Positions 1 through 64,000 of a stretch of DNA of 64,000 bases are shown piece by piece. This DNA comes from Microterricola viridarii. Lineage in GTDB: Bacteria; Actinomycetota; Actinomycetes; Actinomycetales; Microbacteriaceae. The stretch is taken from the NCBI RefSeq assembly GCF_001542775.1, contig NZ_CP014145.1, positions 1,922,001 through 1,986,000 of the forward strand, in the 5' to 3' direction. A program made the translations under genes and the position numbers. Every line of letters begins with the position of its first letter. Position 1 is the first letter of the stretch. The notes below the pieces were generated by a model. It did no database searches and was not told the DNA's origin. It was given only the letters and a program-made list of their open reading frames with translations.

Positions 1-685
1 GCGGCATCACGGCGAGGGCGAGTGCCGCGCCGAGGAGGTGCTCGATGTCCGGCAGCGCCCCGATGAAGAGCGCGGCGACGCCAACCCAAGCGCCGAGGGC
101 GAGCCTGGCCCGCAACCGCCACGGCGAACGCAGCGTCACGGTGGCCGCGGCGGCGCACGCAAAGGCGCCGCCGGAGGGGCCGACGTCGTAGTGGGTGGCG
201 AGCTCCACCGCCCAATCCCAACCGGTCGGCCGGAGCACTGCCAGCAGCGCCGCGGCGCCGACGATCGCGAAGAGCTGCCCGGCCGCGAACACGACGGCCG
301 CCTGCCGCATGCCGAGGGTGCGCTCCGCCCAGCCGAGACCGCCAACGATCAGGATCAAGATCGGCAGGTAGTGGCCCGGCTGCTCCGCGAGGAAGGTGCC
401 GGTCAGCGGCGTCCACCAGTTTCCGGCCTCGAATGCCGGCAGACCGTATGCGACCGAGCGGTACCAGTTCTGCTCGGATGCCGGCATCCAGAGCGCGTTC
501 GTCACCACTCCCACAGCCAGCAGCACGGCGAGCACACTCAGGGTGAGACCGGACCGGCGCGGCAGCTCCGCGAGCACGGAGGCCAGGGCGGCCGGAACGG
601 CGAGACGTTTCGTCTGGTCCCCAGACCGGTCGGGTGCGCTCGGCCCGCCCGCCGCCCGGGTGTTCGAAATCTCCGACTGGCTCAT
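1..685 (-). CDS. Rhomboid-like membrane protein (3' end outside window)
   Basis: The reverse frame stays open from an ATG at 685 to the window edge (228 codons), so the C-terminus is missing. A GAGGGG stretch just upstream serves as ribosome site. After about 40 polar residues come hydrophobic segments with a GPSGG motif near residue 175 and a late DIEHLLG motif. These resemble the serine (GxSG) and histidine positions of rhomboid intramembrane proteases. Rhomboid-like folds also occur fused to lysyl-phosphatidylglycerol transferases in actinobacteria, and the truncation prevents a choice. Transcribed in the same direction as the ABC export operon, which lies upstream of it on this strand. 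Confidence 0.6.
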   Translation of the reverse strand, partial: MSQSEISNTRAAGGPSAPDRSGDQTKRLAVPAALASVLAELPRRSGLTLSVLAVLLAVGVVTNALWMPASEQNWYRSVAYGLPAFEAGNWWTPLTGTFLAEQPGHYLPILILIVGGLGWAERTLGMRQAAVVFAAGQLFAIVGAAALLAVLRPTGWDWAVELATHYDVGPSGGAFACAAAATVTLRSPWRLRARLALGAWVGVAALFIGALPDIEHLLGAALALAVMP

Positions 686-796
686 CCCGCCACCCCTCTG
701 CCTGCGCGCTGTCCGGCCGGGGGTCCACCGGCGCCCATCCAGTCTAAAACGCCGCCATCCGGCCCCCAGCCCGCCGGGTGCTCCCGCAAGTCCCGA

Positions 797-2017
797 TCAG
801 TAGCGGATCGCGTCGATCACCTTGACCCGCACGGCGACCAGGGCGGGCATCAGCCCGGCCAGCGCGCCGACGACGGTCGCTGCGCCGAGTCCGAGCAGCG
901 CCGCCTCGATCGGGAACGGCGGGAAGTCGGAGATCATGCCCTGCCCGATCAGGTTTTCGACCATGGGCGATTTCACGATGAAGATGGCGAGCATCACGCC
1001 CACGACGCCGGCCGCGACGGTGGCCACGACGCTCTCCAACATCACCGCGAAGAACACCCGGCCGGCGGTCGCCCCGAAGCTGCGCCGAATGCCGATCTCA
1101 CGGATGCGCTGTTTCACCGTGACCATGGCGATGTTGACGAGGCCGAGCGCGCCGAGCAGCAGCACGAGGGCCGCGATTCCGCCGACGGTGAGCTTGAGCG
1201 GGAGCAGCGGGTCGTCGTCGTAGGCGCCGGCATCGCTGCGGTACAGGTTGACGAAGTACTTCTCGCCGAGCCCCGCCTCCAAGTCGCTCTTCAGCGCGGC
1301 TTGGATCTGATCACTCAGCTCGGCCGGGATCCACATCTCGTACTCGGTCTGCTGGCCGTAGGAGCTCACCGGGCCGCCGAGTCCGACATATGCGTCGGTC
1401 AGCATGTACATCGTCGGGTCCGTCTCCCAGCTCTGCGAACGGTGAACTCCGACGACGACGGCGGTCGCCGGCGATTGGCCGATCAACTGCACCGTGGGAT
1501 TGCTGCTGAGATCCGGCGAGCCGAGGCGCTGCCAGAACACCTCGTTCACGACGATTGCCGGCGCCAGGCGCTGGGCGTCATCGGCGGCGAACCAGGTGCC
1601 CTGGTCGATCTGCAGGCGGTGCATCTGGGCGTAACTCGGGTCGACGGCCTGCACCTGCACCTCCACCGCTCCCGTGGCGAACTGCACGTGGGCCGGTCCG
1701 TAGCTGATGCGACCGGCGTAGTCGATGCCGTAGCGTTCCAGACTCGCATCCCAGAGCGCGTTCATCTGCTCGGAATCGGGCGCGGTGCCGTCGGCCGTCG
1801 AGACTGAGACCTTGATCGTCGCAGGCCGGCCGCCCCACCGCTCGTTGTTCTCGGTCATGGCCTGCTGGGCGATGCCGGCAACACCGACGACGGTGGTGAT
1901 GGCGCAGACCGCGACCGCCACTCCGATGAGCGAGAGCATCACGCGGGTGCGGTGGATGCGCAGTTCCTGCCACGCCTCGGAGAGGGCGCCGACCAGTTCG
2001 GTGAACAGCCGGCTCAT
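797..2017 (-). CDS. MacB/FtsX-type ABC transporter permease
   Basis: 406 aa. One transmembrane helix near residues 25-50 is followed by a long extracytoplasmic MacB-type domain (about residues 50-270) and three C-terminal helices ending in VKVIDAIRY. This is the usual MacB permease layout without a fused ATPase. The segment VKQRIREIGIRRSFGAT is the cytoplasmic signature of the FtsX/MacB family. Its ATG overlaps the stop of the ATPase gene (ATGA, 2014-2017), so the two are translationally coupled. It is the last gene of the adaptor-ATPase-permease operon. The likely role is export of a peptide, lipid or drug-like compound; the substrate is not visible from sequence. Confidence 0.87.
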   Translation of the reverse strand: MSRLFTELVGALSEAWQELRIHRTRVMLSLIGVAVAVCAITTVVGVAGIAQQAMTENNERWGGRPATIKVSVSTADGTAPDSEQMNALWDASLERYGIDYAGRISYGPAHVQFATGAVEVQVQAVDPSYAQMHRLQIDQGTWFAADDAQRLAPAIVVNEVFWQRLGSPDLSSNPTVQLIGQSPATAVVVGVHRSQSWETDPTMYMLTDAYVGLGGPVSSYGQQTEYEMWIPAELSDQIQAALKSDLEAGLGEKYFVNLYRSDAGAYDDDPLLPLKLTVGGIAALVLLLGALGLVNIAMVTVKQRIREIGIRRSFGATAGRVFFAVMLESVVATVAAGVVGVMLAIFIVKSPMVENLIGQGMISDFPPFPIEAALLGLGAATVVGALAGLMPALVAVRVKVIDAIRY

Positions 2018-2808
2018 GCGCCGACCCCCTGGGCGACGCCCGAGTGGCCGATCTCGGATGCCGCCGGCTGCGGCGCGTGCGGAAGCCTTCTACTGACCGC
2101 GACGAGGTCGTTCGGCCGGCCGTCATCCCTGACCGTGCTCAATCGGCCGTGGTCGAGCAGCAGGTGCCGGCTCGCCAGGTCGGCGATGGCCGGGTCGTGG
2201 GTGATCGTGACGAGCGCGGCCCCGGTGGAGAGTGCCACGTCGTCGAGCAGCGCCATCACGCTGGCGCCCGTCTCGACGTCGAGCGCGCCGGTCGGCTCGT
2301 CGGCGAGGATCAGGCGCGGCCCGCGCACCAGGGCGCGGGCGATCGCCACGCGCTGCTGCTCGCCACCGGAGAGCTTCTCCGGCATGGTGTCGATGCGGTG
2401 GCCGAGGCCGACCCGCTCGAGCATCTCGGCGGCCAGCGTTGAGCGCTTCCAGAACTGCTTGCCGGTGGCGTACAGCAGCGGGGTCATCACGTTCTCGCGG
2501 GCGGTGCGGCCCTGCAACAGGTTGAACTGTTGGAAGATGAAACCGATATCGCGCCCCCGCACCCGGTCTCGCTCGGCAGAGGAGAACTTCTTGGCGGGCC
2601 GGCCGTCGAAGGTGAGGGTGCCGGTGGACGGGCTGTCCAGCAGGCCGAGCAGGTTGAGCAGGGTGGACTTGCCGGAGCCGGAGCGCCCGACGATGGAGAG
2701 CCTGTCGCCGGAGGAGACCTCGAGGTCGATGCCGTGCAGGATGGTGAGCGGTGCGGCATCCGGCAGCGGAACCGTCTTCGTGACCGCCTCTAAGTGCAGC
2801 AGCGTCAC
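2014..2808 (-). CDS. ABC transporter ATP-binding protein (MacB/LolD type)
   Basis: 264 aa from a GTG at 2808. Walker A is GRSGSGKST (residues 41-49), the Q-loop is FQQFNLL, the ABC signature is LSGGEQQR, Walker B is LILADEPTGALD, and a switch histidine lies in ITHD. The length and the EPTGALD word are typical of the LolD/MacB subfamily that powers FtsX-type permeases. The start overlaps the adaptor stop (GTGA) and its own stop overlaps the permease start (ATGA). About 45 polar residues extend past the nucleotide-binding domain. It presumably acts as a dimer on the inner membrane face with the permease. Confidence 0.92.
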   Translation of the reverse strand: MTLLHLEAVTKTVPLPDAAPLTILHGIDLEVSSGDRLSIVGRSGSGKSTLLNLLGLLDSPSTGTLTFDGRPAKKFSSAERDRVRGRDIGFIFQQFNLLQGRTARENVMTPLLYATGKQFWKRSTLAAEMLERVGLGHRIDTMPEKLSGGEQQRVAIARALVRGPRLILADEPTGALDVETGASVMALLDDVALSTGAALVTITHDPAIADLASRHLLLDHGRLSTVRDDGRPNDLVAVSRRLPHAPQPAASEIGHSGVAQGVGA

Positions 2809-3881
2809 TTGCTGACGACCGCATCTGAACACACGACGCTGCCATCGGGCATCGGCATGCAGCCGTCGCCGGACTGGGCGGGGGCGCCAGGCACGAATTC
2901 GAGCACCATGTCGCCCTCGGCGAGGCCGGCGGTGATCTCGACCATCGTGCCGTTGTTCAGGCCGAGTTCGACGGGCCGCTCTTCGTTGCCGCCATCCGGC
3001 AGCACCGCCCAGACGATGCCGGAACCGGCTGCACCCTTGACGGCGGTCGTCGGCACGGTGAGCACACCCTCTGCGCTCCCGGCCGCGATCGTGATGTCGG
3101 CGGCGAGGCCGGCGAACACCGTCACCTCGGCGGGCACGGCGCAGCGCACCGTCGTTCCGGAGCCGCCGGCCGGGGCGCCCGCTCCCTCTGCGGGGTCGGG
3201 GCTGGCCCCCTGCAGCGGGGTGGAGATCGTGAGCCCGGTGCACTGGAACGGTGCCGGCCCGCCGGTGATCGCGATCAACGCCTCGGTGGGCTTGCTGACC
3301 AGACGGTACTGCTGTTCGGGGCTGAGCGCGCCGGTCACCGAGAAGCTCGACGGGGCGACCTGGCCGGTCGTGTCGCCGACGGCCACCTGCTGGCCGGAGA
3401 GCACGCTCAGCGACGTCAGCGTGCCGCTGATCGGGGCGAAGACTTCCGCGAAGCTGGTGACGGGCTTGCCCTGCGTGACCGTCGGGAGGCCGTCGGGGCC
3501 AACGCCCTCCACCGGCTCCGGAACGGTGACGACCTTGATGTCGTAGAGCTTGGTTCCCTCATCCACCCACTGGCCCACCGAGACGAACACCTCGTCGACC
3601 GCGCCGATCCCCGTCGCCTTCACGGCGACGGCCGGGTCGGCGGCGACGTTGCCCTTCAACGTGACCTCGTTCGTGATGTCGCCGAGCGCCGCGGCGATCT
3701 CCGGCTGCGTGACTTGGCCAGACGGCTGCGCCGACGGCCCCGTCTCTGCGTTGTCCGGGAAGAACGCGATCTTCACGAGTGCCACCGCCAACGCGGCCAA
3801 CAACAACATCCGGATGATCGGAAAGATCCACTTGCGTGCGATGCCCACTGGGCCCCTAGCGTCGACGGCAATTTCGCTCAA
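2805..3881 (-). CDS. Periplasmic-adaptor-like (HlyD/MacA family) export subunit
   Basis: 358 aa, first gene of the operon. An N-terminal membrane anchor (about residues 18-42) is followed by a lipoyl/barrel-sandwich region (EVTLKGNV, GIGAVDEVFVSVGQWVDEG, PISGTLTSLSV) and a C-terminal beta-barrel domain, the arrangement of membrane fusion or adaptor proteins. In a monoderm actinobacterium it would sit outside the membrane and work with the MacB-like permease rather than bridge to an outer-membrane channel. Overlap with the ATPase start (GTGA) shows coupling. Substrate unknown. Confidence 0.8.
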   Translation of the reverse strand: MSEIAVDARGPVGIARKWIFPIIRMLLLAALAVALVKIAFFPDNAETGPSAQPSGQVTQPEIAAALGDITNEVTLKGNVAADPAVAVKATGIGAVDEVFVSVGQWVDEGTKLYDIKVVTVPEPVEGVGPDGLPTVTQGKPVTSFAEVFAPISGTLTSLSVLSGQQVAVGDTTGQVAPSSFSVTGALSPEQQYRLVSKPTEALIAITGGPAPFQCTGLTISTPLQGASPDPAEGAGAPAGGSGTTVRCAVPAEVTVFAGLAADITIAAGSAEGVLTVPTTAVKGAAGSGIVWAVLPDGGNEERPVELGLNNGTMVEITAGLAEGDMVLEFVPGAPAQSGDGCMPMPDGSVVCSDAVVSK

Positions 3882-3948
3882 CGTTATCGGCCGGGACCGC
3901 GCAAAAGACCCTTCTCAGGGATGAATCAGGGTTGCCCTGAACGACAAC

Positions 3949-3990
3949 AAGGGCCCCGGATTCCGCCAGTTGGCGGCATCCGGGGCCCTT
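3949..3990 (-). terminator. Hairpin terminator after rnj
   Basis: A perfect 13-bp inverted repeat (3949-3961 with 3978-3990, arm AAGGGCCCCGGAT), with a further CCGCC/GGCGG pairing inside. Read on the minus strand it follows the RNase J stop at 4014 and is followed by a T-rich stretch (TTGTTGTCGTT). It separates rnj from the ABC operon. Confidence 0.85.
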
Positions 3991-4013
3991 CTCATCACGC
4001 AGTACTGCTGTGG

Positions 4014-5690
4014 CTAGGCCTCGATGACCAGCGGCACGATCATGGGTCGGCGGCGGTAGGAGACGTTCACCCAACGACCGACCGTGCGGCGCACGACCTG
4101 GCCGAGGGCGTGGGTGTCGCGCACGCCGTTCTGGGCGGCCTCGGTCAGCGCGGCGGCGATCTTCGGCTTGACGGCGTCGAAGATCTTGTCGTCTTCTGCG
4201 AAGCCCTTGGCGTGGATCTCCGGGCCGACGACGATCTTGCCGGTCGAGGCGTCCACGACGACGATGACCGAGATGAAGCCCTCCTCGCCGAGGATGCGGC
4301 GGTCCTTGAGGTCGGCGTCGGTGATCTCACCGACGGTGGAGCCGTCGACGTAGACGTAGCCGAGGTCGAGCTGGCCGACCTGCGTCATGACGCCGGCCTT
4401 GAGGTCGTAGACGGAGCCGTCCTCGCCGAGGAACACGTTCTCCTCGGGGATGCCGGTCTGCATCGCCAGCTGCGCGTTGGCGTAGAGGTGGCGGTGCTCG
4501 CCGTGCACGGGCAGCACGTTCTTCGGCTGCAGGATGTTGTAGCAGTAGAGCAGCTCGCCGGCGGCGGCGTGGCCGGAGACGTGCACCTTGGCGTTGCCCT
4601 TGTGCACGACGTTGGCGCCCAGCTTGGTGAGGCCGTCGATGATGCGGTAGACCGCGTTCTCGTTGCCGGGGATCAGGCTGGAGGCCAGGATGACGGTGTC
4701 GCCCTCGCCGACCGAGATCTGGTGGTCGCGGTTGGCCATGCGGCTGAGCACGGCCATCGGCTCGCCCTGCGAACCGGTCGACATGTAGACGATCTTGTTG
4801 TCCGGGATGTCGCCGGCCTTCTTGTAGTCCACCAGCACGCCGGCCGGAACCTTCAAGTAGCCGAGCTCGGCGGCGATGGTCATGTTGCGCACCATCGAGC
4901 GGCCCAGGAGGGCGACGCGGCGGCCGTTGGCGTGGGCGGCATCCAGAACCTGCTGCACGCGGTGCACGTGGCTGGAGAAGCTGGCGACGACGACCTTCTT
5001 GGTGGCCTTGGAGATGACCTGGTCGAGCACCGGGCCGATGGAGCGCTCCGGCGTGGTGAAGCCGGGCACGTCGGCGTTGGTGGAGTCGACGAGGAACACG
5101 TCGACGCCGCTCTTGCCGAGGCGGGCGAACTCGCGCAGGTCGGTGAGGCGACCGTCGAGCGGCAGCTGGTCCATCTTGAAGTCACCGGTGGCGAGCACGG
5201 TGCCGGCGACCGAGTGGATGACGACGGCGAGGGCGTCGGGGATCGAGTGGTTCACGGCGACGAACTCGAGGTCGAACGGGCCGAGGGCCTCCATCTGGCC
5301 TTCGGCGACGTTGAGCGTGTACGGCTTGATGCGGTGTTCCTTGAGCTTCGCCTCGATGAGAGCGAGCGTCAGGGTGGAGCCGATCAGCGGGATGTCGGCG
5401 CGCAGGCGCAGCAGGTAGGGCACCGCGCCGATGTGGTCCTCGTGGCCGTGCGTGAGCACGACGCCGACGATGTCGTCGAGGCGGTCCTTGATCGAGCTGA
5501 AGTCGGGCAGGATCAGGTCGACACCGGGCTGGTGCTCCTCGGGGAACAGCACGCCGCAGTCGACGATCAGGATCTTGCCGTCGATCTCGAACGTGGTCAT
5601 GTTGCGGCCGATCTCGCCGAGACCGCCGATCGGGGTGATGCGCAGCGTTCCCGGCTGGAGCGGTGCGGGTGCGTAGACGTCGTTGGGCAT
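4014..5690 (-). CDS. rnj: Ribonuclease J
   Basis: 558 aa, the normal length for RNase J. The metallo-beta-lactamase core carries HGHEDH at residues 81-86 (zinc ligands) and GDFK further on. It is followed by the beta-CASP region (VVVASFSSHVHRVQQ, STGSQGEP, VSGHAAAGE) and a C-terminal domain. RNase J is an mRNA-decay and rRNA-maturing nuclease with endonuclease and 5'-3' exonuclease activity. It lies 71 bp downstream of dapA on the same strand, an arrangement common in actinobacteria and probably one operon. A strong hairpin terminates it. Confidence 0.95.
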   Translation of the reverse strand: MPNDVYAPAPLQPGTLRITPIGGLGEIGRNMTTFEIDGKILIVDCGVLFPEEHQPGVDLILPDFSSIKDRLDDIVGVVLTHGHEDHIGAVPYLLRLRADIPLIGSTLTLALIEAKLKEHRIKPYTLNVAEGQMEALGPFDLEFVAVNHSIPDALAVVIHSVAGTVLATGDFKMDQLPLDGRLTDLREFARLGKSGVDVFLVDSTNADVPGFTTPERSIGPVLDQVISKATKKVVVASFSSHVHRVQQVLDAAHANGRRVALLGRSMVRNMTIAAELGYLKVPAGVLVDYKKAGDIPDNKIVYMSTGSQGEPMAVLSRMANRDHQISVGEGDTVILASSLIPGNENAVYRIIDGLTKLGANVVHKGNAKVHVSGHAAAGELLYCYNILQPKNVLPVHGEHRHLYANAQLAMQTGIPEENVFLGEDGSVYDLKAGVMTQVGQLDLGYVYVDGSTVGEITDADLKDRRILGEEGFISVIVVVDASTGKIVVGPEIHAKGFAEDDKIFDAVKPKIAAALTEAAQNGVRDTHALGQVVRRTVGRWVNVSYRRRPMIVPLVIEA

Positions 5691-5761
5691 GTGCCCTCCT
5701 TGCGTATTCCGGGCTCGTCGAGCCTCGTTGTGGTGGGCGCGACCAGGCCGCGCGTTGTTTC

Positions 5762-6739
5762 CTAGCGTGTGGTTCCGGCCACCTTGGGCAGGGCGCCGCC
5801 GGCGGCTGCGTTGCGGTCGGGGCGGAAGTTGGAGAGGTCGAGACCGGGGATGTCGCGCACGAGGTCGAGTTCATCCTCGATCTGCGCGGCCTCCCACTCT
5901 TCGGGTCCGACGAGGGGCAGCCGCACGCGGGGGCTGCCGATACGGCCGAGGCCGTGCAGGATGTACTTGGCCGCGACGGTGCCGGGCACGTGCGTCATGA
6001 CGGCGCGCACGAGCGGCTCCAGCGACTTGTGGGCGGCGGTCGCCGTGCCGAGGTCGCCCGCGTTGACGGCGTCGATCATCTGGCGGTACGGCGCCGGCGC
6101 GATGTTGGCCGTGACGCCGATGAGGCCGGTGGCGCCGATGGCCAGGTGCGGCAGCACGTTGGCGTCGTCACCGGAGAAGTACATCAGGTCGGTCTGGTTG
6201 AGCACCCGGCTGACCTCGCTGAAGTCACCCTTGGCGTCTTTCACGGCGAGGATGTTGGGGTGCTTGGCCAGACGCATGATCGTCTCGTACTTGATCGGCA
6301 CGCCGGTGCGGCCGGGGATGTCGTAGAGGATGACGGGCAGGTCGGTGGCGTCGGCGACCATGCGGAAGTGAGTGAGGATTCCGGCCTGGGTCGGCTTGTT
6401 GTAGTACGGCGTGACGATCATGATGCCGTCGGCGCCGGCCTTCTCGCTGGCCTTGTACAGCTCGATCGCGTGCGCGGTCTCGTTGGAGCCACCGCCGGTG
6501 ATGATGCTGGCGCGGCCGGCTGAGACAGACTTTCCGACCTCGACCAGGCGCAGCTTCTCCGGATCGGTCAAGGTCGACGTTTCGCCGGTGGTTCCGGTGA
6601 CGACGATGCCGTCGGCGCCGGCCGTGATGACGTCATCGATGTGCTTCTCTACCGCGGGCCAGTCGACTTCACCGTCTGCGGTGAACGGGGTCACGAGCGC
6701 GACGAGGACCTGGCCGAAGGGATTTTCTGAAGAAGACAC
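5762..6739 (-). CDS. dapA: 4-hydroxy-tetrahydrodipicolinate synthase
   Basis: 325 aa from a GTG at 6739. This start is chosen because the family begins with a short lead before FGQVLVALVTPFT, and a TAGCCT hexamer lies 7 nt upstream; an open frame continues 84 bases further but is not homologous. TGTTGE (48-53), the catalytic tyrosine in YDIPGRT (139-145) and the Schiff-base lysine in AVKDAKGD (Lys167) are all present. The enzyme condenses pyruvate with aspartate semialdehyde in the lysine/diaminopimelate pathway; dapB and dapE are also in this window. It heads an operon with rnj. Confidence 0.96.
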   Translation of the reverse strand: MSSSENPFGQVLVALVTPFTADGEVDWPAVEKHIDDVITAGADGIVVTGTTGETSTLTDPEKLRLVEVGKSVSAGRASIITGGGSNETAHAIELYKASEKAGADGIMIVTPYYNKPTQAGILTHFRMVADATDLPVILYDIPGRTGVPIKYETIMRLAKHPNILAVKDAKGDFSEVSRVLNQTDLMYFSGDDANVLPHLAIGATGLIGVTANIAPAPYRQMIDAVNAGDLGTATAAHKSLEPLVRAVMTHVPGTVAAKYILHGLGRIGSPRVRLPLVGPEEWEAAQIEDELDLVRDIPGLDLSNFRPDRNAAAGGALPKVAGTTR

Positions 6740-6746
6740 GCATCTT

Positions 6747-6752
6747 AGGCTA
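6747..6752 (-). promoter_or_regulatory. -10-like TAGCCT, leaderless dapA
   Basis: TAGCCT lies 7 nt before the dapA GTG and there is no Shine-Dalgarno between them. The spacing fits a transcript that begins at or next to the start codon. Inferred from pattern only. Confidence 0.45.
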
Positions 6753-6839
6753 GCGGGTCGACGGGGCCGCGGCATCCGAATGCCGTCACGGACGCTTTCT
6801 GCGCGATCACTCTGAGCCCGCACCCCTCTCGCGCGAGCT

Positions 6840-6926
6840 GTAGCCGGTCAGCGGATACGAGGGCCCCAGCGACCGCATTCGGCCATTTTTTCGGTCTGTT
6901 GCCCGACGCATCCGCTAACCGGCTAC
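6840..6926. repeat. 87-bp palindromic repeat, copy A
   Basis: The ends are inverted repeats: GTAGCCGGTCAGCGGAT at the left and ATCCGCTAACCGGCTAC at the right, a 17-bp arm with one mismatch. The element contains the stop codon and last codons of the AbiEi/DUF559 gene (stop at 6915-6917). An 88-bp relative in the same orientation lies just upstream of that gene (7908-7995), and a third sits near 53.5 kb. Confidence 0.8.
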
Positions 6927-7775
6927 CACGCGGCCTGCTCGTGCCCGCAACCTGCCGAGGATCGCAGCCTCGACGCTCGGCCAGTCATACATGATGAGCG
7001 CGTAATCGAAGCGCAAGGTGTCGTAACCGAGCGCGGCGGCATGTGCGTCGCGGAGGTGATCCCGGTGCCGCTGCTCCGGCCCTTCGTGGTTGCCCTTCCC
7101 ATCGGCCTCAACGATCAGCCACCCGTCGATCACGAAGTCGACCCGCCCGACCGTGGGGATCGATATTTGCCCGCGCACGGTGATGCCGTGCAGCGAGAGA
7201 CGGTAGCGCATGATCGACTCCAGCCCGCTCTCTGCGGAAACCGTCGCAAGCCGGAAGAGCTCGTCGAATCCGTGTGGCAGTAGCGCACGCAACGAGCTGA
7301 TCTCCTCAGCGCTGATCTTGTGTTGATGAAGCGCCGATTCCAGCGCCACGAAGAACGCCTCTTTGCCGAGGCAGTAGGCCATCTGTTCGAGCGCAAGTGG
7401 CACGGTCATCACAGCTCGATTGCGACGGAACGCCAGGGCCTCGCTCCAGTGCACCACGCACGCGCAATCGTCGTGGGCCCTCTCATGGCCGGTCGGGGTG
7501 AGCCAGACGTGCACGCCCGCGAACGGCATGACCCACAAACCTGCGGCCTCGGCCGCGGAGGCGCAGCCGAGGATACCGCCGTGCATAATGGCGGCTCGCC
7601 GTGTCGCACTGATATCCGGGAGTGCATAGAACCCTTGGCGCAATCGCTCAATGGAACCATCGCGTACCGCGAGGCGCAGGCAGTGTCTGCTCGCACCGCG
7701 TGCCCGGAGCTCGGCCGTTCGGGCGACTCCTCCGAGTGCACGGCATTGTGTGGCAACTTCGCTGGGGGTCAACAT
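6915..7775 (-). CDS. AbiEi-type antitoxin domain plus DUF559 nuclease-fold protein
   Basis: 286 aa, ATG at 7775. The N-terminal 70 residues form a winged-helix region (ALGGVARTAELRARGASRHCL, then RLRQGFYALP) like the AbiEi antitoxin family. The C-terminal 100 residues hold a Vsr-like nuclease core: VDFVIDGWLIVEADGKGNH supplies the D...E.D.K pattern, followed by RDHLRDAH and LRFDY. This fusion is common in Microbacteriaceae, and no AbiEii toxin gene lies beside it. One 60-base line inside the gene has about 60% GC against 70-77% in neighbouring genes. It is bracketed by two direct palindromic repeats, so transfer as a unit is possible. Actual nuclease or defence activity is inferred only. Confidence 0.72.
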   Translation of the reverse strand: MLTPSEVATQCRALGGVARTAELRARGASRHCLRLAVRDGSIERLRQGFYALPDISATRRAAIMHGGILGCASAAEAAGLWVMPFAGVHVWLTPTGHERAHDDCACVVHWSEALAFRRNRAVMTVPLALEQMAYCLGKEAFFVALESALHQHKISAEEISSLRALLPHGFDELFRLATVSAESGLESIMRYRLSLHGITVRGQISIPTVGRVDFVIDGWLIVEADGKGNHEGPEQRHRDHLRDAHAAALGYDTLRFDYALIMYDWPSVEAAILGRLRARAGRVVAG

Positions 7776-7907
7776 GGACAGAGTCTTACGGGAGTGCCGG
7801 CCGCCCGGGACGGCGACTTGAGGACTGTGCACATGCGCCACGAACCGAGCGGCTGTGCACAACCGACGGTGTGCCAGCCGTCCGGCACGTTCCGGGGTGG
7901 TGCACTC

Positions 7908-7995
7908 GTAGCCGGTCAGCGGATTCGGGGGCTGTTTTAGGTCGTTTCGGGCCGTTGTGCCGGCGTGTCGGCCGCCGCATCCGCAGACTGGCTAC
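7908..7995. repeat. 88-bp palindromic repeat, copy B
   Basis: Left end GTAGCCGGTCAGCGGAT and right end ATCCGCAGACTGGCTAC, so the same terminal inverted repeats as copy A. The interior is similar and in the same orientation (CGTTTCGGGCCGTT here, CGCATTCGGCCATT there). It lies 132 bp upstream of the AbiEi/DUF559 start codon. Confidence 0.8.
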
Positions 7996-8048
7996 GGCGA
8001 GGGCGACACAGCGCGAGGCTGCGGTGCTCAGGGCTCAGGGCTCCGGGC

Positions 8049-9508
<1,460 letters not shown>

Positions 9509-9514
9509 CCCTCG

Positions 9515-9520
9515 ATGCTA
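9515..9520 (-). promoter_or_regulatory. -10-like TAGCAT, leaderless thyA-folA
   Basis: TAGCAT, 6 nt before the thyA GTG. The GAGGG between them touches the start codon and is too close to act as a normal Shine-Dalgarno. Confidence 0.5.
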
Positions 9521-9586
9521 GTCGGCCGGTGCTGGGCTGCGGCTGTCATTCGCCGTCACAGTCGGCCGCGCGCTGCCTTCCCGGCG

Positions 9587-9592
9587 TAGATT
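9587..9592 (+). promoter_or_regulatory. -10-like TAGATT before thioredoxin-like gene
   Basis: TAGATT, then CGCCGC, then the ATG at 9599; no ribosome site is present. It faces away from thyA, whose own -10-like hexamer lies 67 bp away on the other strand. Confidence 0.45.
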
Positions 9593-9598
9593 CGCCGC

Positions 9599-10087
9599 AT
9601 GAATTGGCTTCCAGCCCTGATCGGCGCCCTTGCCCTGCTCGCCGCGAGCACGGCGCTCGGCCTGCTCTGGCGTGCCAGGACGGGGCGCGCCAGGGCCACC
9701 GCGGCCACCTCGGATTCACCCGCACTGACCCCGGCCGAGCTGGCGGATGCCGCCGGCACCCCCGCGCGGTTCGGCGAGCGTGCCACGCTGCTGCAGTTCT
9801 CCACCGAGTACTGCGCGCGCTGCCCGCAGACCCGAGCGCTGCTCTCCCACGTCGCCGCGGAGCACGACGGCGTCAACACGGTCGAGATCGACCTGGGCCA
9901 GCGGGCCGACCTGGCCCGCCGCTTCAACGTGCTGCAGACGCCGACGATCCTGATCCTGGACGCGGCCGGCCGCGTGCGCACCCGCATCGGCGGGGCGCCG
10001 GAGCGCGACACCCTCAGACACGCCATCGAACAGCTGTCAACCCAGCAGAACCTCGGAGAGGACTCCCATGTCGCTGCCACCCGCTGA
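9599..10087 (+). CDS. Membrane-anchored thioredoxin-family protein
   Basis: 162 aa. Residues 4-24 form an N-terminal signal anchor, followed by a thioredoxin fold with the redox motif CARC (Cys72, Cys75) and the cis-proline segment LQTPTILIL. The fold would face the outside of the membrane and act as a thiol-disulfide carrier. The last 20 bases overlap the start of the DUF4395 gene. Thioredoxin-like plus DUF4395 pairs are frequent in actinobacteria, and DUF4395 carries its own CxxC, which suggests a membrane redox couple. The pairing is inferred from context. Confidence 0.85.
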   Translation: MNWLPALIGALALLAASTALGLLWRARTGRARATAATSDSPALTPAELADAAGTPARFGERATLLQFSTEYCARCPQTRALLSHVAAEHDGVNTVEIDLGQRADLARRFNVLQTPTILILDAAGRVRTRIGGAPERDTLRHAIEQLSTQQNLGEDSHVAATR

Positions 10088-10577
10088 GCCGGGCACCGCC
10101 CAGGCCACGCCCGCCGTCACGCAGGCCGACTCCCGGCCATCAGCCCCTGCCGGAATCGACCCGCGCGGGCCGCGCTTCAGCGCCGCCATCACCGCGGTAC
10201 TGCTGTTCGGGGTGGTGCTGCTTGCGCTCTCCGGAGCCGAGACGGCCGCACTTCTCGGCCTCGCCGTGATCGCCGCCCTGTTCGCCTGGGGCGCCTTCGC
10301 CGGCGTCCGCCGCCACCCCTACGGCCTGCTGTTCCAGAAGCTCGTGCGGCCGCGGCTGGCGGCGCCGACCGAGTGGGAGGATCCCCGCCCGCCGACGTTC
10401 GCGCAGGGTGTCGGGCTGGTGGTGACCGGCATCGGCGTCGTGCTCGGTCTGCTCGGCCTGCCGGTCGCGGTCGGCATCGCCGCTGCCGCCGCTTTCATCG
10501 CGGCGTTCCTCAACGCGGTCTTCGGATACTGCCTCGGATGCCAGATCTACGTCCTGCTGGTGCGGCTGCGCGGATAG
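10068..10577 (+). CDS. DUF4395 membrane protein
   Basis: 169 aa with an ATG behind GGAGAGGA. The N-terminal 40 residues are polar, followed by two pairs of hydrophobic helices (about 45-80 and 115-160) and the family's terminal signature FNAVFGYCLGCQIY, here LNAVFGYCLGCQIY. The CLGC pair lies at the end of the last helix. Function is not established. The overlap with the upstream thioredoxin-like gene suggests they work together, perhaps passing electrons across the membrane. Confidence 0.85.
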   Translation: MSLPPAEPGTAQATPAVTQADSRPSAPAGIDPRGPRFSAAITAVLLFGVVLLALSGAETAALLGLAVIAALFAWGAFAGVRRHPYGLLFQKLVRPRLAAPTEWEDPRPPTFAQGVGLVVTGIGVVLGLLGLPVAVGIAAAAAFIAAFLNAVFGYCLGCQIYVLLVRLRG

Positions 10578-10599
10578 GCTGGGTGAAGGAGGTTTCACA

Positions 10600-11025
10600 A
10601 TGGCGCTCACCAGCGAAGCAACAACGGTATGGAACGGATCACTCTTCGAGGGATCGGGAACAGTCACACTGGACTCATCGCAGGCCGGGGAGTTCCCGGT
10701 GAACTGGAAGGCCCGTTCTGAGGGTGCCCCGCACACGACGAACCCCGAGGAACTGCTGGGCGCCGCTCACGCCTCCTGCTTCTCGATGGCGTTCTCGCTC
10801 GCTCTGACGCAGGCCGGCTTCACGCCGACCAGCATCCAGACGACCGCGGCCGTCACCTTCGAGGCCGGCAAGGGCGTGCTCGGCAGCCACCTGCTGGTGA
10901 ACGCTGTCGTCCCCGGTATCGACGAGGAAGAGTTCCACCGCATCGCGGAGGACGCCAAGTCGAACTGCCCCATCTCACAGGCGCTCGCGGGGATCCCGAT
11001 CACCCTCGAAGCCGACCTCGCTTAG
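10600..11025 (+). CDS. OsmC-family peroxiredoxin
   Basis: 141 aa, near-perfect ribosome site AAGGAGG 8 nt before ATG. The two reactive cysteines are at Cys60 (AHASCFSM) and Cys123 (SNCPISQAL), as in OsmC/Ohr proteins that reduce organic hydroperoxides. The sequence from TNPEELLGAAHASC is typical of OsmC rather than Ohr. It lies 22 bp after DUF4395 on the same strand, so it may be co-transcribed with that redox pair. Confidence 0.92.
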   Translation: MALTSEATTVWNGSLFEGSGTVTLDSSQAGEFPVNWKARSEGAPHTTNPEELLGAAHASCFSMAFSLALTQAGFTPTSIQTTAAVTFEAGKGVLGSHLLVNAVVPGIDEEEFHRIAEDAKSNCPISQALAGIPITLEADLA

Positions 11026-11094
11026 GTGGGCGACGGCTTTATCGGCTCAGGACCCGTGCCCCGCACCCGACGCCAGAAGGAGTCGCAGCTGCGG

Positions 11095-11976
11095 GTGCTG
11101 ATCTCCGGCGCGTCCGGGCTGATCGGCACGGAACTCACCCGCCAGCTCGAGGCGACGGGGCACACCGTGCTGCGCCTGGTGCGGCGGCGGCCGCAGGCCG
11201 AGAACGAGGTGAACTGGGCGCCGACCGCGCGCATCCTCGACTTCACCCTGATGAACAGCGTGGATGCGGTCGTCAATCTGTCTGGCGCCTCGCTCGCGCG
11301 GCTGCCCTGGACGGCGGACTACCGCAAGCAGATCCTGTCGTCCCGGATCGAGACCACCCACGCGTTGACGGATGCCATGCGCATGGCGTCCTCGCCGCCT
11401 CCCGTGTTCCTGAGCGCCTCGGCTGTCGGCATCTATGGTGACCGGCCGGGCGAGCGCCTGACCGAGGAGTCGCTGCGCGGCAGCGGATTCCTGGCCGACG
11501 TGGTGTCGGCCTGGGAGCAGGCCGCGCACCTGGCACCGGAGAAGACGCGCGTCGTCACGTTCCGCAGCGGCATCGTGCTTGGCCACGGCGGTGCGCTGAG
11601 CCGGCTCGAGACGATCACCAAGCTCGGCCTGGGCGGCCCGATGGGCAGCGGCGGCCAGCACTGGCCGTGGATCAGCCTGTACGACGAGGCGGCCGCCATC
11701 CGGCACTTGCTCACCTCGCAGCTGAGCGGGCCGGTCAACGTTGTCGGGCCGACCCCGGCAACCGCCGACCGCATCAGCAAGTCCATCGCCAGCGAGCTGC
11801 ACCGGCCCTACCGCTTCGCCGTGCCGGAGCGGCTGATCTCGCTGACCATGCGTGAGGCCGGCGACCAGCTGCTGCTGGCCAGCGCCAAGGTGGTGCCGGA
11901 GCGGCTGCTCGCCGATGGTTTCAGCTTCCGGCACGAGACGGCCGAGTCGGCGATCGCCGACATGCTCGGGCGCTAG
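11095..11976 (+). CDS. TIGR01777-family NAD(P)-binding epimerase-like protein
   Basis: About 293 aa. The Rossmann motif VLISGASGLIG stands at the extreme N-terminus, followed by VNLSGASLA, an SAVGIYG active-site segment and a C-terminal DUF1731 tail (MLGR), as in the SulA/YfcH group of sugar-epimerase-like proteins. The start is uncertain. A GTG at 11095 is used here. A CTG at 11089 sits 6 nt behind AAGGAG and would give the family consensus MRVLISGASG. A GTG directly after the OsmC stop (11026) is also in frame. Substrate unknown. Confidence 0.85.
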   Translation: MLISGASGLIGTELTRQLEATGHTVLRLVRRRPQAENEVNWAPTARILDFTLMNSVDAVVNLSGASLARLPWTADYRKQILSSRIETTHALTDAMRMASSPPPVFLSASAVGIYGDRPGERLTEESLRGSGFLADVVSAWEQAAHLAPEKTRVVTFRSGIVLGHGGALSRLETITKLGLGGPMGSGGQHWPWISLYDEAAAIRHLLTSQLSGPVNVVGPTPATADRISKSIASELHRPYRFAVPERLISLTMREAGDQLLLASAKVVPERLLADGFSFRHETAESAIADMLGR

Positions 11977-12020
11977 GGTTCCTGCTGCTCCTGCGGCATC
12001 TGCCCCGCATCCCGCTGCGT

Positions 12021-12464
12021 CTAGTGCGCGGAGCGCTCCAGCGCGATCGCGCGGATGATGGCGGTGCGGGCGCGGCGGCGGTCGCCGGAGGCGTCGTAGG
12101 CGAGGCCGAGCCGGAACCAGGCGCGCCAGTCTTCCGGCGTGGCTTCGACCTCGGCCTGGAACCGGCCGAAGTCCTCGTCGGCGGCGTCGCGCAGCGGGCG
12201 CCCGCTGGCCCGTGTCGGCAGGACCTCCTCCGGCAGCGCGCCCTCGGCCTCCAGCACCCCGACGAGGCGCTGCGTGCGGATGCCGAACAGCAGCTCTCGG
12301 CCGAGCGCCCACGCCCCGACGAGCGGCAGCACGATGAGGGCGATGCCAATGCCGATCGCGATCGGCTCCCCCGTCATCACGAACTGCACGGCACGCCACC
12401 CGATCAGCACGATGTACACCGCGAGCAGGACCGCCATCAGGATGGCGGCGTTGCGGCCCTTCAC
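12021..12464 (-). CDS. Small membrane protein with TPR-like tail
   Basis: 147 aa. Two transmembrane helices (about 7-28 and 35-55) are followed by a cytoplasmic tail whose last 45 residues (PEDWRAWFRLGLAYDASGDRRRARTAIIRAI) look like a single tetratricopeptide unit. Its start overlaps the dapB stop, so it is coupled to dapB. Proteins of this layout follow dapB in other Microbacteriaceae, as far as I recall, but no function is known. Confidence 0.7.
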   Translation of the reverse strand: MKGRNAAILMAVLLAVYIVLIGWRAVQFVMTGEPIAIGIGIALIVLPLVGAWALGRELLFGIRTQRLVGVLEAEGALPEEVLPTRASGRPLRDAADEDFGRFQAEVEATPEDWRAWFRLGLAYDASGDRRRARTAIIRAIALERSAH

Positions 12465-13261
12465 AGTGCGGGCCCGGCGGCAGGCGGTGCGACGGGGCTG
12501 ACCGCTTCCGGCAGCCCGAGGTCGAGCAGCGAGTCCAGGCCGACGGTCACACCGGTGAGACCGGGCAGCGCCCGCAGCGCGAGCACGATGCCCTGCTCGT
12601 AGGAGCTCGGCGAGAGGGTGTCGTGGCGCACGGTCAGGGTCTCCCCCGCCCCACCCAGGATGACCTCCTGCCGGGCGAGGAGCCCGCTCAACCGCAGGCT
12701 GTGGATCGGAATGCCGTCGACCTGCTGCCCGCGGGCACGCTGGTCGGTGTGCGGGGCGGCGACCGGGCCGAGGGCGCCGCGGGCCTCCGCGATGCGCTCT
12801 GCAGTGCGCACGGCCGTTCCGGACGGCGAGTCGATCTTGCCGGCGTGGTGCGCCTCGATGATCTCGATCGAATCAAAGAAGCGTGAGGCGAGCGCGCTGA
12901 GCGCGGTGCCGAGCACGGAGCCGACCGAGAAGTTGGGCACGACGAGCACGGCCGCGCCGTTGTCCAGGGTCTCGACCCGGCGGGACAGCGCCGCCACGGC
13001 ATCCGCCGACCAGCCGGAGGTGCCGACCAGCACGCTCAGGCCGTGCTCGATGGCGAAGTCAACGACGCGCTGGCTGACACCGGGGTGGGTGAAGTCGATG
13101 GCGATGTCGGTGCGGTTGTCGGCGCTGCCGAGCATCTCCTCGAGCGCGCTCGAGGAGTGCAGTTCTGCGACGAGCTCGAAGCCCTCCGTGTCGCGCACGA
13201 GTCGGGCGGCGAGCTGTCCCATTTTGCCGGTGGCGCCAATGATGGCAACGCGTGAAGTCAC
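12461..13261 (-). CDS. dapB: 4-hydroxy-tetrahydrodipicolinate reductase
   Basis: 266 aa from GTG at 13261. GATGKMG (9-15) binds the cofactor, and EAHHAGKIDSPSGTA contains the catalytic His/Lys and substrate loop. DapB reduces the product of DapA in diaminopimelate synthesis. About 15 extra Ala/Pro-rich residues extend the C-terminus. TAGTCT lies 6 nt before the GTG with no ribosome site. The downstream membrane protein overlaps its stop by 4 bp. Confidence 0.96.
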   Translation of the reverse strand: MTSRVAIIGATGKMGQLAARLVRDTEGFELVAELHSSSALEEMLGSADNRTDIAIDFTHPGVSQRVVDFAIEHGLSVLVGTSGWSADAVAALSRRVETLDNGAAVLVVPNFSVGSVLGTALSALASRFFDSIEIIEAHHAGKIDSPSGTAVRTAERIAEARGALGPVAAPHTDQRARGQQVDGIPIHSLRLSGLLARQEVILGGAGETLTVRHDTLSPSSYEQGIVLALRALPGLTGVTVGLDSLLDLGLPEAVSPVAPPAAGPAL

Positions 13262-13267
13262 CCAGCC

Positions 13268-13273
13268 AGACTA
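13268..13273 (-). promoter_or_regulatory. -10-like TAGTCT, leaderless dapB
   Basis: TAGTCT, spacer GGCTGG, then GTG. The spacing matches the thyA, apt and prsW starts. Confidence 0.5.
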
Positions 13274-13305
13274 GCAAGCCTCGCCTGCCCGGCCGCTGCG
13301 AGCCC

Positions 13306-13311
13306 TACGCT
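13306..13311 (+). promoter_or_regulatory. -10-like TACGCT before GNAT gene
   Basis: TACGCT lies 7 nt before the ATG at 13319. The spacer GGAAGAC could also be read as a weak ribosome site, so leaderless use is uncertain. Confidence 0.35.
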
Positions 13312-13318
13312 GGAAGAC

Positions 13319-13813
13319 ATGGTGCAATTTGTCGAGACGGACGTGACGAGTGCTGCAGCGCAGGAGCTCCTGGGCGAGTACTTCGCCGAGCGGGCGGTCG
13401 GGTTTCCGCCCGAACAGGGCGCCTACCAGCCGACGTTCCCGCTGCCGGAGCATTTCACGGCCCCCGCAGGCCAGTTCCTACTCGTCGTCGACGCGGCGGA
13501 CGAGGTCGGTGGTGGCGAGCTGCTCGGCTGCGGCGGCATCCGGCGCATTCAACGGGCGGATGCCGGCCTGGTGCGCTTCGAGGTGAAGCACCTGTACCTG
13601 CGCCAGGGCACTCGCGGCCGAGGCCTCGGGCGCGCGCTGCTGACCGAGCTGGAACGCCGGGCGGAGCAACTCGGCGCCGAGGAGATTGTGCTGGACACGA
13701 ATGCGAGCCTCGAGTCGGCCGGGCAGCTCTACCGCCGCGCCGGGTACGCCGACATCGCCGCGTACAACGCGAACCCGAACGCGACGAACTGGTACGGCAA
13801 GCGGGTCGGCTGA
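13319..13813 (+). CDS. GNAT-family N-acetyltransferase
   Basis: 164 aa. The acetyl-CoA loop is RQGTRGRGLGRALL (about 103-116), followed by LDTNASLESAGQLYRRAGY, the typical GNAT motif B region. The protein ends YNANPNATNWYGKRVG. That end, with 34 bases downstream, is repeated 629 bp further on, after an unrelated gene, where one codon has become a stop. Substrate unknown. Confidence 0.88.
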   Translation: MVQFVETDVTSAAAQELLGEYFAERAVGFPPEQGAYQPTFPLPEHFTAPAGQFLLVVDAADEVGGGELLGCGGIRRIQRADAGLVRFEVKHLYLRQGTRGRGLGRALLTELERRAEQLGAEEIVLDTNASLESAGQLYRRAGYADIAAYNANPNATNWYGKRVG

Positions 13814-13847
13814 CGGGCACGACGCGCAGCGGCGCGAAAGGCGGCAG
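13764..13847. repeat. 84-bp direct repeat, copy 1 (GNAT 3' end)
   Basis: The last 17 codons of the GNAT gene plus 34 bases downstream (through GGCGCGAAAGGCGGCAG). It matches 14393-14476 with 9 mismatches in 84, and the last 29 bases are identical. Confidence 0.9.
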
Positions 13848-13897
13848 GCAGTTCCGAAGGAATCCGTCTCGGACCGACCGCATGCAATAATTCTCGC

Positions 13898-14383
13898 ATG
13901 GGTGCTGAGGCGCTGATCCGTGAGCAGCACGTTGAGGCGCTCGCGTGGTGGAGAGTCGGGCTCCCGGACGGACAAAGAGCTCTTGCGGATGCGGCGACTG
14001 ATGCCCTGGTGCATGGAACGGACGGGATCGCGCTGGCAGAGTTGGCGGGACTTCCCAGCGACGAGAACCCCTTCGCCGTGGATGCGCTTGCCGGTCGTGT
14101 TGCGGAGGAACTCAACCTTCAGCCCGACCTCGCTGGCGATCTGGAAGCTCTCGTTGCGCGCAGAATGTGCCGAAGCTTCCTCGCCGGAGGAATGACGGAG
14201 CGAGAACTCAGTCGATGGGTGCACCAACGATTCCACCACGAAAGCGACTCCGAACTTCTCAACGTGCTTGCTGAACTCGATGACGAATACGACCAATACG
14301 TCGGGTACGCACGCGCCGAACAGGATGCAATCCCGACTCGTCAGCGGATTCGCCGGGTCGCGGAGGAGATCGTAGCGAACTGA
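13898..14383 (+). CDS. Orphan protein of unknown function
   Basis: 161 aa, not recognised. It is acidic and helical in appearance, with no signal peptide or membrane segment. Notable stretches are WVHQRFHHESDSELLNVL and a highly charged middle region. Hand-counted 60-base lines inside it have 58-65% GC, against about 77% for one line of the neighbouring GNAT gene. It sits exactly between the two copies of an 84-bp direct repeat carrying the GNAT 3' end, so it looks like an acquired insert. An AATAAT hexamer 6 nt before the ATG may drive a leaderless message. Immunity-type or phage-derived origin is possible but unsupported. Confidence 0.65.
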   Translation: MGAEALIREQHVEALAWWRVGLPDGQRALADAATDALVHGTDGIALAELAGLPSDENPFAVDALAGRVAEELNLQPDLAGDLEALVARRMCRSFLAGGMTERELSRWVHQRFHHESDSELLNVLAELDDEYDQYVGYARAEQDAIPTRQRIRRVAEEIVAN

Positions 14384-14392
14384 GCCCCGTCG

Positions 14393-14442
14393 TCAACGAG
14401 AATCCGACCCCGACGAATTAGTACGGCAAGCGCGTCGGCTGA
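14393..14442 (+). pseudogene. Remnant of a GNAT gene 3' end
   Basis: In the GNAT frame this reads VNENPTPTN, stop, YGKRVG, stop, against YNANPNATNWYGKRVG in the intact gene. The tryptophan codon TGG has become TAG. No upstream part of a GNAT gene remains. It marks either the far side of an insertion or the tail of a deleted paralogue. Confidence 0.75.
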
Positions 14443-14476
14443 CGGGCGCGACGCGCAGCGGCGCGAAAGGCGGCAG
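14393..14476. repeat. 84-bp direct repeat, copy 2
   Basis: Second copy of the GNAT 3' end and its downstream flank, offset by exactly 629 bp from copy 1. Identity continues past the stop codon through GCGCGAAAGGCGGCAG and then ends. Confidence 0.9.
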
Positions 14477-14547
14477 ACCCTCCCCAGGAATCCTCTGGGC
14501 AGTCACCGATGCTTGCCGGGGTTCCGACGAGCTCACCCAGCGGGCCG

Positions 14548-15150
14548 CTAGATCTGCAGCTGCTCCGGCAAGCCGGTGCGCAGTTCTACCGGCAGGTGGC
14601 CGAGATCGTTGTGGGTCACCAGCGTCCACGGCCGGCCCGGCTTCTGCTGCAGCACGGTCAGCCCGCAATTGGCCTGGTTGATGCTCACCCAGCGCCAGTC
14701 CGGCGCGCCGAGCACCTCGCGCACGAACCAGCCGATCACGAAGTTGTGCGTGATCAGCAGGTCGTGCCGGTCTGCGCTGCTGGACTGTAGGAACTCGGCG
14801 GTGGCGTCCTCCATCTGGGCGCGCCCGGCCTCGATCTCGGCAGCCGTCACCGAGCCGAAGAACGGGTCGTAGCTCGATGGGGTCTCCGGCGACGGCCCGG
14901 ACGGCACGCAGTCGAACAGCAGCGCGGAGGGCTCCGGTGTGATGGCCGGCATCCGCTCGGCGATGATCGCGGCGGTCTCTGCCGCCCGCTGCAGTGGCGA
15001 GTGCCAGGCGCTGGTGAACGGAACGCCGCCGAGGCGTTCGGCGATGAGCTGCGCCTGGCGGATGCCGCGAGGCGAGAGCGGTCCGTCGGGGAGGCCATGT
15101 TCGGCATCCTGCTGCTCGCCATGGCGCACGAGGTAGAGGTAGTGGGGCAC
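14548..15150 (-). CDS. Histidine phosphatase (phosphoglycerate-mutase-like)
   Basis: 200 aa from a GTG at 15150, with AAAGGG upstream. The catalytic motif VRHGE is at residues 8-12 (His10), SPLQRAAETA follows, and the second histidine is in LLITHNFVIGW (His135). This is the two-histidine set of the branch 1 phosphatases. Members act on phosphoglycerate, sugar phosphates or nucleotides, and the sequence gives no way to choose. It follows the M16 peptidase gene with a 76-bp gap on the same strand. Confidence 0.88.
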   Translation of the reverse strand: MPHYLYLVRHGEQQDAEHGLPDGPLSPRGIRQAQLIAERLGGVPFTSAWHSPLQRAAETAAIIAERMPAITPEPSALLFDCVPSGPSPETPSSYDPFFGSVTAAEIEAGRAQMEDATAEFLQSSSADRHDLLITHNFVIGWFVREVLGAPDWRWVSINQANCGLTVLQQKPGRPWTLVTHNDLGHLPVELRTGLPEQLQI

Positions 15151-15226
15151 CAGTGACCCTTTCTTGTGGAACGAAGCGCGTGAAGTACCGCGGGTGGAAC
15201 GAAGTGTGTGCGGGAGTGGAGGGGGC

Positions 15227-16726
15227 TTAGCGCCGGTTCGCGCGTGGCGCGGAGGAGTCGGCGGATGCCGCGGCGACGGCGTCACCCGGTGCGCCTGGCG
15301 GAGCCATGGTCGACCCTGTCGGCCCGGTTGCCGCTTCGGCCGCCGCGCCGCTCGGCAGGATCGACGAGAACACGTCGGCGTCGATCGCCCCGACGGCCAC
15401 GAGCGAGAGCGGCCCACTGGCGAGGTCGGCGGCGAGCTCGCGCACGTCATCCGCGTTGACGAGGGCGAGCCTGCGCAGCGCCTCGTCGAGGTCGACAAAC
15501 TCGCCGAGGGTGATCTCGGAGCGGCCGAGCCGCGACATGCGGGTGTCTGAGTCTTCGAGGGCGAGGGCTGAGGCGCCGGAGAGCTGCCCGCTGGCGCGGC
15601 TCATCTCTTCCGCGGTGACGCCGTGCTCCGCCAGGCGGTGCAGCTCGCCGAGCAGCAGCTCGGCGACCTGGCCGCTCTTGGCCGGTGAGCAGCCCGCGTA
15701 CAGGCCGAAAACGCCGGCATCCGAGTAGGAGGCCGCGTAGGAGTACACCGAGTAGGCGAGGCCGCGCTTCTCGCGCACCTCCTGGAACAACCGTGACGAC
15801 ATCCCGCCGCCGAGGATCGAGTTGAGCACGCTCATGGTCACGCGACGCTCGTCGGCGGCGACGATGCCCGGCATGCCGATCAGCATGTTCACCTGCTCCA
15901 GCGGGCGGTTCACGATCGTCAGCGGGCTGCCCTGGCTGATCGGAACGGCGGTCAGGCTGCGGCGCGCAACAGGGGCGGCCGGCGTGTCAAGGTTCCAGCC
16001 GGCGGCCTTCAGGCTCTGCACCACGATGTCGACGAGCGCATCGTGGTCGACGGCGCCGGCCACAGAGACGACCAGGTCGTTGGGCCGGTAGTTGGCGCGG
16101 TAGTGCTCCATCACGGCGTCGCGGGTGACGGCTTCGATGTGCTCTGGCGTGCCGCCGATGGGACGGCCGAGCGGGTGTTCGCCGAGCACGGCCTGGAACA
16201 GGCTCTCGTTGGCGACATCGGCAGGGTCGTCCTGCGACATGGAGAGCTCTTCGAGGATGACGCCGCGTTCAGTCTCGAATTCAATCGGGTCCAGAACGGA
16301 GGACGCGAGCATGTCGGTGAGCACCTCGACGGCCATGGGCAGGTCGCGGTCGCGCACCTTGGCGTAGTAGCAGGTGTATTCCTTGGCCGTCATGGCGTTG
16401 TGCTCGCCACCGACGGCATCGAACGCGACGGCGATGTCGAGCGCGGTGCGTGTCTTCGTGCCCTTGAACAGCAGGTGCTCGAGGAAGTGGGTGGAGCCGA
16501 AGGTCGCGGGGTGCGCCGGGGAGGAAGCTCGGGCAGCGCGGGCGGCCTGTTCGTCGCGGGATCCGACGGCGACCCAGAAGCCGATCGTGGCGCTGCGGGC
16601 GCCCAACACCTGCTCGCTCAGGATCCGCACGCCGCTCGGCAGAACGGTGCGCCGAACACGGGCATCACCCGAAGCCTGAAAAGACAGCTCGGGCATATCC
16701 AAGGGGAAGTCAACTGCACCATTCAT
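15227..16726 (-). CDS. M16-family zinc metallopeptidase (insulinase-like)
   Basis: 499 aa. The inverted zinc motif HFLEH is at residues 80-84 within STHFLEHLLFKGT, and the third ligand is expected in the RGVILEEL stretch about 75 residues later. This is the layout of the catalytic M16B/PqqL-type peptidase that follows or precedes pnp in many actinobacteria. Here pnp is 12 kb away. The C-terminal 50-60 residues are low-complexity Ala/Pro/Gly, beyond the usual length of about 430. ATG at 16726 is chosen because TAGGGT lies 7 nt upstream and the protein then begins as relatives do. Confidence 0.9.
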   Translation of the reverse strand: MNGAVDFPLDMPELSFQASGDARVRRTVLPSGVRILSEQVLGARSATIGFWVAVGSRDEQAARAARASSPAHPATFGSTHFLEHLLFKGTKTRTALDIAVAFDAVGGEHNAMTAKEYTCYYAKVRDRDLPMAVEVLTDMLASSVLDPIEFETERGVILEELSMSQDDPADVANESLFQAVLGEHPLGRPIGGTPEHIEAVTRDAVMEHYRANYRPNDLVVSVAGAVDHDALVDIVVQSLKAAGWNLDTPAAPVARRSLTAVPISQGSPLTIVNRPLEQVNMLIGMPGIVAADERRVTMSVLNSILGGGMSSRLFQEVREKRGLAYSVYSYAASYSDAGVFGLYAGCSPAKSGQVAELLLGELHRLAEHGVTAEEMSRASGQLSGASALALEDSDTRMSRLGRSEITLGEFVDLDEALRRLALVNADDVRELAADLASGPLSLVAVGAIDADVFSSILPSGAAAEAATGPTGSTMAPPGAPGDAVAAASADSSAPRANRR

Positions 16727-16733
16727 CACAGCC

Positions 16734-16739
16734 ACCCTA
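16734..16739 (-). promoter_or_regulatory. -10-like TAGGGT before M16 peptidase
   Basis: TAGGGT lies 7 nt before the ATG at 16726 and there is no Shine-Dalgarno. Possible leaderless start. Confidence 0.4.
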
Positions 16740-16874
16740 CGCCAGCGCACTGACGGAGGCCCCGAAATGACCCCCGCCCGGGGGTGTCACGGCTGCGGGA
16801 TCCGCGTCACGACGGGCTTGCGCCCGGCGCCGGATGCCGCGTCGCTCCGGGCGCGGCGGGGCCCGCGAAGGGGA

Positions 16875-16896
16875 GGGCAGACAGATCTGTCTGCCC
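16875..16896. promoter_or_regulatory. Perfect 22-bp palindrome, probable TetR operator
   Basis: GGGCAGACAGATCTGTCTGCCC reads the same on both strands. Inverted repeats with an AGACAG/CTGTCT core are typical of operators bound by TetR-family dimers, and a tetR gene starts 235 bp to the right. Immediately to the right runs TACTGTCAT, a possible promoter element. That the adjacent regulator binds here is inference. Confidence 0.65.
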
Positions 16897-17130
16897 GTGC
16901 TACTGTCATCTCGTCGTCGAGCGGGGACACCCCCAAAACTCCGTCCGACGTCGCTGAGATGCACGTTCTCGACCTGGCGTCATTTCTTCCCGCCGACCCG
17001 AACGCCGGAGGGAGCCTCCAACTTCCGAGAGCCCCTACGCTCTCCGGGACAGCAACAGGACGAGTGTCCCTAGCACTTGTCAAGTAGGGCGAGGAGCTCT
17101 CACCCTTGTCTGGCAGAGGAGGTGGGCTGG

Positions 17131-17736
17131 ATGGCAGTCCACAGTGTTTCACCCGACCAGCCCGCCTCCCACGCCAAGGTGCGCATCCTGGAGACGGCCA
17201 ACCGCCTGTTCTATGACGAGGGCGTGCACAGCGTCGGAATCGACCGCATCATCGCGGAGGCCGGCGTCACCAAGACCACGCTGTACAAGTACTACCGTTC
17301 CAAAGAGCTGCTCACCGTCGCCTACCTCGAGCTGCGCGACAACTACGTCCGCGACATCGTCAACCGCCTTCTCGCCCAGACGGCGGACCCGATCGAGCGG
17401 CTGCACCTGTTGGTGGAGGCCATCGCGAGCGAGGCAGAGAAGCCCGACTTCCGCGGATGCCCGTTCATCAATGCCACCGCCCAGTTCAGCGATCCGCAGC
17501 ACCCTGTGCGCCTGGCGATCGCCGAACACCGCCGCTGGTACACGGCGATGGTGCTGCAGCTGTTCCAGGACGCACGGCACCCCGAGCCGCTGCGGGCGCG
17601 GGACGACTTCTTTCTCGCCCGCGACGGCGCCTACGCCAGTGCGAATCTCGGCGACCCGGCAACGGCGACGGCCGCTCTGCGGCGGATGACGGGGCGCCTC
17701 ATCGGGCAGGCCGGCGCGGCCAGCGACGACGAGTAG
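17131..17736 (+). CDS. TetR/AcrR-family transcriptional regulator
   Basis: 201 aa, ATG at 17131 behind GAGGAGG; the frame is open further upstream but only this start has a ribosome site. The N-terminal helix-turn-helix runs from VRILETANRLFYDEGVHSVGIDRIIAEAGVTKTTLYKYYRSKE (about 15-57). The C-terminal ligand domain contains FRGCPFINA, as in the TetR subgroup with a GCPF motif near the start of its ligand pocket. Likely autoregulated through the palindrome in its upstream region. It converges on the aldo/keto reductase gene, with stops 5 bp apart. Confidence 0.92.
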   Translation: MAVHSVSPDQPASHAKVRILETANRLFYDEGVHSVGIDRIIAEAGVTKTTLYKYYRSKELLTVAYLELRDNYVRDIVNRLLAQTADPIERLHLLVEAIASEAEKPDFRGCPFINATAQFSDPQHPVRLAIAEHRRWYTAMVLQLFQDARHPEPLRARDDFFLARDGAYASANLGDPATATAALRRMTGRLIGQAGAASDDE

Positions 17737-17740
17737 CCGC

Positions 17741-18868
17741 TCAACTCCCCGCGCTCGCCCGCTCCAGGTCAATGAGGTCTGCGCGGCTGAGCCGGTACGT
17801 GGCGGCTGCCATGACGGCATCAAGCTGGCTCGGGTCGCTGACCCCGGCAATCGGCGCGCAGATGCTGTTCTTGGATTGCAGCCAGGCCAGGGCGATGGTG
17901 GCCAACTGCACATCGAAGTCGCCGGCAATGCGGTCCATCACCGAGAGGATGCGGGTGCCGCGCCGGTTGAGGTGGGCGGCGACGCGCAGCCCACGCGTGG
18001 TCGTGGCGATCGCGGCGCGCGAGCGGTAGCCACCGGCGAGGAAGCCGTTGGCCAGGGCGAAGTAGGGCATCACGGCGATGCCCTGGGCGCGGGCGAGGAG
18101 CGCGAGCGACGTCTCGTACTCGGCGCGGTGCAGCAGGTTGTAGTGCGTTTGCAGCACCCGGAACCTGGGCAGCCCGTTCGCCGCCAACACCCGGGCCTCG
18201 AGGAGGCGCTCGGCCGAGAAGTTCGAGGCCGCCAGGTACCGCACCTTGCCCGCCCGGATGAGGGAGTCAACGGCGCTGAGGCTCTCCTCCAGGTGCACCC
18301 CGCGGTCGTCCAGGTGGAAGGTGAGCAGGTCGATCCGATCGGTCTGCAGCCGCTTCAGGGAGGCCTCCACCGCCCGAATGATGCCGGCCGTGCCGAGCCC
18401 CTGATTGTCAGGGTTGCGCCCGATCTTGGTGGAGATGACGGTTGCATCGCGCGAGCCAGAGCGACGCATCCAGAGGCCGATCAGGTGCTCGCTGCGCCCG
18501 GCCGCGTAGCTGTCGGCAGTGTCGATGAAGTTGCCGCCGAGCTCGCGATAGCGGTCGAGCACATCTTCTGAGGCCCCCGCTCCGAGCGCCCAGCCGAACA
18601 TGCTCGTGCCGAGCGCGAGCGGGAACACGTCGAGGTCGGTGTCGGCCACCCGGCGGCGCGGTACACCCGGCGCCGGCTGGTGCGCCCCCGTCGGGGTTGG
18701 CGTGGGTGTGGGCGCCACCGCATGCACGTCGATGTTCGGGATCTCGGAGAGGCCGGAGATCTCACCGGAACGCGGTGATTGCTCTGGTGCGTCCGGTGGG
18801 CGCGCGGAGTTCTCCACCTTCTGCTCCACCTGGCGATTCCGGGCCCCCACCCGAACAAACTGAGTCAT
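17741..18868 (-). CDS. Aldo/keto reductase
   Basis: 375 aa, ATG at 18868 with AAAGGGG 6 nt upstream. The first 70 residues are polar and Pro/Thr-rich (TPTPTPTG) and not part of the fold. The barrel starts at RRVADTDLDVFPLALGTSMFGWA. Catalytic residues are present: Asp/Tyr in DTADSYAAGRSE, Lys in VISTKIGRN and His in LTFHLDD. Family members reduce aldehydes and ketones with NADPH. The adjacent convergent tetR gene may not regulate it. Confidence 0.9.
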   Translation of the reverse strand: MTQFVRVGARNRQVEQKVENSARPPDAPEQSPRSGEISGLSEIPNIDVHAVAPTPTPTPTGAHQPAPGVPRRRVADTDLDVFPLALGTSMFGWALGAGASEDVLDRYRELGGNFIDTADSYAAGRSEHLIGLWMRRSGSRDATVISTKIGRNPDNQGLGTAGIIRAVEASLKRLQTDRIDLLTFHLDDRGVHLEESLSAVDSLIRAGKVRYLAASNFSAERLLEARVLAANGLPRFRVLQTHYNLLHRAEYETSLALLARAQGIAVMPYFALANGFLAGGYRSRAAIATTTRGLRVAAHLNRRGTRILSVMDRIAGDFDVQLATIALAWLQSKNSICAPIAGVSDPSQLDAVMAAATYRLSRADLIDLERASAGS

Positions 18869-18939
18869 GCTCACCCCTTTCCCACCTTGACATTAGCCCG
18901 CAGGTGCGACGCCGCACCGGGGCCAGCACTGAACCGTTA

Positions 18940-19794
18940 TCAAACCGTGTGTTCCGCCCGTTCCAACAGCGCCCTGGCATGCCGCACGACGGGCTCGTCG
19001 ACCATCTGCCCCTCGAAGCGGAACACCCCTGCCTCGCCCTCCGCGCGCTGCAAGAGTGCCAGCGCCCTGCGCAGTTGCTCGGCACTCGGCCGGTACGCAT
19101 CGCGGATCACGGAGACCTGGTCTGGGTGGATGCAGGCCGTCGCGCGGAATCCGCTGGCCACGGCATCCCGTGCCTCGTCCGCGAGCCCCGACAGGTCGCC
19201 AATGTCGAGGTGCACGGTGTCGATGGCCGCTTTGCCGTGGGCGCCGGCGGCCAGCAGCACCGCGGAACGGGCATGCCGCGCGACGTCGCGGTAGCGCCCG
19301 TCCGGCAAACGGCTGGAGCTTCCGCCGAGTGAGGCCACCAGGTCCTCCGCGCCCCACATCAGCGCCGCAACCGACTCCTCCGCGGCCAGCTGTGGGGCGG
19401 CCAGCACCCCGGCGGCCGTCTCGCAGAGCACGACGAGGCCGATGCCCGTGGTCCCACCCGCTGCGGCGAGCGCCTCGACGGAGCGCACTGCGGCGGCCGA
19501 TTCGGCCTTGGGCAGCATCAGCGTGCGGTAGCCGGCGGCGAGCGCCGCGGCGATGTCGGCGGTGTGATCGGCGGAGCCGTGCGGATTCACGCGAACGATG
19601 GTGCGCGTGGGGTCGAGCGGGTGTGCGGCCAGCGCCGCGCGTGCCCCCGGGCGGGAGGCGGGCGCGACGGCATCCTCCAAGTCAAGGATGACGACATCGG
19701 AGCGCTGCGCCGCCTTGGCGTAGCGGTCGGGCCGGTCGGCTGGGCAGAACAGCAGGGCGGGGCCGCTCCCCCCGATGTCGACGCCGCCCGTCAT
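18940..19794 (-). CDS. CitE-like CoA-ester lyase (HpcH/HpaI family)
   Basis: 284 aa, ATG at 19794 overlapping the MaoC stop (ATGA). The family motifs [39 protein letters not shown] and [11 protein letters not shown] form the barrel with its Mg/CoA site. The gene order bkdABC-accD-accA-maoC-citE matches the mycobacterial cluster in which the CitE-like enzyme (Rv2498c) takes part in leucine breakdown and itaconate removal by cleaving HMG-CoA or citramalyl-CoA. The same role is inferred here. Last gene of the cluster. Confidence 0.87.
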
Positions 19795-20297
19795 GGCGTC
19801 TGCCCCGGCAGGGCGTCGGCGCACCAGACCAGGGTGGTGCGGCTGGCTGTCGCCACCACCTCGCCGTGCTGGTTGCGCCCGGTGTGCTCCAGCGTGACGA
19901 TGCCCTGCCCCGGCCGGGAGGAGGAGAGCCGCTTGGCTGTGACCTGCGTCTCGGCGTAGAGGGTGTCGCCGTGGAACAGCGGCAGCGGGAACGTGACGGC
20001 GCCGAAGCCGAGGTTCGCAACGAGGGTGCCCTGGGTCAGCTGAGCGACCGAGGCCCCGACGAGTGTGGACAGGGTGAGCATCGAGTTGACCAGTCGCTGG
20101 CCGAACGGCTGCCCGGCGGCGAAGGCGGCGTCCAGGTGCAGGGCCTGCGTGTTCATGGTGAGGCTGCTGAACAGCACATTGTCGGCCTCGCCGATGGTGC
20201 GCCCCGGCCGGTGCAGGTAGCGCGTGCCCAGCTCGAACTCCTCATAGAACAGCCCGCGCTGCACAACCTCCCTGGCCACGCCGTCTCCGTCACTCAT
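19791..20297 (-). CDS. MaoC-like hydratase
   Basis: 168 aa. A hot-dog fold with an N-terminal [27 protein letters not shown] segment, LHLDAAFA, the hydratase-2-like region and [12 protein letters not shown]. It would hydrate an enoyl-CoA; in this operon the natural substrate is 3-methylglutaconyl-CoA or another branched intermediate. It overlaps the carboxylase alpha gene by 8 bp and the CitE-like gene by 4 bp. Confidence 0.85.
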
Positions 20298-22503
20298 CGC
20301 CGTTCCTCTCCTGCTGGCTCACCGCTTGCGCGTCAATGGATGCGACCAGCTGATCGCGGCGCAGCGCATCGCCGAGCCGCACGTGCAGTCGCAGCGTGCC
20401 GGCGACGCTCGCCGCCACCTGGTGCTCCATCTTCATGGCTTCCACCGTGGCGATCGGGGCGCCGAGGGCGACCTCATCGCCGGATGCCGCGTGCAACGCC
20501 ACAACGGTGCCCGGCGTCGGCGTGCGCAGCTCGGGGCTCGCCACCACCCCGCCCTCCCGCTCGGCCCGGGCGGCACGGATACGCGCCAGCTCCCCCTGCA
20601 GCTCGGCCTCCCGGCTGAGCACGGCCAGATGGAAGGTCTGCCCTTCCACGGCCAGCTGCAGCTCGTCATCCGTGAGGGCCCAGCTCCAGCGCCGCCGCAC
20701 TCCGCCGATCGCGATGCCGACGTGCACGGCGGTCGCCCCCGCGGCGGCGACCAGGCCCCCCGCCCTGGCTGCCTCGTGCAGTGTCGCCCTCCTGCCGCCC
20801 GCATCGGCATCATCCAACACCATCACCCGCGTGCCGAGCCCGGCCATCTCGCCCACCCCGCTGTGGACACTCACGGTGAAGAGCTCTGGCATCGCTGTGG
20901 CGCTACCGGTGCCCACGAGTCGCACACGCCAGACGGCGGGGCGGGCGGCGCCCGCTCCCCCGATGCGCCAGCCCGAGCGCTCCTGCCACGGCGACGGCGG
21001 GCCGTTCCACAGGGGCGCGCCCGCCTCGAGCACGAGCGCGGCGACCGCGAGCGCCTCCCGCAGCAGCGAGGGGGCCGAGGCTTCCGTGCCGGGCGCCGCG
21101 TCCAAGTGGCGCGCGATCAGCCCGGTATCCAGTGCGCCCGACGCCACGGCCGGGTCGGCGAGCAGGCCGCGCAGGAACGCGAGATTGGTGTCGACGCCGA
21201 GGATGACCGTTTCGGCCAGCGCAGCGTCGAGCCGGGCAAGCGCGCCGGCCCGATCCGGGGCCCAGGCGATCACCTTGGCCAGCATCGGGTCGTAGTGGGA
21301 GCCGATCTCGCCACCGGCAACGAGCGAGCTGTCCACCCGTACCCCTGCGCCGTGCGCCTCGGCGAGCGCCTGCACCCGCCCGCTCGTCGGCAGGAAGTCG
21401 TGCGCCGGGTCCTCGGCGTAGATGCGTGCCTCCACCGCGTGCCCGTCCAGCCGAATCTGCTCCTGCGCCCACGGCAGGCTCTGCCCGGCGGCCACCCGCA
21501 GCTGCCATTCGACGATGTCGATGCCGGTGACCAGCTCGGTGACGGGGTGCTCCACCTGGAGCCGGGTGTTCATCTCCATGAAGTAGAACTCGTCCGGCGC
21601 GGCATCCGAGATCAGGAACTCGACGGTGCCAGCCCCCTCGTAGCCGACGCTGCGGGCGACCGCGCAGGCCGCCTCGCCGATGCGGGCCCGGGTGGCGGCG
21701 TCGAGCAGCGGCGACGGCGCCTCCTCGATCACCTTCTGCTGACGGCGCTGCAGTGAGCATTCCCGCTCGCCGAGGTGCACCGTGTGGCCGGAGCGGTCGG
21801 CCAGCAACTGCACCTCGATGTGCCGGGGGCGCTGGATGAACTTCTCCAGGAACAGGGTGTCGTCGCCGAACGCCGCGCGGGCGGTGCGCCGGGCCGAGGC
21901 CAGCGCCGTCGGCAGCGCATCGGGCGAGTCGACGAGCTGCATGCCCTTGCCGCCGCCGCCAGCCGAGGGTTTGACCAGCACCGGGTAGCCCAGCAGTTCC
22001 GCGGATGCCGCCAGCTCGGCGTCGCTCGCCGGACCGGCGCCGTCGCCCGTTCCTCCCTCGCTGCCGGGCGTCACGGGCACTCCGTGGGCGGCCACGTGCC
22101 GTTTGGAGCGGATCTTGTCGCCCATCACGCTCAGCGCATACTCGCTCGGCCCGACGAAGACCACACCGGCCTCGGCGCAGGCCGCGGCCAGCAGCGGGCT
22201 CTCGGAGAGAAAACCGTAACCGGGGTGCACGGCATCCGCCCCGCTCGCGTGCACGGCCGCCATCACCGCCTCGACGTTGAGGTAGCTCTCGCCGGCCGGG
22301 GCCGGACCGATGCGGATCGCCAGGTCGGCCAGGCCGACATGCTTGGCGTCGCTGTCGGCGTCGCTGTAGACGGCGATCGAGGTCACGCCGAGCCGGCGGA
22401 GCGTCGCGATCACGCGGCAGGCGATCTCTCCGCGGTTGGCGACGAGCACCCGGCGGAATGGGGGCGCGGCGGACTCGGTGGCGTGGGGAGAGTCGATATT
22501 CAT
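20290..22503 (-). CDS. accA1: Acyl-CoA carboxylase alpha subunit (biotin carboxylase + biotin carrier)
   Basis: 737 aa, ATG at 22503; the frame is open 183 bases further but homology begins at [17 protein letters not shown]. Domains in order: biotin carboxylase N-domain, ATP-grasp with SAGGGGKGM, carboxylase C-domain with [15 protein letters not shown], a linker, and a C-terminal biotinyl domain with the biotin lysine in VEAMKMEH. With the adjacent beta subunit it forms a carboxylase like mycobacterial AccA1-AccD1, established as 3-methylcrotonyl-CoA carboxylase of leucine degradation. It is separated from accD by 7 bp. Confidence 0.95.
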
Positions 22504-22510
22504 GTCCGCA

Positions 22511-24181
22511 TCACATCCGGAAGAGGCCGAAGGCCGGATCGGGCAGCGGTGTGCGGCTGCAGAGGTCGAGGGCGAGGCCGAGCACCCGGCGGGTGTCGGC
22601 CGGGTCGATGATGCCGTCATCCCAGAGCCGGGCTGTCGAATAGTAGGGGCTGCCCTGATGTTCGTAGCGTTCCCGGATCGGGGCACGGAACGCCGCCTCC
22701 TCCTCGGCCGGCCACTGCTCGTCGCGGGCCTCGTACTGTTCCCGTTTGACGGTGGCGAGCACGGCGGCGGCCTGCTCTCCGCCCATCACCGAGATGCGGG
22801 CGCCCGGCCACATCCAGAGGAAGCGGGGCGAGTAGGCGCGCCCGCACATCGAGTAGTTGCCTGCGCCGAATGAGCCACCGATCACGACGGTGAGCTTCGG
22901 TACCCGGGTGGTGGCCACGGCGGTCACCATCTTCGCCCCGTGTTTGGCGATGCCGCCGGCCTCCGCGTCGCGGCCGACCATGAAGCCGGAGATGTTCTGC
23001 AGGAACAGCAGCGGAATGCCGCGTTGGTCGCAGAGCTCGATGAAGTGCGCGCCCTTCTCGGCGGACTCGCTGAACAGCACCCCATTGTTGGCGATGACTC
23101 CGACCGGGTGGCCGTGGATGTGCGCAAAACCGGTGACCAGCGTGGTGCCGTATTCGCGCTTGAACTCGTGCAGCGCGCTGCCGTCGACGAGCCGGGCGAT
23201 CACCTCGCGCACGTCGTAGTCGGCCTGCACATCGACCGGCACAACCCCGTACAGCTCGGACTCGTCGGCCAGCGGCGGGATGTCTGCGGTCACTGCCCAG
23301 GCCGGCTCGGCCGGTGGCGGCAGCGTCGCCACGATCTCGCGCACGATCTCGAGGGCGTGCGCGTCGTTCTCGGCCAGGTGGTCGGTGACGCCGGAGACGC
23401 GGGAGTGCAGTTCGCCACCGCCGAGCTCCTCTGCCGTCACCACCTCGCCGATCGCCGCCCGCACCAGCGGCGGCCCGCCGAGGAAGATGGTGCCCTGGCC
23501 GCGCACGATCACGGTCTCGTCGCTCATCGCCGGAACATAGGCGCCGCCGGCGGTGCAGGAGCCGAGCACCGCCGCGATCTGCGGCACCCGGGCGGCCGAC
23601 ATCCTGGCCTGGTTGTAGAAGATGCGGCCGAAGTGCTCGCGGTCCGGGAACACCTCGTCTTGCATCGGCAGGTAGGCGCCGCCGGAGTCGACCAGGGCGA
23701 TGCAGGGCAGCCGGTTCTCGAACGCGATCTCCTGGGCGCGGAGGTGCTTCTTCACGGTGAGCGGGAAGTAGCTGCCGCCTTTGACGGTCGGGTCGTTGCA
23801 GATCACCATGACGGGGCGGCCGTGCACCAGCCCGACGCCGGCGATGACCCCGGCGGCCGGGGCCTCGCCGCCGTAGAGTTCGTGGGCGGCCAGCGGGGCG
23901 ACCTCGAGGAATGGGCTGCCCGGGTCGAGCAGCCGGTCGATGCGCTCTCGGGGCAGCAGCTTGCCGCGCCCGGTGTGCCGCAGCCTGGACGCCTGCGGCC
24001 CGCCCTCGCGGGCCACGGCGAGTGTCGCGTTCAGCTCGGCGACGAGGGCGCGTTGCGCCATCTCATTGGCGAGGAACTGCGCGCCGTCCTTGTCGATACG
24101 ACTGGTCAGCACCGCGATGCCGGCCGCGCTCGGCGCAGCGCGGGGCACGGCCACGGCATCCGGATCGAACAGACCGCTCAT
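22511..24181 (-). CDS. accD1: Acyl-CoA carboxylase beta subunit (methylcrotonyl-CoA type)
   Basis: 556 aa, ATG at 24181 behind GGGGGAGGG. The carboxyltransferase N-half includes [16 protein letters not shown] and [14 protein letters not shown], and the C-half includes [36 protein letters not shown] and [17 protein letters not shown]. The last is a signature of methylcrotonoyl- and geranyl-CoA carboxylase beta chains rather than propionyl-CoA ones. It transfers CO2 from biotin to 3-methylcrotonyl-CoA. It follows bkdC by 72 bp, so it is probably in the same operon. Confidence 0.95.
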
Positions 24182-24253
24182 CGCGCCCTCCCCCATTGGC
24201 TGGCGGCGGGCAGTGCCCCGCCGGAACGTGATCCCACCATACTCAGCGCGCGT

Positions 24254-25729
24254 TCACAGCAGGGTGAGAACACGGCCGGGATTACTGAGGATCGCCCCAA
24301 TGTCACGCAGGAATCCGGCGCCCTGCTCGCCGTCGACGACGCGGTGGTCAAAGCTGAGGCTGAGCGTGAGCACGTCGCGCAGGGCGATCTCGCCCCGCCA
24401 CTCCCGCGGTTCCCTGCGCAAAGCACCGAGCGCGAGGATGCCGGTCTGGCCGGGCGTGAGGATGGGCGTGCCGGAATCCACACCGAACACCCCAATGTTG
24501 CTGATGGTGAACGTGCCACCGCGGAGTGCCGCCGGCGTCGTCGCGCCCGCCCTGGCGGTGGCGCCCAGCGTGGCGAGCGCCTCGGCGAGCGCATTCAGCC
24601 CGAGGGTCTGCGCGTCGGCTATCACGGGCACGATCAGGCCGCGTGGGGTGGCGGCGGCGATGCCGAGGTGCACCGAACTGTAGAGCACGATCTCTTGGGC
24701 CGTCTCATCCCAGTGCGCGTTCAGCTCCGGCGAGTGCCGCAGGGCGATGCAGACGGCCTGCGCCGTGAGGGCGAGGATGCCGGGCCGGGCCACGTCGGGC
24801 GCGCTGTTCCGGCCGCGCTCCGCCTTCAACTCTGCGAGCAATTCGAGACTGCGCGTGACGTCGACGGTGAGGAAGCAGCTCACATGCGGCGCCGTGAACG
24901 CGCTCTGCACCATCGCCGCCGCCGTGTGCTTGCGCACGCCGCGGATCGGGATGTGCGTCTCCCGCTGCCCGGCCGGGCCGTCGGAGGCGGCGGTCGTCGG
25001 CGTTGCGGGGGCGGATGCCGCGGCGGTGGCCGATGTGGGAGACGCGGCGGTCGCCGGCTGCCCTTCGAAACGCCCCGCAAAGGCAGCCTCCACATCGCCC
25101 CTGGTGATGGCGCCGCTGTCGCCGCTGCCCTCCAGCTGCTCGAGGTCAATGCCGAGCTCATGGGCCAGTTTGCGCACGGGCGGCGTCGAGCGCGCCCGAG
25201 AGGCCGCGTCCAGGTGCACCGCTCCGGTGCTCACGGTGCCTGTCTGCACAGCACCGGTGTCGGCCAACGGGTCGATCCCCGCCACGATCGTGATCGCCTC
25301 GGTCTCCAGGCGGCGTCGTGCCCGCCGCACCGGGCCGGTGGCGGCCTCGGCCGGAGCACCGTAGCCGACGAGATTCTCTGGGGCCGGGGTGTCTGACTCC
25401 ACGTCGCCGCCCGCGCCGCCCAGCGTGATCGGCGTCGTGGGCGGTTCGGCGGCGTCGCCCGCAGCCCCGTTCGCGACGGCGCCCTGTGCGACATCCACAT
25501 CGAGCAGCGGTTCACCGACGTTCACGGTGACGCCCGGCTCCGCATAGATGCGGGAGATGATGCCGGCATAGGGCGCTGGCAGCTCGACGATGGCCTTGGC
25601 CGTTTCGACCTCGGCGATGATCTGGTTCAGCGTGACCGTGTCGCCGACGGCGATGCGCCAGCTGACGACCTCCGACTCGGTGAGGCCCTCACCGAGATCG
25701 GGGAGTCGGAAGGTGCGGATCTGGCTCAT
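24254..25729 (-). CDS. bkdC: Branched-chain 2-oxoacid dehydrogenase E2 (dihydrolipoyl acyltransferase)
   Basis: 491 aa. A lipoyl domain (about 1-80) has the lipoyl lysine in EVETAKAIVELP, then an Ala/Thr-rich linker, a peripheral-subunit-binding domain (VRKLAHELGIDLEQLEGSG), a second linker, and a catalytic domain with the active-site histidine in FDHRVVDGEQGAGFL. It moves the acyl group from E1 to CoA. It overlaps bkdB by 4 bp. Only one lipoyl domain, usual for this family. Confidence 0.95.
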   Translation of the reverse strand: MSQIRTFRLPDLGEGLTESEVVSWRIAVGDTVTLNQIIAEVETAKAIVELPAPYAGIISRIYAEPGVTVNVGEPLLDVDVAQGAVANGAAGDAAEPPTTPITLGGAGGDVESDTPAPENLVGYGAPAEAATGPVRRARRRLETEAITIVAGIDPLADTGAVQTGTVSTGAVHLDAASRARSTPPVRKLAHELGIDLEQLEGSGDSGAITRGDVEAAFAGRFEGQPATAASPTSATAAASAPATPTTAASDGPAGQRETHIPIRGVRKHTAAAMVQSAFTAPHVSCFLTVDVTRSLELLAELKAERGRNSAPDVARPGILALTAQAVCIALRHSPELNAHWDETAQEIVLYSSVHLGIAAATPRGLIVPVIADAQTLGLNALAEALATLGATARAGATTPAALRGGTFTISNIGVFGVDSGTPILTPGQTGILALGALRREPREWRGEIALRDVLTLSLSFDHRVVDGEQGAGFLRDIGAILSNPGRVLTLL

Positions 25730-26736
25730 GATGCCGCCCCCGCCTCGGCGCCAACCCGGCCGAGCGCCCGGTCGACCCCGTCCATGATCCGGTCCAGGTC
25801 AGGCAGATAATGCCGTTCCAGCTTGGCCGGCGGGTAGGGCACATCGAATCCGGTCACCCGCACCGGCGCATGCTCGAGGTACTCGAAGCAGCGCTCTGTC
25901 AGGCTGGCCACGATCTCGGCGCCGAGGCCGCCGAAGCCCGGCGCCTCGTGGGTGACGACGAGGCGCCCCGTCTTCTGCACGGAGGCCGCCAGCGTGTCCA
26001 GGTCCAGCGGCGCCAGGCTGCGCAGGTCGATCACCTCGATCGAGATGCCCTCCGCACGCGCAGCGGTGGCGGCATCCATCGCCGTGGCCACCAGCGGCCC
26101 GTAGGCGAGCAGGGTCACGTCGCTGCCGGTGACGACGACGTTCGCCCCGCCCATCGGCGCCGCGTCGGCGAGCGGTCGGTCGACGTCGACCTCGCCCTTG
26201 ACGTGGTAGCGCCGTTTCGGCTCGAAGAACAGCACGGGATCGTTGCTGGCGATCGCCTGCTGGATCATGGTGAAGGCATCCTGCGGTGTCGACGGGCTCA
26301 CGACGCGGAGGCCCGGCGTGTGCGCGAAGTAGGCCTCCGGCGACTCGGAGTGGTGCTCGGCCGAGCCGATTCCGCCGCCGAAGGGCACCCGGATGGTGAT
26401 CGGCAGGCTGACGACGCCGTTGGTGCGGGCGTGTGTACGCGAGACCTGGCTGACGATCTGGTCGAACGCCGGGAAGATGAAGCCGTCGAATTGGATCTCG
26501 ACGACGGGCCGGTAGCCGCGGTAGCCGAGGCCGACGGCCGTGCCCAGGATGCCGGACTCGGCGAGCGGGGTGTCCATGACCCGGCGCGGGCCGAACTCGG
26601 CTTGCAGGCCGTCGGTCACCCGGTACACGCCGCCCAGCGCGCCGATGTCCTCCCCCATCAGCATGGTCTTCGGGTCGGCGGCGAGGGCTGCGCGCAGCCC
26701 GGCGTTGATGGCGCCTGCCAGAGTCATCACGGTCAT
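25726..26736 (-). CDS. bkdB: Branched-chain 2-oxoacid dehydrogenase E1 beta
   Basis: 336 aa. ATG at 26736 overlaps the bkdA stop (ATGA). The transketolase pyrimidine-binding domain has MGEDIGALGGVYRVTDGL, DTPLAESGILGTAVGLG and GGGIGSAEHHSESPEAYF; the C-domain has EVIDLRSLAPLD and VTHEAPGFGGLGAEI. With E1 alpha it decarboxylates the 2-oxoacids of valine, leucine and isoleucine. The branched-chain assignment rather than pyruvate rests on the adjacent methylcrotonyl-CoA carboxylase and Lrp genes. Confidence 0.95.
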   Translation of the reverse strand: MTVMTLAGAINAGLRAALAADPKTMLMGEDIGALGGVYRVTDGLQAEFGPRRVMDTPLAESGILGTAVGLGYRGYRPVVEIQFDGFIFPAFDQIVSQVSRTHARTNGVVSLPITIRVPFGGGIGSAEHHSESPEAYFAHTPGLRVVSPSTPQDAFTMIQQAIASNDPVLFFEPKRRYHVKGEVDVDRPLADAAPMGGANVVVTGSDVTLLAYGPLVATAMDAATAARAEGISIEVIDLRSLAPLDLDTLAASVQKTGRLVVTHEAPGFGGLGAEIVASLTERCFEYLEHAPVRVTGFDVPYPPAKLERHYLPDLDRIMDGVDRALGRVGAEAGAAS

Positions 26737-27947
26737 CGTGCGCCCCCGTCCGTGCTCGGCTGCCCGGATTCCGTGGGTTCCTCGAACTGAGCGAGGTAGC
26801 GCAGGTACTCCGCGCGCTGGCGGGCCAGCCCGGAGTGCGGTTCGGCGTAGATGTGCTCGAACAGCTCGTGCGCAGCCGGCTGGGCGATGGCGATGGTCTC
26901 CGCGCGCACCGCGGCGGCGGCGGTGTCGGCGGCATCCGCCACCTGCTGTTCGAACTCGCGGGTGAACGCGCCCAACCCGCGCAGCAGCGCCTCGATCCTG
27001 GCCAGCGGGTCGCGGGGGGCCCAGATCTCCAGGTCGGCCGGGTCGCGGTACTTGCGCGGGTCGTCGGCGGTCGTGTGCGGGCCCATCCGGTAGGTGACGG
27101 CCTCGATGAAGCTGGGGCCGCCGCCGGTGCGGGCCCGTTCGACGGCCAGGCGGGTGGCCGCCAGCACGGCGAGCACGTCGTTGCCGTCGACGCGCATGCT
27201 GGGGATCCCGAAGCCGGGCGCACGGTCGGCGATCGGCCGGTGCGCCTGCAACCCGACGGGCTCCGAGATGGCCCAGTGGTTGTTCTGGCAGAAGAAGACG
27301 ACCGGCGCCTGGTAGCTCGCGGCGAAGATCAGGGCCTCGTTCACGTCGCCCTGGCTGCTCGCGCCATCGCCGAGATAGGTGAGCGCGACGGCGTCGGCGC
27401 CGTCGTTCTGGATGCCGAGCGCATAGCCGGTGGCGTGCAGCGTCTGCGCTCCGATGATGACCTGCAGCGGCGCCATGTTGACCTCGTACGGGTTCCAGCC
27501 GGAGGCCGTCGCCCCGCGCCACACCCGGTTCAGGTCAGACGGCCGCACCCCGCGCGCCCAGGCCACGCCCATGTCGCGGTAGGTGGCGAACACGAAGTCG
27601 TCGCCGCGGAGCGCCCGCGCCGAACCGATCTGCGACGCCTCCTGGCCGAGCAGCGGCGGCCAGAGGCCGATCTCGCCTTGGCGTTGCAGTGCGGTGCCCT
27701 CCGCGTCGAGTCGGCGGATGACGGCCATGTCTTGGTACAGCTCGGCGATGGCGGCGGCATCAAGTTCGGCCACCCACGGGTCCAGCTCGGCGTTCGGCAG
27801 CCGTTCACCACTGGTGCTGACCAACCGGGCGAGGCTCGCCTGTTCGTCGGCGTCCGCTTGTGTGGCGGCATCCGCCACTGCGCCGACTGCAGTTCGGGAG
27901 GCGGCGTCCTGGTCGGCACGCTCGGCCGACAGTGGGGTCTGAATCAT
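26733..27947 (-). CDS. bkdA: Branched-chain 2-oxoacid dehydrogenase E1 alpha
   Basis: 404 aa, first gene of the operon. The thiamine diphosphate motif is GDGASSQGDVNEALIFAASYQAPVVFFCQNN (written here in part: GDGASSQGD...QNN), with RMGPHTTADDPRKYR as the phosphorylation-loop equivalent. The first 60 residues are variable. GGAG lies about 9 nt before the ATG. The divergent lrp gene starts 258 bp away, so this intergenic region should hold both promoters and the regulator's binding site. Confidence 0.95.
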   Translation of the reverse strand: MIQTPLSAERADQDAASRTAVGAVADAATQADADEQASLARLVSTSGERLPNAELDPWVAELDAAAIAELYQDMAVIRRLDAEGTALQRQGEIGLWPPLLGQEASQIGSARALRGDDFVFATYRDMGVAWARGVRPSDLNRVWRGATASGWNPYEVNMAPLQVIIGAQTLHATGYALGIQNDGADAVALTYLGDGASSQGDVNEALIFAASYQAPVVFFCQNNHWAISEPVGLQAHRPIADRAPGFGIPSMRVDGNDVLAVLAATRLAVERARTGGGPSFIEAVTYRMGPHTTADDPRKYRDPADLEIWAPRDPLARIEALLRGLGAFTREFEQQVADAADTAAAAVRAETIAIAQPAAHELFEHIYAEPHSGLARQRAEYLRYLAQFEEPTESGQPSTDGGAR

Positions 27948-28205
27948 GACGTGTGCTCCAATTCGTCACGGTGGAGCGCACCAGCTTGTGGCCGGGGCGC
28001 ACCGTTCCGGCCACGCTGCCGGAACAATCGCGAGACTACGCGCGGAGCACAGCAAGCACAATCGACTCCGCTCTGACCGTGCATAGTGCGCTGTTCGTCG
28101 CAATCTGGCTTCACAAATGCGCACATTCGGGCCTGCCGGCGCCCGTCCTGCATCGCGTAGCGCGGCGCCCTATTGTTCGTGCGGCCGGGCTGCTACTGTC
28201 TGGCC
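27948..28205. promoter_or_regulatory. Divergent control region of bkd operon and lrp
   Basis: 258 bp between bkdA (leftward) and the Lrp/AsnC gene (rightward). It is less GC-rich in its middle (28080-28120) than the genes. Lrp/AsnC proteins usually bind next to their own gene and control the divergent operon. I cannot pick out a single operator with confidence. Confidence 0.55.
28194..28199 (+). promoter_or_regulatory. -10-like TACTGT, leaderless lrp
   Basis: TACTGT, spacer CTGGCC, then ATG at 28206; no ribosome site is visible. TTGTTC lies 15 nt upstream of the hexamer. Confidence 0.45.
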
Positions 28206-28691
28206 ATGAACACCGTCGACGGCACCGACACCCAGATCATGCGGGCGCTCAGCGCCGAGCCGCGCAGCACCTTCGTGGCGCTGGCCCATCGGCTCGGCAT
28301 CTCGCGCAACACCGTGCAGGCGCGGATGACCCGGTTGGAGCATTCCGGCGCATTCCTGCCGTTCGAGCGGTGCATCAACCCGGCCGCACTCGGCTACCCG
28401 CTCACCGCGTTCATCGAGGTGAACCTGCAGCAACGCCAGATCGCCGCGATCATCGAGCAGATCGCGGGCATCCCACAGGTGCTGGAGGCGCACGGCATGA
28501 GTGGCCAGGCCGACCTGCTCGTGCGCGTGGTCTGTTCCGACGCCGAAGACCTGTTTCGCATCGATGCGACCATCTTGGCGATCGACGGCGTCGAGCGCAC
28601 CGCCACCTCGCTGTCGATGAGCGAGCTGATCCCCTACCGGGTGCTGCCGCTGCTCGAGCAGGCGCGCGGGGGCGCAGCAGACGCGGACTAA
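28206..28691 (+). CDS. Lrp/AsnC-family transcriptional regulator
   Basis: 161 aa. The N-terminal helix-turn-helix (DTQIMRALSAEPRSTFVALAHRLGISRNTVQARMTRLE, about 8-46) is followed by the RAM/AsnC effector-binding domain (VLEAHGMSGQADLLVRVVCSDAEDL). The family senses amino acids and often controls branched-chain oxoacid dehydrogenase genes. Its divergent position next to bkdA makes it the likely regulator, as BkdR is elsewhere. It converges on pnp with a shared terminator between. Confidence 0.92.
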   Translation: MNTVDGTDTQIMRALSAEPRSTFVALAHRLGISRNTVQARMTRLEHSGAFLPFERCINPAALGYPLTAFIEVNLQQRQIAAIIEQIAGIPQVLEAHGMSGQADLLVRVVCSDAEDLFRIDATILAIDGVERTATSLSMSELIPYRVLPLLEQARGGAADAD

Positions 28692-28752
28692 CCTCGGGCC
28701 GGCTCGGGTTGACTTGTCGGCGTCCGGCACGCTGTGCCTGCGCACGGAAACG

Positions 28753-28789
28753 ACGGATGCCCGCCTCCACTGGGGAGACGGGCATCCGT
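28753..28789. terminator. Bidirectional hairpin between lrp and pnp
   Basis: Inverted repeat ACGGATGCCCG (28753-28763) with CGGGCATCCGT (28779-28789), loop 15 nt. It lies between convergent lrp and pnp and can serve both. Confidence 0.8.
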
Positions 28790-28809
28790 GTGTTGCAGGG
28801 TGCTACTGC

Positions 28810-31110
28810 TTATTCGGCAGCGCCCTCTGCGGGGGCCTCGGAGTGCGCGGCCTCGTGGCCACGGCCTTCGCTGTCAGCGGCCTCGTCGACAACAACAGGC
28901 TCGAGCGAGAGCTTGCCACGGTCGTCGATCTTGGTGATCGCAACGAGGATCTTCTGGCCGACGCCGAGCACGTCTTCGACGTTCTCAACACGCTTGCCAC
29001 CGGCGAGCTTGCGCACCTCGGAGATGTGCAGCAGGCCGTCCTTGCCCGGGAGCAGCGAGACGAACGCACCGAAGGTGGCGATCTTCACGACGGTTCCGAG
29101 GAACTGCTCGCCAACCTCGGGGTTGGTCGGGTTCGCGATGGCGTTGACCTGGGCACGAGCGGCCTCGGCCGAGGGGCCGTCGACGGCGCCGATGTACACG
29201 GTGCCGTCTTCCTCGATCGAGATGTCGGCGCCGGTCTCGTCCTGGATGGCGTTGATCGTCTTGCCCTTCGGGCCGATCAGCTCGCCGATCTTGTCGACGG
29301 GGATCTGGACGCTGATCACGCGGGGCGCGGTCGGAGCCATCTCGTCGGGTGCGTCGATCGCAGCGTTCAGAACGCTGAGGATCGTGTCGCGGGCATCCTT
29401 CGCCTGCGTCAGCGCGGCCTTCAGCACGGAGGCGGGGATGCCGTCGAGCTTGGTGTCGAGCTGGATCGCGGTGACGAACTCGCTTGTACCGGCAACCTTG
29501 AAGTCCATGTCGCCGAGTGCGTCTTCAGCACCGAGGATGTCGGTCAGGGCCGCGTAGCGGGTCTGGCCGTCGATCGTGTCGGAGATGAGGCCCATGGCGA
29601 TACCGGCGACGGGGGCCTTGAGGGGCACACCGGCGTTCAGCAGCGACAGGGTCGAGGCGCAGACGGAACCCATCGAGGTCGAGCCGTTGGAGCTGAGAGC
29701 CTCAGACACCTGACGGATCGCGTAGGGGAACTCCTCGCGGGTGGGCAGCACGGGAACGAGCGCGCGCTCGGCGAGTGCGCCGTGCCCGATCTCGCGACGC
29801 TTCGGGCTACCAACACGGCCGGTCTCACCGGTCGAGTAGGGCGGGAAGTTGTAGTTGTGCATGTAACGCTTCTTGGTGACCGGGTTCAGCGAGTCAAGCG
29901 TCTGCTCAAGCTTGAGCATGTTCAGCGTGGTGACACCCAGGATCTGGGTCTCGCCGCGCTGGAAGATGGCCGAGCCGTGCACGCGAGGGATAACAGCAAC
30001 CTCGGCGTCGAGCGGGCGGATGTCGGCCAGGCCGCGTCCGTCGATGCGGACACCCTCGTTGAGCACGCGGGAGCGCACAACGTTCTTGGTGACCGACTTG
30101 TAGGCGGCGCCCACCTGGTTGGTGGCGGAAGCGTCGAGCTCGCCGGCCTCAACCTTGGCGGCGATGGCCTCCTTGACGCGGCCCTTGAGCTCGTCGTCGG
30201 CATCCTGACGCGAGACCTTGTCGGCGATCTGGTAGACGGCCTTGAGCTCCTCGGTGGCGATGGCCGAAACGGCCTCGTACACGGCGTCAGCGTAGGGCGG
30301 GAACAGCTTGAAGTCGGCGGTCGGCTTGGAGGCACGAGCCGCGACGGAGGCCTGGGCCTCGACGAGCTGCTTGATGAACGGCTTGGACGCCTCGATACCC
30401 TCGGCGATGACCTGCTCGTTGGGCTTAATGGCGCCGCCCTGGATGAGGTCCCAGGCGTTGTCGGTGGCCTCGGCCTCGATCATCATGATCGCGACGTCGT
30501 CGTTGCCCTCTGCGTCGGTCACAACGCGGCCGGCGACGACCATGCTGAACACGGCGTCCGCGAGCAGCGAGTGCTTCGGGAAGGCAACCCACTGGCCAGC
30601 GCCAGACTCGGTCGGGATGAGGGCGACGCGGACGCCACCGATCGGGCCGGAGAACGGCAGACCGGCGATCTGGGTCGACATCGAGGCCGCGTTGATGGCC
30701 AGCACGTCGTAGAGCTCGTCGGGCTCGATTGCCAGAACGGTCACGACGACCTGGATCTCATTGCGGAGACCGTCGACGAACGACGGGCGCAGCGGCCGGT
30801 CGATCAGACGGCAGGTGAGGATCGCCTCGGTGGAGGGGCGGCCCTCGCGACGGAAGAAGGAGCCCGGGATGCGGCCCGCGGCGTACATACGCTCTTCAAC
30901 GTCGATGGTAAGAGGGAAGAAGTCGAAGTTGTCCTTCGGCTGCTTGCTGACAGAGGTCGCCGAGAGAAGCATGGTCTCTTCGTCGATGTAAGCGGCTGCA
31001 GAACCCTGAGCCTGCTGAGCGAGACGGCCGGTCTCGAAGCGGATGGTGCGCGTTCCGAACTTGCCGTTGTCAATAACGGTTTCGGCGAACGTGATTTCTG
31101 GACCTTCCAA
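28810..31110 (-). CDS. pnp: Polynucleotide phosphorylase (PNPase/GPSI)
   Basis: 766 aa. The start codon is TTG at 31110, within a ribosome-site context AAGGAGATAGACCTC, and the protein begins [11 protein letters not shown] as relatives do. Two RNase PH domains (first about 10-150, second about 340-560 with [14 protein letters not shown] and MGSVCAST), a KH domain ([19 protein letters not shown]) and an S1 domain ([28 protein letters not shown]), then an acidic tail. It is the 3'-5' phosphorolytic RNA exonuclease and polymerase. The usual upstream neighbour rpsO is 7.4 kb away here. Confidence 0.97.
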
Positions 31111-31449
31111 GAGGTCTATCTCCTTTGTTTAGCCTCGCTCGCCCGTGTGGCGCGCGAGTAGAACATCGGAGCAGGGGAACAGACAGATTTCAGCGCATCG
31201 TGAGTTTCGAGAAACACGAGGTGCTTGCACTGGCCACCAGTAGAAATACGCCGTGCGCTGCGAACAGGGTGTCGCGCTCGGAATACCACCACAGGGGACC
31301 AGCATCCTGCCAGCCTGCTCCGTTGGTGCTCTATTCAGTTGTCATGCCCTACGCCCTGAGGCACAAGACATCCGCGCTCACTCTAGCAGAACGGCCTGTC
31401 TGGGCCCCGGATGCGGCGGTGCGGGCGTGCCCCGTGGCAGACTGGTGGC
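31111..31449. other. 339-bp region between divergent pnp and DUF5302 genes
   Basis: Holds the pnp leader and both promoters. The stretch 31180-31340 is visibly less GC-rich than the genes. On the minus strand GACAACTGAATAGAGC (near 31325-31340) could contain a promoter, which would give pnp an untranslated leader of about 200 nt. No gene or clear riboswitch fold is seen. Confidence 0.5.
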
Positions 31450-31641
31450 ATGAGTTCCGAAGAAGAGAACGCCCTCAGCGCAGCTGAAGAGACCAAGCGC
31501 AAGTTCCGCGAGGCACTGGAGCGCAAGCAGAAGGCCGCAAACGGAGGCAAGGGCGAGTCCCACCTCGACGGCAAGGGCGCGGCCAACCGCTCCCAGGGTT
31601 CTGCAGCGCACCAGCGCGAGTTCCGCCGCAAGAGCGGCTAG
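31450..31641 (+). CDS. DUF5302 small protein
   Basis: 63 aa: acidic start (SSEEENALSAAEETKRKFREALERKQ), then a basic, Gly/Ser-rich end with HQREFRRKSG. This matches the actinobacterial DUF5302 family, short highly charged soluble proteins of unknown function. ATG at 31450 with a GACTGGTGGC lead and no clear ribosome site. A perfect 15-bp hairpin follows. Confidence 0.85.
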   Translation: MSSEEENALSAAEETKRKFREALERKQKAANGGKGESHLDGKGAANRSQGSAAHQREFRRKSG

Positions 31642-31662
31642 ACCGACACCGCGCACGACGAC

Positions 31663-31695
31663 GATGCCCCGCACTCCACTGGAGTGCGGGGCATC
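31663..31695. terminator. Hairpin terminator after DUF5302
   Basis: GATGCCCCGCACTCC (31663-31677), loop ACT, GGAGTGCGGGGCATC (31681-31695): 15 bp, perfect. It lies between convergent DUF5302 and FMN reductase genes. A further dyad GCGCCACTT/AAGTGGCGC (31741-31749 with 31771-31779) sits closer to the FMN reductase stop. Confidence 0.85.
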
Positions 31696-31795
31696 TGCGT
31701 GTTGGCGCCGCATCCGCCCGGCGCCATTTGGTGGCCCTCCGCGCCACTTGTTGTGGGGCGGAGGCCGACGAAGTGGCGCGGGGCGGGGCCGGGCG

Positions 31796-32422
31796 CTAGC
31801 TGGGCTGGAAGCCGCCGACGCCGCTCATCACGGAGTCGAAGCCGAAGGGGTCGCGCACCTGACTGGAGCGATCGGAATCCTTCATCAGCGCGGCCAGCTC
31901 CCCCGCCGCCCGCCCGATGCGGTTCGGCAGCGTCTTGACCGAGTCGGCGCTCTCGCCCCAGTCGCCCGTCGCCGCGAACACCCCGGTGGGGGCGACGACG
32001 GCGTGCAGGTAGGTGAACAGGGGGCGCAGCGCATAGTCGAGGGCGAGCGAGTGCCGGGGCGTGCCGGCCGTCGCGCCGATCACGACGGGCAGGTCGGTGA
32101 GCGACTGGTTGTCGATCACGTCGAAGAACGACTTGAACAGGCCGCTGTAGCTGGTCGTGAAGATCGGCGTGACGGCGATCAGGCCGTCAGCACCGGTCAC
32201 CGCCTCAAGCACGGACTCGAGCTTCGGGCTCGGGAAGCCGGTCAGCATGTTGTTCATGATGTCGCTGGCGACGTCACGCAGCTCGATCGTGGTCACCTCG
32301 ACCTCAAATCCCTGCTCCTCGAGCCGCGACACGGTGGCCGCGCTCAGGTGGTCTGCGAGCATCCGGGTGGAGGACGGCTGGCTGAGCCCGGCCGAGACGA
32401 CGGCTAGTTTGCGCACGGTCAT
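31796..32422 (-). CDS. NADPH-dependent FMN reductase (CE1759-like)
   Basis: 208 aa. The flavodoxin-like fold starts VRKLAVVSAGLSQPSSTRMLAD (phosphate loop SQPSSTR), with TPIFTTSYSGLFKSFFDVID and GATAGTPRHSLALDYALRP. This matches the actinobacterial FMN reductase family that sits next to an LLM-class monooxygenase gene. It lies 2 bp after the LLM gene and presumably supplies it with reduced FMN. Confidence 0.9.
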   Translation of the reverse strand: MTVRKLAVVSAGLSQPSSTRMLADHLSAATVSRLEEQGFEVEVTTIELRDVASDIMNNMLTGFPSPKLESVLEAVTGADGLIAVTPIFTTSYSGLFKSFFDVIDNQSLTDLPVVIGATAGTPRHSLALDYALRPLFTYLHAVVAPTGVFAATGDWGESADSVKTLPNRIGRAAGELAALMKDSDRSSQVRDPFGFDSVMSGVGGFQPS

Positions 32423-32424
32423 GG

Positions 32425-33576
32425 CTAGGCCCCCGTCGTGCTGCGCAGGCCGAAGGCCGATCCGGGTGCGGCTGCCACGGCATCCGGAGCCGCAGCCGCC
32501 GCCGCATTCTTGGCGGCCAGCATCGACGCGTGCGTCGGCGCCTCGGGCACACCGGGTGCACGGCGGGCGTCAAACTCGCGGCGCAGCACGGGCAGCACCT
32601 CGCTGCCGAGCAGGTCGAGCTGCTCGAGCACGGTCTTCAGCGGCAGACCGGCGTGGTCGATCAGGAACAGCTGGCGCTGGTAGTCACCGACGTAGTCGCG
32701 GAAGCCGAGCGTCTTGTCGATGATCTCCTGCGGGCTGCCGACGGTGAGCGGCGTCTGCTCGGTGAACTCTTCGAGGCTCGGGCCGTGGCCGTAGACCGGG
32801 GCGTTGTCGAAGTAGGGGCGGAACGCGGCCTTGGCCTCCTGCGAGGTCTTGCCGATGAAGATCTGCCCGCCGAGCCCGACGATGGCCTGGTCGGCCGGGC
32901 CGTGGCCGTGGTGCTCGAAGCGCTGGCGGTAGAACGCCACCATCTTCTGGGTGTGGGATGCCGGCCAGAAGATGTGGTTGGCGAAGAAGCCGTCGCCGTA
33001 GAACGCGGCCTGCTCGGCGATCTCCGGGCTGCGGATCGAGCCGTGCCAGACGAAGGGTGGCACGTCGTCCAGCGGGCGCGGCGTGGACTGGAAGCCCTGC
33101 AGCGGGGTGCGGAACTGGCCACTCCAGTCGACGAAGTCCTCGCGCCAGAGGCGGCGGAGCAGGGCGTAGTTCTCGAGCGCGAGCTCGATGCCTTGGCGGA
33201 TGTCTTTGCCGAACCAGGGGTAGACCGGGCCGGTGTTGCCGCGGCCGAGCGTCAGGTCGACGCGGCCGTCGGCCAGGTGCTGCAGCATCGCGAAGTCCTC
33301 GGCGATCTTCACCGGGTCGTTGGTCGTGATCAGCGTGGTCGCGGTGGAGAGCTGCAGGGTGCTGGTCTGCGCCGCGATCGAGGCGAGCGTGGTCGTCGGG
33401 GAAGACGAGAAGAACGGGGGGTTGTGGTGCTCGCCGAGCGCGAAGACGTCGAGGCCGACCTCTTCGGCGTGCTTGGCGATGGCGACGACCGCTTTGATGC
33501 GCTCGTGCTCGCTCGGCGTCTTGCCGGTGGTGGGGTCCTGCGTGATGTCACTGACGCTGAAAAGTCCGAACTGCAT
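32425..33576 (-). CDS. LLM-class flavin-dependent monooxygenase
   Basis: 383 aa. The luciferase-like barrel has the opening MQFGLFSVSDITQDPTTG, ALGEHHNPPFFSSSP, ADGRVDLTLGRGNTGPVYPWFG and FVWHGSIRSPE. The final 45 residues are Ala-rich and variable. It is the oxygenase half of a two-component flavin system with the FMN reductase directly downstream. Substrate not deducible. An AT-richer region with inverted repeats lies upstream. Confidence 0.9.
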   Translation of the reverse strand: MQFGLFSVSDITQDPTTGKTPSEHERIKAVVAIAKHAEEVGLDVFALGEHHNPPFFSSSPTTTLASIAAQTSTLQLSTATTLITTNDPVKIAEDFAMLQHLADGRVDLTLGRGNTGPVYPWFGKDIRQGIELALENYALLRRLWREDFVDWSGQFRTPLQGFQSTPRPLDDVPPFVWHGSIRSPEIAEQAAFYGDGFFANHIFWPASHTQKMVAFYRQRFEHHGHGPADQAIVGLGGQIFIGKTSQEAKAAFRPYFDNAPVYGHGPSLEEFTEQTPLTVGSPQEIIDKTLGFRDYVGDYQRQLFLIDHAGLPLKTVLEQLDLLGSEVLPVLRREFDARRAPGVPEAPTHASMLAAKNAAAAAAPDAVAAAPGSAFGLRSTTGA

Positions 33577-33601
33577 TAGCGGAGACCGCTCCCTCTCTCG
33601 T

Positions 33602-33652
33602 GTTCACGACGTGCATGATTGTGAACCCAATTGTAATCCATGCGTTTGCATG
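33602..33652. promoter_or_regulatory. AT-richer control region with dyads before LLM/FMN-reductase operon
   Basis: GTTCAC (33602-33607) pairs with GTGAAC (33621-33626), and CATGC-GTTT-GCATG lies at 33639-33652, in an unusually AT-rich patch for this genome (CAATTGTAATCC, TGTAAATGAG). It is placed as an operator/promoter for the LLM gene that starts at 33576. The regulator is unknown. Confidence 0.5.
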
Positions 33653-33662
33653 TAAATGAGAC

Positions 33663-33707
33663 AACGGATGCCGCCTCCGCGCTATTCCCGCGAATTCGGC
33701 ATCCGTT
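33663..33707 (-). terminator. Hairpin after quinone-oxidoreductase gene side
   Basis: AACGGATGCCG (33663-33673) pairs with CGGCATCCGTT (33697-33707), 11 bp. On the minus strand it follows the MDR oxidoreductase stop at 33748. Confidence 0.7.
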
Positions 33708-33747
33708 TCTCACGAATCGGAAGGCGACCGGAGGCCGCGCTCAGACC

Positions 33748-34674
33748 CTACTCGGTGACGAGCACGATCTTGCCGCGCAGGTGGCCGGCCTGCAGCAGGG
33801 CGTAGGCCTCGCGCACCTGCTCGAGGGGGTAGCGCGCCTCGATCGGGAACTCCACGGCGCCGGCCGCAATGAGCAGACCGAGCGCTGCCAACTCTTCGCG
33901 CGACGCCGCTCCCCCACCGACGGTCGCGACGCCGTGTTGGGCGGCGAATGGCCGGTCGGCGATGGTGTTGATGCGGCTGGGGTCCACGCCCAAGTCGAGC
34001 CCGGCCTGAATGGATGCCGCGCCGTGGTTGTCGAGCACGACGGTGACGCCCTGCGGTGCGACCGCGCGGATCCGCTCGACGAGGCCGTCGCCGTAGGCGA
34101 CGGGGATGACGCCGAGCGAGCGCAGGTAGTCGTGGTTCTCCGGGCTGGCGGTTCCGATCACGGTCGCTCCCGCGCGCTTGGCCAGCTGCACGGCGAGCAC
34201 GCCGACCCCGCCGGCGGCGGCCGTGACGAGCACGGTGTCGGCCGCGGTCAGGTTCTGGCTGGCCACCTCGGCCCAGGCGGTGCGCCCGACGATGTCCAGC
34301 GCGCCTGCCTGTTCCCAGCTCAGCCCGGCCGGCTTGGGCACGAGGATGGCCGCATCGGCCAGCACGTAGTCGGCTTGGGCATAGCAGCGGCGCCCGCCGT
34401 AGACCTCGTCGCCGACCTTCCAGCTGCCGACACCCTCGCCGACCTCATCGATGACGCCGGAGAAGTCGTTGCCGTTGCCGGACGGGAGTTCCGTGATGCG
34501 GTACGCCGTGGCGACCTGCGGGTACAGCGCGATCTTCCAGTCGACCGGGTTGAGGCCGGCCGCCTTCACGCGCACGCGCACCTGCCCCGCACCGGCGTGC
34601 GGCTCGGGAACCTCGACCACCTCGAGGACGTCCGACGCGGCACCGAAAGACCTGAACATCACCGCTCGAGACAT
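33748..34674 (-). CDS. Zinc-independent MDR (quinone oxidoreductase-like) NADP-dependent oxidoreductase
   Basis: 308 aa. It has the GroES-like N-domain (VRVKAAGLNPVDWKI) and the cofactor motif AAAGGVGVLAVQLAKRAGATVIGT in a Rossmann domain. The zinc-binding cysteines of alcohol dehydrogenases are absent. Members reduce quinones or enones with NADPH. The start codon directly abuts the permease stop, so the two are co-transcribed. Confidence 0.9.
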   Translation of the reverse strand: MSRAVMFRSFGAASDVLEVVEVPEPHAGAGQVRVRVKAAGLNPVDWKIALYPQVATAYRITELPSGNGNDFSGVIDEVGEGVGSWKVGDEVYGGRRCYAQADYVLADAAILVPKPAGLSWEQAGALDIVGRTAWAEVASQNLTAADTVLVTAAAGGVGVLAVQLAKRAGATVIGTASPENHDYLRSLGVIPVAYGDGLVERIRAVAPQGVTVVLDNHGAASIQAGLDLGVDPSRINTIADRPFAAQHGVATVGGGAASREELAALGLLIAAGAVEFPIEARYPLEQVREAYALLQAGHLRGKIVLVTE

Positions 34675-36192
34675 CTACTTCCCCTGCTCTGCGTCGTTCG
34701 GGGCGACGGCCGGTTGGCCTGCTGCCTCCTGCCGCCCCAGCACCGAGTGCCGGCGGCTGTACGCAAAGTACACCACCAGCCCGACGGCGAGCCAGACGAG
34801 GAAGCGCACCCAGGTGAGCGTGGTCAGGTTGAGCATCAGCCAGGCGCAGAGCACGGCGGAAACGATCGGCAGCACCGGCGACCACGGCACCTTGAAGGCG
34901 CGCGGCAGGTCGGGGCGCTTGCGGCGCAGCACGATCACGGCGATGCTCACCAGCACGAAGGCAGAGAGCGTGCCGATGTTGATCATCTCCTCGAGCACGC
35001 CGATGTCGGTGAGTCCGGCCAACAGCGCCACGAGCACACCCACCAAGATCTGAACCCGCGCCGGGGTGTGCCGGGTGTCGGAGGTTCGGCTCATCCACTG
35101 CGGCAGCAGGCCGTCGCGGCTCATCGCGAACAGCACGCGGGCCAGTCCGAGCAGCAACACCATGATCACGGTGGTGAGGCCGGCGAGGATGCCGATCGAG
35201 ATCACCTGCGCTGCCCACCCGGCGCCGACGGCGACGAAGGCCGTCGCGAGGCTGGGTTCGGCGGCATCCGCCAGCACCTTGTAAGAGACCATGCCGGTGA
35301 GCACCAGGCTGACGCCGATGTAGAGCACGCTGACGATGGCGAGGCCGCCGAAGATGCCGCGTGGCAAGGTGCGCTGCGGATTCTTCACTTCTTCGGCCGA
35401 GGTGGCGACGACGTCGAAACCGATGAAAGCGAAGAAGACGAGGGATGCCCCGGCGAGAAGACCGAAGATTCCGTACTGGGCGGGTGCGGCGCCGGTCATG
35501 AACGAGAACAGCGACTGGGTCCAGGCGTCGCCCTCGCCCGGGGCCTTGGGCACCGCGGGCGGAATGAAGGGGGTGTAGTTGGCCGGGTTGATGTAGAAGG
35601 CTCCGACGACGATCACGAACAGCACGATCGCGACTTTGATGATCGTGAAGACGGCGCCGACCCGCGAACTCAGCTTGGTGCCGAACACGAGCAGGGTGGT
35701 GAAGATGGCGACGATCAGGAACGGGCCCCAGCTCACCTGCAGGCCGGCCAGGTTGATGGTCGATGGCACGTCCCAACCCCAGAGATCGAAGACGCCGCTC
35801 AGATAAATGCCCCAATACTTGGCGATCACCGCGCCGGCGGTCAGCATTTCGAGGATCAGGTCCCAGCCGATGATCCAGGCGAGCAGCTCGCCGAGGGTGG
35901 CGTAGGTGTAGGTGTAGGCCGAACCGGCGACGGGGATCGTCGAGGCGAACTCGGCGTAACACATGATCGCGAGCGAGCAGGTGACGGCGGCGAGCACGAA
36001 GGCGAGGGTGACCGACGGGCCGGCATAGCTGCCGGCGGCCTTCGCCCCGACCGAGAAGATTCCCGCGCCAACCGCGACGGCGACACCCATGATCACCAGG
36101 TCGAAGGTGCCGAGCGAGCGGGTCAGGCTGCGGTGCTCCAGGTGCGAATCGGCCAGCGAGGCCTCGATGCTCTTGGTGCGCCAGATCGACAT
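34675..36192 (-). CDS. APC-superfamily amino-acid permease (CAT type)
   Basis: 505 aa, ATG at 36192. This start is chosen because relatives open with SIWRTKSIEASLADS and TAATCT sits 7 nt upstream. About 12-13 transmembrane segments. The signature near TM1 is LVIMGVAVAVGAGIFSVGAKAAG, followed by PVAGSAYTYTYATLGE and FFAFIGFDVVATSAEEVKNPQR, typical of cationic amino-acid transporter relatives (YfnA-like). It imports an amino acid by proton symport or exchange; the specificity is unknown. Confidence 0.92.
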   Translation of the reverse strand: MSIWRTKSIEASLADSHLEHRSLTRSLGTFDLVIMGVAVAVGAGIFSVGAKAAGSYAGPSVTLAFVLAAVTCSLAIMCYAEFASTIPVAGSAYTYTYATLGELLAWIIGWDLILEMLTAGAVIAKYWGIYLSGVFDLWGWDVPSTINLAGLQVSWGPFLIVAIFTTLLVFGTKLSSRVGAVFTIIKVAIVLFVIVVGAFYINPANYTPFIPPAVPKAPGEGDAWTQSLFSFMTGAAPAQYGIFGLLAGASLVFFAFIGFDVVATSAEEVKNPQRTLPRGIFGGLAIVSVLYIGVSLVLTGMVSYKVLADAAEPSLATAFVAVGAGWAAQVISIGILAGLTTVIMVLLLGLARVLFAMSRDGLLPQWMSRTSDTRHTPARVQILVGVLVALLAGLTDIGVLEEMINIGTLSAFVLVSIAVIVLRRKRPDLPRAFKVPWSPVLPIVSAVLCAWLMLNLTTLTWVRFLVWLAVGLVVYFAYSRRHSVLGRQEAAGQPAVAPNDAEQGK

Positions 36193-36199
36193 GGTGCCG

Positions 36200-36205
36200 A
36201 GATTA
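36200..36205 (-). promoter_or_regulatory. -10-like TAATCT before APC permease
   Basis: TAATCT, 7 nt before ATG (spacer CGGCACC). No ribosome site, so a leaderless start is likely. Confidence 0.45.
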
Positions 36206-36341
36206 CTCCGGAGCACCCGCAACGCCGAGCTTTTCTCAGAATTCTGCGCCGCGTCATCCGCCGACCGAGAAGGGTCTTGCGGATGCCAGTCAGGCACGGA
36301 AGCCTGAGACCACACGCCATCAACAGAAAGCGAGCCGAGTA

Positions 36342-36761
36342 ATGCCTTCGATGATCTTCGTCAACCTCGCCGTGAACGACCTGCAGCGCTCCCGCGACTT
36401 CTACAGCGCACTGGGATACACGATCAATGAGAACTTCTCGGACGAGAACGCGATCTGCGTCGTGATGAGCGATGCCATCTACGCCATGCTGCTGAAGCCC
36501 GACTTCTTCAAGACGTTCACGAAGAAGGAGCTGATCGACGCACAGAAGAGCATCCAGGTGCTGAACGCTCTGGATGAGCCGAGTCGGGACGCGGTCGACG
36601 CCCACCTGAACAAGGCGCTGGCGGCCGGCGGCACCGAGACCCGCGACGCGCAGGACATGGGGTTCATGTACAGCCGCGCCTACGCCGACCCCGACGGACA
36701 CGTCTGGGAGATCATGTGGATGGACCAGGCCGCAGCTCAGGACGGCCCGCCGGACATGTAG
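36342..36761 (+). CDS. VOC-family protein (glyoxalase/bleomycin-resistance fold)
   Basis: 139 aa. Paired beta-alpha-beta-beta-beta units run from MIFVNLAVNDLQRSRDFYSALGY to YADPDGHVWEIMWMD, where the final GHxWE segment is the usual metal/ligand edge. Such small VOC proteins range from lyases to resistance proteins, so no substrate is assigned. It stands alone on the plus strand between leftward units. Confidence 0.88.
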   Translation: MPSMIFVNLAVNDLQRSRDFYSALGYTINENFSDENAICVVMSDAIYAMLLKPDFFKTFTKKELIDAQKSIQVLNALDEPSRDAVDAHLNKALAAGGTETRDAQDMGFMYSRAYADPDGHVWEIMWMDQAAAQDGPPDM

Positions 36762-36779
36762 GCAACCGCCTTACCGCCG

Positions 36780-37135
36780 TTGGCTCGAGGGAGCGCCAGC
36801 GACCTAAGCCAACCCGACACGCCGCGGAGCCACCCGACCCGGTCAACGCCCGGGCTTCGGGCGCTGCGCTGCTCCTTCGTCGCGGCGCGGCACCCTCCAG
36901 CCGACGTGAATCTCCGGTTGGCTCGAGGGAGCGCCAGCGACCGAAGCCAACCCCGCCGGGCGCACTCAGCGGAGCGCGGCCAACGCCCGGGCTTCGGGCG
37001 CCGCGCTGCTCCTTCGTCGCGGCGCGGCACCCTCCAGCCGACGTGAATCTCCCGTTGGCTCGAGGGAGCGCCAGCGACCGAAGCCAACCTCGCCGCACGC
37101 ACTCAGCGGAGCGCGGCCAGGCGGCTCGCGGCCTC
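36780..37135. repeat. 137-bp tandem repeat, about 2.6 copies
   Basis: Units begin with GTTGGCTCGAGGGAGCGCC at 36780, 36917 and 37054, exactly 137 bp apart. Each starts with a 35-bp element (GTTGGCTCGAGGGAGCGCCAGC...AGCCAAC), and the first two end in CCAGCCGACGTGAATCTC. The third copy is cut short inside the LLM gene: CACTCAGCGGAGCGCGGCCA occurs in copies 2 and 3 and in copy 3 forms the LLM stop and last codons. This fills most of the 341-bp gap after the VOC gene. No open frame inside looks coding. Confidence 0.88.
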
Positions 37136-38008
37136 CTCAAGCACGGCCTCTGAACCGGCGTAGATGCCGTCCGGCCGGGGCCAGTGCACCATCACGTCGC
37201 TGAAACCGAGCTCGGCCGCCCGGCCGACGCGCTCCTCGAACGAGCCGACGCTCTCCAACGCGAACTGCCCACCGGAATCCAGAGACAGACTGCGGCCGTA
37301 GCCGGCCGGATCGATGCCGTCGACGGCGAGTTGCTCGTCGAGGCGCGCACTGAGCTCGGCCACACCGCGCCACCAGTCCTCGCCGACCACGCCGTCCGGC
37401 CCGGTGGTGACCCAGCCCTGGCCGAGCCGGGTGGCCAGGCGCAGACTGCGCGGCCCGTTCGCCGCCATCAGGAACGGCGTGCGCGGGCGCTGCGCGGGCT
37501 CGCCGACCATGCGCGCGCCATTCGCCGTGAAGTAGTCGCCGGCGAAGGAGATGCCGCCCGCGGCATCGGCCACCACCGGCTCGGCCTGCTCGCCGCGGAG
37601 CAGCACGTCGAGGCCCTCGGCGAACTCCTGGAACCGGTCGAAGCGCTGCCGGGGCGTGAGCGGCTCCTGCCCGAGCACGACGGAGTCGAAGCCGGTGCCG
37701 CCGGAGCCGAGGCCCAGCGTCATCCGGCCGCCGGAGATCTGGTCGAGCGTGGCGACGTCCTTGGCAAACGGCACCGGGTGCCGGAAGTTCGGCGACGCGA
37801 CGAAGGTGCCGAGCCCGATGCGCTCGGTCACCATCGCGGCGGCCGTCAGCGTCGGGATGGTGGCGTGCCAGCGCTCCCCCGCGAGGCTCCGCCAGGACAG
37901 GTGGTCGTATGTCCACGCATGATCGAAGCCCATCTGCTCCGCACCGCGCCAGTAGCGGGCGGCTTCCGGCCAGTCGAATTGGGGCAGGATGACGATTCCG
38001 AAGCGCAT
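37103..38008 (-). CDS. LLM-class flavin/F420-dependent oxidoreductase
   Basis: 301 aa. MRFGIVILPQFDW, HAWTYDHLSWRSL, LGTFVASPNFRHPVPFAKD and ISGGRMTLGLGSGGTGFD place it in the luciferase-like family, in a subgroup often predicted to use F420. The last codons lie within the 137-bp repeat. TAGGCT stands 6 nt before the ATG. Substrate unknown. Confidence 0.87.
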   Translation of the reverse strand: MRFGIVILPQFDWPEAARYWRGAEQMGFDHAWTYDHLSWRSLAGERWHATIPTLTAAAMVTERIGLGTFVASPNFRHPVPFAKDVATLDQISGGRMTLGLGSGGTGFDSVVLGQEPLTPRQRFDRFQEFAEGLDVLLRGEQAEPVVADAAGGISFAGDYFTANGARMVGEPAQRPRTPFLMAANGPRSLRLATRLGQGWVTTGPDGVVGEDWWRGVAELSARLDEQLAVDGIDPAGYGRSLSLDSGGQFALESVGSFEERVGRAAELGFSDVMVHWPRPDGIYAGSEAVLEEAASRLAALR

Positions 38009-38014
38009 GCGCCG

Positions 38015-38020
38015 AGCCTA
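38015..38020 (-). promoter_or_regulatory. -10-like TAGGCT, leaderless LLM gene
   Basis: TAGGCT, spacer CGGCGC, then ATG at 38008. No Shine-Dalgarno. Confidence 0.5.
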
Positions 38021-38050
38021 GACGCTCGCGACCGGGAGCGCCGACAACAC

Positions 38051-38084
38051 CGCAGGCCCCGCTCGAGAACGAGCGGGGCCTGCG
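38051..38084. terminator. Hairpin after zinc-ribbon gene
   Basis: CGCAGGCCCCGCTC (38051-38064), loop GAGAAC, GAGCGGGGCCTGCG (38071-38084): 14 bp, perfect. It lies just downstream of the small gene's stop at 38096. Confidence 0.85.
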
Positions 38085-38095
38085 GTGCCTGATGT

Positions 38096-38266
38096 TTAGG
38101 CCTGCTTGCCGAAGAGACGCGCGAAGAAGCCGGGCTCCTTCGGGTCGTTCTCGTGGCCGGGGCAGCGGTCGGCTCGCGCGACACCGCGCATCACCGAGTC
38201 GACGTGCTGGCCGCATCCGGCCCACGTCGTCTTGCCGCACTTCCTACACTTCACTGCACTGCACAC
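38096..38266 (-). CDS. Small Cys-rich zinc-ribbon protein
   Basis: 56 aa from a GTG at 38266 with AGAAGG 9 nt upstream; a GTG at 38254 would give the more usual start VKCRKCGKTTW. Motifs: CRKCGKTTWAGCGQHVD followed by ADRCPGHEND, giving CxxC, a third Cys in AGCGxH and a later CPGH, a likely metal site. The C-terminus is basic/aromatic (PGFFARLFGK). The CGKTTWxGCGxHV signature recurs in short conserved bacterial proteins of unknown function. The gene lies behind two tandem ATACCC-N3-GGGTAT palindromes, so metal-responsive control is likely. Too short for automatic calling at usual thresholds. Confidence 0.8.
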   Translation of the reverse strand: MCSAVKCRKCGKTTWAGCGQHVDSVMRGVARADRCPGHENDPKEPGFFARLFGKQA

Positions 38267-38299
38267 GCGAAACAACCTTCTGTCGATCGACCGATACGG

Positions 38300-38314
38300 A
38301 TACCCTGCGGGTAT
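38300..38314. promoter_or_regulatory. CsoR/RcnR-like operator 1
   Basis: ATACCC-TGC-GGGTAT, a perfect 6-bp inverted repeat with a 3-bp centre, 34 bp upstream of the zinc-ribbon GTG. TACCC...GGGTA half-sites are the known operator type of the copper repressor CsoR and relatives. Confidence 0.65.
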
Positions 38315-38318
38315 ATAA

Positions 38319-38333
38319 ATACCCTAGGGGTAT
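38319..38333. promoter_or_regulatory. CsoR/RcnR-like operator 2
   Basis: ATACCC-TAG-GGGTAT, with the same half-sites, centred 19 bp from operator 1. The AT-rich TATATAAAT between the two could be the -10 region on the minus strand, so binding would block transcription. Confidence 0.65.
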
Positions 38334-38370
38334 CCAGCTGGGAGTTTGCCCGGTGGTCTGCGGGCATGCA

Positions 38371-38404
38371 AAACGGGCCGCCACCCGAAGGTGACGGCCC
38401 GTTT
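38371..38404 (-). terminator. Hairpin terminator after rpsO
   Basis: AAACGGGCCG (38371-38380) pairs with CGGCCCGTTT (38395-38404), extended by CACC/GGTG. Read on the minus strand it lies 70 bp after the rpsO stop and ends in TTTT. Confidence 0.85.
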
Positions 38405-38474
38405 CGTAAGAAGTTCGCGTAATCAGCGGCCCTTCGACAAGCTCAGGGGCCGAGCACGTGACATCCGGCTATAA

Positions 38475-38744
38475 CTAGCGGCGCAGGCCGAGACGCTCGA
38501 TGAGCGAACGGTAGCGGCTGATGTCGACGTCGGAGAGGTATCCGAGCAGACGACGACGCTGGCCGACCAGGAGGAGCAGGCCACGACGCGAGTGGTGGTC
38601 GTGCTTGTGCTCCTTGAGGTGCTCCGTCAGGTCCTTGATGCGGCGCGTGAGCATCGCAATCTGGACCTCGGGGGATCCGGTGTCACCGGGGTGGGTCGCG
38701 TACTCGTCGATGATCGCCTTCTTGACATTAGCTTCGAGTGCCAT
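38475..38744 (-). CDS. rpsO: 30S ribosomal protein S15
   Basis: 89 aa, the exact length of S15. [28 protein letters not shown], the [23 protein letters not shown] segment that contacts 16S rRNA, and [27 protein letters not shown] are all present. It binds 16S rRNA early in 30S assembly. In most actinobacteria pnp follows directly; here a terminator and 7.4 kb of other genes intervene. Confidence 0.98.
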
Positions 38745-38877
38745 AGAGGAATCCCCTTATCTCTTTGTTGCGCGGTGCCCGGGGCCGGATGCCTGGGCTC
38801 TCTTTATCCGCGGCCGTTCAGACGGCAACCTCAAGAGTTTAGCAGAGTGCGGTAGCTGCCGCCGAACAGGGCGAGTG

Positions 38878-39131
38878 TTGGCTTCGGTCGCTGGCGCTCC
38901 CTCGAGCTAACGTGGGAGGGATTGGCTTCGGTCGCTGGCGCTCCCTCGAGCTAACGTGGGAGGGATTGGCTTCGGTCGCTGGCGCTCCCTCGAGCTAACG
39001 TGGGAGGGATTGGCTTCGGTCGCTGGCGCTCCCTCGAACCAACGTGGGAGGGATTGGCTTCGGTCGCTGGCGCTCCCTCGAACCAACGTGGGAGGGATTG
39101 GCTTCGGTCGCTGGCTCCCTCGAGCCAACGG
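38878..39131. repeat. 44-bp tandem array, about 5.8 copies
   Basis: Units starting TTGGCTTCGGTCGCTGG lie at 38878, 38922, 38966, 39010, 39054 and 39098, exactly 44 bp apart. Copies 1-3 carry GAGCTAAC and copies 4-5 GAACCAAC; copy 6 is shortened and carries GAGCCAAC. Copies are separated by GTGGGAGGGA. The core is the same 35-bp element found singly at 56361 and within the 137-bp repeats. The array fills the gap between rpsO and sdhC (38745-39230). Confidence 0.95.
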
Positions 39132-39230
39132 GGCGCGGGTCTTCACTTGCAGGCACGTGCCGGGCTATCGTGAAGCTGTCACTCCCCGCCGCCGGAGTCG
39201 GGGTCCATGCGTTCGCGAGCGGGGGCACGA

Positions 39231-39986
39231 ATGTCGAGCACGGCACACACCAGCCAGAACACGAGCCCGCGCATGAGGGTGCCGGTGGCTCCCCCGGGGC
39301 GCCGCCCGCTGCTCTCCAACTTCGCGCTCAAGATCATCATGGCCGTGACCGGCCTGGTCTTCGCTGGCTTCGTGCTCGTGCACATGATCGGCAACCTCAA
39401 GGTCTACCAGGGCCCGGAGCACTTCAACGCCTACGCCGTCTGGCTGCGCACGCTGCTGGAACCGCTCTTCCCGTACGAGGGCGTGCTCTGGGCACTCCGC
39501 ATCGTGCTGATCGTCTGCCTCGTCGGCCACGTCGGCGGCGCGGCGATGCTGGTGGCGCGCGCCCGCCGCGCGCGCGGGCCGTTCCGCCGCAAGCGCCTGC
39601 CGATGCGCTCCTTCCTAGCCCGCACGATGCCCGTCACGGGCGTGGTGCTGCTGCTGTTCGTAATCTTCCACCTGCTCGACCTGACGACGGGCACGCGGCC
39701 CGCGGCGAGCGCCTCCTTCGAGCACGGCACGGTCGACACCAGCCACGCCTACGAGAACCTGATCGCCAGCTTCCAGCGGCCGGAGGTCGCGCTGTTCTAC
39801 ATCCTCGCGATGGTCCTGCTCGGGATGCACCTGGCACACGGCCTGTGGACGGCCGCCCATGACCTGGGGGCGACCGGCAAGCGGCTGCGCGCCATCGCCG
39901 TCGCGGTCGCCGGCATCCTCGCCATCGCCATCATGCTGGGCAACATCTCCATACCCGTCGCCGTTCTCCTGGGGGTCGTGCAATGA
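39231..39986 (+). CDS. sdhC: Succinate dehydrogenase cytochrome b558 subunit
   Basis: 251 aa, ATG at 39231 with GCGGGGGCACG upstream; an in-frame ATG at 39207 is possible. Five transmembrane helices with conserved histidines in LVHMIGNLKVY, LVGHVGGAAML, IFHLLDLTTG and LGMHLAHGLW, matching the di-heme single-subunit anchor of Bacillus and Corynebacterium type enzymes. It passes electrons from SdhB to menaquinone. The last 4 bases overlap sdhA (ATGA). Confidence 0.95.
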   Translation: MSSTAHTSQNTSPRMRVPVAPPGRRPLLSNFALKIIMAVTGLVFAGFVLVHMIGNLKVYQGPEHFNAYAVWLRTLLEPLFPYEGVLWALRIVLIVCLVGHVGGAAMLVARARRARGPFRRKRLPMRSFLARTMPVTGVVLLLFVIFHLLDLTTGTRPAASASFEHGTVDTSHAYENLIASFQRPEVALFYILAMVLLGMHLAHGLWTAAHDLGATGKRLRAIAVAVAGILAIAIMLGNISIPVAVLLGVVQ

Positions 39987-41953
39987 GTGCAGTCTTCGAC
40001 AGTGCAGTAATCAATATCGACGCCCTGCGGGACATCGGCGGGATCATCGACGGCGGTCAACCGACCGGCGACCCGGCCGGGGCGTGGGCCGACCGCAAGC
40101 TGAACTACAAGCTGGTGTCGCCGCTGAACCGCCGCAAGTTCGACGTGATCGTCGTCGGCACGGGACTGGCCGGCGCCGCCTGCGCGGCCGCCCTCGGCGA
40201 GCTGGGCTACAACGTGCACGCGTTCACCTTCCACGACGCCCCCCGGCGTGCGCACAGCGTGGCCGCGCAGGGCGGCATCAACGCGGCCCGCGGGCGCAAG
40301 GTCGACAACGACTCGCTCGCCCGCTTCGTCAAGGACACCGTCAAGGGCGGCGACTTCCGAGCCCGGGAGGCCGACTGCTGGCGGCTGGCCGAGGAGAGCG
40401 TGCGCGTCATCGACCACATGGAGGCCGTCGGGGCCCCCTTCGCCCGCGAGTACGGCGGCCAGCTGGCCACCCGCTCCTTCGGCGGCGTTCAGGTGAGCCG
40501 CACCTACTACACGCGCGGCCAGACCGGCCAGCAGCTGCAGGTCGCGGCGTCCCAGGCCCTGCTCCGCCAGGTGGCGGCCGGCACCGTCACCCTGCACACC
40601 CGCAGCGAGATGCTCGACCTCATCGTCGCGGACGGCCGGGCGCAGGGCATCGTCGTGCGCGACCTGACCACGGGCGACATCTGGGCGCAGACCGGGCACG
40701 CCGTCGTGCTGGCCACCGGCGGCTACGGCAACGTGTTCTTCAAGTCGACGCTGGCGAAGAACTCCAACGTGACGGCCGCGTTCCGCGCGCACAAGCGCGG
40801 CGCCCTGTTCGCCTCCCCCTCCTTCATCCAGTTCCACCCGACGGCGCTGCCGCTCAGCTCCGAGTGGCAGTCCAAGACGATCCTGATGAGCGAGTCCCTG
40901 CGCAACGACGGCCGGATCTGGGTGCCGAGCGCCCCCGGCGAGACCCGGCCGGCCAACGACATCCCCGAGGCCGAACGCGACTACTACCTCGAGCGGCGCT
41001 ACCCCGCCTTTGGCAACCTGACCCCGCGGGATGTCGCCTCCCGCGCGGCCCGCGACGAGATCGACGCCGGCCGCGGCGTCGGCCCGCTGAAGAACGGCGT
41101 CTACCTGGACTTCCGCGACTCCCTGGCCCGCCTCGGCCGGAAGGTGATCGAGGAGCGCTACGGCAACCTGTTCGAGATGTACACGGATGCCACGGGCGAG
41201 AACCCGCTGGAGGTGCCCATGCGCATCGCCCCGGGCGCCCACTTCTCGATGGGCGGGCTGTGGACCGACTACGACGCGATGGCGTCGATCCCCGGCCTGT
41301 TCGTCGGCGGGGAGGCCGGCTGGGCGTACCACGGGGCCAACCGGCTGGGCGCGAACTCGCTGCTCTCGGCCTGCGTGGACGGCTGGTTCACCCTGCCCTA
41401 CGCGGTGCCGAACTACCTGGCGCCGCTGCTCGGGCAGCAGGCGCTGCCCGCCGACCACCCCGCGGTCACCGGCACCCTGGCCGAGGCGCGCGCCGTCGTC
41501 GACGCCCTCGCCGCGTCATCCGGCACCCAGGGCCCCGACCGCTTCCACCGCCGCCTCGGGGAGATCCTCTACACGCACTGCGGCGTCAGCCGCACGGCGG
41601 AGGGGCTCAGCGAGGGCATCCGGCTGATCCGGGAGCTGCGGGCCGAGTTCCAGACCGACCTGCGGGTCGCCGGCAGCCCGGACGGCTTCAATCAGGAGCT
41701 GGAGCGGGCCGGCCGCGTCGCGGACTTCCTCGACCTGGCCGAGCTGATGTGCATCGACGCCCTGGACAGGGAGGAGTCCTGCGGGGCGCACTTCCGGTTG
41801 GAGCACCAGCTGAGCGACGGCGAAGCGGCGCGCGACGACGCCCACTGGTCGTTCGTCTCGGCCTGGCAGCACGGCGCCAGGCCGACCCGCCACAACGAAC
41901 CGCTGCACTTCGACTCGGTGCTGCCGGAGACAAGGAACTACAAGTCATCATGA
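39983..41953 (+). CDS. sdhA: Succinate dehydrogenase flavoprotein subunit
   Basis: 656 aa. GTGLAG (59-64) binds FAD, and His91 in RRAHSVAAQGGINAARG is the covalent FAD attachment. The substrate site includes FIQFHPTALP and the final GGEAGWAYHGANRLGANSLL loop. It oxidises succinate to fumarate. This long type goes with the b558 anchor and is distinct from the four-subunit sdhCDAB that many actinobacteria also carry. It overlaps sdhC and sdhB by 4 bp each. Confidence 0.97.
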   Translation: MSAVFDSAVINIDALRDIGGIIDGGQPTGDPAGAWADRKLNYKLVSPLNRRKFDVIVVGTGLAGAACAAALGELGYNVHAFTFHDAPRRAHSVAAQGGINAARGRKVDNDSLARFVKDTVKGGDFRAREADCWRLAEESVRVIDHMEAVGAPFAREYGGQLATRSFGGVQVSRTYYTRGQTGQQLQVAASQALLRQVAAGTVTLHTRSEMLDLIVADGRAQGIVVRDLTTGDIWAQTGHAVVLATGGYGNVFFKSTLAKNSNVTAAFRAHKRGALFASPSFIQFHPTALPLSSEWQSKTILMSESLRNDGRIWVPSAPGETRPANDIPEAERDYYLERRYPAFGNLTPRDVASRAARDEIDAGRGVGPLKNGVYLDFRDSLARLGRKVIEERYGNLFEMYTDATGENPLEVPMRIAPGAHFSMGGLWTDYDAMASIPGLFVGGEAGWAYHGANRLGANSLLSACVDGWFTLPYAVPNYLAPLLGQQALPADHPAVTGTLAEARAVVDALAASSGTQGPDRFHRRLGEILYTHCGVSRTAEGLSEGIRLIRELRAEFQTDLRVAGSPDGFNQELERAGRVADFLDLAELMCIDALDREESCGAHFRLEHQLSDGEAARDDAHWSFVSAWQHGARPTRHNEPLHFDSVLPETRNYKSS

Positions 41954-42699
41954 GACTCACACTGAAGATCTGGCGGCAGCGTTCCGGCGAGGAGGCCGGC
42001 GCCTTCGAGAGCTACGAGTTGGACGGCGCCGGTGAGGAGTTCACCCTGCTGGAGGCGCTGGACAAGCTGAACGACACGATCGTCGAGGGCGGCGGCGAGC
42101 CAGTCGCCTTCGACTCCGACTGCCGGGAGGGCGTCTGCGGCAGCTGCGGGGTGACCGTGGACGGCGTGCCGCACGGACCCGTCGCGAACACCCCCTCCTG
42201 CCGGCAGCACCTGCGCAGCTTCGCCGACGGCGGCACCGTCACCCTCGAGCCGTTCCGCTCGGCCGCGTACCCGGTCGTGAAAGACCTCGTCGTTGACCGC
42301 TCGGCGCTGGACCGGGTGATCGAGGCGGGCGGCTTCGTCTCGATCGACGCCGGCACCGCCCCGGATGCCGACAGCCACCAGGCCAGCCACGAGAGCGTCG
42401 AGGCGGCGCTCGACTTCGCCGCCTGCATCGGCTGCGGCGCCTGCGTCGCCGCCTGCCCGAACGGCTCGGCGAACCTGTTCACCGGCTCCAAGCTCGTGCA
42501 CCTCTCGCTGCTTCCGACGACGCAGGAGGAGCGCGGCAAGCGGGCCGGCGCGATGATCGGCGCCATGGAGGAGGAGTTCGGGCCGTGCTCCGTCTACGGC
42601 GAGTGCGTGCAGGTGTGCCCGGCCGGCATCCCGCTCGCCGCCATCGCCGGGCTGAACAAGGAGAAGCTGCGCTCGGTGCTGCGCGGCAAGGACAACTGA
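41950..42699 (+). CDS. sdhB: Succinate dehydrogenase iron-sulfur subunit
   Basis: 249 aa. The [2Fe-2S] ligands are Cys58, Cys63, Cys66 and Cys84 (CREGVCGSCG...PSC). The second domain carries CIGCGACVAACP (159-170) and CSVYGECVQVCP (213-224) for the [4Fe-4S] and [3Fe-4S] clusters. Completes the sdhCAB operon. Its stop is 16 bp from the convergent transporter gene, with no clear terminator. Confidence 0.97.
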   Translation: MRLTLKIWRQRSGEEAGAFESYELDGAGEEFTLLEALDKLNDTIVEGGGEPVAFDSDCREGVCGSCGVTVDGVPHGPVANTPSCRQHLRSFADGGTVTLEPFRSAAYPVVKDLVVDRSALDRVIEAGGFVSIDAGTAPDADSHQASHESVEAALDFAACIGCGACVAACPNGSANLFTGSKLVHLSLLPTTQEERGKRAGAMIGAMEEEFGPCSVYGECVQVCPAGIPLAAIAGLNKEKLRSVLRGKDN

Positions 42700-42715
42700 G
42701 CCGTTCCCCGCCGCG

Positions 42716-44202
42716 TCACCACATGCCGAGCAGCTTCATCCAGAGGCTCGAGGACACCGTCCAGATGACGATGACGATGACGCTCATGATGAAGCCCACC
42801 CGGAACCATTCCGGCACCTTGATGTAGCCGGAGCCGTAGATCACGGCGGCCGGGCCGGAGGCGTAGTGGGTGAGGGCGCCGAACAGGTTGCCGATGAAGC
42901 CGAAGACGAGGGCGGCGAACAACGGCGGGGCGCCGGTGCTGATCGCCGCGCCGAGGAAGACGGCGTACATCGCCACGATCTGCGCGGTGTTCGAGGCGAA
43001 GAAGTAGTGCGCGTAGAAATAGACAAGCGTGAGGATGGCGAAGGCCACCAGCCAGGGCAGGCCACCGACGGCGTTCGCGACGCTGTCGCCCACCCAGGCG
43101 ATCACGCCGAGCGCCTTGAGCTGGTCGGCCATGCCGATGAGCACCGAGAAGAAGATCAACGTGCTCCAGGCGGAGGCGTTCTCGGCCATGTCCTTCCAGG
43201 TGATCACCCGGGTGACCAGAAGGATCGCGACGCCGACGAAGGCGGCCGCCGTCGCGTTGATGCCGAGCGTGTTGCCGAGCATCCACATGAGCAGCAGCAG
43301 CACGAAGGTGGCGCTCATCACGATCTCGCCGCGCGACATCCGCCCCATCCCCGCCAGCTCGCGCTTCGCCTGGGCCGGCGCTTCCGGCGTCTTGGTGATG
43401 CTCGGCCCGTACACCTTGGTCATGATCCACGGCACGGCGACCAGGCTGAGCAGCCCGGGAACCAGTGCGGCGAGCGCCCAGTTGCCCCAGGTGATGTCGA
43501 TGCCCAGGTCGATGGCCTCCTGTTGGGCGATCGGGTTGCCGGCCATGGCGGTGATGAACATGGCCGAGGTGATGGCGTTCACCTGGGCACTGGTCAGGGC
43601 CAGGTAGGAACCGAGCCTGCGCCGGGACTCGTCGCTGTCTGGCGTCGACCCCCGCTCGATGCTGAGCGAGGCGATGATCGGGTAGATGACGCCGCCGTTG
43701 CGGGCCGTGTTCGACGGCGTCGCCGGGGCCAACACGAGGTCGGTGAGCGCCAGCCCGTAGCTGAGCCCGAGGGCGGAGCGGCCGAGCTTGGTGATGAACC
43801 AGAGTGCGATGCGGCGCCCCAGGCCGGTGAGCAGGAAGCCCTCCGCGATGAAGAAGGCGGCGACGATCAGCCAGACGGTTGAGTTCGCGAAGCCCTTCAG
43901 CGCTTCGGTCCCCGGGTCCATGGTTCCCGTGATCATGGCCACGGCCAACCCGATCAGGGCGACGGATGGCGTCGGCAGCGGTTGCAGGATCAGCCCGAGG
44001 ATGGTGCCGACGAAGATGCCGAGCATGTGCATGCCGCGCGGGTCGACGCCGTCCGGGGCGGAATGAGGTAGATGACGACGGTGACGACGAGGATGGCGGC
44101 GACCTTCACCGTCATGCCCAGCCAGGGCGGTCGCCTGCTGGTGCCCTTGGCCCCCACGGCACTGCTGTCGCCCGGGTCTGCTTCGGGTTGAGAACGCGCC
44201 AT
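42716..44202 (-). CDS. DASS/SLC13 anion transporter, one-base frameshift near the N-terminus
   Basis: The main frame runs 42716-44032 (438 aa from the first Met) and shows 12-14 membrane helices with PATPSNTARNGGVIYPI and the second repeat SNTAQIVAMYAVF, the twin carboxylate-binding motifs of the dicarboxylate/anion symporters. The family's first helix lies in another frame, from an ATG at 44202 (MARSQPEADPGD, then VKVAAILVVTVVIYLIPP). Adding one C to the run of four at 44055-44058 joins them as IPPPDGVDPRGMHMLGIFVG, the family consensus. Either a sequencing indel or a real lesion. The likely substrate is a dicarboxylate, which fits the neighbouring succinate dehydrogenase. Confidence 0.85.
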
Positions 44203-44376
44203 CCTGTGCCCCCGCTGTGCTCGATACAGCTCAGTCGAACCACCCGGCAACACCTGAGGTTCGCGTGCGGCATCAGCATAGCCACGGGCTCCCCCGCCCC
44301 GTCAAGAGCCCGGCGGGAGTCCACTCTCCTCGGGCACACGCACCCGTGCTGGGCGCGCGACTGCTTGACTGGGCGC

Positions 44377-44985
44377 ATGCCGACGCACTTCTATCGCCCG
44401 TCCGAGGGGCACCGCCTGCCGCACGACCCGTTCAACGCGATCGTCGCGCCGCGCCCGATCGGCTGGATCGGCACGCTCTCGCCCGCGGGGGTGCGCAACC
44501 TCGCCCCGTACAGCTTCTTCAACGCGCTCTCCTACCGGCCGCCGCTGGTCGGATTCTCGAGCACAGAGCGCAAGCACAGCGCCCGCAACGCGGAAGAGAC
44601 GGGCGAGTTCACCTGGAACCTGGTCACCCGGGAGCTGGCCGAACAGATGAACGCCAGCTCGCTGACGGCGGATGTCGACGAGTTCGCCGCGGCGGGGCTG
44701 GCGGCCGCGGCATCCGTTGAAATCAGCGCGCCTCGGGTCGCCGCTTCGCCGGTCAGCTTCGAGTGCCGGGTCGCCGACATCGTGCCGTTGCGCGGCGCGG
44801 ACGGCCGGGGCTCCCCCGGTGTGTTCACCATCGGTGAGGTGGTCGCCGTGCACATCGACGAGGCGCTGCTGAAAGATGGCGTGTTCCAGACGGCGCTCGC
44901 CCACCCGGTGATGCGCGGCGGCGGCCCGACGGCGTACTTCGAGGCGCTCGCCGAGGGGCGCTTTGATTTGGTGCGACCGACCTAG
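44377..44985 (+). CDS. Flavin reductase-family protein (FMN-binding split barrel)
   Basis: 202 aa. MPTHFYRPSEGHRLPHDPFNAIVAPRPIGWIGTLS is the family opening, followed by NLAPYSFFNALSYRPPLVGFSS (flavin phosphate region). This subgroup (DIM6/NTAB, COG1853) binds FMN and reduces it or acts on unknown substrates. It stands alone, converging on the response regulator gene, with stops 6 bp apart. Confidence 0.88.
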   Translation: MPTHFYRPSEGHRLPHDPFNAIVAPRPIGWIGTLSPAGVRNLAPYSFFNALSYRPPLVGFSSTERKHSARNAEETGEFTWNLVTRELAEQMNASSLTADVDEFAAAGLAAAASVEISAPRVAASPVSFECRVADIVPLRGADGRGSPGVFTIGEVVAVHIDEALLKDGVFQTALAHPVMRGGGPTAYFEALAEGRFDLVRPT

Positions 44986-44991
44986 GGCCGC

Positions 44992-45681
44992 TCAGGCGGC
45001 GAGACCGGCCTCGCGGGCAACGACGGCGGCCTGCATGCGCGTCCGGCAGCCCAGCTTGCCGAGAACCCGCGACACGTGCGTCTTCGCGGTGGCCTCGGTG
45101 ATGAACAGCGCTCGCCCGATCTGCTGGTTGGACAGCCCCCGCCCCAGCTCGGTGAGCACATCCCGCTCACGCTCCGTCAGCGGCTCAATGCGCGGGTCGA
45201 TGCGGGCCACGGCCACCGCGGCCGTCGTCACTGTGCTCCCCGCGACCGGGGTCGGTGCGGCCGCGAAGGCGCCCAGCAGGGCACGGGTCACCTCGGGGGC
45301 CAGCACGCCGTCGCCCGCCGCCACCCTGCGCACCGCGTCGATGAGCGCCGCCGGTTCGACGGTCTTCAACAGGAAACCCACGGCCCCGGCCCGCAGCGCC
45401 TCGAAGACGTACTCATCGAGGTCGAAGGTGGTGAGCACGAGCACATCGGATGCCTGTTCCTCGACGATCGCACGGGTGGCCCGGATGCCGTCCAGGCCCG
45501 GCATCCGAATGTCCATCAGGATCACGTCGGGGCGCAGCGCCCGGGCCAGCTCGATCGCGGACTGGCCGTCGCCCGCCTCGCCCACGACCTCGATGTCGGG
45601 GGCCGCCTCCAAGATCAGGCGCAGCCCCATACGGATGGCCGCATGGTCGTCGGCGAGCGCCACACGAATCGGCCGGCTCAC
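44992..45681 (-). CDS. NarL/LuxR-type response regulator
   Basis: 229 aa from GTG at 45681, overlapping the kinase stop (GTGA). The receiver domain has Asp11/Asp12, the phosphorylation site Asp57 (VILMDIRMPG) and Lys106 (FLLKTVEP). A flexible Ala/Thr linker follows, then the LuxR-type helix-turn-helix (LTERERDVLTELGRGLSNQQIGRALFITEATAKTHVSRVLGKLG, about 168-212). Activated by the adjacent histidine kinase. Confidence 0.95.
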   Translation of the reverse strand: MSRPIRVALADDHAAIRMGLRLILEAAPDIEVVGEAGDGQSAIELARALRPDVILMDIRMPGLDGIRATRAIVEEQASDVLVLTTFDLDEYVFEALRAGAVGFLLKTVEPAALIDAVRRVAAGDGVLAPEVTRALLGAFAAAPTPVAGSTVTTAAVAVARIDPRIEPLTERERDVLTELGRGLSNQQIGRALFITEATAKTHVSRVLGKLGCRTRMQAAVVAREAGLAA

Positions 45682-47018
45682 GCGGCACCCGCCAACGGGA
45701 AGGAGGCAACCACGCGCCACCGCCGGGCGTCGTCCGTCGCCCCCGCCTGCAGCCGCCCGCCGAACGCCGCCGCCCGCTCCCGCATGATCTCCAGCCCGGC
45801 GCCGGAGCTCAGCGCGGCCGAGAGCCCGGCCGGCAGGGCCGGCACTCGCTCCCCCAATTCGTTCTCGATTCGCAGCTCCAGCCCGTCTGCCTCGGCGCAA
45901 AAGCTGATCTCGACCGCGGATCCCGGGGCGTGCTTCACGACGTTCGTCAGCGACTCCTGCACAATTCGGTAGACGGTCTGGCCGAGTGGCGCCGAGAGCC
46001 CCTCTGGCGCATCGCCCCGCATCCGCACGCGCACGCCGGCGCTCTCGGCGGCATCCGTCAGCGCGCGCAGCGACTCGATCGACGCCGTCGGTTGCACTGC
46101 CGTCGGCGCCGATCCGGCACGCTGCGCGGCGGAGCAATTCGCGCCGTCGGCCCCGGCCGGGAGCTCCGACGTGCGCAGGACGACGATCATCGCCCGCATA
46201 TCCTCGAGCGCCGCGATGCTCGACGCCCGCGCCAGCTGCAGGGCATCGCGCTCGGGGCCGGCATCGGCCGTGCCGCCCGCCAACGCCGCAGCGGAGTGCA
46301 GAGCGATCGCCGAGAGCCTGGATGCGATCGCGTCGTGCAGGTCGGCCGCCATGCTCGAGCGCTCCGCCTGCACAGACTGGTTCCTGTCGAGCAGCGCGAT
46401 GCGCTCTCGATCGCGCGCCCGGGCCTGCTCCACCGCCAGGCGTTCCAGGGCAAGGTCCGCGATCTCGCCCTTCTGGCGCAGGTCGTTCCCCCACCAGAGC
46501 GGCACACCAAAGAGCGCGCCGAACTGCAGCAACGACCAGGCGAACGGGACCTCGCGTGCGGCCGTGACCGTGCCGAGGGCCGCGAGGAGCACGGCGGCCA
46601 GGGCGGCCAGCCCGTAGACGACGCGCCGGGTGCGGGGCCCGGCGAAGCGGGCCACGGTGTAGAGGGCATCCGCCACGATGACGAACATGATGACGGAGCC
46701 GCCGAGGGCGGCATCCGCGGCGAGCGCCAGCGCGCTCAGTGCCACGCTGAGCAGGGTACGTCGTCGCCGCAGCAGCGCGGCCAGTCCGCCCAAAAGCACC
46801 GGCACCAGATGCAGCCACCGCGCCGCCGACTCGCCGCCGAATGCCGCGTCCCAGTAGCCGAGCTGACCCCAGAGCACCAGGATGACGCCGAGCAGGACGA
46901 AAAGCGCCGCGTTGACCGCGTCCCTCGCGTCGGGGCTTCGGCGGGCACGCCGCACGAGCGCTCCGCCGCCCGCGCGCAGGGCGCTCGCCGCGCTCCGAGG
47001 GTTGTCAGGTGTGCTCAC
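45678..47018 (-). CDS. HisKA_3-type sensor histidine kinase
   Basis: About 446 aa from a GTG at 47018. The frame is open 279 bases further, but that part overlaps the divergent gene's promoter region. Several N-terminal helices form a membrane sensor without a large external domain. Then come the HisKA_3 phospho-acceptor ADLHDAIASRLSAIALHS and the ATPase domain with VYRIVQESLTNVVKHAPGSA and GAGLEIMRERAAAFGGRL. It partners the NarL-type regulator. The signal is unknown. Confidence 0.9.
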   Translation of the reverse strand: MSTPDNPRSAASALRAGGGALVRRARRSPDARDAVNAALFVLLGVILVLWGQLGYWDAAFGGESAARWLHLVPVLLGGLAALLRRRRTLLSVALSALALAADAALGGSVIMFVIVADALYTVARFAGPRTRRVVYGLAALAAVLLAALGTVTAAREVPFAWSLLQFGALFGVPLWWGNDLRQKGEIADLALERLAVEQARARDRERIALLDRNQSVQAERSSMAADLHDAIASRLSAIALHSAAALAGGTADAGPERDALQLARASSIAALEDMRAMIVVLRTSELPAGADGANCSAAQRAGSAPTAVQPTASIESLRALTDAAESAGVRVRMRGDAPEGLSAPLGQTVYRIVQESLTNVVKHAPGSAVEISFCAEADGLELRIENELGERVPALPAGLSAALSSGAGLEIMRERAAAFGGRLQAGATDDARRWRVVASFPLAGAA

Positions 47019-47145
47019 ACCCCAGTTCAGCACATCGGGGCGCACCGTGCGTCGGCCAAACGATGTACGGCCGGCCAGCGGCGAGAGCGGAACGTCGCCC
47101 CTTTGCCCGACGACACCGCCGCCGTTGGCTGCGAGCGTTGAGTCC

Positions 47146-47994
47146 ATGTTCGACATCCTCTCGCTCGCCGCGAGTATTCCCGCACCCGGCCTCGCCCTCG
47201 ACTCCGTCGACGAGCTCTGGCGGAGCGGGTTCCCCCTGCCGCTCGCGCTCGGCGGGCTCGCGCTGGTGGACTCCGCCAGCTTCGGCACGCTGCTCATTCC
47301 GCTCTGGCTCCTGCTGGTCCCCGGCCGGCTGCGGCCGACTCGGATCCTGCTCTACCTCGGCACGATTGTGGCCTTCTACTTCGCGGTGGGGCTGGCCATC
47401 ATGGCCGGCGCGAGCGTGCTGCGCGCCGACCTGGCGCGGTTCCTCGCGGCCACGCCCGTCATCTGGGTGCAGTTTCTGCTCGGGGTCGGCCTCGTCATCG
47501 GCAGCTTCCTGATCGACACGAAGAAGTCGGGCGTTGAGCCCGGGCGCATCACCGTATGGCGGGCGAGGGCGATGGGCGTCAGCGGCGCGGGCCCGGCGGG
47601 GCCGGCACTCGGCGGCGCGGGCGCCCCCGGCACCGTCCGCGACACCTCGATGCTGCCCCTGATGACCCTCGCTCTCACCGCGGCGGGCATCGAACTCGCC
47701 TCGATGCTGCCGTACCTGGCCGGGATCACCCTGATCACCGGCGCGAACGTCGGCTGGGCGGCATGCGTCGGCCTGTTGGCCGCATACTGCCTCGTGATGG
47801 TGTTGCCGGCGCTGCTCGCCCTAGCGGCGAGGCTGTTCGCGGCCGGGGCCGTCGAGCCCCTGCTGCAGCGGCTGAGCGGCTGGTTGAGTAAGAACGCGGC
47901 CGAGACGACCGCGTGGATCGTCGGGATCATCGGCTTCCTGCTGGCGCGAGATGCGGCGGTGAAGCTGTCGTTGTTCGACGGCTTCCTGTCGTAG
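47146..47994 (+). CDS. GAP-family (Sap) membrane protein
   Basis: 282 aa with about six transmembrane helices. The sequence from LALGGLALVDSASFGTLLIPLWLLLVPGRLRPTRILLYLGTI is typical of the actinobacterial GAP/Sap family, related in mycobacteria to glycolipid addressing proteins. A second helix block follows a Gly/Ala-rich loop (about 145-165). ATG at 47146; no strong ribosome site. It is divergent from the histidine kinase with 127 bp between, so it may be its target. Confidence 0.82.
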   Translation: MFDILSLAASIPAPGLALDSVDELWRSGFPLPLALGGLALVDSASFGTLLIPLWLLLVPGRLRPTRILLYLGTIVAFYFAVGLAIMAGASVLRADLARFLAATPVIWVQFLLGVGLVIGSFLIDTKKSGVEPGRITVWRARAMGVSGAGPAGPALGGAGAPGTVRDTSMLPLMTLALTAAGIELASMLPYLAGITLITGANVGWAACVGLLAAYCLVMVLPALLALAARLFAAGAVEPLLQRLSGWLSKNAAETTAWIVGIIGFLLARDAAVKLSLFDGFLS

Positions 47995-48002
47995 CAGGCG
48001 GG

Positions 48003-48078
48003 GTTTCGACAGGCTCAACCACCGGGAGCGGCCGAAGCAGCCGGGTGTCGGCTTCGGTCGTGAGCTCCCTCGGGCCAA
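48003..48078. repeat. Two dispersed repeat fragments
   Basis: TTTCGACAGGCTCAACC (48004-48020) is a variant of the TTTCGACAAGCTCAACC word at 60481. TCGGCTTCGGTCGTGAGCTCCCTCGGGCCAA (near 48047-48078, given here by position) is a diverged, shortened form of the 35-bp element of the 38.9-kb array. Both lie in the gap between the GAP and CPBP genes. Confidence 0.75.
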
Positions 48079-48089
48079 TGGGGGGGCGG

Positions 48090-48917
48090 TTAGCCGCCGA
48101 ACCACTCCGGGTTGTGGGCGTAGACGATGACCAGGAACACGACCAGGTCGAAGAGCAGGTGCACCGTCACGACGTAGCTGAGCGAGCGCGTCATCCGGAA
48201 GATCATGCCCTGCACCAGCGCGAACGGGATCGTCAGCAACGGGCCCCAGCTCTGGTAGCCGAGCTCCCAGAGGAACGACACGAACACCGTCGCCTGCAGC
48301 GCGTTCGCCAGCCACACCGGGAAGTGCCGGCAGAGCAGCGTGAACACGGTGCAAATGAAGAACAGTTCGTCCCAGATGCCGACGGCGTTCACCCCGATGA
48401 ACAGGCGGATGACGGCATCCGGCTCGTGCACGGCCGGCCAGTTCTGGTAGGCGCCGCTCGAGATGAAGTAGAACGGCAACAGCACGATCGCCATCACCAC
48501 GACGGCGCCGATGTAGATCCACTGGGCGCGGGTCCAGCGCCCGCTCCCCCGCCACGGGAAACGGATGACACGTTCCTTGTAGATGAAGCGCTGCACCAGG
48601 TACGGCACCGCCACCGCGGAGCCGAGCACGACGGTGAACAGCACCATATTCGGGTAGTCGATGTTGGCTTCGAGCGAGATCGTGCTGATGATCAGCTGGC
48701 CGAGCGCGATCAGCAACAGGTCGCGGAACAGCGCACGGTCGATGAACCAGGCGGATGCAACGCCGGCCAGCAGCATGGCGTACCCGACGGGAATGATCTG
48801 CACGCCGAAGAGCAGCACGGCCGCGCCGCAGACGAGTGCGGCCGGCAGGAGCTTCCAGGTCAGGACGGCGGGCGCCGCGGCATCCGGAGCATGCGGCGAG
48901 AGCGCGGGAAGCTGCAT
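48090..48917 (-). CDS. CPBP-family (CAAX-protease-like) membrane protein
   Basis: 275 aa with about eight helices. The late part shows GIWDELFFICTVF, where CPBP proteases normally have EExxxR, and TVHLLFDLVVF, matching the conserved HxxxD/N helix. The first glutamate is replaced by aspartate and the arginine is not in place, so activity is uncertain. It follows the lysoplasmalogenase gene with 2 bp between and is probably co-transcribed with it. Confidence 0.7.
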   Translation of the reverse strand: MQLPALSPHAPDAAAPAVLTWKLLPAALVCGAAVLLFGVQIIPVGYAMLLAGVASAWFIDRALFRDLLLIALGQLIISTISLEANIDYPNMVLFTVVLGSAVAVPYLVQRFIYKERVIRFPWRGSGRWTRAQWIYIGAVVVMAIVLLPFYFISSGAYQNWPAVHEPDAVIRLFIGVNAVGIWDELFFICTVFTLLCRHFPVWLANALQATVFVSFLWELGYQSWGPLLTIPFALVQGMIFRMTRSLSYVVTVHLLFDLVVFLVIVYAHNPEWFGG

Positions 48918-48919
48918 GG

Positions 48920-49642
48920 CTACCCCTGCTCCCCCGCCCCGGCTCGAGCAGCCTTGCGCTGCAGCGCCACAACACCCCAGGCGATCAACCCCTGCCCGGC
49001 CAGGTAGGTGGCCATGATCAGAAAGCCGGACTGCCAGAGGTCGAGGGTGTCCAGGAACTTGTTGCTGCCGAGCAGCGTGTCCGAGATGAGGAACAGCGCG
49101 CCGCCGGCGGCGATCGTGGCCGTTCCCCGGCTCGCCCAGGCCGCCATCGCGCCGAGCACCAAGCCGTACAGCGCGACGGGGATGAGCAGGCTGCCGAGCG
49201 CGGGGCCGAGCAAGGCCACGAAGCCGAGCCACCAGAGCAGGTAGACCAGCGCCCAGGCGCGCGGTCGGCTGTAGCCGAGCCCGCGCATGAAGAGCACCAG
49301 GTAGGCGACGTGGGCGAGTAGGAAGAAGCTCAGCCCGAGCACGAAGAAGAAGTCGTTCGCATAGAGCGGGGTGATGTCGCCCAGCCAGGACAGCGTGATG
49401 GCGGCGAGCAGCAACGCCGTGGCCGTCGCGCGGCGGGCCGGCGAGGCCGCGAGCACCGCCAGCAGCAGCGCCGGCATCAGCAGCCACTTCGAGATGTTGG
49501 CGGCGTCGCTGAGATGGGCGAACTGGAAGACCAGGTGCAGGGCTGAGAGCGCCAGGAATGGCGCGAAGGCGGTCAGCGGTTTCAGCTGCCCCGCCGTCGC
49601 AGCGGCGAATGCGGTCGTCTTGTTCGGCGACATCGATGTCAT
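48920..49642 (-). CDS. Lysoplasmalogenase (YhhN family)
   Basis: 240 aa, eight hydrophobic segments. Family marks: ISKWLLMPALLL, ITLSWLGDITPL (aspartate active-site position), FFVLGLSFFLLAHVAYLVLF and ALFLISDTLLGSNKF. YhhN proteins hydrolyse the vinyl-ether bond of lysoplasmalogens or have related lipid roles. ATG at 49642; start uncertain by 13 codons. The next gene on this strand, CPBP, starts right behind it. Confidence 0.85.
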   Translation of the reverse strand: MTSMSPNKTTAFAAATAGQLKPLTAFAPFLALSALHLVFQFAHLSDAANISKWLLMPALLLAVLAASPARRATATALLLAAITLSWLGDITPLYANDFFFVLGLSFFLLAHVAYLVLFMRGLGYSRPRAWALVYLLWWLGFVALLGPALGSLLIPVALYGLVLGAMAAWASRGTATIAAGGALFLISDTLLGSNKFLDTLDLWQSGFLIMATYLAGQGLIAWGVVALQRKAARAGAGEQG

Positions 49643-49728
49643 CTGCTCATTCTGCCCGCAGAGTGCCGCTTCCCGCCTCATTCGGCGGGCAATGTCACTC
49701 GGCGGGCAGCGTCATCCGGTGAGCAGCG

Positions 49729-50277
49729 TCACTCGGCGAGCAGCACCTCGGTGTCGTACCCGGCGAGCTTCTCGCGGCCGTCCAGTTCGGCCAGTTCGAA
49801 CAGCACGCCGATACCGGCCACCGCATACCCGGCCCGCTCGATCAGGCGGGCGGCGGCGCTCAGGGTGCCACCAGTTGCGAGGATGTCGTCGAGCACCAGC
49901 ACGCGGGCGCCGGGCGCCAGATGATTCGGCTCGAGCTCGAGCGTCGCGGTGCCGTACTCAAGGTCGTAGCTCTCGGCGATGACGGTGCCGGGCAGTTTGC
50001 CCGCCTTGCGCACGACGAGCAGCCCGGTGCCGGTGGCGTAGGCGGCGGCCGCGGCGAGCACGAAACCACGGGCCTCGACGCCGGCGACGGCGTCGAACTT
50101 GCCTGCGAAGCGTGCGACCAACTCGTCGACGATCACCTTGAACGCCGGCCCGTCTGCGAACACGGGGGCCACATCGCGGAACAGGATCCCCGGCTGCGGG
50201 AAGTCCGGGATCTCGGTGAGCAATCGTTTGAGCTCGTCCGATGCGGAGGGGGCGTTGGTGGTGGGTTCAGAAGTCAC
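49729..50277 (-). CDS. apt: Adenine phosphoribosyltransferase
   Basis: 182 aa from a GTG at 50277. The PRPP-binding motif is VLVLDDILATGGT, preceded by the adenine/flexible loop (GLLVVRKAGKLPG) and IPDFPQPGILFRDVAP at the N-terminus. It salvages adenine to AMP. TAGCGT lies 6 nt before the GTG, consistent with a leaderless transcript. Confidence 0.95.
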   Translation of the reverse strand: MTSEPTTNAPSASDELKRLLTEIPDFPQPGILFRDVAPVFADGPAFKVIVDELVARFAGKFDAVAGVEARGFVLAAAAAYATGTGLLVVRKAGKLPGTVIAESYDLEYGTATLELEPNHLAPGARVLVLDDILATGGTLSAAARLIERAGYAVAGIGVLFELAELDGREKLAGYDTEVLLAE

Positions 50278-50283
50278 CCCTTA

Positions 50284-50289
50284 ACGCTA
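50284..50289 (-). promoter_or_regulatory. -10-like TAGCGT, leaderless apt
   Basis: TAGCGT, spacer TAAGGG, then GTG at 50277. Same layout as thyA (TAGCAT-CGAGGG-GTG). Confidence 0.5.
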
Positions 50290-50387
50290 GACGACGGATG
50301 CAGCCCCCGGCGACGGAGGATCCGGCATCCGCCACGCGCAGACCGCGCACCGCGCCTGCACCCCGTTGCCGTGCTTTACTGGCCCGC

Positions 50388-51517
50388 ATGAACCCCGCCG
50401 CGATCGACTACCGCCCGCTCACCGAGCCGGTGGCGCCGGGCGCCGTCTCGGAGTTTCGCGGTTGGGCGCGCTCGACGAGGCAGCCGTGGGCGCGTTCCTC
50501 CGATGCCGCCCGCGTTCTCGTCGCGATCTTCGCCGTGCTGGCCGGGCTCCTGGTCGTCGTGGCCATCGCGATCGGCGGCTCGATCCTGGCGGTGGCCGCC
50601 GCAACCCTCGGCACGGCCAGCCTGGTCGCAGCCGCGCCGATGCTCCTCATCCTGGTGCTCGGCGTGCTGGTGGCGGTGTTGGTGCTGCGCCGGGCGGACC
50701 TCTCTGGCGGCTGGCAACAGAAGTACCGGCTCTTCCACTTCGCCCAGGCCAATGGGATGCAGTGGTATCCGCAGATCGGGGATCCCGGCTACCCCGGCAT
50801 CATCTTCGGACGCGGCTCGGGCCGCGCCGCCTACTCCGGCGCGCGGGCCACGAGCGGGCGCGCGCTCGACATCGGCAATTTCATGTACACGACCGGCTCC
50901 GGCGACGACCGCACGGTGCACCGGTGGGGTTCATGGCGCTCCGACTGGACCGCCGGATCCCGCACTGCGTCGTCGATGCGCGGGCGAACAACTCGCGGTT
51001 CGGCGCCTCCGACCTCGGCTCCTTCTCCAAGGAACAGGTGTTGCGCCTCGAAGGAGATTTCAACGACCACTTCACGCTGTACTGCCCGCGCGGCTACGAG
51101 TCCGACGCGTTGTACATCTTCACGCCCGACCTGATGGCGTTGCTGATCGACCACAGCAGCGCCTTCGACGTCGAGATCGTCGATGACTGGATGTTCGTCT
51201 ACTCGACCACTCCGTGGAACACACTGGAGCCGGCCGCCTGGGCACGCCTGTTCGCCATCGCAGACACCGTGGGGCGCAAGACCGTCTCCCAGACCGAGCG
51301 GTACCGCGACGAGCGCAGCCCGGCGCAGCCCGCCCCGGCGTTCGCCGCCGCACTCGGCGGCGGCGACAACATGGTCGCTCCGCAGGGCCGCCGGCTCACC
51401 CGGGGCCTTCCCATTGCGGCCATCGTCGCGATCGTCGCATTCTTCGGCCTGCCTCTGCTGCTCATCACGGTGTTCGGCGTCGGGCTCGTCGGCTCCTGGA
51501 CGTCAAGCCTGCCGTGA
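50388..51517 (+). CDS. Conserved membrane protein of unknown function, one-base frameshift
   Basis: Begins MNPAAIDYRPLTEPVAPGAV at 50388, with two helices (about 43-105) followed by a soluble region (WQQKYRLFHFAQANGMQWYP). At 50926-50929 the frame must shift: one more G in the run of four gives RTVHRWGFMALRLDRRIPH and continues to a final helix and stop at 51517. The repaired length would be 376 aa. Both halves keep biased codons, so the break is recent or a sequencing indel. Similar two-helix plus DUF proteins occur in Microbacteriaceae; function unknown. Confidence 0.75.
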
Positions 51518-51564
51518 CGGATGCCGCGGCATCCGCACCCCGCGTGAGCCCACGCCGAATGAGA

Positions 51565-51600
51565 CAGGCCCCGCACCCACACGAAGTGGGCCGGGGCCTG
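51565..51600 (-). terminator. Hairpin terminator after FKBP gene
   Basis: CAGGCCCC (51565-51572) pairs with GGGGCCTG (51593-51600), with an inner CCCAC/GTGGG stem. Lies 20 bp after the stop at 51621. Confidence 0.8.
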
Positions 51601-51620
51601 CGTAGCCAGACGGCTCGTGC

Positions 51621-51992
51621 TTAGCTGACGCCGAGCAGGTCGATCACGAAGATCAGGGTCTTGCCCGAGAGGTGGTGGCCTCCACCGGCGGGGCCGTAGG
51701 CCTGGTGCGGGGGGACGACGAGCTTGCGACGGCCGCCGACCTTCATGCCGGGGATGCCTTCTTGCCAGCCCGCGATGAGGCGGTTGAGCGGGAAGTTGAT
51801 GGACTGGCCGCGACCCCAGGAGGAGTCGAACTCGTCGCCGGACTCGTACTCGACGCCGAGGTAGTGCACGTCGACGGTGGCACCGGGGGTGGCCTCAGCG
51901 CCGTCGCCGACGACGATGTCCTCGATGACGAGGACCTCGGGCGCCGGGCCCTCCGGGAATTCGATTTCGGGCTTTGCGTTCATATCAGTCAT
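51621..51992 (-). CDS. FKBP-type peptidyl-prolyl isomerase
   Basis: 123 aa, ATG at 51992. The FKBP core from VIEDIVVGDGAEATPGATVDVHYLG through FDSSWGRGQSINFPL, RLIAGWQEGIPGMKVGGRRKLVVPP and AYGPAGGG to LIFVIDLLGV is complete, with no signal peptide, so it is cytosolic. It accelerates proline isomerisation in protein folding. Confidence 0.95.
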   Translation of the reverse strand: MTDMNAKPEIEFPEGPAPEVLVIEDIVVGDGAEATPGATVDVHYLGVEYESGDEFDSSWGRGQSINFPLNRLIAGWQEGIPGMKVGGRRKLVVPPHQAYGPAGGGHHLSGKTLIFVIDLLGVS

Positions 51993-52185
51993 GCGACTAT
52001 CCAAGCCGATTCCGCGCAAGAATGCACACCGGCCGGGCGCCGGCTGTGATTCTCGCGCGGATGCTTGTGTTCCTCACACGGGTGAGAGAAGATGAGAACT
52101 GATCAACTTATCGCCCGGGCGAGTCGCGTGCATTGCCGCACCACCGGGCGATAGGTCTTTAACGGGCACCCCTGGCGCGTGCTCC

Positions 52186-53424
52186 TCACGCTGCGGGCGG
52201 CGCCAGCATCACGGCCCGATCGCGCGTGACGGAGGCCAGCAGGGCGCGCTCCGCCGCCACGGTGTCGGCCGTTCCGCGGCCGGCCAGGAGCCGCTGCCGC
52301 ACGAGGGCCAACCGGGTGGCATGCCTGATGAACCGGCGCATCGCGAGGCGCTTCTCGCTGGGCAGCGTCCGCGCCCAGCGCGCGGCCGCCCGCCGGCCGG
52401 CGGCCGTGCCCAACATGACGACCTCGCCGTCGGCGAACCAGCCGGCCTCGGCGTATTCCTGCAGGCTGGCCACAGTAGCCCGCTGCTCGGCCCGGCGCAG
52501 CCACACCACGATTCCGATGGCGAAGGCGAAGAGCGGCACCTGCACGAGGAAGTAGTAGCCGAAGAAGTCCGTCACCACGAGGAGCGCGCCGTTCCACAGC
52601 GCGTGCAGGGCGATCGCGACGGCCAGGCCGATCGCGAAATAGCCGAGGATGCCGGCGCCGCGCGTGCGGGTGACGCCGAAGCCCAGCACGATGCCGGTGC
52701 ACGCGGTGAACATGACATGAGCGAAGGGAGAGAACAGCCCGCGCAGCACGAACGTTGCGCCGAGCCCGCCCGCGCCGCCCTCGGTGAGCGCCTCACCGAA
52801 ATAGAGGATGTTCTCGGTGAACGCGAAACCGGCGGCGGTGACCGCCGCGTAGACGAGGCCGTCAACCGGGCCGTCCAGGCTCTTCCGCGCGATCCACACG
52901 AGCAGCAGCACGCCCAGGCCCTTGGCGAGCTCCTCCACGAACGGGGCCTGGATCGCGACAGAGAGAGCCTCGGTGTATTCGGCGCGGCCGCTGGCGCCGA
53001 CCGCGATCTGCACGAGCAGGTCCACGAACAGCGAGATGCCGACCGCGACGCCCGCTCCCCAGAACAGGGCGAAGCCAAGCACCCAGCGCGGCTCCGGCTC
53101 CCAGCGGTCGATCCAGCGCACCACGAACAGCACGCCCACGAGCGGCACCACCGCCACGACGGTGCAGAGCACGACAGCCCCGGGGCCGAAAGCGTTCACG
53201 AAGGAACCGATCACGACGAGCATCAGCGCCGCACCGATGACGATGCCGATGACCCCGAGCACGAAGCCGAGTCCGCCGCCGCGAGCGGGCGGTGCGACGA
53301 ATGGGACCGAGGCCAGGGGGCGTTCCGCGGCCGTCAATGCCGGGGGTTGCGATGCGGAGAGCAGCAGGTTCGGCGGCCCGGCAGGGAACGGGGTGCCAGC
53401 GGCATCCGGATTCGGTGAGGTCAC
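52186..53424 (-). CDS. PrsW-family intramembrane metalloprotease
   Basis: 412 aa from GTG at 53424. A polar N-terminus of about 50 residues is followed by 8-9 helices. Family motifs in order: FVEELAKGLGVLLL (EExxK), GFAFTENILYFGE, FAHVMFTACTGIVLG (His) and ALHALWNGALL (His), the set proposed to bind the metal. PrsW-type enzymes cleave membrane proteins such as anti-sigma factors. About 100 extra basic residues follow the last helix. TAGCCT lies 6 nt before the GTG. Confidence 0.9.
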   Translation of the reverse strand: MTSPNPDAAGTPFPAGPPNLLLSASQPPALTAAERPLASVPFVAPPARGGGLGFVLGVIGIVIGAALMLVVIGSFVNAFGPGAVVLCTVVAVVPLVGVLFVVRWIDRWEPEPRWVLGFALFWGAGVAVGISLFVDLLVQIAVGASGRAEYTEALSVAIQAPFVEELAKGLGVLLLVWIARKSLDGPVDGLVYAAVTAAGFAFTENILYFGEALTEGGAGGLGATFVLRGLFSPFAHVMFTACTGIVLGFGVTRTRGAGILGYFAIGLAVAIALHALWNGALLVVTDFFGYYFLVQVPLFAFAIGIVVWLRRAEQRATVASLQEYAEAGWFADGEVVMLGTAAGRRAAARWARTLPSEKRLAMRRFIRHATRLALVRQRLLAGRGTADTVAAERALLASVTRDRAVMLAPPAA

Positions 53425-53430
53425 TCGCTC

Positions 53431-53436
53431 AGGCTA
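53431..53436 (-). promoter_or_regulatory. -10-like TAGCCT, leaderless prsW
   Basis: TAGCCT, spacer GAGCGA, then GTG at 53424. Confidence 0.5.
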
Positions 53437-53484
53437 ACGGACGCCGGCCTCCGTTCCCGCCGCGCCGCTGCTCTCGCTGCTCGC

Positions 53485-53604
53485 GCAGCCGGTCAGCGGA
53501 TGCGAGCCGCGCCCCCGTTGCCGGTCAGCGGATGCGGGCCGCGACCCGCCGACGAATCAAGGTGTTGCGGCCCGAAACCGCCCGCGTCTCCGCGGACTGG
53601 CTAC
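53485..53604. repeat. Palindromic repeat, copy C with tandem left end
   Basis: Two left ends in tandem (CAGCCGGTCAGCGGATGCG from 53486 and CCGGTCAGCGGATGCGGGCC from 53521), then an interior with CGGCCCGAAACC and a right end CGCGGACTGGCTAC. Read in reverse it matches copy B, including TTTCGGGCCG. It lies in the 330-bp gap between PrsW and glutamate dehydrogenase, which otherwise holds only the gdhA terminator. Confidence 0.75.
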
Positions 53605-53694
53605 GGCACGTGCAGGTTACGGGGCGCCCAGGCAGGCGCAGGCGCGCACGCGGGCTGCTGGAGGCACCCGTGCCCCGATTCCCCCGCGGGAACG

Positions 53695-53736
53695 TCGAAG
53701 GCCGAGCCCGGCGCGGTGCGCGGGCTCGGCCTTCGA
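53695..53736 (-). terminator. Hairpin terminator after gdhA
   Basis: TCGAAGGCCGAGCCCG (53695-53710) pairs perfectly with CGGGCTCGGCCTTCGA (53721-53736), 16 bp, loop 10. Lies 19 bp after the gdhA stop. Confidence 0.9.
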
Positions 53737-53754
53737 GAGCTGAGTGCTGTGTGA

Positions 53755-56311
<2,557 letters not shown>

Positions 56312-56360
56312 CCGGCCAGCGTAGTGGGCGTGCCGGCCCGGGGCGCGGGGTGCCCGCGAA

Positions 56361-56395
56361 GTTGGCTTCGGTCGCTGGCGCTCCCTCTAGCCAAC
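56361..56395. repeat. Single copy of the dispersed 35-bp element
   Basis: GTTGGCTTCGGTCGCTGGCG...TAGCCAAC, identical to the core of the 38.9-kb array over most of its length. The ends (GTTGGCT/AGCCAAC) are inverted repeats. It lies between YihY and ispG. Confidence 0.85.
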
Positions 56396-56433
56396 GGGGA
56401 ATTGCTCGTCGACTGGAGGGCGGCGCGCTGGGC

Positions 56434-57594
56434 CTACTTGGCGCCGACGGTGACGGTGGGTGTGCCGATCGAGGTGTCGCTGGCGGGCATCTCGGCCGCG
56501 ATGCGGTTGGCCTCTTCGATCAGCGTGGCGACGATGTCGGCCTCAGGCACGGTCTTGATGACCTGGCCCTTGACGAAGATCTGGCCCTTGCCATTGCCGG
56601 ATGCCACGCCGAGGTCGGCCTCACGGGCCTCGCCCGGGCCGTTCACGACGCAGCCCATGACGGCGACTCGCAGCGGCACGGTCATGCCCTCGAGGCCGTC
56701 GGTGACGTCGTTGGCGAGCTTGTAAACGTCGACCTGCGCACGGCCACAGCTGGGGCAGGAGACGATCTCCAGCTTGCGCTCGCGCAGGTTCAGCGACTGC
56801 AGAATCTGCAGGCCGACCTTGATCTCCTCGGCTGGCGGGGCGGACAGCGAGACGCGGATGGTGTCGCCGATGCCCTCTGAGAGCAGAATGCCGAACGCGG
56901 TCGCGCTCTTGATGGTGCCCTGGAAGGCGGGGCCGGCCTCGGTCACGCCGAGGTGCAGCGGCCAGTCACCGCGCTCGGCCAGCAGGCGGTAGGCCTTGAC
57001 CATGACGATCGGGTCGTTGTGCTTGACCGAGATCTTGAAGTCGTGGAAGTCGTGCTCCTCGAACAGGCTGGCCTCCCAGACGGCGCTCTCCACGAGCGCC
57101 TCCGCGGTGGGCTTGCCGTACTTCTGGAGCAGGCTGGGCTCGAGCGAGCCGGCGTTGACGCCGATGCGCAGCGAGACGCCGGCCGCCTTCGCGGCGGCGG
57201 CGATCTTGCCGACCTGGTCGTCGAACTTGCGGATGTTGCCCGGGTTCACGCGCACGGCGGCACAGCCGGCGTCGATCGCGGCGTAGACGTAGTTCGGCTG
57301 GAAGTGGATGTCGGCGATGACCGGGATCTGGCTCTTCTTCGCGATGATCGGCAGCGCCTCTGCGTCATCGCGGCTCGGCACCGCGACGCGCACAATGTCG
57401 CATCCGGATGCCGTCAGTTCGGCGATCTGTTGCAGAGTCGCGTTGATGTTCGTCGTCGGCGTCGTCGTCATGGACTGGACGCTCACCTGAGCGTCGCCAC
57501 CGACGAGAACCTTGCCTACCTTGATCTGACGAGACTTGCGCCTAGGGGCGAGAACCTCGGGGACCTTGGGCATTCCCAAATTAATTGCAGCCAC
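56434..57594 (-). CDS. ispG: 4-hydroxy-3-methylbut-2-enyl-diphosphate synthase
   Basis: 386 aa from GTG at 57594. A TIM-barrel half ([34 protein letters not shown]) is followed by the iron-sulfur half with the ligands in [10 protein letters not shown] and [11 protein letters not shown]. It is the penultimate step of the MEP isoprenoid pathway. TAAGCT lies 6 nt before the GTG but also forms the stop of scoB, so the promoter reading is tentative. Confidence 0.95.
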
Positions 57595-57603
57595 AGAGCC
57601 AGC

Positions 57604-58257
57604 TTACGCGTCGAGGCTGGGTGGAAGGCGAACCGTGAGCGGCGCCTCGGTCGCTGCGAGCACCTCGTCGACGCTGACCCCCGGTGCGGTCTCGACCAGC
57701 ACGAGCCCGTCGGAGGTCACGTCGATCACGGCGAGGTCGGTGATGATGCGGTCGACGACACCCTTCCCGGTGAGCGGCAGGGAGCACTCGGTGACGATCT
57801 TCGGGGTGCCGTCGCGGGCGACGTGTTCCATCAACACGATGACCCGTTCCGCGCCGTGCACGAGGTCCATCGCGCCGCCCGGGCCCTTGACCATCTTGCC
57901 GGGGATCATCCAGTTGGCGAGGTCGCCGCCCGCCGACACCTGCATCGCACCGAGAATGGCGGCCTGCACCTTGCCACCGCGGATCATGCCGAAGCTCAGT
58001 GCCGAGTCGAAGAAGGCGGCGCCGGGCAGCAGCGTGACGGTCTCCTTGCCGGCGTTGATGAGGTCGGGGTCGACTTCGCCCTCGAGTGGGTACGGTCCGA
58101 CGCCGAGGATGCCGTTCTCGCTCTGCAGCACGACGGTCACGCCGTGCGGAACGAAGTTGGGCACGAGGGTCGGAAGGCCGATGCCGAGGTTGACGTAGGA
58201 GCCGTCGGTCAGCTCGGCCGCCGCACGGGCCGCCATCTGTTCCCGGGTCCGTGCCAT
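57604..58257 (-). CDS. scoB: 3-oxoacid CoA-transferase subunit B
   Basis: 217 aa, ATG at 58257, one base after the scoA stop (TGAGATG). The catalytic glutamate lies in [14 protein letters not shown], with [15 protein letters not shown] upstream. It moves CoA between succinate and acetoacetate or a related oxoacid. In mycobacteria scoAB sit beside the accA1-accD1 leucine genes; here they are 34 kb from that cluster and next to a thiolase. Confidence 0.93.
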
Positions 58258-58258
58258 C

Positions 58259-59044
58259 TCAGTTCGCCCCCTGTGCGCCGGTGCGCACCGTGCGCCGCTC
58301 GATGCGCTTCTCGATGTCGCCGCCAACCTCCACCACGCGGTGCACATACACCCCGGGCAGGTGCACGGCATCCGGGTCGATCTGCCCCGGCTCCACCAGT
58401 TCCTCCACCTCGGCGATGCACACCCGGCCGGCCATGGCGGCCAGCGGCGAGAAGTTGCGCGCGGACTTGTTGAAGACGAGGTTGCCGTGCCGGTCGCCCC
58501 GCAGCGCGTGCACGAGGGCGAAGTCGGTGCTGATGGCGGGCTCCAGGACGAACTCCCGCATCCGGCCGTTCACCTCGAACTCCTGGGTCTGCTTTGCCGC
58601 GGATGCCACCGCGATGCTGCCGTCGGGGTGGTAGCGCTGCGGCAGCCCGCCGTCGGCGACCTGCGTGCCGACCCCGGTCTGCGTGAAGAAGGCGGCGATG
58701 CCGCTGCCGCCCGCGCGCAGCTTCTCGGCCAGTGACCCCTGGGGGGTGAGCTCCAGTTCCAGTTCGCCGCTCAGGTAGCGCCGCTCGAACTCCTTGTTCT
58801 CGCCGACATACGACGAGGTCATCTTGCGGATGCGGCCGGCGCCCAGAAGCAGGCCGAGGCCCCAGTCGTCGACACCACAGTTGTTGCTCACGATGGAGAG
58901 GTCGCGCGCACCGGCATCCAGCAGCGCGGTGATCAACGCCATCGGGTTGCCGCACAGCCCGAACCCGCCGACCGCGATCGATGCGGCATCCGGAATGTCG
59001 GCCACAGCAAGTGCGGCCGAATCGACGACTTTGTTGATCGACAT
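58259..59044 (-). CDS. scoA: 3-oxoacid CoA-transferase subunit A
   Basis: 261 aa. The CoA-binding glycine loop is [10 protein letters not shown] near residue 25, followed by [14 protein letters not shown], the [29 protein letters not shown] segment and [16 protein letters not shown]. Pairs with scoB. Divergent from the thiolase gene, 110 bp away, which together would allow acetoacetate use via acetoacetyl-CoA. Confidence 0.93.
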
Positions 59045-59154
59045 CAGGGCACGTCCTCCCCCGGCGCTTGTGGCCCCGGTGCTCTGACTGAAAAGTACGA
59101 TGGAGACGAGTGGGTGTCAAGGAATCGCGCGCTCAACACGACGAAGGAGTCACC

Positions 59155-60339
59155 ATGGAGCCGATCGAGGTCGTCATTCTGGCCGGAGCCCGCACGCCGC
59201 AGGGCCGCGTGAACGGCCAGCTGGCCAGCCAGACCGCGGTTCAGTTGGGCGCAGTGGCCATCGCCGGCGCGCTCACGCGCAGCGGGGTGGCGGCCGACGA
59301 GGTGCAGGCCGTCATCATGGGCCAGGTGCTGCAGGCCGGCGCCGGCCAGAACCCGGCCAGGCAGAGCGCGATCGCCGCCGGCATCCCCTGGGGTGTCAAC
59401 GCGATCACGCTGAACAAGGTGTGCCTGTCGGGGCTTGCCGCCGTCATCGACGCGGCCAGGCTGATTCGTCTGGGCGAGGCGGATGTCGTCGTCGCCGGCG
59501 GCCAGGAGTCCATGACGAACGCACCGCACCTGCTTCCGGGCTCCCGCCACGGCTGGCCGTACGGCAGCGTGGAGATGCTCGACCACGCCGCCTACGACGG
59601 ACTGACCGACGCATTCGACGGCCTCTCGATGGGGCTCTCCACCGAGCGCTCCATCGTGGCGCTCGGGCTGGGCCGGGCGGAGCAGGACGAGTTCGCGGCG
59701 CGCTCGCACCAGCGGGCGGGGGCAGCCGCGGCTGGAGGCGTCTTCGATGACGAGATCGTGCCGGTGGAGATCCCGCAGCGACGCGGCGAGCCGGTGATTG
59801 TGATCGCCGACGAGGGCGTGCGCCCGGCCAGCACGGTGGAGACGCTCGGGGCGCTCCGGCCGGCGTTCGATCTGGAGGGCACTATCACGGCCGGAAACTC
59901 GTCGCCGCTCAGTGATGGGGCGAGCGCACTCGTGCTGACCAGCCGGGCCTGGGCGGAGGCGAACGGGCGCGAGTGGCTGGCGGTCGTGCAGGCGTCAGGG
60001 CACGTGGCCGGCCCGGACAACTCACTGCACTCGCAGCCGTCCCACGCGATCAGCGCGGCGCTCGGGCGCCAGGGCTGGGACGTCGACTCGCTCGACCTGA
60101 TCGAGATCAACGAAGCGTTCGCGGCGGTCGGCATCCAGTCGACGAAGGATCTCGGCGTCGACCCGGACATCGTGAACGTGCACGGCGGGGCGATCGCGCT
60201 CGGGCACCCGATCGGGGCCTCCGGCGCGCGGTTGGCGCTGCACGCCGCGCTGGAACTGCAGCGCCGCGGCGGCGGCCGGGCAGCCGTCGCGCTCTGCGGC
60301 GGCGGCGGTCAGGGCGACGCGCTGCTGCTCAGTCGCTGA
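59155..60339 (+). CDS. Acetyl-CoA C-acetyltransferase (thiolase)
   Basis: 394 aa, ATG behind GAAGGAG. The nucleophile Cys90 is in TLNKVCLSGL, His in GGAIALGHPIGASG and the second Cys in ALCGGGGQGDALLL. QESMTNAPHLLPGSR and EINEAFAAV complete the biosynthetic-type thiolase set. It splits acetoacetyl-CoA to two acetyl-CoA or runs backwards. The divergent scoAB genes suggest the degradative direction. Confidence 0.95.
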   Translation: MEPIEVVILAGARTPQGRVNGQLASQTAVQLGAVAIAGALTRSGVAADEVQAVIMGQVLQAGAGQNPARQSAIAAGIPWGVNAITLNKVCLSGLAAVIDAARLIRLGEADVVVAGGQESMTNAPHLLPGSRHGWPYGSVEMLDHAAYDGLTDAFDGLSMGLSTERSIVALGLGRAEQDEFAARSHQRAGAAAAGGVFDDEIVPVEIPQRRGEPVIVIADEGVRPASTVETLGALRPAFDLEGTITAGNSSPLSDGASALVLTSRAWAEANGREWLAVVQASGHVAGPDNSLHSQPSHAISAALGRQGWDVDSLDLIEINEAFAAVGIQSTKDLGVDPDIVNVHGGAIALGHPIGASGARLALHAALELQRRGGGRAAVALCGGGGQGDALLLSR

Positions 60340-60365
60340 GGGGTGTCTGCGGCCTCCGCGCCACA

Positions 60366-60470
60366 CTCCCGCCGATTGAGCTTGCCCTCCCGCCGATTGA
60401 GCTTGTCCTCCCGCTGATTGAGCTTGCCCTCCCGCCGGTTGAGCCTGTCCTCCCGCTGATTGAGCTTGTC
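60366..60470. repeat. 21-bp tandem repeat x5
   Basis: CTCCCGCCGATTGAGCTTGCC and variants at 60366, 60387, 60408, 60429 and 60450. Copies 2-5 differ at two to four positions (GCTG for GCCG, GTC for GCC at the end). The repeats are head to tail directly after the thiolase gene and run into the hairpin at 60460. Confidence 0.92.
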
Positions 60471-60495
60471 GAAATCCAGGTTTCGACAAGCTCAA
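60460..60495. terminator. Bidirectional hairpin between thiolase and tatB
   Basis: TTGAGCTTGTCGAAA (60460-60474), loop TCCAGG, TTTCGACAAGCTCAA (60481-60495), 15 bp perfect. The right arm is a repeat word seen again near 48004 and, in part, at 38433. Confidence 0.75.
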
Positions 60496-60544
60496 CCAAC
60501 GGAAGACCGGGCTGTCCAGCCGGTCGAGGAGCGAGGGACTGGGG

Positions 60545-60934
60545 CTAGGTGGCCTCGGAGTCGAAGGGGGCGCCCTCGCCGACGCCGAGCGGCACCGTCG
60601 CGCGGCGCACCGGGGCGCCCGAGCGCGAGGCCCGTGTCAGCGTGGGGGCAGCGGCCGCTGCGGCAGCACCGGCTGCCGGGACGTCATCGGCCAGCGCCTC
60701 GCGGATGATGCGCCGAGGGTCGTACTGGCGCGGGTCGAGTTTCTTCCAGTCGACGTCGTCGAACTCGGGGCCCATCTCGTCGCGCATGCGATCCTTGGCG
60801 CCGTTGGCCATGTCACGCAGCTGCCGGACGAGTCGGCCCAGCTGCGCCGCGTAGTGCGGCAGCTTCTCTGGACCGAGCAGAAAGACGGCAATGATGCCGA
60901 TAATCAGCACCTTCTCCATCGTCAACCCGAACAT
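60545..60934 (-). CDS. tatB: Sec-independent protein translocase TatB-like
   Basis: 129 aa. One N-terminal helix (MFGLTMEKVLIIGIIAVFLLGPEKLP) with the FLLGPEKLP hinge, then an amphipathic helix (LGRLVRQLRDMANGAKDRMRDEM) and an Ala-rich tail, as in actinobacterial TatB. It helps receive folded twin-arginine substrates. TATTCT stands 6 nt before the ATG. Confidence 0.92.
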   Translation of the reverse strand: MFGLTMEKVLIIGIIAVFLLGPEKLPHYAAQLGRLVRQLRDMANGAKDRMRDEMGPEFDDVDWKKLDPRQYDPRRIIREALADDVPAAGAAAAAAAPTLTRASRSGAPVRRATVPLGVGEGAPFDSEAT

Positions 60935-60940
60935 GTCTTC

Positions 60941-60946
60941 AGAATA
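60941..60946 (-). promoter_or_regulatory. -10-like TATTCT, leaderless tatB
   Basis: TATTCT, spacer GAAGAC, then ATG at 60934. No ribosome site in the spacer; the hexamer is close to the TATAAT consensus. Confidence 0.55.
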
Positions 60947-61021
60947 ACCTGCGGCGAGGCTTCCCCGAGCAAGGCCGCCTCCCCCTTACTCTGGAATTCA
61001 CACATCACCGGGAGCTACAAC

Positions 61022-61654
61022 GTGTCTGACAATGACCTGAACTGGAAGTACGCCGACGACGTCGTCACCGAATCCGACGCGCTGAGCAAGGCCAGACAGC
61101 AGTCGCTGGAACTGGGCATCGACCCGATCTCGCCCGCGACCGGCGCGCAGATCGCCGTGATCGCCGCCGCGACAGGCGCCACCAACATTGTCGAGATCGG
61201 AACCGGCGTCGGTGTCTCCGGCATGTGGTTGTTCGCCGGTGCGCCCGGAGCCACGTTGACCTCGATCGACACCGAGATCGACCACCAGCTGCAGGCCAAG
61301 GCCAACTTCGCCGAGGCCGGCATCCCGGCCAACCGGGTGCGCCTCATCCCCGGCCGTGCGCTCGAGGTGCTCCCCCGGATGAACGAGAACTCCTACGACA
61401 TCGTCTTGATCGACGCGGATGCCGGCAGCGTCATCGAGTACGTCGAGCACGGCCTGCGCCTCGCCCGCCCGGGCGGAACCGTCCTGGTGCCGCACGCGCT
61501 CTGGCGCGGCCGCGTCGCCGACCCGGCCAAGCGGGATGACGTGGCCACGGGCTTCCGCACCCTGATCACCGAGATCGCGGCATCCGGTGCCGTCGTCAGC
61601 GCCCTCTCCCCCGCCGGAGACGGCCTGCTGCAGCTCACCAAGCGCGGCGTCTGA
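61022..61654 (+). CDS. O-methyltransferase (SAM-dependent, family 3)
   Basis: 210 aa from a GTG at 61022 with CGGGAG 7 nt upstream; the frame is open for 168 further bases but those overlap the tatB start. The SAM motif is NIVEIGTGVGVSG (about 54-66), with SIDTE after it and the metal-site-like VLIDADAGSVIEYVEHGLRL. Members of this family lie next to the tatB or sigE region in many actinobacteria. Substrate unknown. Confidence 0.92.
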   Translation: MSDNDLNWKYADDVVTESDALSKARQQSLELGIDPISPATGAQIAVIAAATGATNIVEIGTGVGVSGMWLFAGAPGATLTSIDTEIDHQLQAKANFAEAGIPANRVRLIPGRALEVLPRMNENSYDIVLIDADAGSVIEYVEHGLRLARPGGTVLVPHALWRGRVADPAKRDDVATGFRTLITEIAASGAVVSALSPAGDGLLQLTKRGV

Positions 61655-61676
61655 GGCCGTTACGGCCCGCGCACGC

Positions 61677-61715
61677 AAAAGCCCCGCGGCTGCCATCGGC
61701 AGCCGCGGGGCTTTT
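61677..61715. terminator. Strong bidirectional terminator
   Basis: AAAAGCCCCGCGGCTGCC (61677-61694), loop ATC, GGCAGCCGCGGGGCTTTT (61698-61715): 18-bp perfect stem with A and T tails, so it serves the methyltransferase (+) and the DUF3117 gene (-). Confidence 0.95.
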
Positions 61716-61736
61716 TCACAGTCGAACTACCGGCGA

Positions 61737-61910
61737 CTATGCCGGAGCGACGACGCTGGCAAGGGCATCGTGGAGTTCCTTTGCCTCGGCGTCATTCACC
61801 GAGACCACAAGGCGCCCCCCGCCTTCGAGTGGAACGCGCACAATAATCAGGCGCCCTTCCTTTACCGCTTCCATCGGTCCGTCTCCGGTCCTCGGCTTCA
61901 TGGCTGCCAT
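61737..61910 (-). CDS. DUF3117 small conserved protein
   Basis: 57 aa. MAAMKPRTGDGPMEAVKEGR, then a strand-rich part ending in ELHDALASVVAPA. This is the near-invariant actinobacterial DUF3117 family. AAAGGGG lies 5 nt before the ATG. Function unknown; the extreme conservation implies an important role. Often overlooked because of its size. Confidence 0.95.
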   Translation of the reverse strand: MAAMKPRTGDGPMEAVKEGRLIIVRVPLEGGGRLVVSVNDAEAKELHDALASVVAPA

Positions 61911-62012
61911 GGCTTCCCCTTTCGTGGCAAGTCTGTAGTCATTATCTCGTATGGCGCCGACAGAGAAAAATCAGCCCGGTCACGCTTTGGCATCGACGCC
62001 GCTCTCGGCGAC

Positions 62013-63257
62013 TCACGGCGGGGTCCAATCGCGGCCGTCGACCCCCCAGGCGATGAGCAGCCAGCCCCATTGAAGCGCCACGCAGACGAGCAACAGCAGC
62101 ACCCGGTAGATGCGCGAACGCGGCACAGCCAGCGCTCCCAACAGCGGGAAGAACGGCATCAGTAGCCGGAAAACACTCGACTGCGGGAAGAACACGGCGA
62201 GCAGGTACAGCGCGTAGCTGGCCACCCACAGGCGCAGGTCGACGCCGAGCCGTTTCACCGCGGGGGTGAACATGAACGCAACGAACGCCACGATGAGCAG
62301 CACCACGAGGATCGGGCCGCGCGGGCTGCCCAGCCACCAGTCCGCGCTCTGAAACCAGGGGGTGAACGGCAGCAGCTCCCGGTGGCCGATGTAGGGCGCG
62401 CGCCAGGCCAGCTCGGTGTCCGTGTACGACATCAGATCCCCGGTGGCGACGGCAGCGGCCAACAGCCAGGCGAGCCCCATCACGCCACTGAACACGGCGA
62501 CGGATTCCGCCAGCACCCGTTCCTTGAGCGGGAACGGCTCCCTGCGCCGCACCGCGAAGCGGTAGATGACGTGCAAGCCGAGCGCCAGCGCGAACGCCAG
62601 GCCGCTCGGCCGGGTCAGCGCCATCACCGCGACCACCGGGAACAGCAGCGCGTATCTTCGCTCCATCAGCAGCAGCAGCGCCAGCGTCAGCAGCATCAGG
62701 TAGAGCGACTCGGCGTAGGCGAACTGCAGCAGCGGCGACAGCGGCGCGAAGCAGAACAGCGCCACCGCGAACAGGGCGCTGCCCGCGGGCAGAACCCGAA
62801 TCATCATTCGGTAGAACAGCAGCGCGGTGCCGAACGCGCAGGCGACCGACACGAAAACGGCCATCGGCGCCCACGGCACCCCTGTGATCTCCATCAGCCC
62901 GCGCACCAGCATCGGGTAGACGGGCATGAATGCCCAGGCGTTCTCTGCCACATGTCCGGTGGCATCCAGCGGCAACTCGTTGGGGTAGCCCCAGCCGGCG
63001 ATGATCTGGTACCAGCGGCCGTCCCACATGGTGGCGAAGCTGAAGTAGTCCGGGTGGTCGGCCGTCCAGGGGTTGGCCTTCTGCACACTGGCGAGGATCA
63101 GCACGAGGATGGTGGTGACCACCCGCGAGAGCAGGAACACGGCGGTGACGCGCAGCCACCACGGTGTCAGCCGGTAGCGCACGCGCAGCGCGACCGGCAG
63201 GGATGACCGGCCGGTGCGGCGGCGCGCGGCCGTGCCGTGCGCGATCGGGGCGCTCAC
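62013..63257 (-). CDS. PIG-V-like mannosyltransferase family membrane protein
   Basis: 414 aa from a GTG at 63257, just after the dapE stop; a TTG at 63278 is an alternative. About 11 helices. FATMWDGRWYQIIAGWGYP holds the WDxxWY motif typical of GPI-mannosyltransferase-like (PIG-V) enzymes, with the aspartate as likely catalytic residue. FAPLSPLLQFAYAESLYLML and ALTRPSGLAFAL are further family marks. It would use a lipid-linked sugar outside the membrane. The acceptor is unknown. Confidence 0.82.
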   Translation of the reverse strand: MSAPIAHGTAARRRTGRSSLPVALRVRYRLTPWWLRVTAVFLLSRVVTTILVLILASVQKANPWTADHPDYFSFATMWDGRWYQIIAGWGYPNELPLDATGHVAENAWAFMPVYPMLVRGLMEITGVPWAPMAVFVSVACAFGTALLFYRMMIRVLPAGSALFAVALFCFAPLSPLLQFAYAESLYLMLLTLALLLLMERRYALLFPVVAVMALTRPSGLAFALALGLHVIYRFAVRRREPFPLKERVLAESVAVFSGVMGLAWLLAAAVATGDLMSYTDTELAWRAPYIGHRELLPFTPWFQSADWWLGSPRGPILVVLLIVAFVAFMFTPAVKRLGVDLRLWVASYALYLLAVFFPQSSVFRLLMPFFPLLGALAVPRSRIYRVLLLLVCVALQWGWLLIAWGVDGRDWTPP

Positions 63258-63259
63258 CG

Positions 63260-64000
63260 TCAGTGGCCGGTGAGCCAAGCGCGCAGCGCGCGTTCGCCGT
63301 CGGTGATCTGGGCGAGGAGCACGCGCTCGTCATCGGCGTGCGCCTTGAGCGGGTCGCCCGGCCCGAAGTTCACCGCCGGGATTCCGAGGGCGCTGAAGCG
63401 GGCGACATCCGTCCAGCCGTACTTCGGTCGCGGCTCCGCCCCGACCGCCGCGACGAAGTTGCGCGCGATGGCCGCGTCCAGTCCGGGGCGGGCGCCCTCT
63501 GCGGCATCCACCACCAGGATCTCGTAGCCCGGGAACAGCTCGTGCATGTGGGCGATCGCCTCGGCGACGCTGCGGCTCGGCGCGAAGCGATAGTTGATGT
63601 GCACCATGGCCTCGTCGGGGATGACGTTGCCTGCCACTCCCCGCTGATGCCGATCGCGTTCAAGCCCTCGCGGTAGACCAGGCCCTCGACCTCGACCTCG
63701 CGCGGCACATAGGTGGCGAGCGTCTGCAGCACCGCGCCGAGCTTGTGGATGGCGTTGTCGCCGACCCAGGCCCGCGCGGAGTGGGCGCGCACGCCGCGGG
63801 TGCGCAGCTCGAATCGGATGGTGCCGTTGCAGCCGCCCTCGACCTGGCCGTTGCTCGGCTCACCGAGGATGGCGAAATCGCCCGTGAACAAGTCGGGGCG
63901 GTCGGCGGCCAGCAGGCCCAGGCCGTTCAGCTCCGACGAGACCTCCTCGTTGTCGTACCACATCCAGGTCACGTCGACCCGGGGCGCGGTGAGCTCGGCG
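63260..64000 (-). CDS. dapE: Succinyl-diaminopimelate desuccinylase (5' end outside window; one-base frameshift)
   Basis: M20 peptidase fold. The N-terminal part in view shows VTWMWYDNEEVSSE (catalytic Glu and metal ligand) and ILGEPSNGQVEGGCNGTIRFE. The frame breaks at 63639-63642: adding one G to the run of four converts GISGEWQATSS to GISGGVAGNVIPDEAMVHINYRFAPS, the family sequence. The C-terminal part has PKYGWTDVARFSALGIPAVNFGPGD with the metal-binding histidine region at LKAHADDERV. Third lysine/DAP gene in the window. Followed directly by the mannosyltransferase gene. Confidence 0.88.

Follow-up and report, generated by a model that had tools for sequence, protein, structure and literature searches.

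The window, that is the whole stretch of 64,000 nucleotides analysed here, contains a 56-codon gene for a small Cys-rich protein on its minus strand, as the earlier note had described, with the ribosomal protein gene rpsO as its upstream neighbour (Table 1). The GTG is the likely start of the small gene, rather than an upstream TTG, because the remaining 66 small ORFs collected from the bacterial family can all be started at an ATG, GTG or TTG right before a Cys codon (starts of this kind were favoured by the script that was used). The hairpin 3' of the gene has a free energy of -45.9 kcal/mol (z -8.4). Its earlier description as a perfect terminator is correct for the stem, but the gene's own strand lacks a T run, and in a pattern scan the hairpin appeared terminator-like on the plus strand only. 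With this hairpin behind it and another hairpin, which has a T run, between it and rpsO, the small gene is probably a transcription unit of its own.

Table 1. Coordinates of the features at and around the small gene in the window
Feature	Position	Strand	Remarks
CDS of the small Cys-rich protein	38096..38266	-	GTG start at 38266, stop codon 38096-38098; 56 codons, 56 aa; conserved C2, C7, C10, C18, H21, C35, H38
AGAAGG, likely ribosome binding site	38276..38281	-	9 nt before the GTG; a likely site as read from the sequence
Proximal putative operator, palindrome ATACCC-N3-GGGTAT	38300..38314	.	exact pattern match
Distal putative operator, palindrome ATACCC-N3-GGGTAT	38319..38333	.	exact pattern match
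Perfect 20-bp hairpin, probable terminator	38046..38089	-	3' of the stop codon; T run absent from the gene strand
17-bp hairpin with T run, probable rpsO terminator	38369..38406	-	between rpsO and the small gene
rpsO (30S ribosomal protein S15)	38475..38744	-	upstream neighbour, outside the unit

The two palindromes upstream of the gene are exact and have their centres 19 bp apart, as had been noted before; the sequence between them is TATATAAATA. When up to two mismatches were allowed, the window contained three matches to the palindrome, against 0.37 expected from shuffled sequences. A pattern scan around the two putative operators in the window found no consensus sigma-70 promoter. In 40 of 84 palindrome-bearing upstream regions the palindrome runs into TATAnT, and a TTGACA-like hexamer at 16-19 bp is present as well in 15 of the 84 (six at a control distance), a promoter geometry that is suggestive only.

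Two repeat arrays were observed near the gene. The gap between rpsO and sdhC contains a tandem array at 38878-39130 (44-bp unit, 5.8 copies, 97% matches) and a 137-bp array is located at 36777-37119; part of the 44-bp unit is common to both, in reverse.

Palindromes and CsoR-family repressors of the genome

The 3.69-Mb genome contains three exact N3 sites, and the reversed control none. Two of the three are those at the small gene, and the third is followed, after 19 nt, by the GTG of a flavoprotein gene in a sulfur operon, which is the sole other carrier of an N3 palindrome in the genome. The operon encodes, in this order, a CoA-disulfide reductase-type flavoprotein with a rhodanese domain (best NCBIfam model: CoA-disulfide reductase, under the model cut-off), a rhodanese, a CsoR-family repressor and a thioredoxin frame. 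The thioredoxin gene of the operon (L006:9120-9502) is split across two reading frames, which represents either a broken gene or a sequence error; intact thioredoxin frames adjoin the small gene in relatives.

Two CsoR-family genes were found in the genome, both outside the window, in line with the earlier statement that no csoR gene lies nearby, and the copper-type genes that were seen are likewise located elsewhere and not at the small gene. The repressor of the sulfur operon (L006:8766-9062, 74.8 bits against PF02583) has a CsoR-family domain with Cys at both sensor positions and without the His, which is the pattern of CstR, the CsoR-family branch that senses per- and polysulfide. Its best NCBIfam model is that of the formaldehyde sensor FrmR, at 44.7 bits versus a cut-off of 133, and the adjacent genes encode sulfur enzymes, so that a formaldehyde sensor is disfavoured. 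The second paralogue (L007:5807-6085) displays Cys-His-His instead of Cys-His-Cys, and its 12-kb locus contains no palindrome, though N5 sites are present near copper genes in other parts of the genome.

With spacers of 2 to 5 allowed, seven sites were found genome-wide, three of them N3, three N5 and one N4, where the four N5 and N4 sites lie near copper-type genes. Two N5 sites are located about 0.4 kb before the gene of a copper-type P1B ATPase and the third at the start of a copZ-like frame (read by eye). The N4 site (L173:1501-1516, G000:C1:3295644) directly precedes the gene of another copper-type P1B ATPase, which has a His-rich start; it is either an exception to a rule based on spacing, or it places the ATPase under the sulfur sensor. 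Because of this site an N4 spacer is in itself no proof of a sulfur target.

The earlier assignment of the palindromes as CsoR-family operators probably holds. According to the passages available from the respective papers, the sulfane-sulfur sensor ScCsoR of S. coelicolor binds the 16-bp sequence ATACC-n6-GGTAT, equivalent to N4 (PMC7533328), whereas the copper CsoR of S. lividans, with copZA as targets, recognizes a site with an N5 spacer (17 bp; PMC3902906). The sites at the sulfur genes of the present genome share the half-sites ATACCC/GGGTAT and the repressor family with the S. lividans regulon, but with 15 bp (N3) they are shorter than the published sites of both sensors.

Operator spacing, linkage and co-occurrence in the bacterial family

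For the bacterial family, 67 small ORFs, one of which is the window's own, were collected from 57 of 61 stretches examined; left out were the rows of G005, G030, G092 and G095, and L134, L163, L165 and L169, where no ORF was found under the motif. The question raised earlier, whether homologues lack such palindromes upstream, could thereby be answered: a palindrome is present within 250 bp upstream of 43 of the 67 ORFs, and the spacer is 4 in 49 and 3 in five of the 54 site-ORF pairs. In the genomes that contain a CstR-type gene, 62 of 63 small ORFs are accompanied by a palindrome or have a CstR gene within 6 kb, against none of the four examined in genomes that lack one.

All 34 CsoR-family genes near the small gene in the family show the CstR pattern. 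A copper-type comparison was provided by the 30 loci listed for the best PF02583 matches in the same genomes, where the repressors are Cys-His-Cys (one was incomplete in the alignment). Using a search pattern that allowed N2 to N5, with flanks of 1.5 kb for the copper-type loci and of 5 kb for the small-gene loci, we found an N5 spacer in 22 of 22 sites at the copper-type loci, but N3 or N4 in 64 of 64 sites, and N5 in none, at 56 small-ORF loci. The published N4 site of S. coelicolor and N5 site of S. lividans agree with this split, as far as the passages available describe them. The combination of an N5 spacer and a nearby Cys-His-Cys repressor, as in a copper CsoR regulon, was thus not found for the small gene, for which CsoR-family palindromes do lie in the promoter region.

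At the small-gene loci of relatives 61 of the 64 sites are N4, and the three N3 sites include two of G063, a congener. Among the matches listed, this congener resembles the window's genome: its small gene is preceded by two N3 sites, and a third N3 site lies about 2.2 kb upstream of its CstR-type gene. The operator type (N3) is therefore common to the small gene and the sulfur operon in both genomes of the genus (G000, to which the window belongs, and G063). It seems that the spacer has changed at both targets together, as would be expected if one repressor reads both.

A second set consisted of 80 named GTDB loci, which were the top matches out of more than 590, so that it leans to close relatives; five proteins are common to the two sets. 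In 60 of these loci 62 CsoR-family frames were found, none of which has the copper signature. A CstR-like expression was matched by 43 of the frames; of the 19 others, 17 were two-Cys on reading and L263 was two-Cys in a separate listing, while L255 is incomplete and was not judged. A palindrome accompanies 41 of the 103 small ORFs in the named loci (41 N4 and two N3 sites), and at 77 of the 80 loci the fetched stretch, which extends at most 6 kb to either side, includes a palindrome or a CsoR-family gene.

The small gene and CstR-type genes tend to occur in the same genomes of the family: 46 of 120 genomes have both, five have the small gene only, five a CstR-type gene only and 64 neither (Fisher p 1e-21). 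CstR-type genes were delimited here by a gap in the profile scores between 93 and 66.6 bits, and rows beyond those listed score below the copper types. The small gene had earlier been considered a lone metal-response unit. In this genus it is indeed detached from the CstR-type gene, but 45 of 75 match rows in the family lie within 6 kb of one. A palindrome was found for 19 of the 24 small ORFs that were read far from a CstR-type gene, which indicates that a small gene remote from the repressor gene is in most cases equipped with an operator of its own. The five without a palindrome comprise four in genomes without a CstR-type gene and one in G096 (five copies); the operator is thus missing in the four repressor-less genomes examined, out of five. 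One repressor-less genome, G099, is 66% complete only, and in another, G112, the small gene is located beside a CDR-type flavoprotein frame (read by eye).

The neighbours in the 80 named loci were counted by comparing frames with named representatives (phmmer, E<=1e-10). The CstR-type repressor was found in 60 loci, a CDR-type flavoprotein in 36 and a thioredoxin in 21, followed by a metallo-beta-lactamase protein (15), TauE (12), an SQR-like flavoprotein (9) and a rhodanese of the genome's own type (9). A further rhodanese cluster extends over 26 of 81 loci, on the basis of BLAST clusters in which sense and antisense frames are mixed. Judged by their sequences, the common neighbours of the small gene are persulfide-handling enzymes.

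These comparisons bear directly on the earlier proposal that the gene is metal-regulated, in which a CsoR/RcnR paralogue that senses Cu (or Ni, Co or Zn) represses the gene, the metal derepresses it, and the product acts as a metallochaperone or sensor. Such a unit would fit the CsoR-family type of the palindromes and the Cys/His-rich product, as well as the presence of the second, Cys-His-His paralogue and of four related palindromes, one of them N4, near copper-type genes of the genome. However, the N5 spacer of the copper-type sites is absent at the small gene, the linked repressors are CstR-type and devoid of the copper signature, the co-occurrence is with CstR-type genes and the common neighbours are sulfur enzymes. 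We therefore consider regulation by a metal highly improbable, and sulfide, which had been listed earlier as an alternative stress only, is favoured as the signal. Control of the small gene by a CstR-type sensor appears to explain the comparative data best and is well supported by them, since operator, regulator type, co-occurrence and linkage agree.

The protein family and its possible role

A profile of the protein family covers 3669 protein clusters. Searches of Pfam and NCBIfam with the window protein and 23 members gave nothing over the cut-off. The open PMC literature, whose coverage leaves subscription papers and preprints outside, yielded no paper in which the protein motif occurs, apart from one unrelated match, and the terms 'small cysteine-rich protein' and 'sulfane sulfur' did not occur together in any of its papers.

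In a comparison of 191 unique members C35 is present in all, and a separate C2 in 190, the exception being L156, for which an inner start was taken by the script. Exactly one of C37, H38 and H39 is found in 190 of the 191 (H38 in 112, H39 in 16, C37 alone in 61+1) and one member has both C37 and H39. Together with C7, C10, C18 and H21 this makes seven conserved ligand-type Cys/His positions. Since the ORF motif demanded C7, C10, C18 and, in most of its branches, W15 and H21, the conservation of these results in part from the search itself. No demand was placed on C2, C35 or positions 37-39, although starts followed by Cys were favoured. A swap between Cys and His is typical of zinc sites. The seven positions suggest, as far as sequence can tell, a protein that holds zinc and sulfane sulfur, and the conserved, Cys-rich product reported earlier is compatible with a zinc site.

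With regard to a zinc ribbon or treble clef, which would have two Cys/His pairs and a matching fold, the pairs observed are C7/C10 and C35 with C37/H38/H39. Two AlphaFold models agree on a hairpin that holds C7/C10 and a helix after C18. Foldseek (both models) and VIA-align (first model) gave no significant structural match, with zinc-finger chains at E 3 or worse, and a sequence search of the PDB gave one match, at chance level (E 0.22).

The regulation may be as proposed while the protein has another function, and two such functions have to be weighed. Firstly, the product could bind an iron-sulfur cluster in the manner of RnfB's small Cys domain, which has the pattern C-x2-C-x4-C-x16-C, and serve as an electron carrier or contain a cluster affected by sulfide stress. 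Among the NCBIfam models, those of RnfB/RsxB come closest to the window protein (E 0.005-0.013), one database source calls a homologue RnfB, and the spacing of the Cys residues is partly alike, with 16 residues between the third and the fourth in both. But the score of about 16 bits stays far under the model cut-offs (220 bits), two of 23 members match the RnfB/RsxB models and none an iron-sulfur Pfam family, and the extra conserved H21 and the swap at C37/H38/H39 resemble zinc ligands, which makes a cluster carrier improbable in our view.

Secondly, the product could be a regulatory or adaptor protein, for instance one that binds the repressor, the rhodanese or the thioredoxin, rather than a holder of sulfur or zinc. 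In line with this the protein is very small, the long forms have a hydrophobic tail (e.g. GFFARLFGR) and some genomes contain a long and a short copy in tandem. The short forms (37-50 residues), however, lose the tail and keep every Cys/His position, so that the Cys core seems to be the essential part, and an adaptor function is to our mind rather unlikely.

We consider it likely that the small gene is a single-gene member of a CstR-type regulon and that its product is a holder of zinc and sulfane sulfur. In the mechanism that we propose, the reduced CstR-type repressor would sit on both palindromes over the promoter. When sulfane sulfur builds up, the two cysteines of the repressor would become persulfidated or cross-linked and the repressor would leave, upon which the small protein and the persulfide-clearing enzymes would be produced at the same time. 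The former would be a very small zinc-holding protein whose cysteines may accept, hold or pass on sulfane sulfur, and which could be regenerated by thioredoxin or CoA-disulfide reductase. We infer this role from the conserved cysteines, the predicted production with persulfide-clearing enzymes, the frequent nearby thioredoxin and the probable zinc ligands.

The proposed system resembles the cst operon with its repressor CstR in S. aureus, and the ScCsoR circuit of S. coelicolor (PDO, TauE, rhodanese, repressor), both in the CsoR-family repressor with two sensor Cys residues and in targets such as rhodanese, persulfide dioxygenase, TauE and related proteins, as described in the passages available (PMC7533328; PMC5480029). 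Those passages make no mention of a small Cys-rich protein, and 'small protein' occurs zero times in the main text of PMC7533328; the persulfide responses in the papers sampled consist of enzymes and transporters. In mouse metallothionein-3, according to the part of the source available, zinc is held via persulfidated cysteines and the apo form is reduced by thioredoxin (PMC12618007). The small protein is likewise small and Cys-rich, and we propose a shared chemistry, in the sense of a protein that may work alike.

A more far-reaching reading, which we put forward as a tentative and rather doubtful one, is that this undescribed family of about 37-64 residues forms a near-constant part of the persulfide response in the actinobacterial family studied and its kin, as a dedicated holder of sulfane sulfur and zinc or a sulfur carrier and a bacterial working analogue of metallothionein-3, that copper (N5) and sulfur (N3/N4) operators are told apart by a code of spacing alone, and that the protein family has been missed because it is so small. 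If so, thousands of tiny Cys-rich proteins would be a non-enzymatic part of the persulfide response, in a family that travels with the sensor, keeps its operator when apart from it and is without operator in sensor-less genomes (4/4 examined). The family could then also be relevant to the connection of sulfide stress with zinc in S. aureus, where sulfide is reported, in the passages available, to elicit a zinc-limitation response (PMC5480029). The split in spacing provides a simple, testable rule by which the copper targets of CsoR-family repressors might be distinguished from their sulfur targets in genomes of this kind.

Occurrence in the phylum and on plasmids

At least 48 of 396 genomes of the phylum match the small protein (16 candidates per genome were scored), and the association with CstR-type genes is weaker phylum-wide than in the family. 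The 1.5-kb flanks of 29 phylum loci contain a CstR-type gene in nine cases and a palindrome-like site in six (one imperfect); 12 have either and 17 have neither. A different palindrome, TTGTCCGTACAA, precedes the small gene in L182 and L189 (G216:C79:24847 and G375:C89:46724), which belong to different families; a search of 11 genomes with one mismatch gave several other sites. Because 17 of the 29 loci have neither feature and this other palindrome is found in two distant genomes, the protein appears to be broader than the CstR regulon, and other regulators may control the gene in distant genomes. L201 and L202, of one genus, have a common CTCACGCACGGCGCGTGAG element before the small gene, and both TTGTCCGTACAA and CTCACGCACGGCGCGTGAG are possible sites of such other regulators. 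In L194 (G483:C7) a palindrome appears to extend into the small gene's start codon (letters read by eye), which would suggest a leaderless transcript.

The small gene was also found on plasmids (L284, L285, L286), in 67 records that are mostly of Rhodococcus and Clavibacter; the plasmid matches listed (20/20) have no annotated feature underneath, in a gene table that is known to be incomplete. On two Rhodococcus plasmids the gene is accompanied by an N4 palindrome, with TauE and rhodanese genes about 3 kb away and no annotated CsoR-family gene in the two stretches. On a Curtobacterium plasmid the small gene, unannotated, is located between a repressor gene and a set of rhodanese, DsrE, TauE, thioredoxin and MBL genes, with recombinase genes at both ends.
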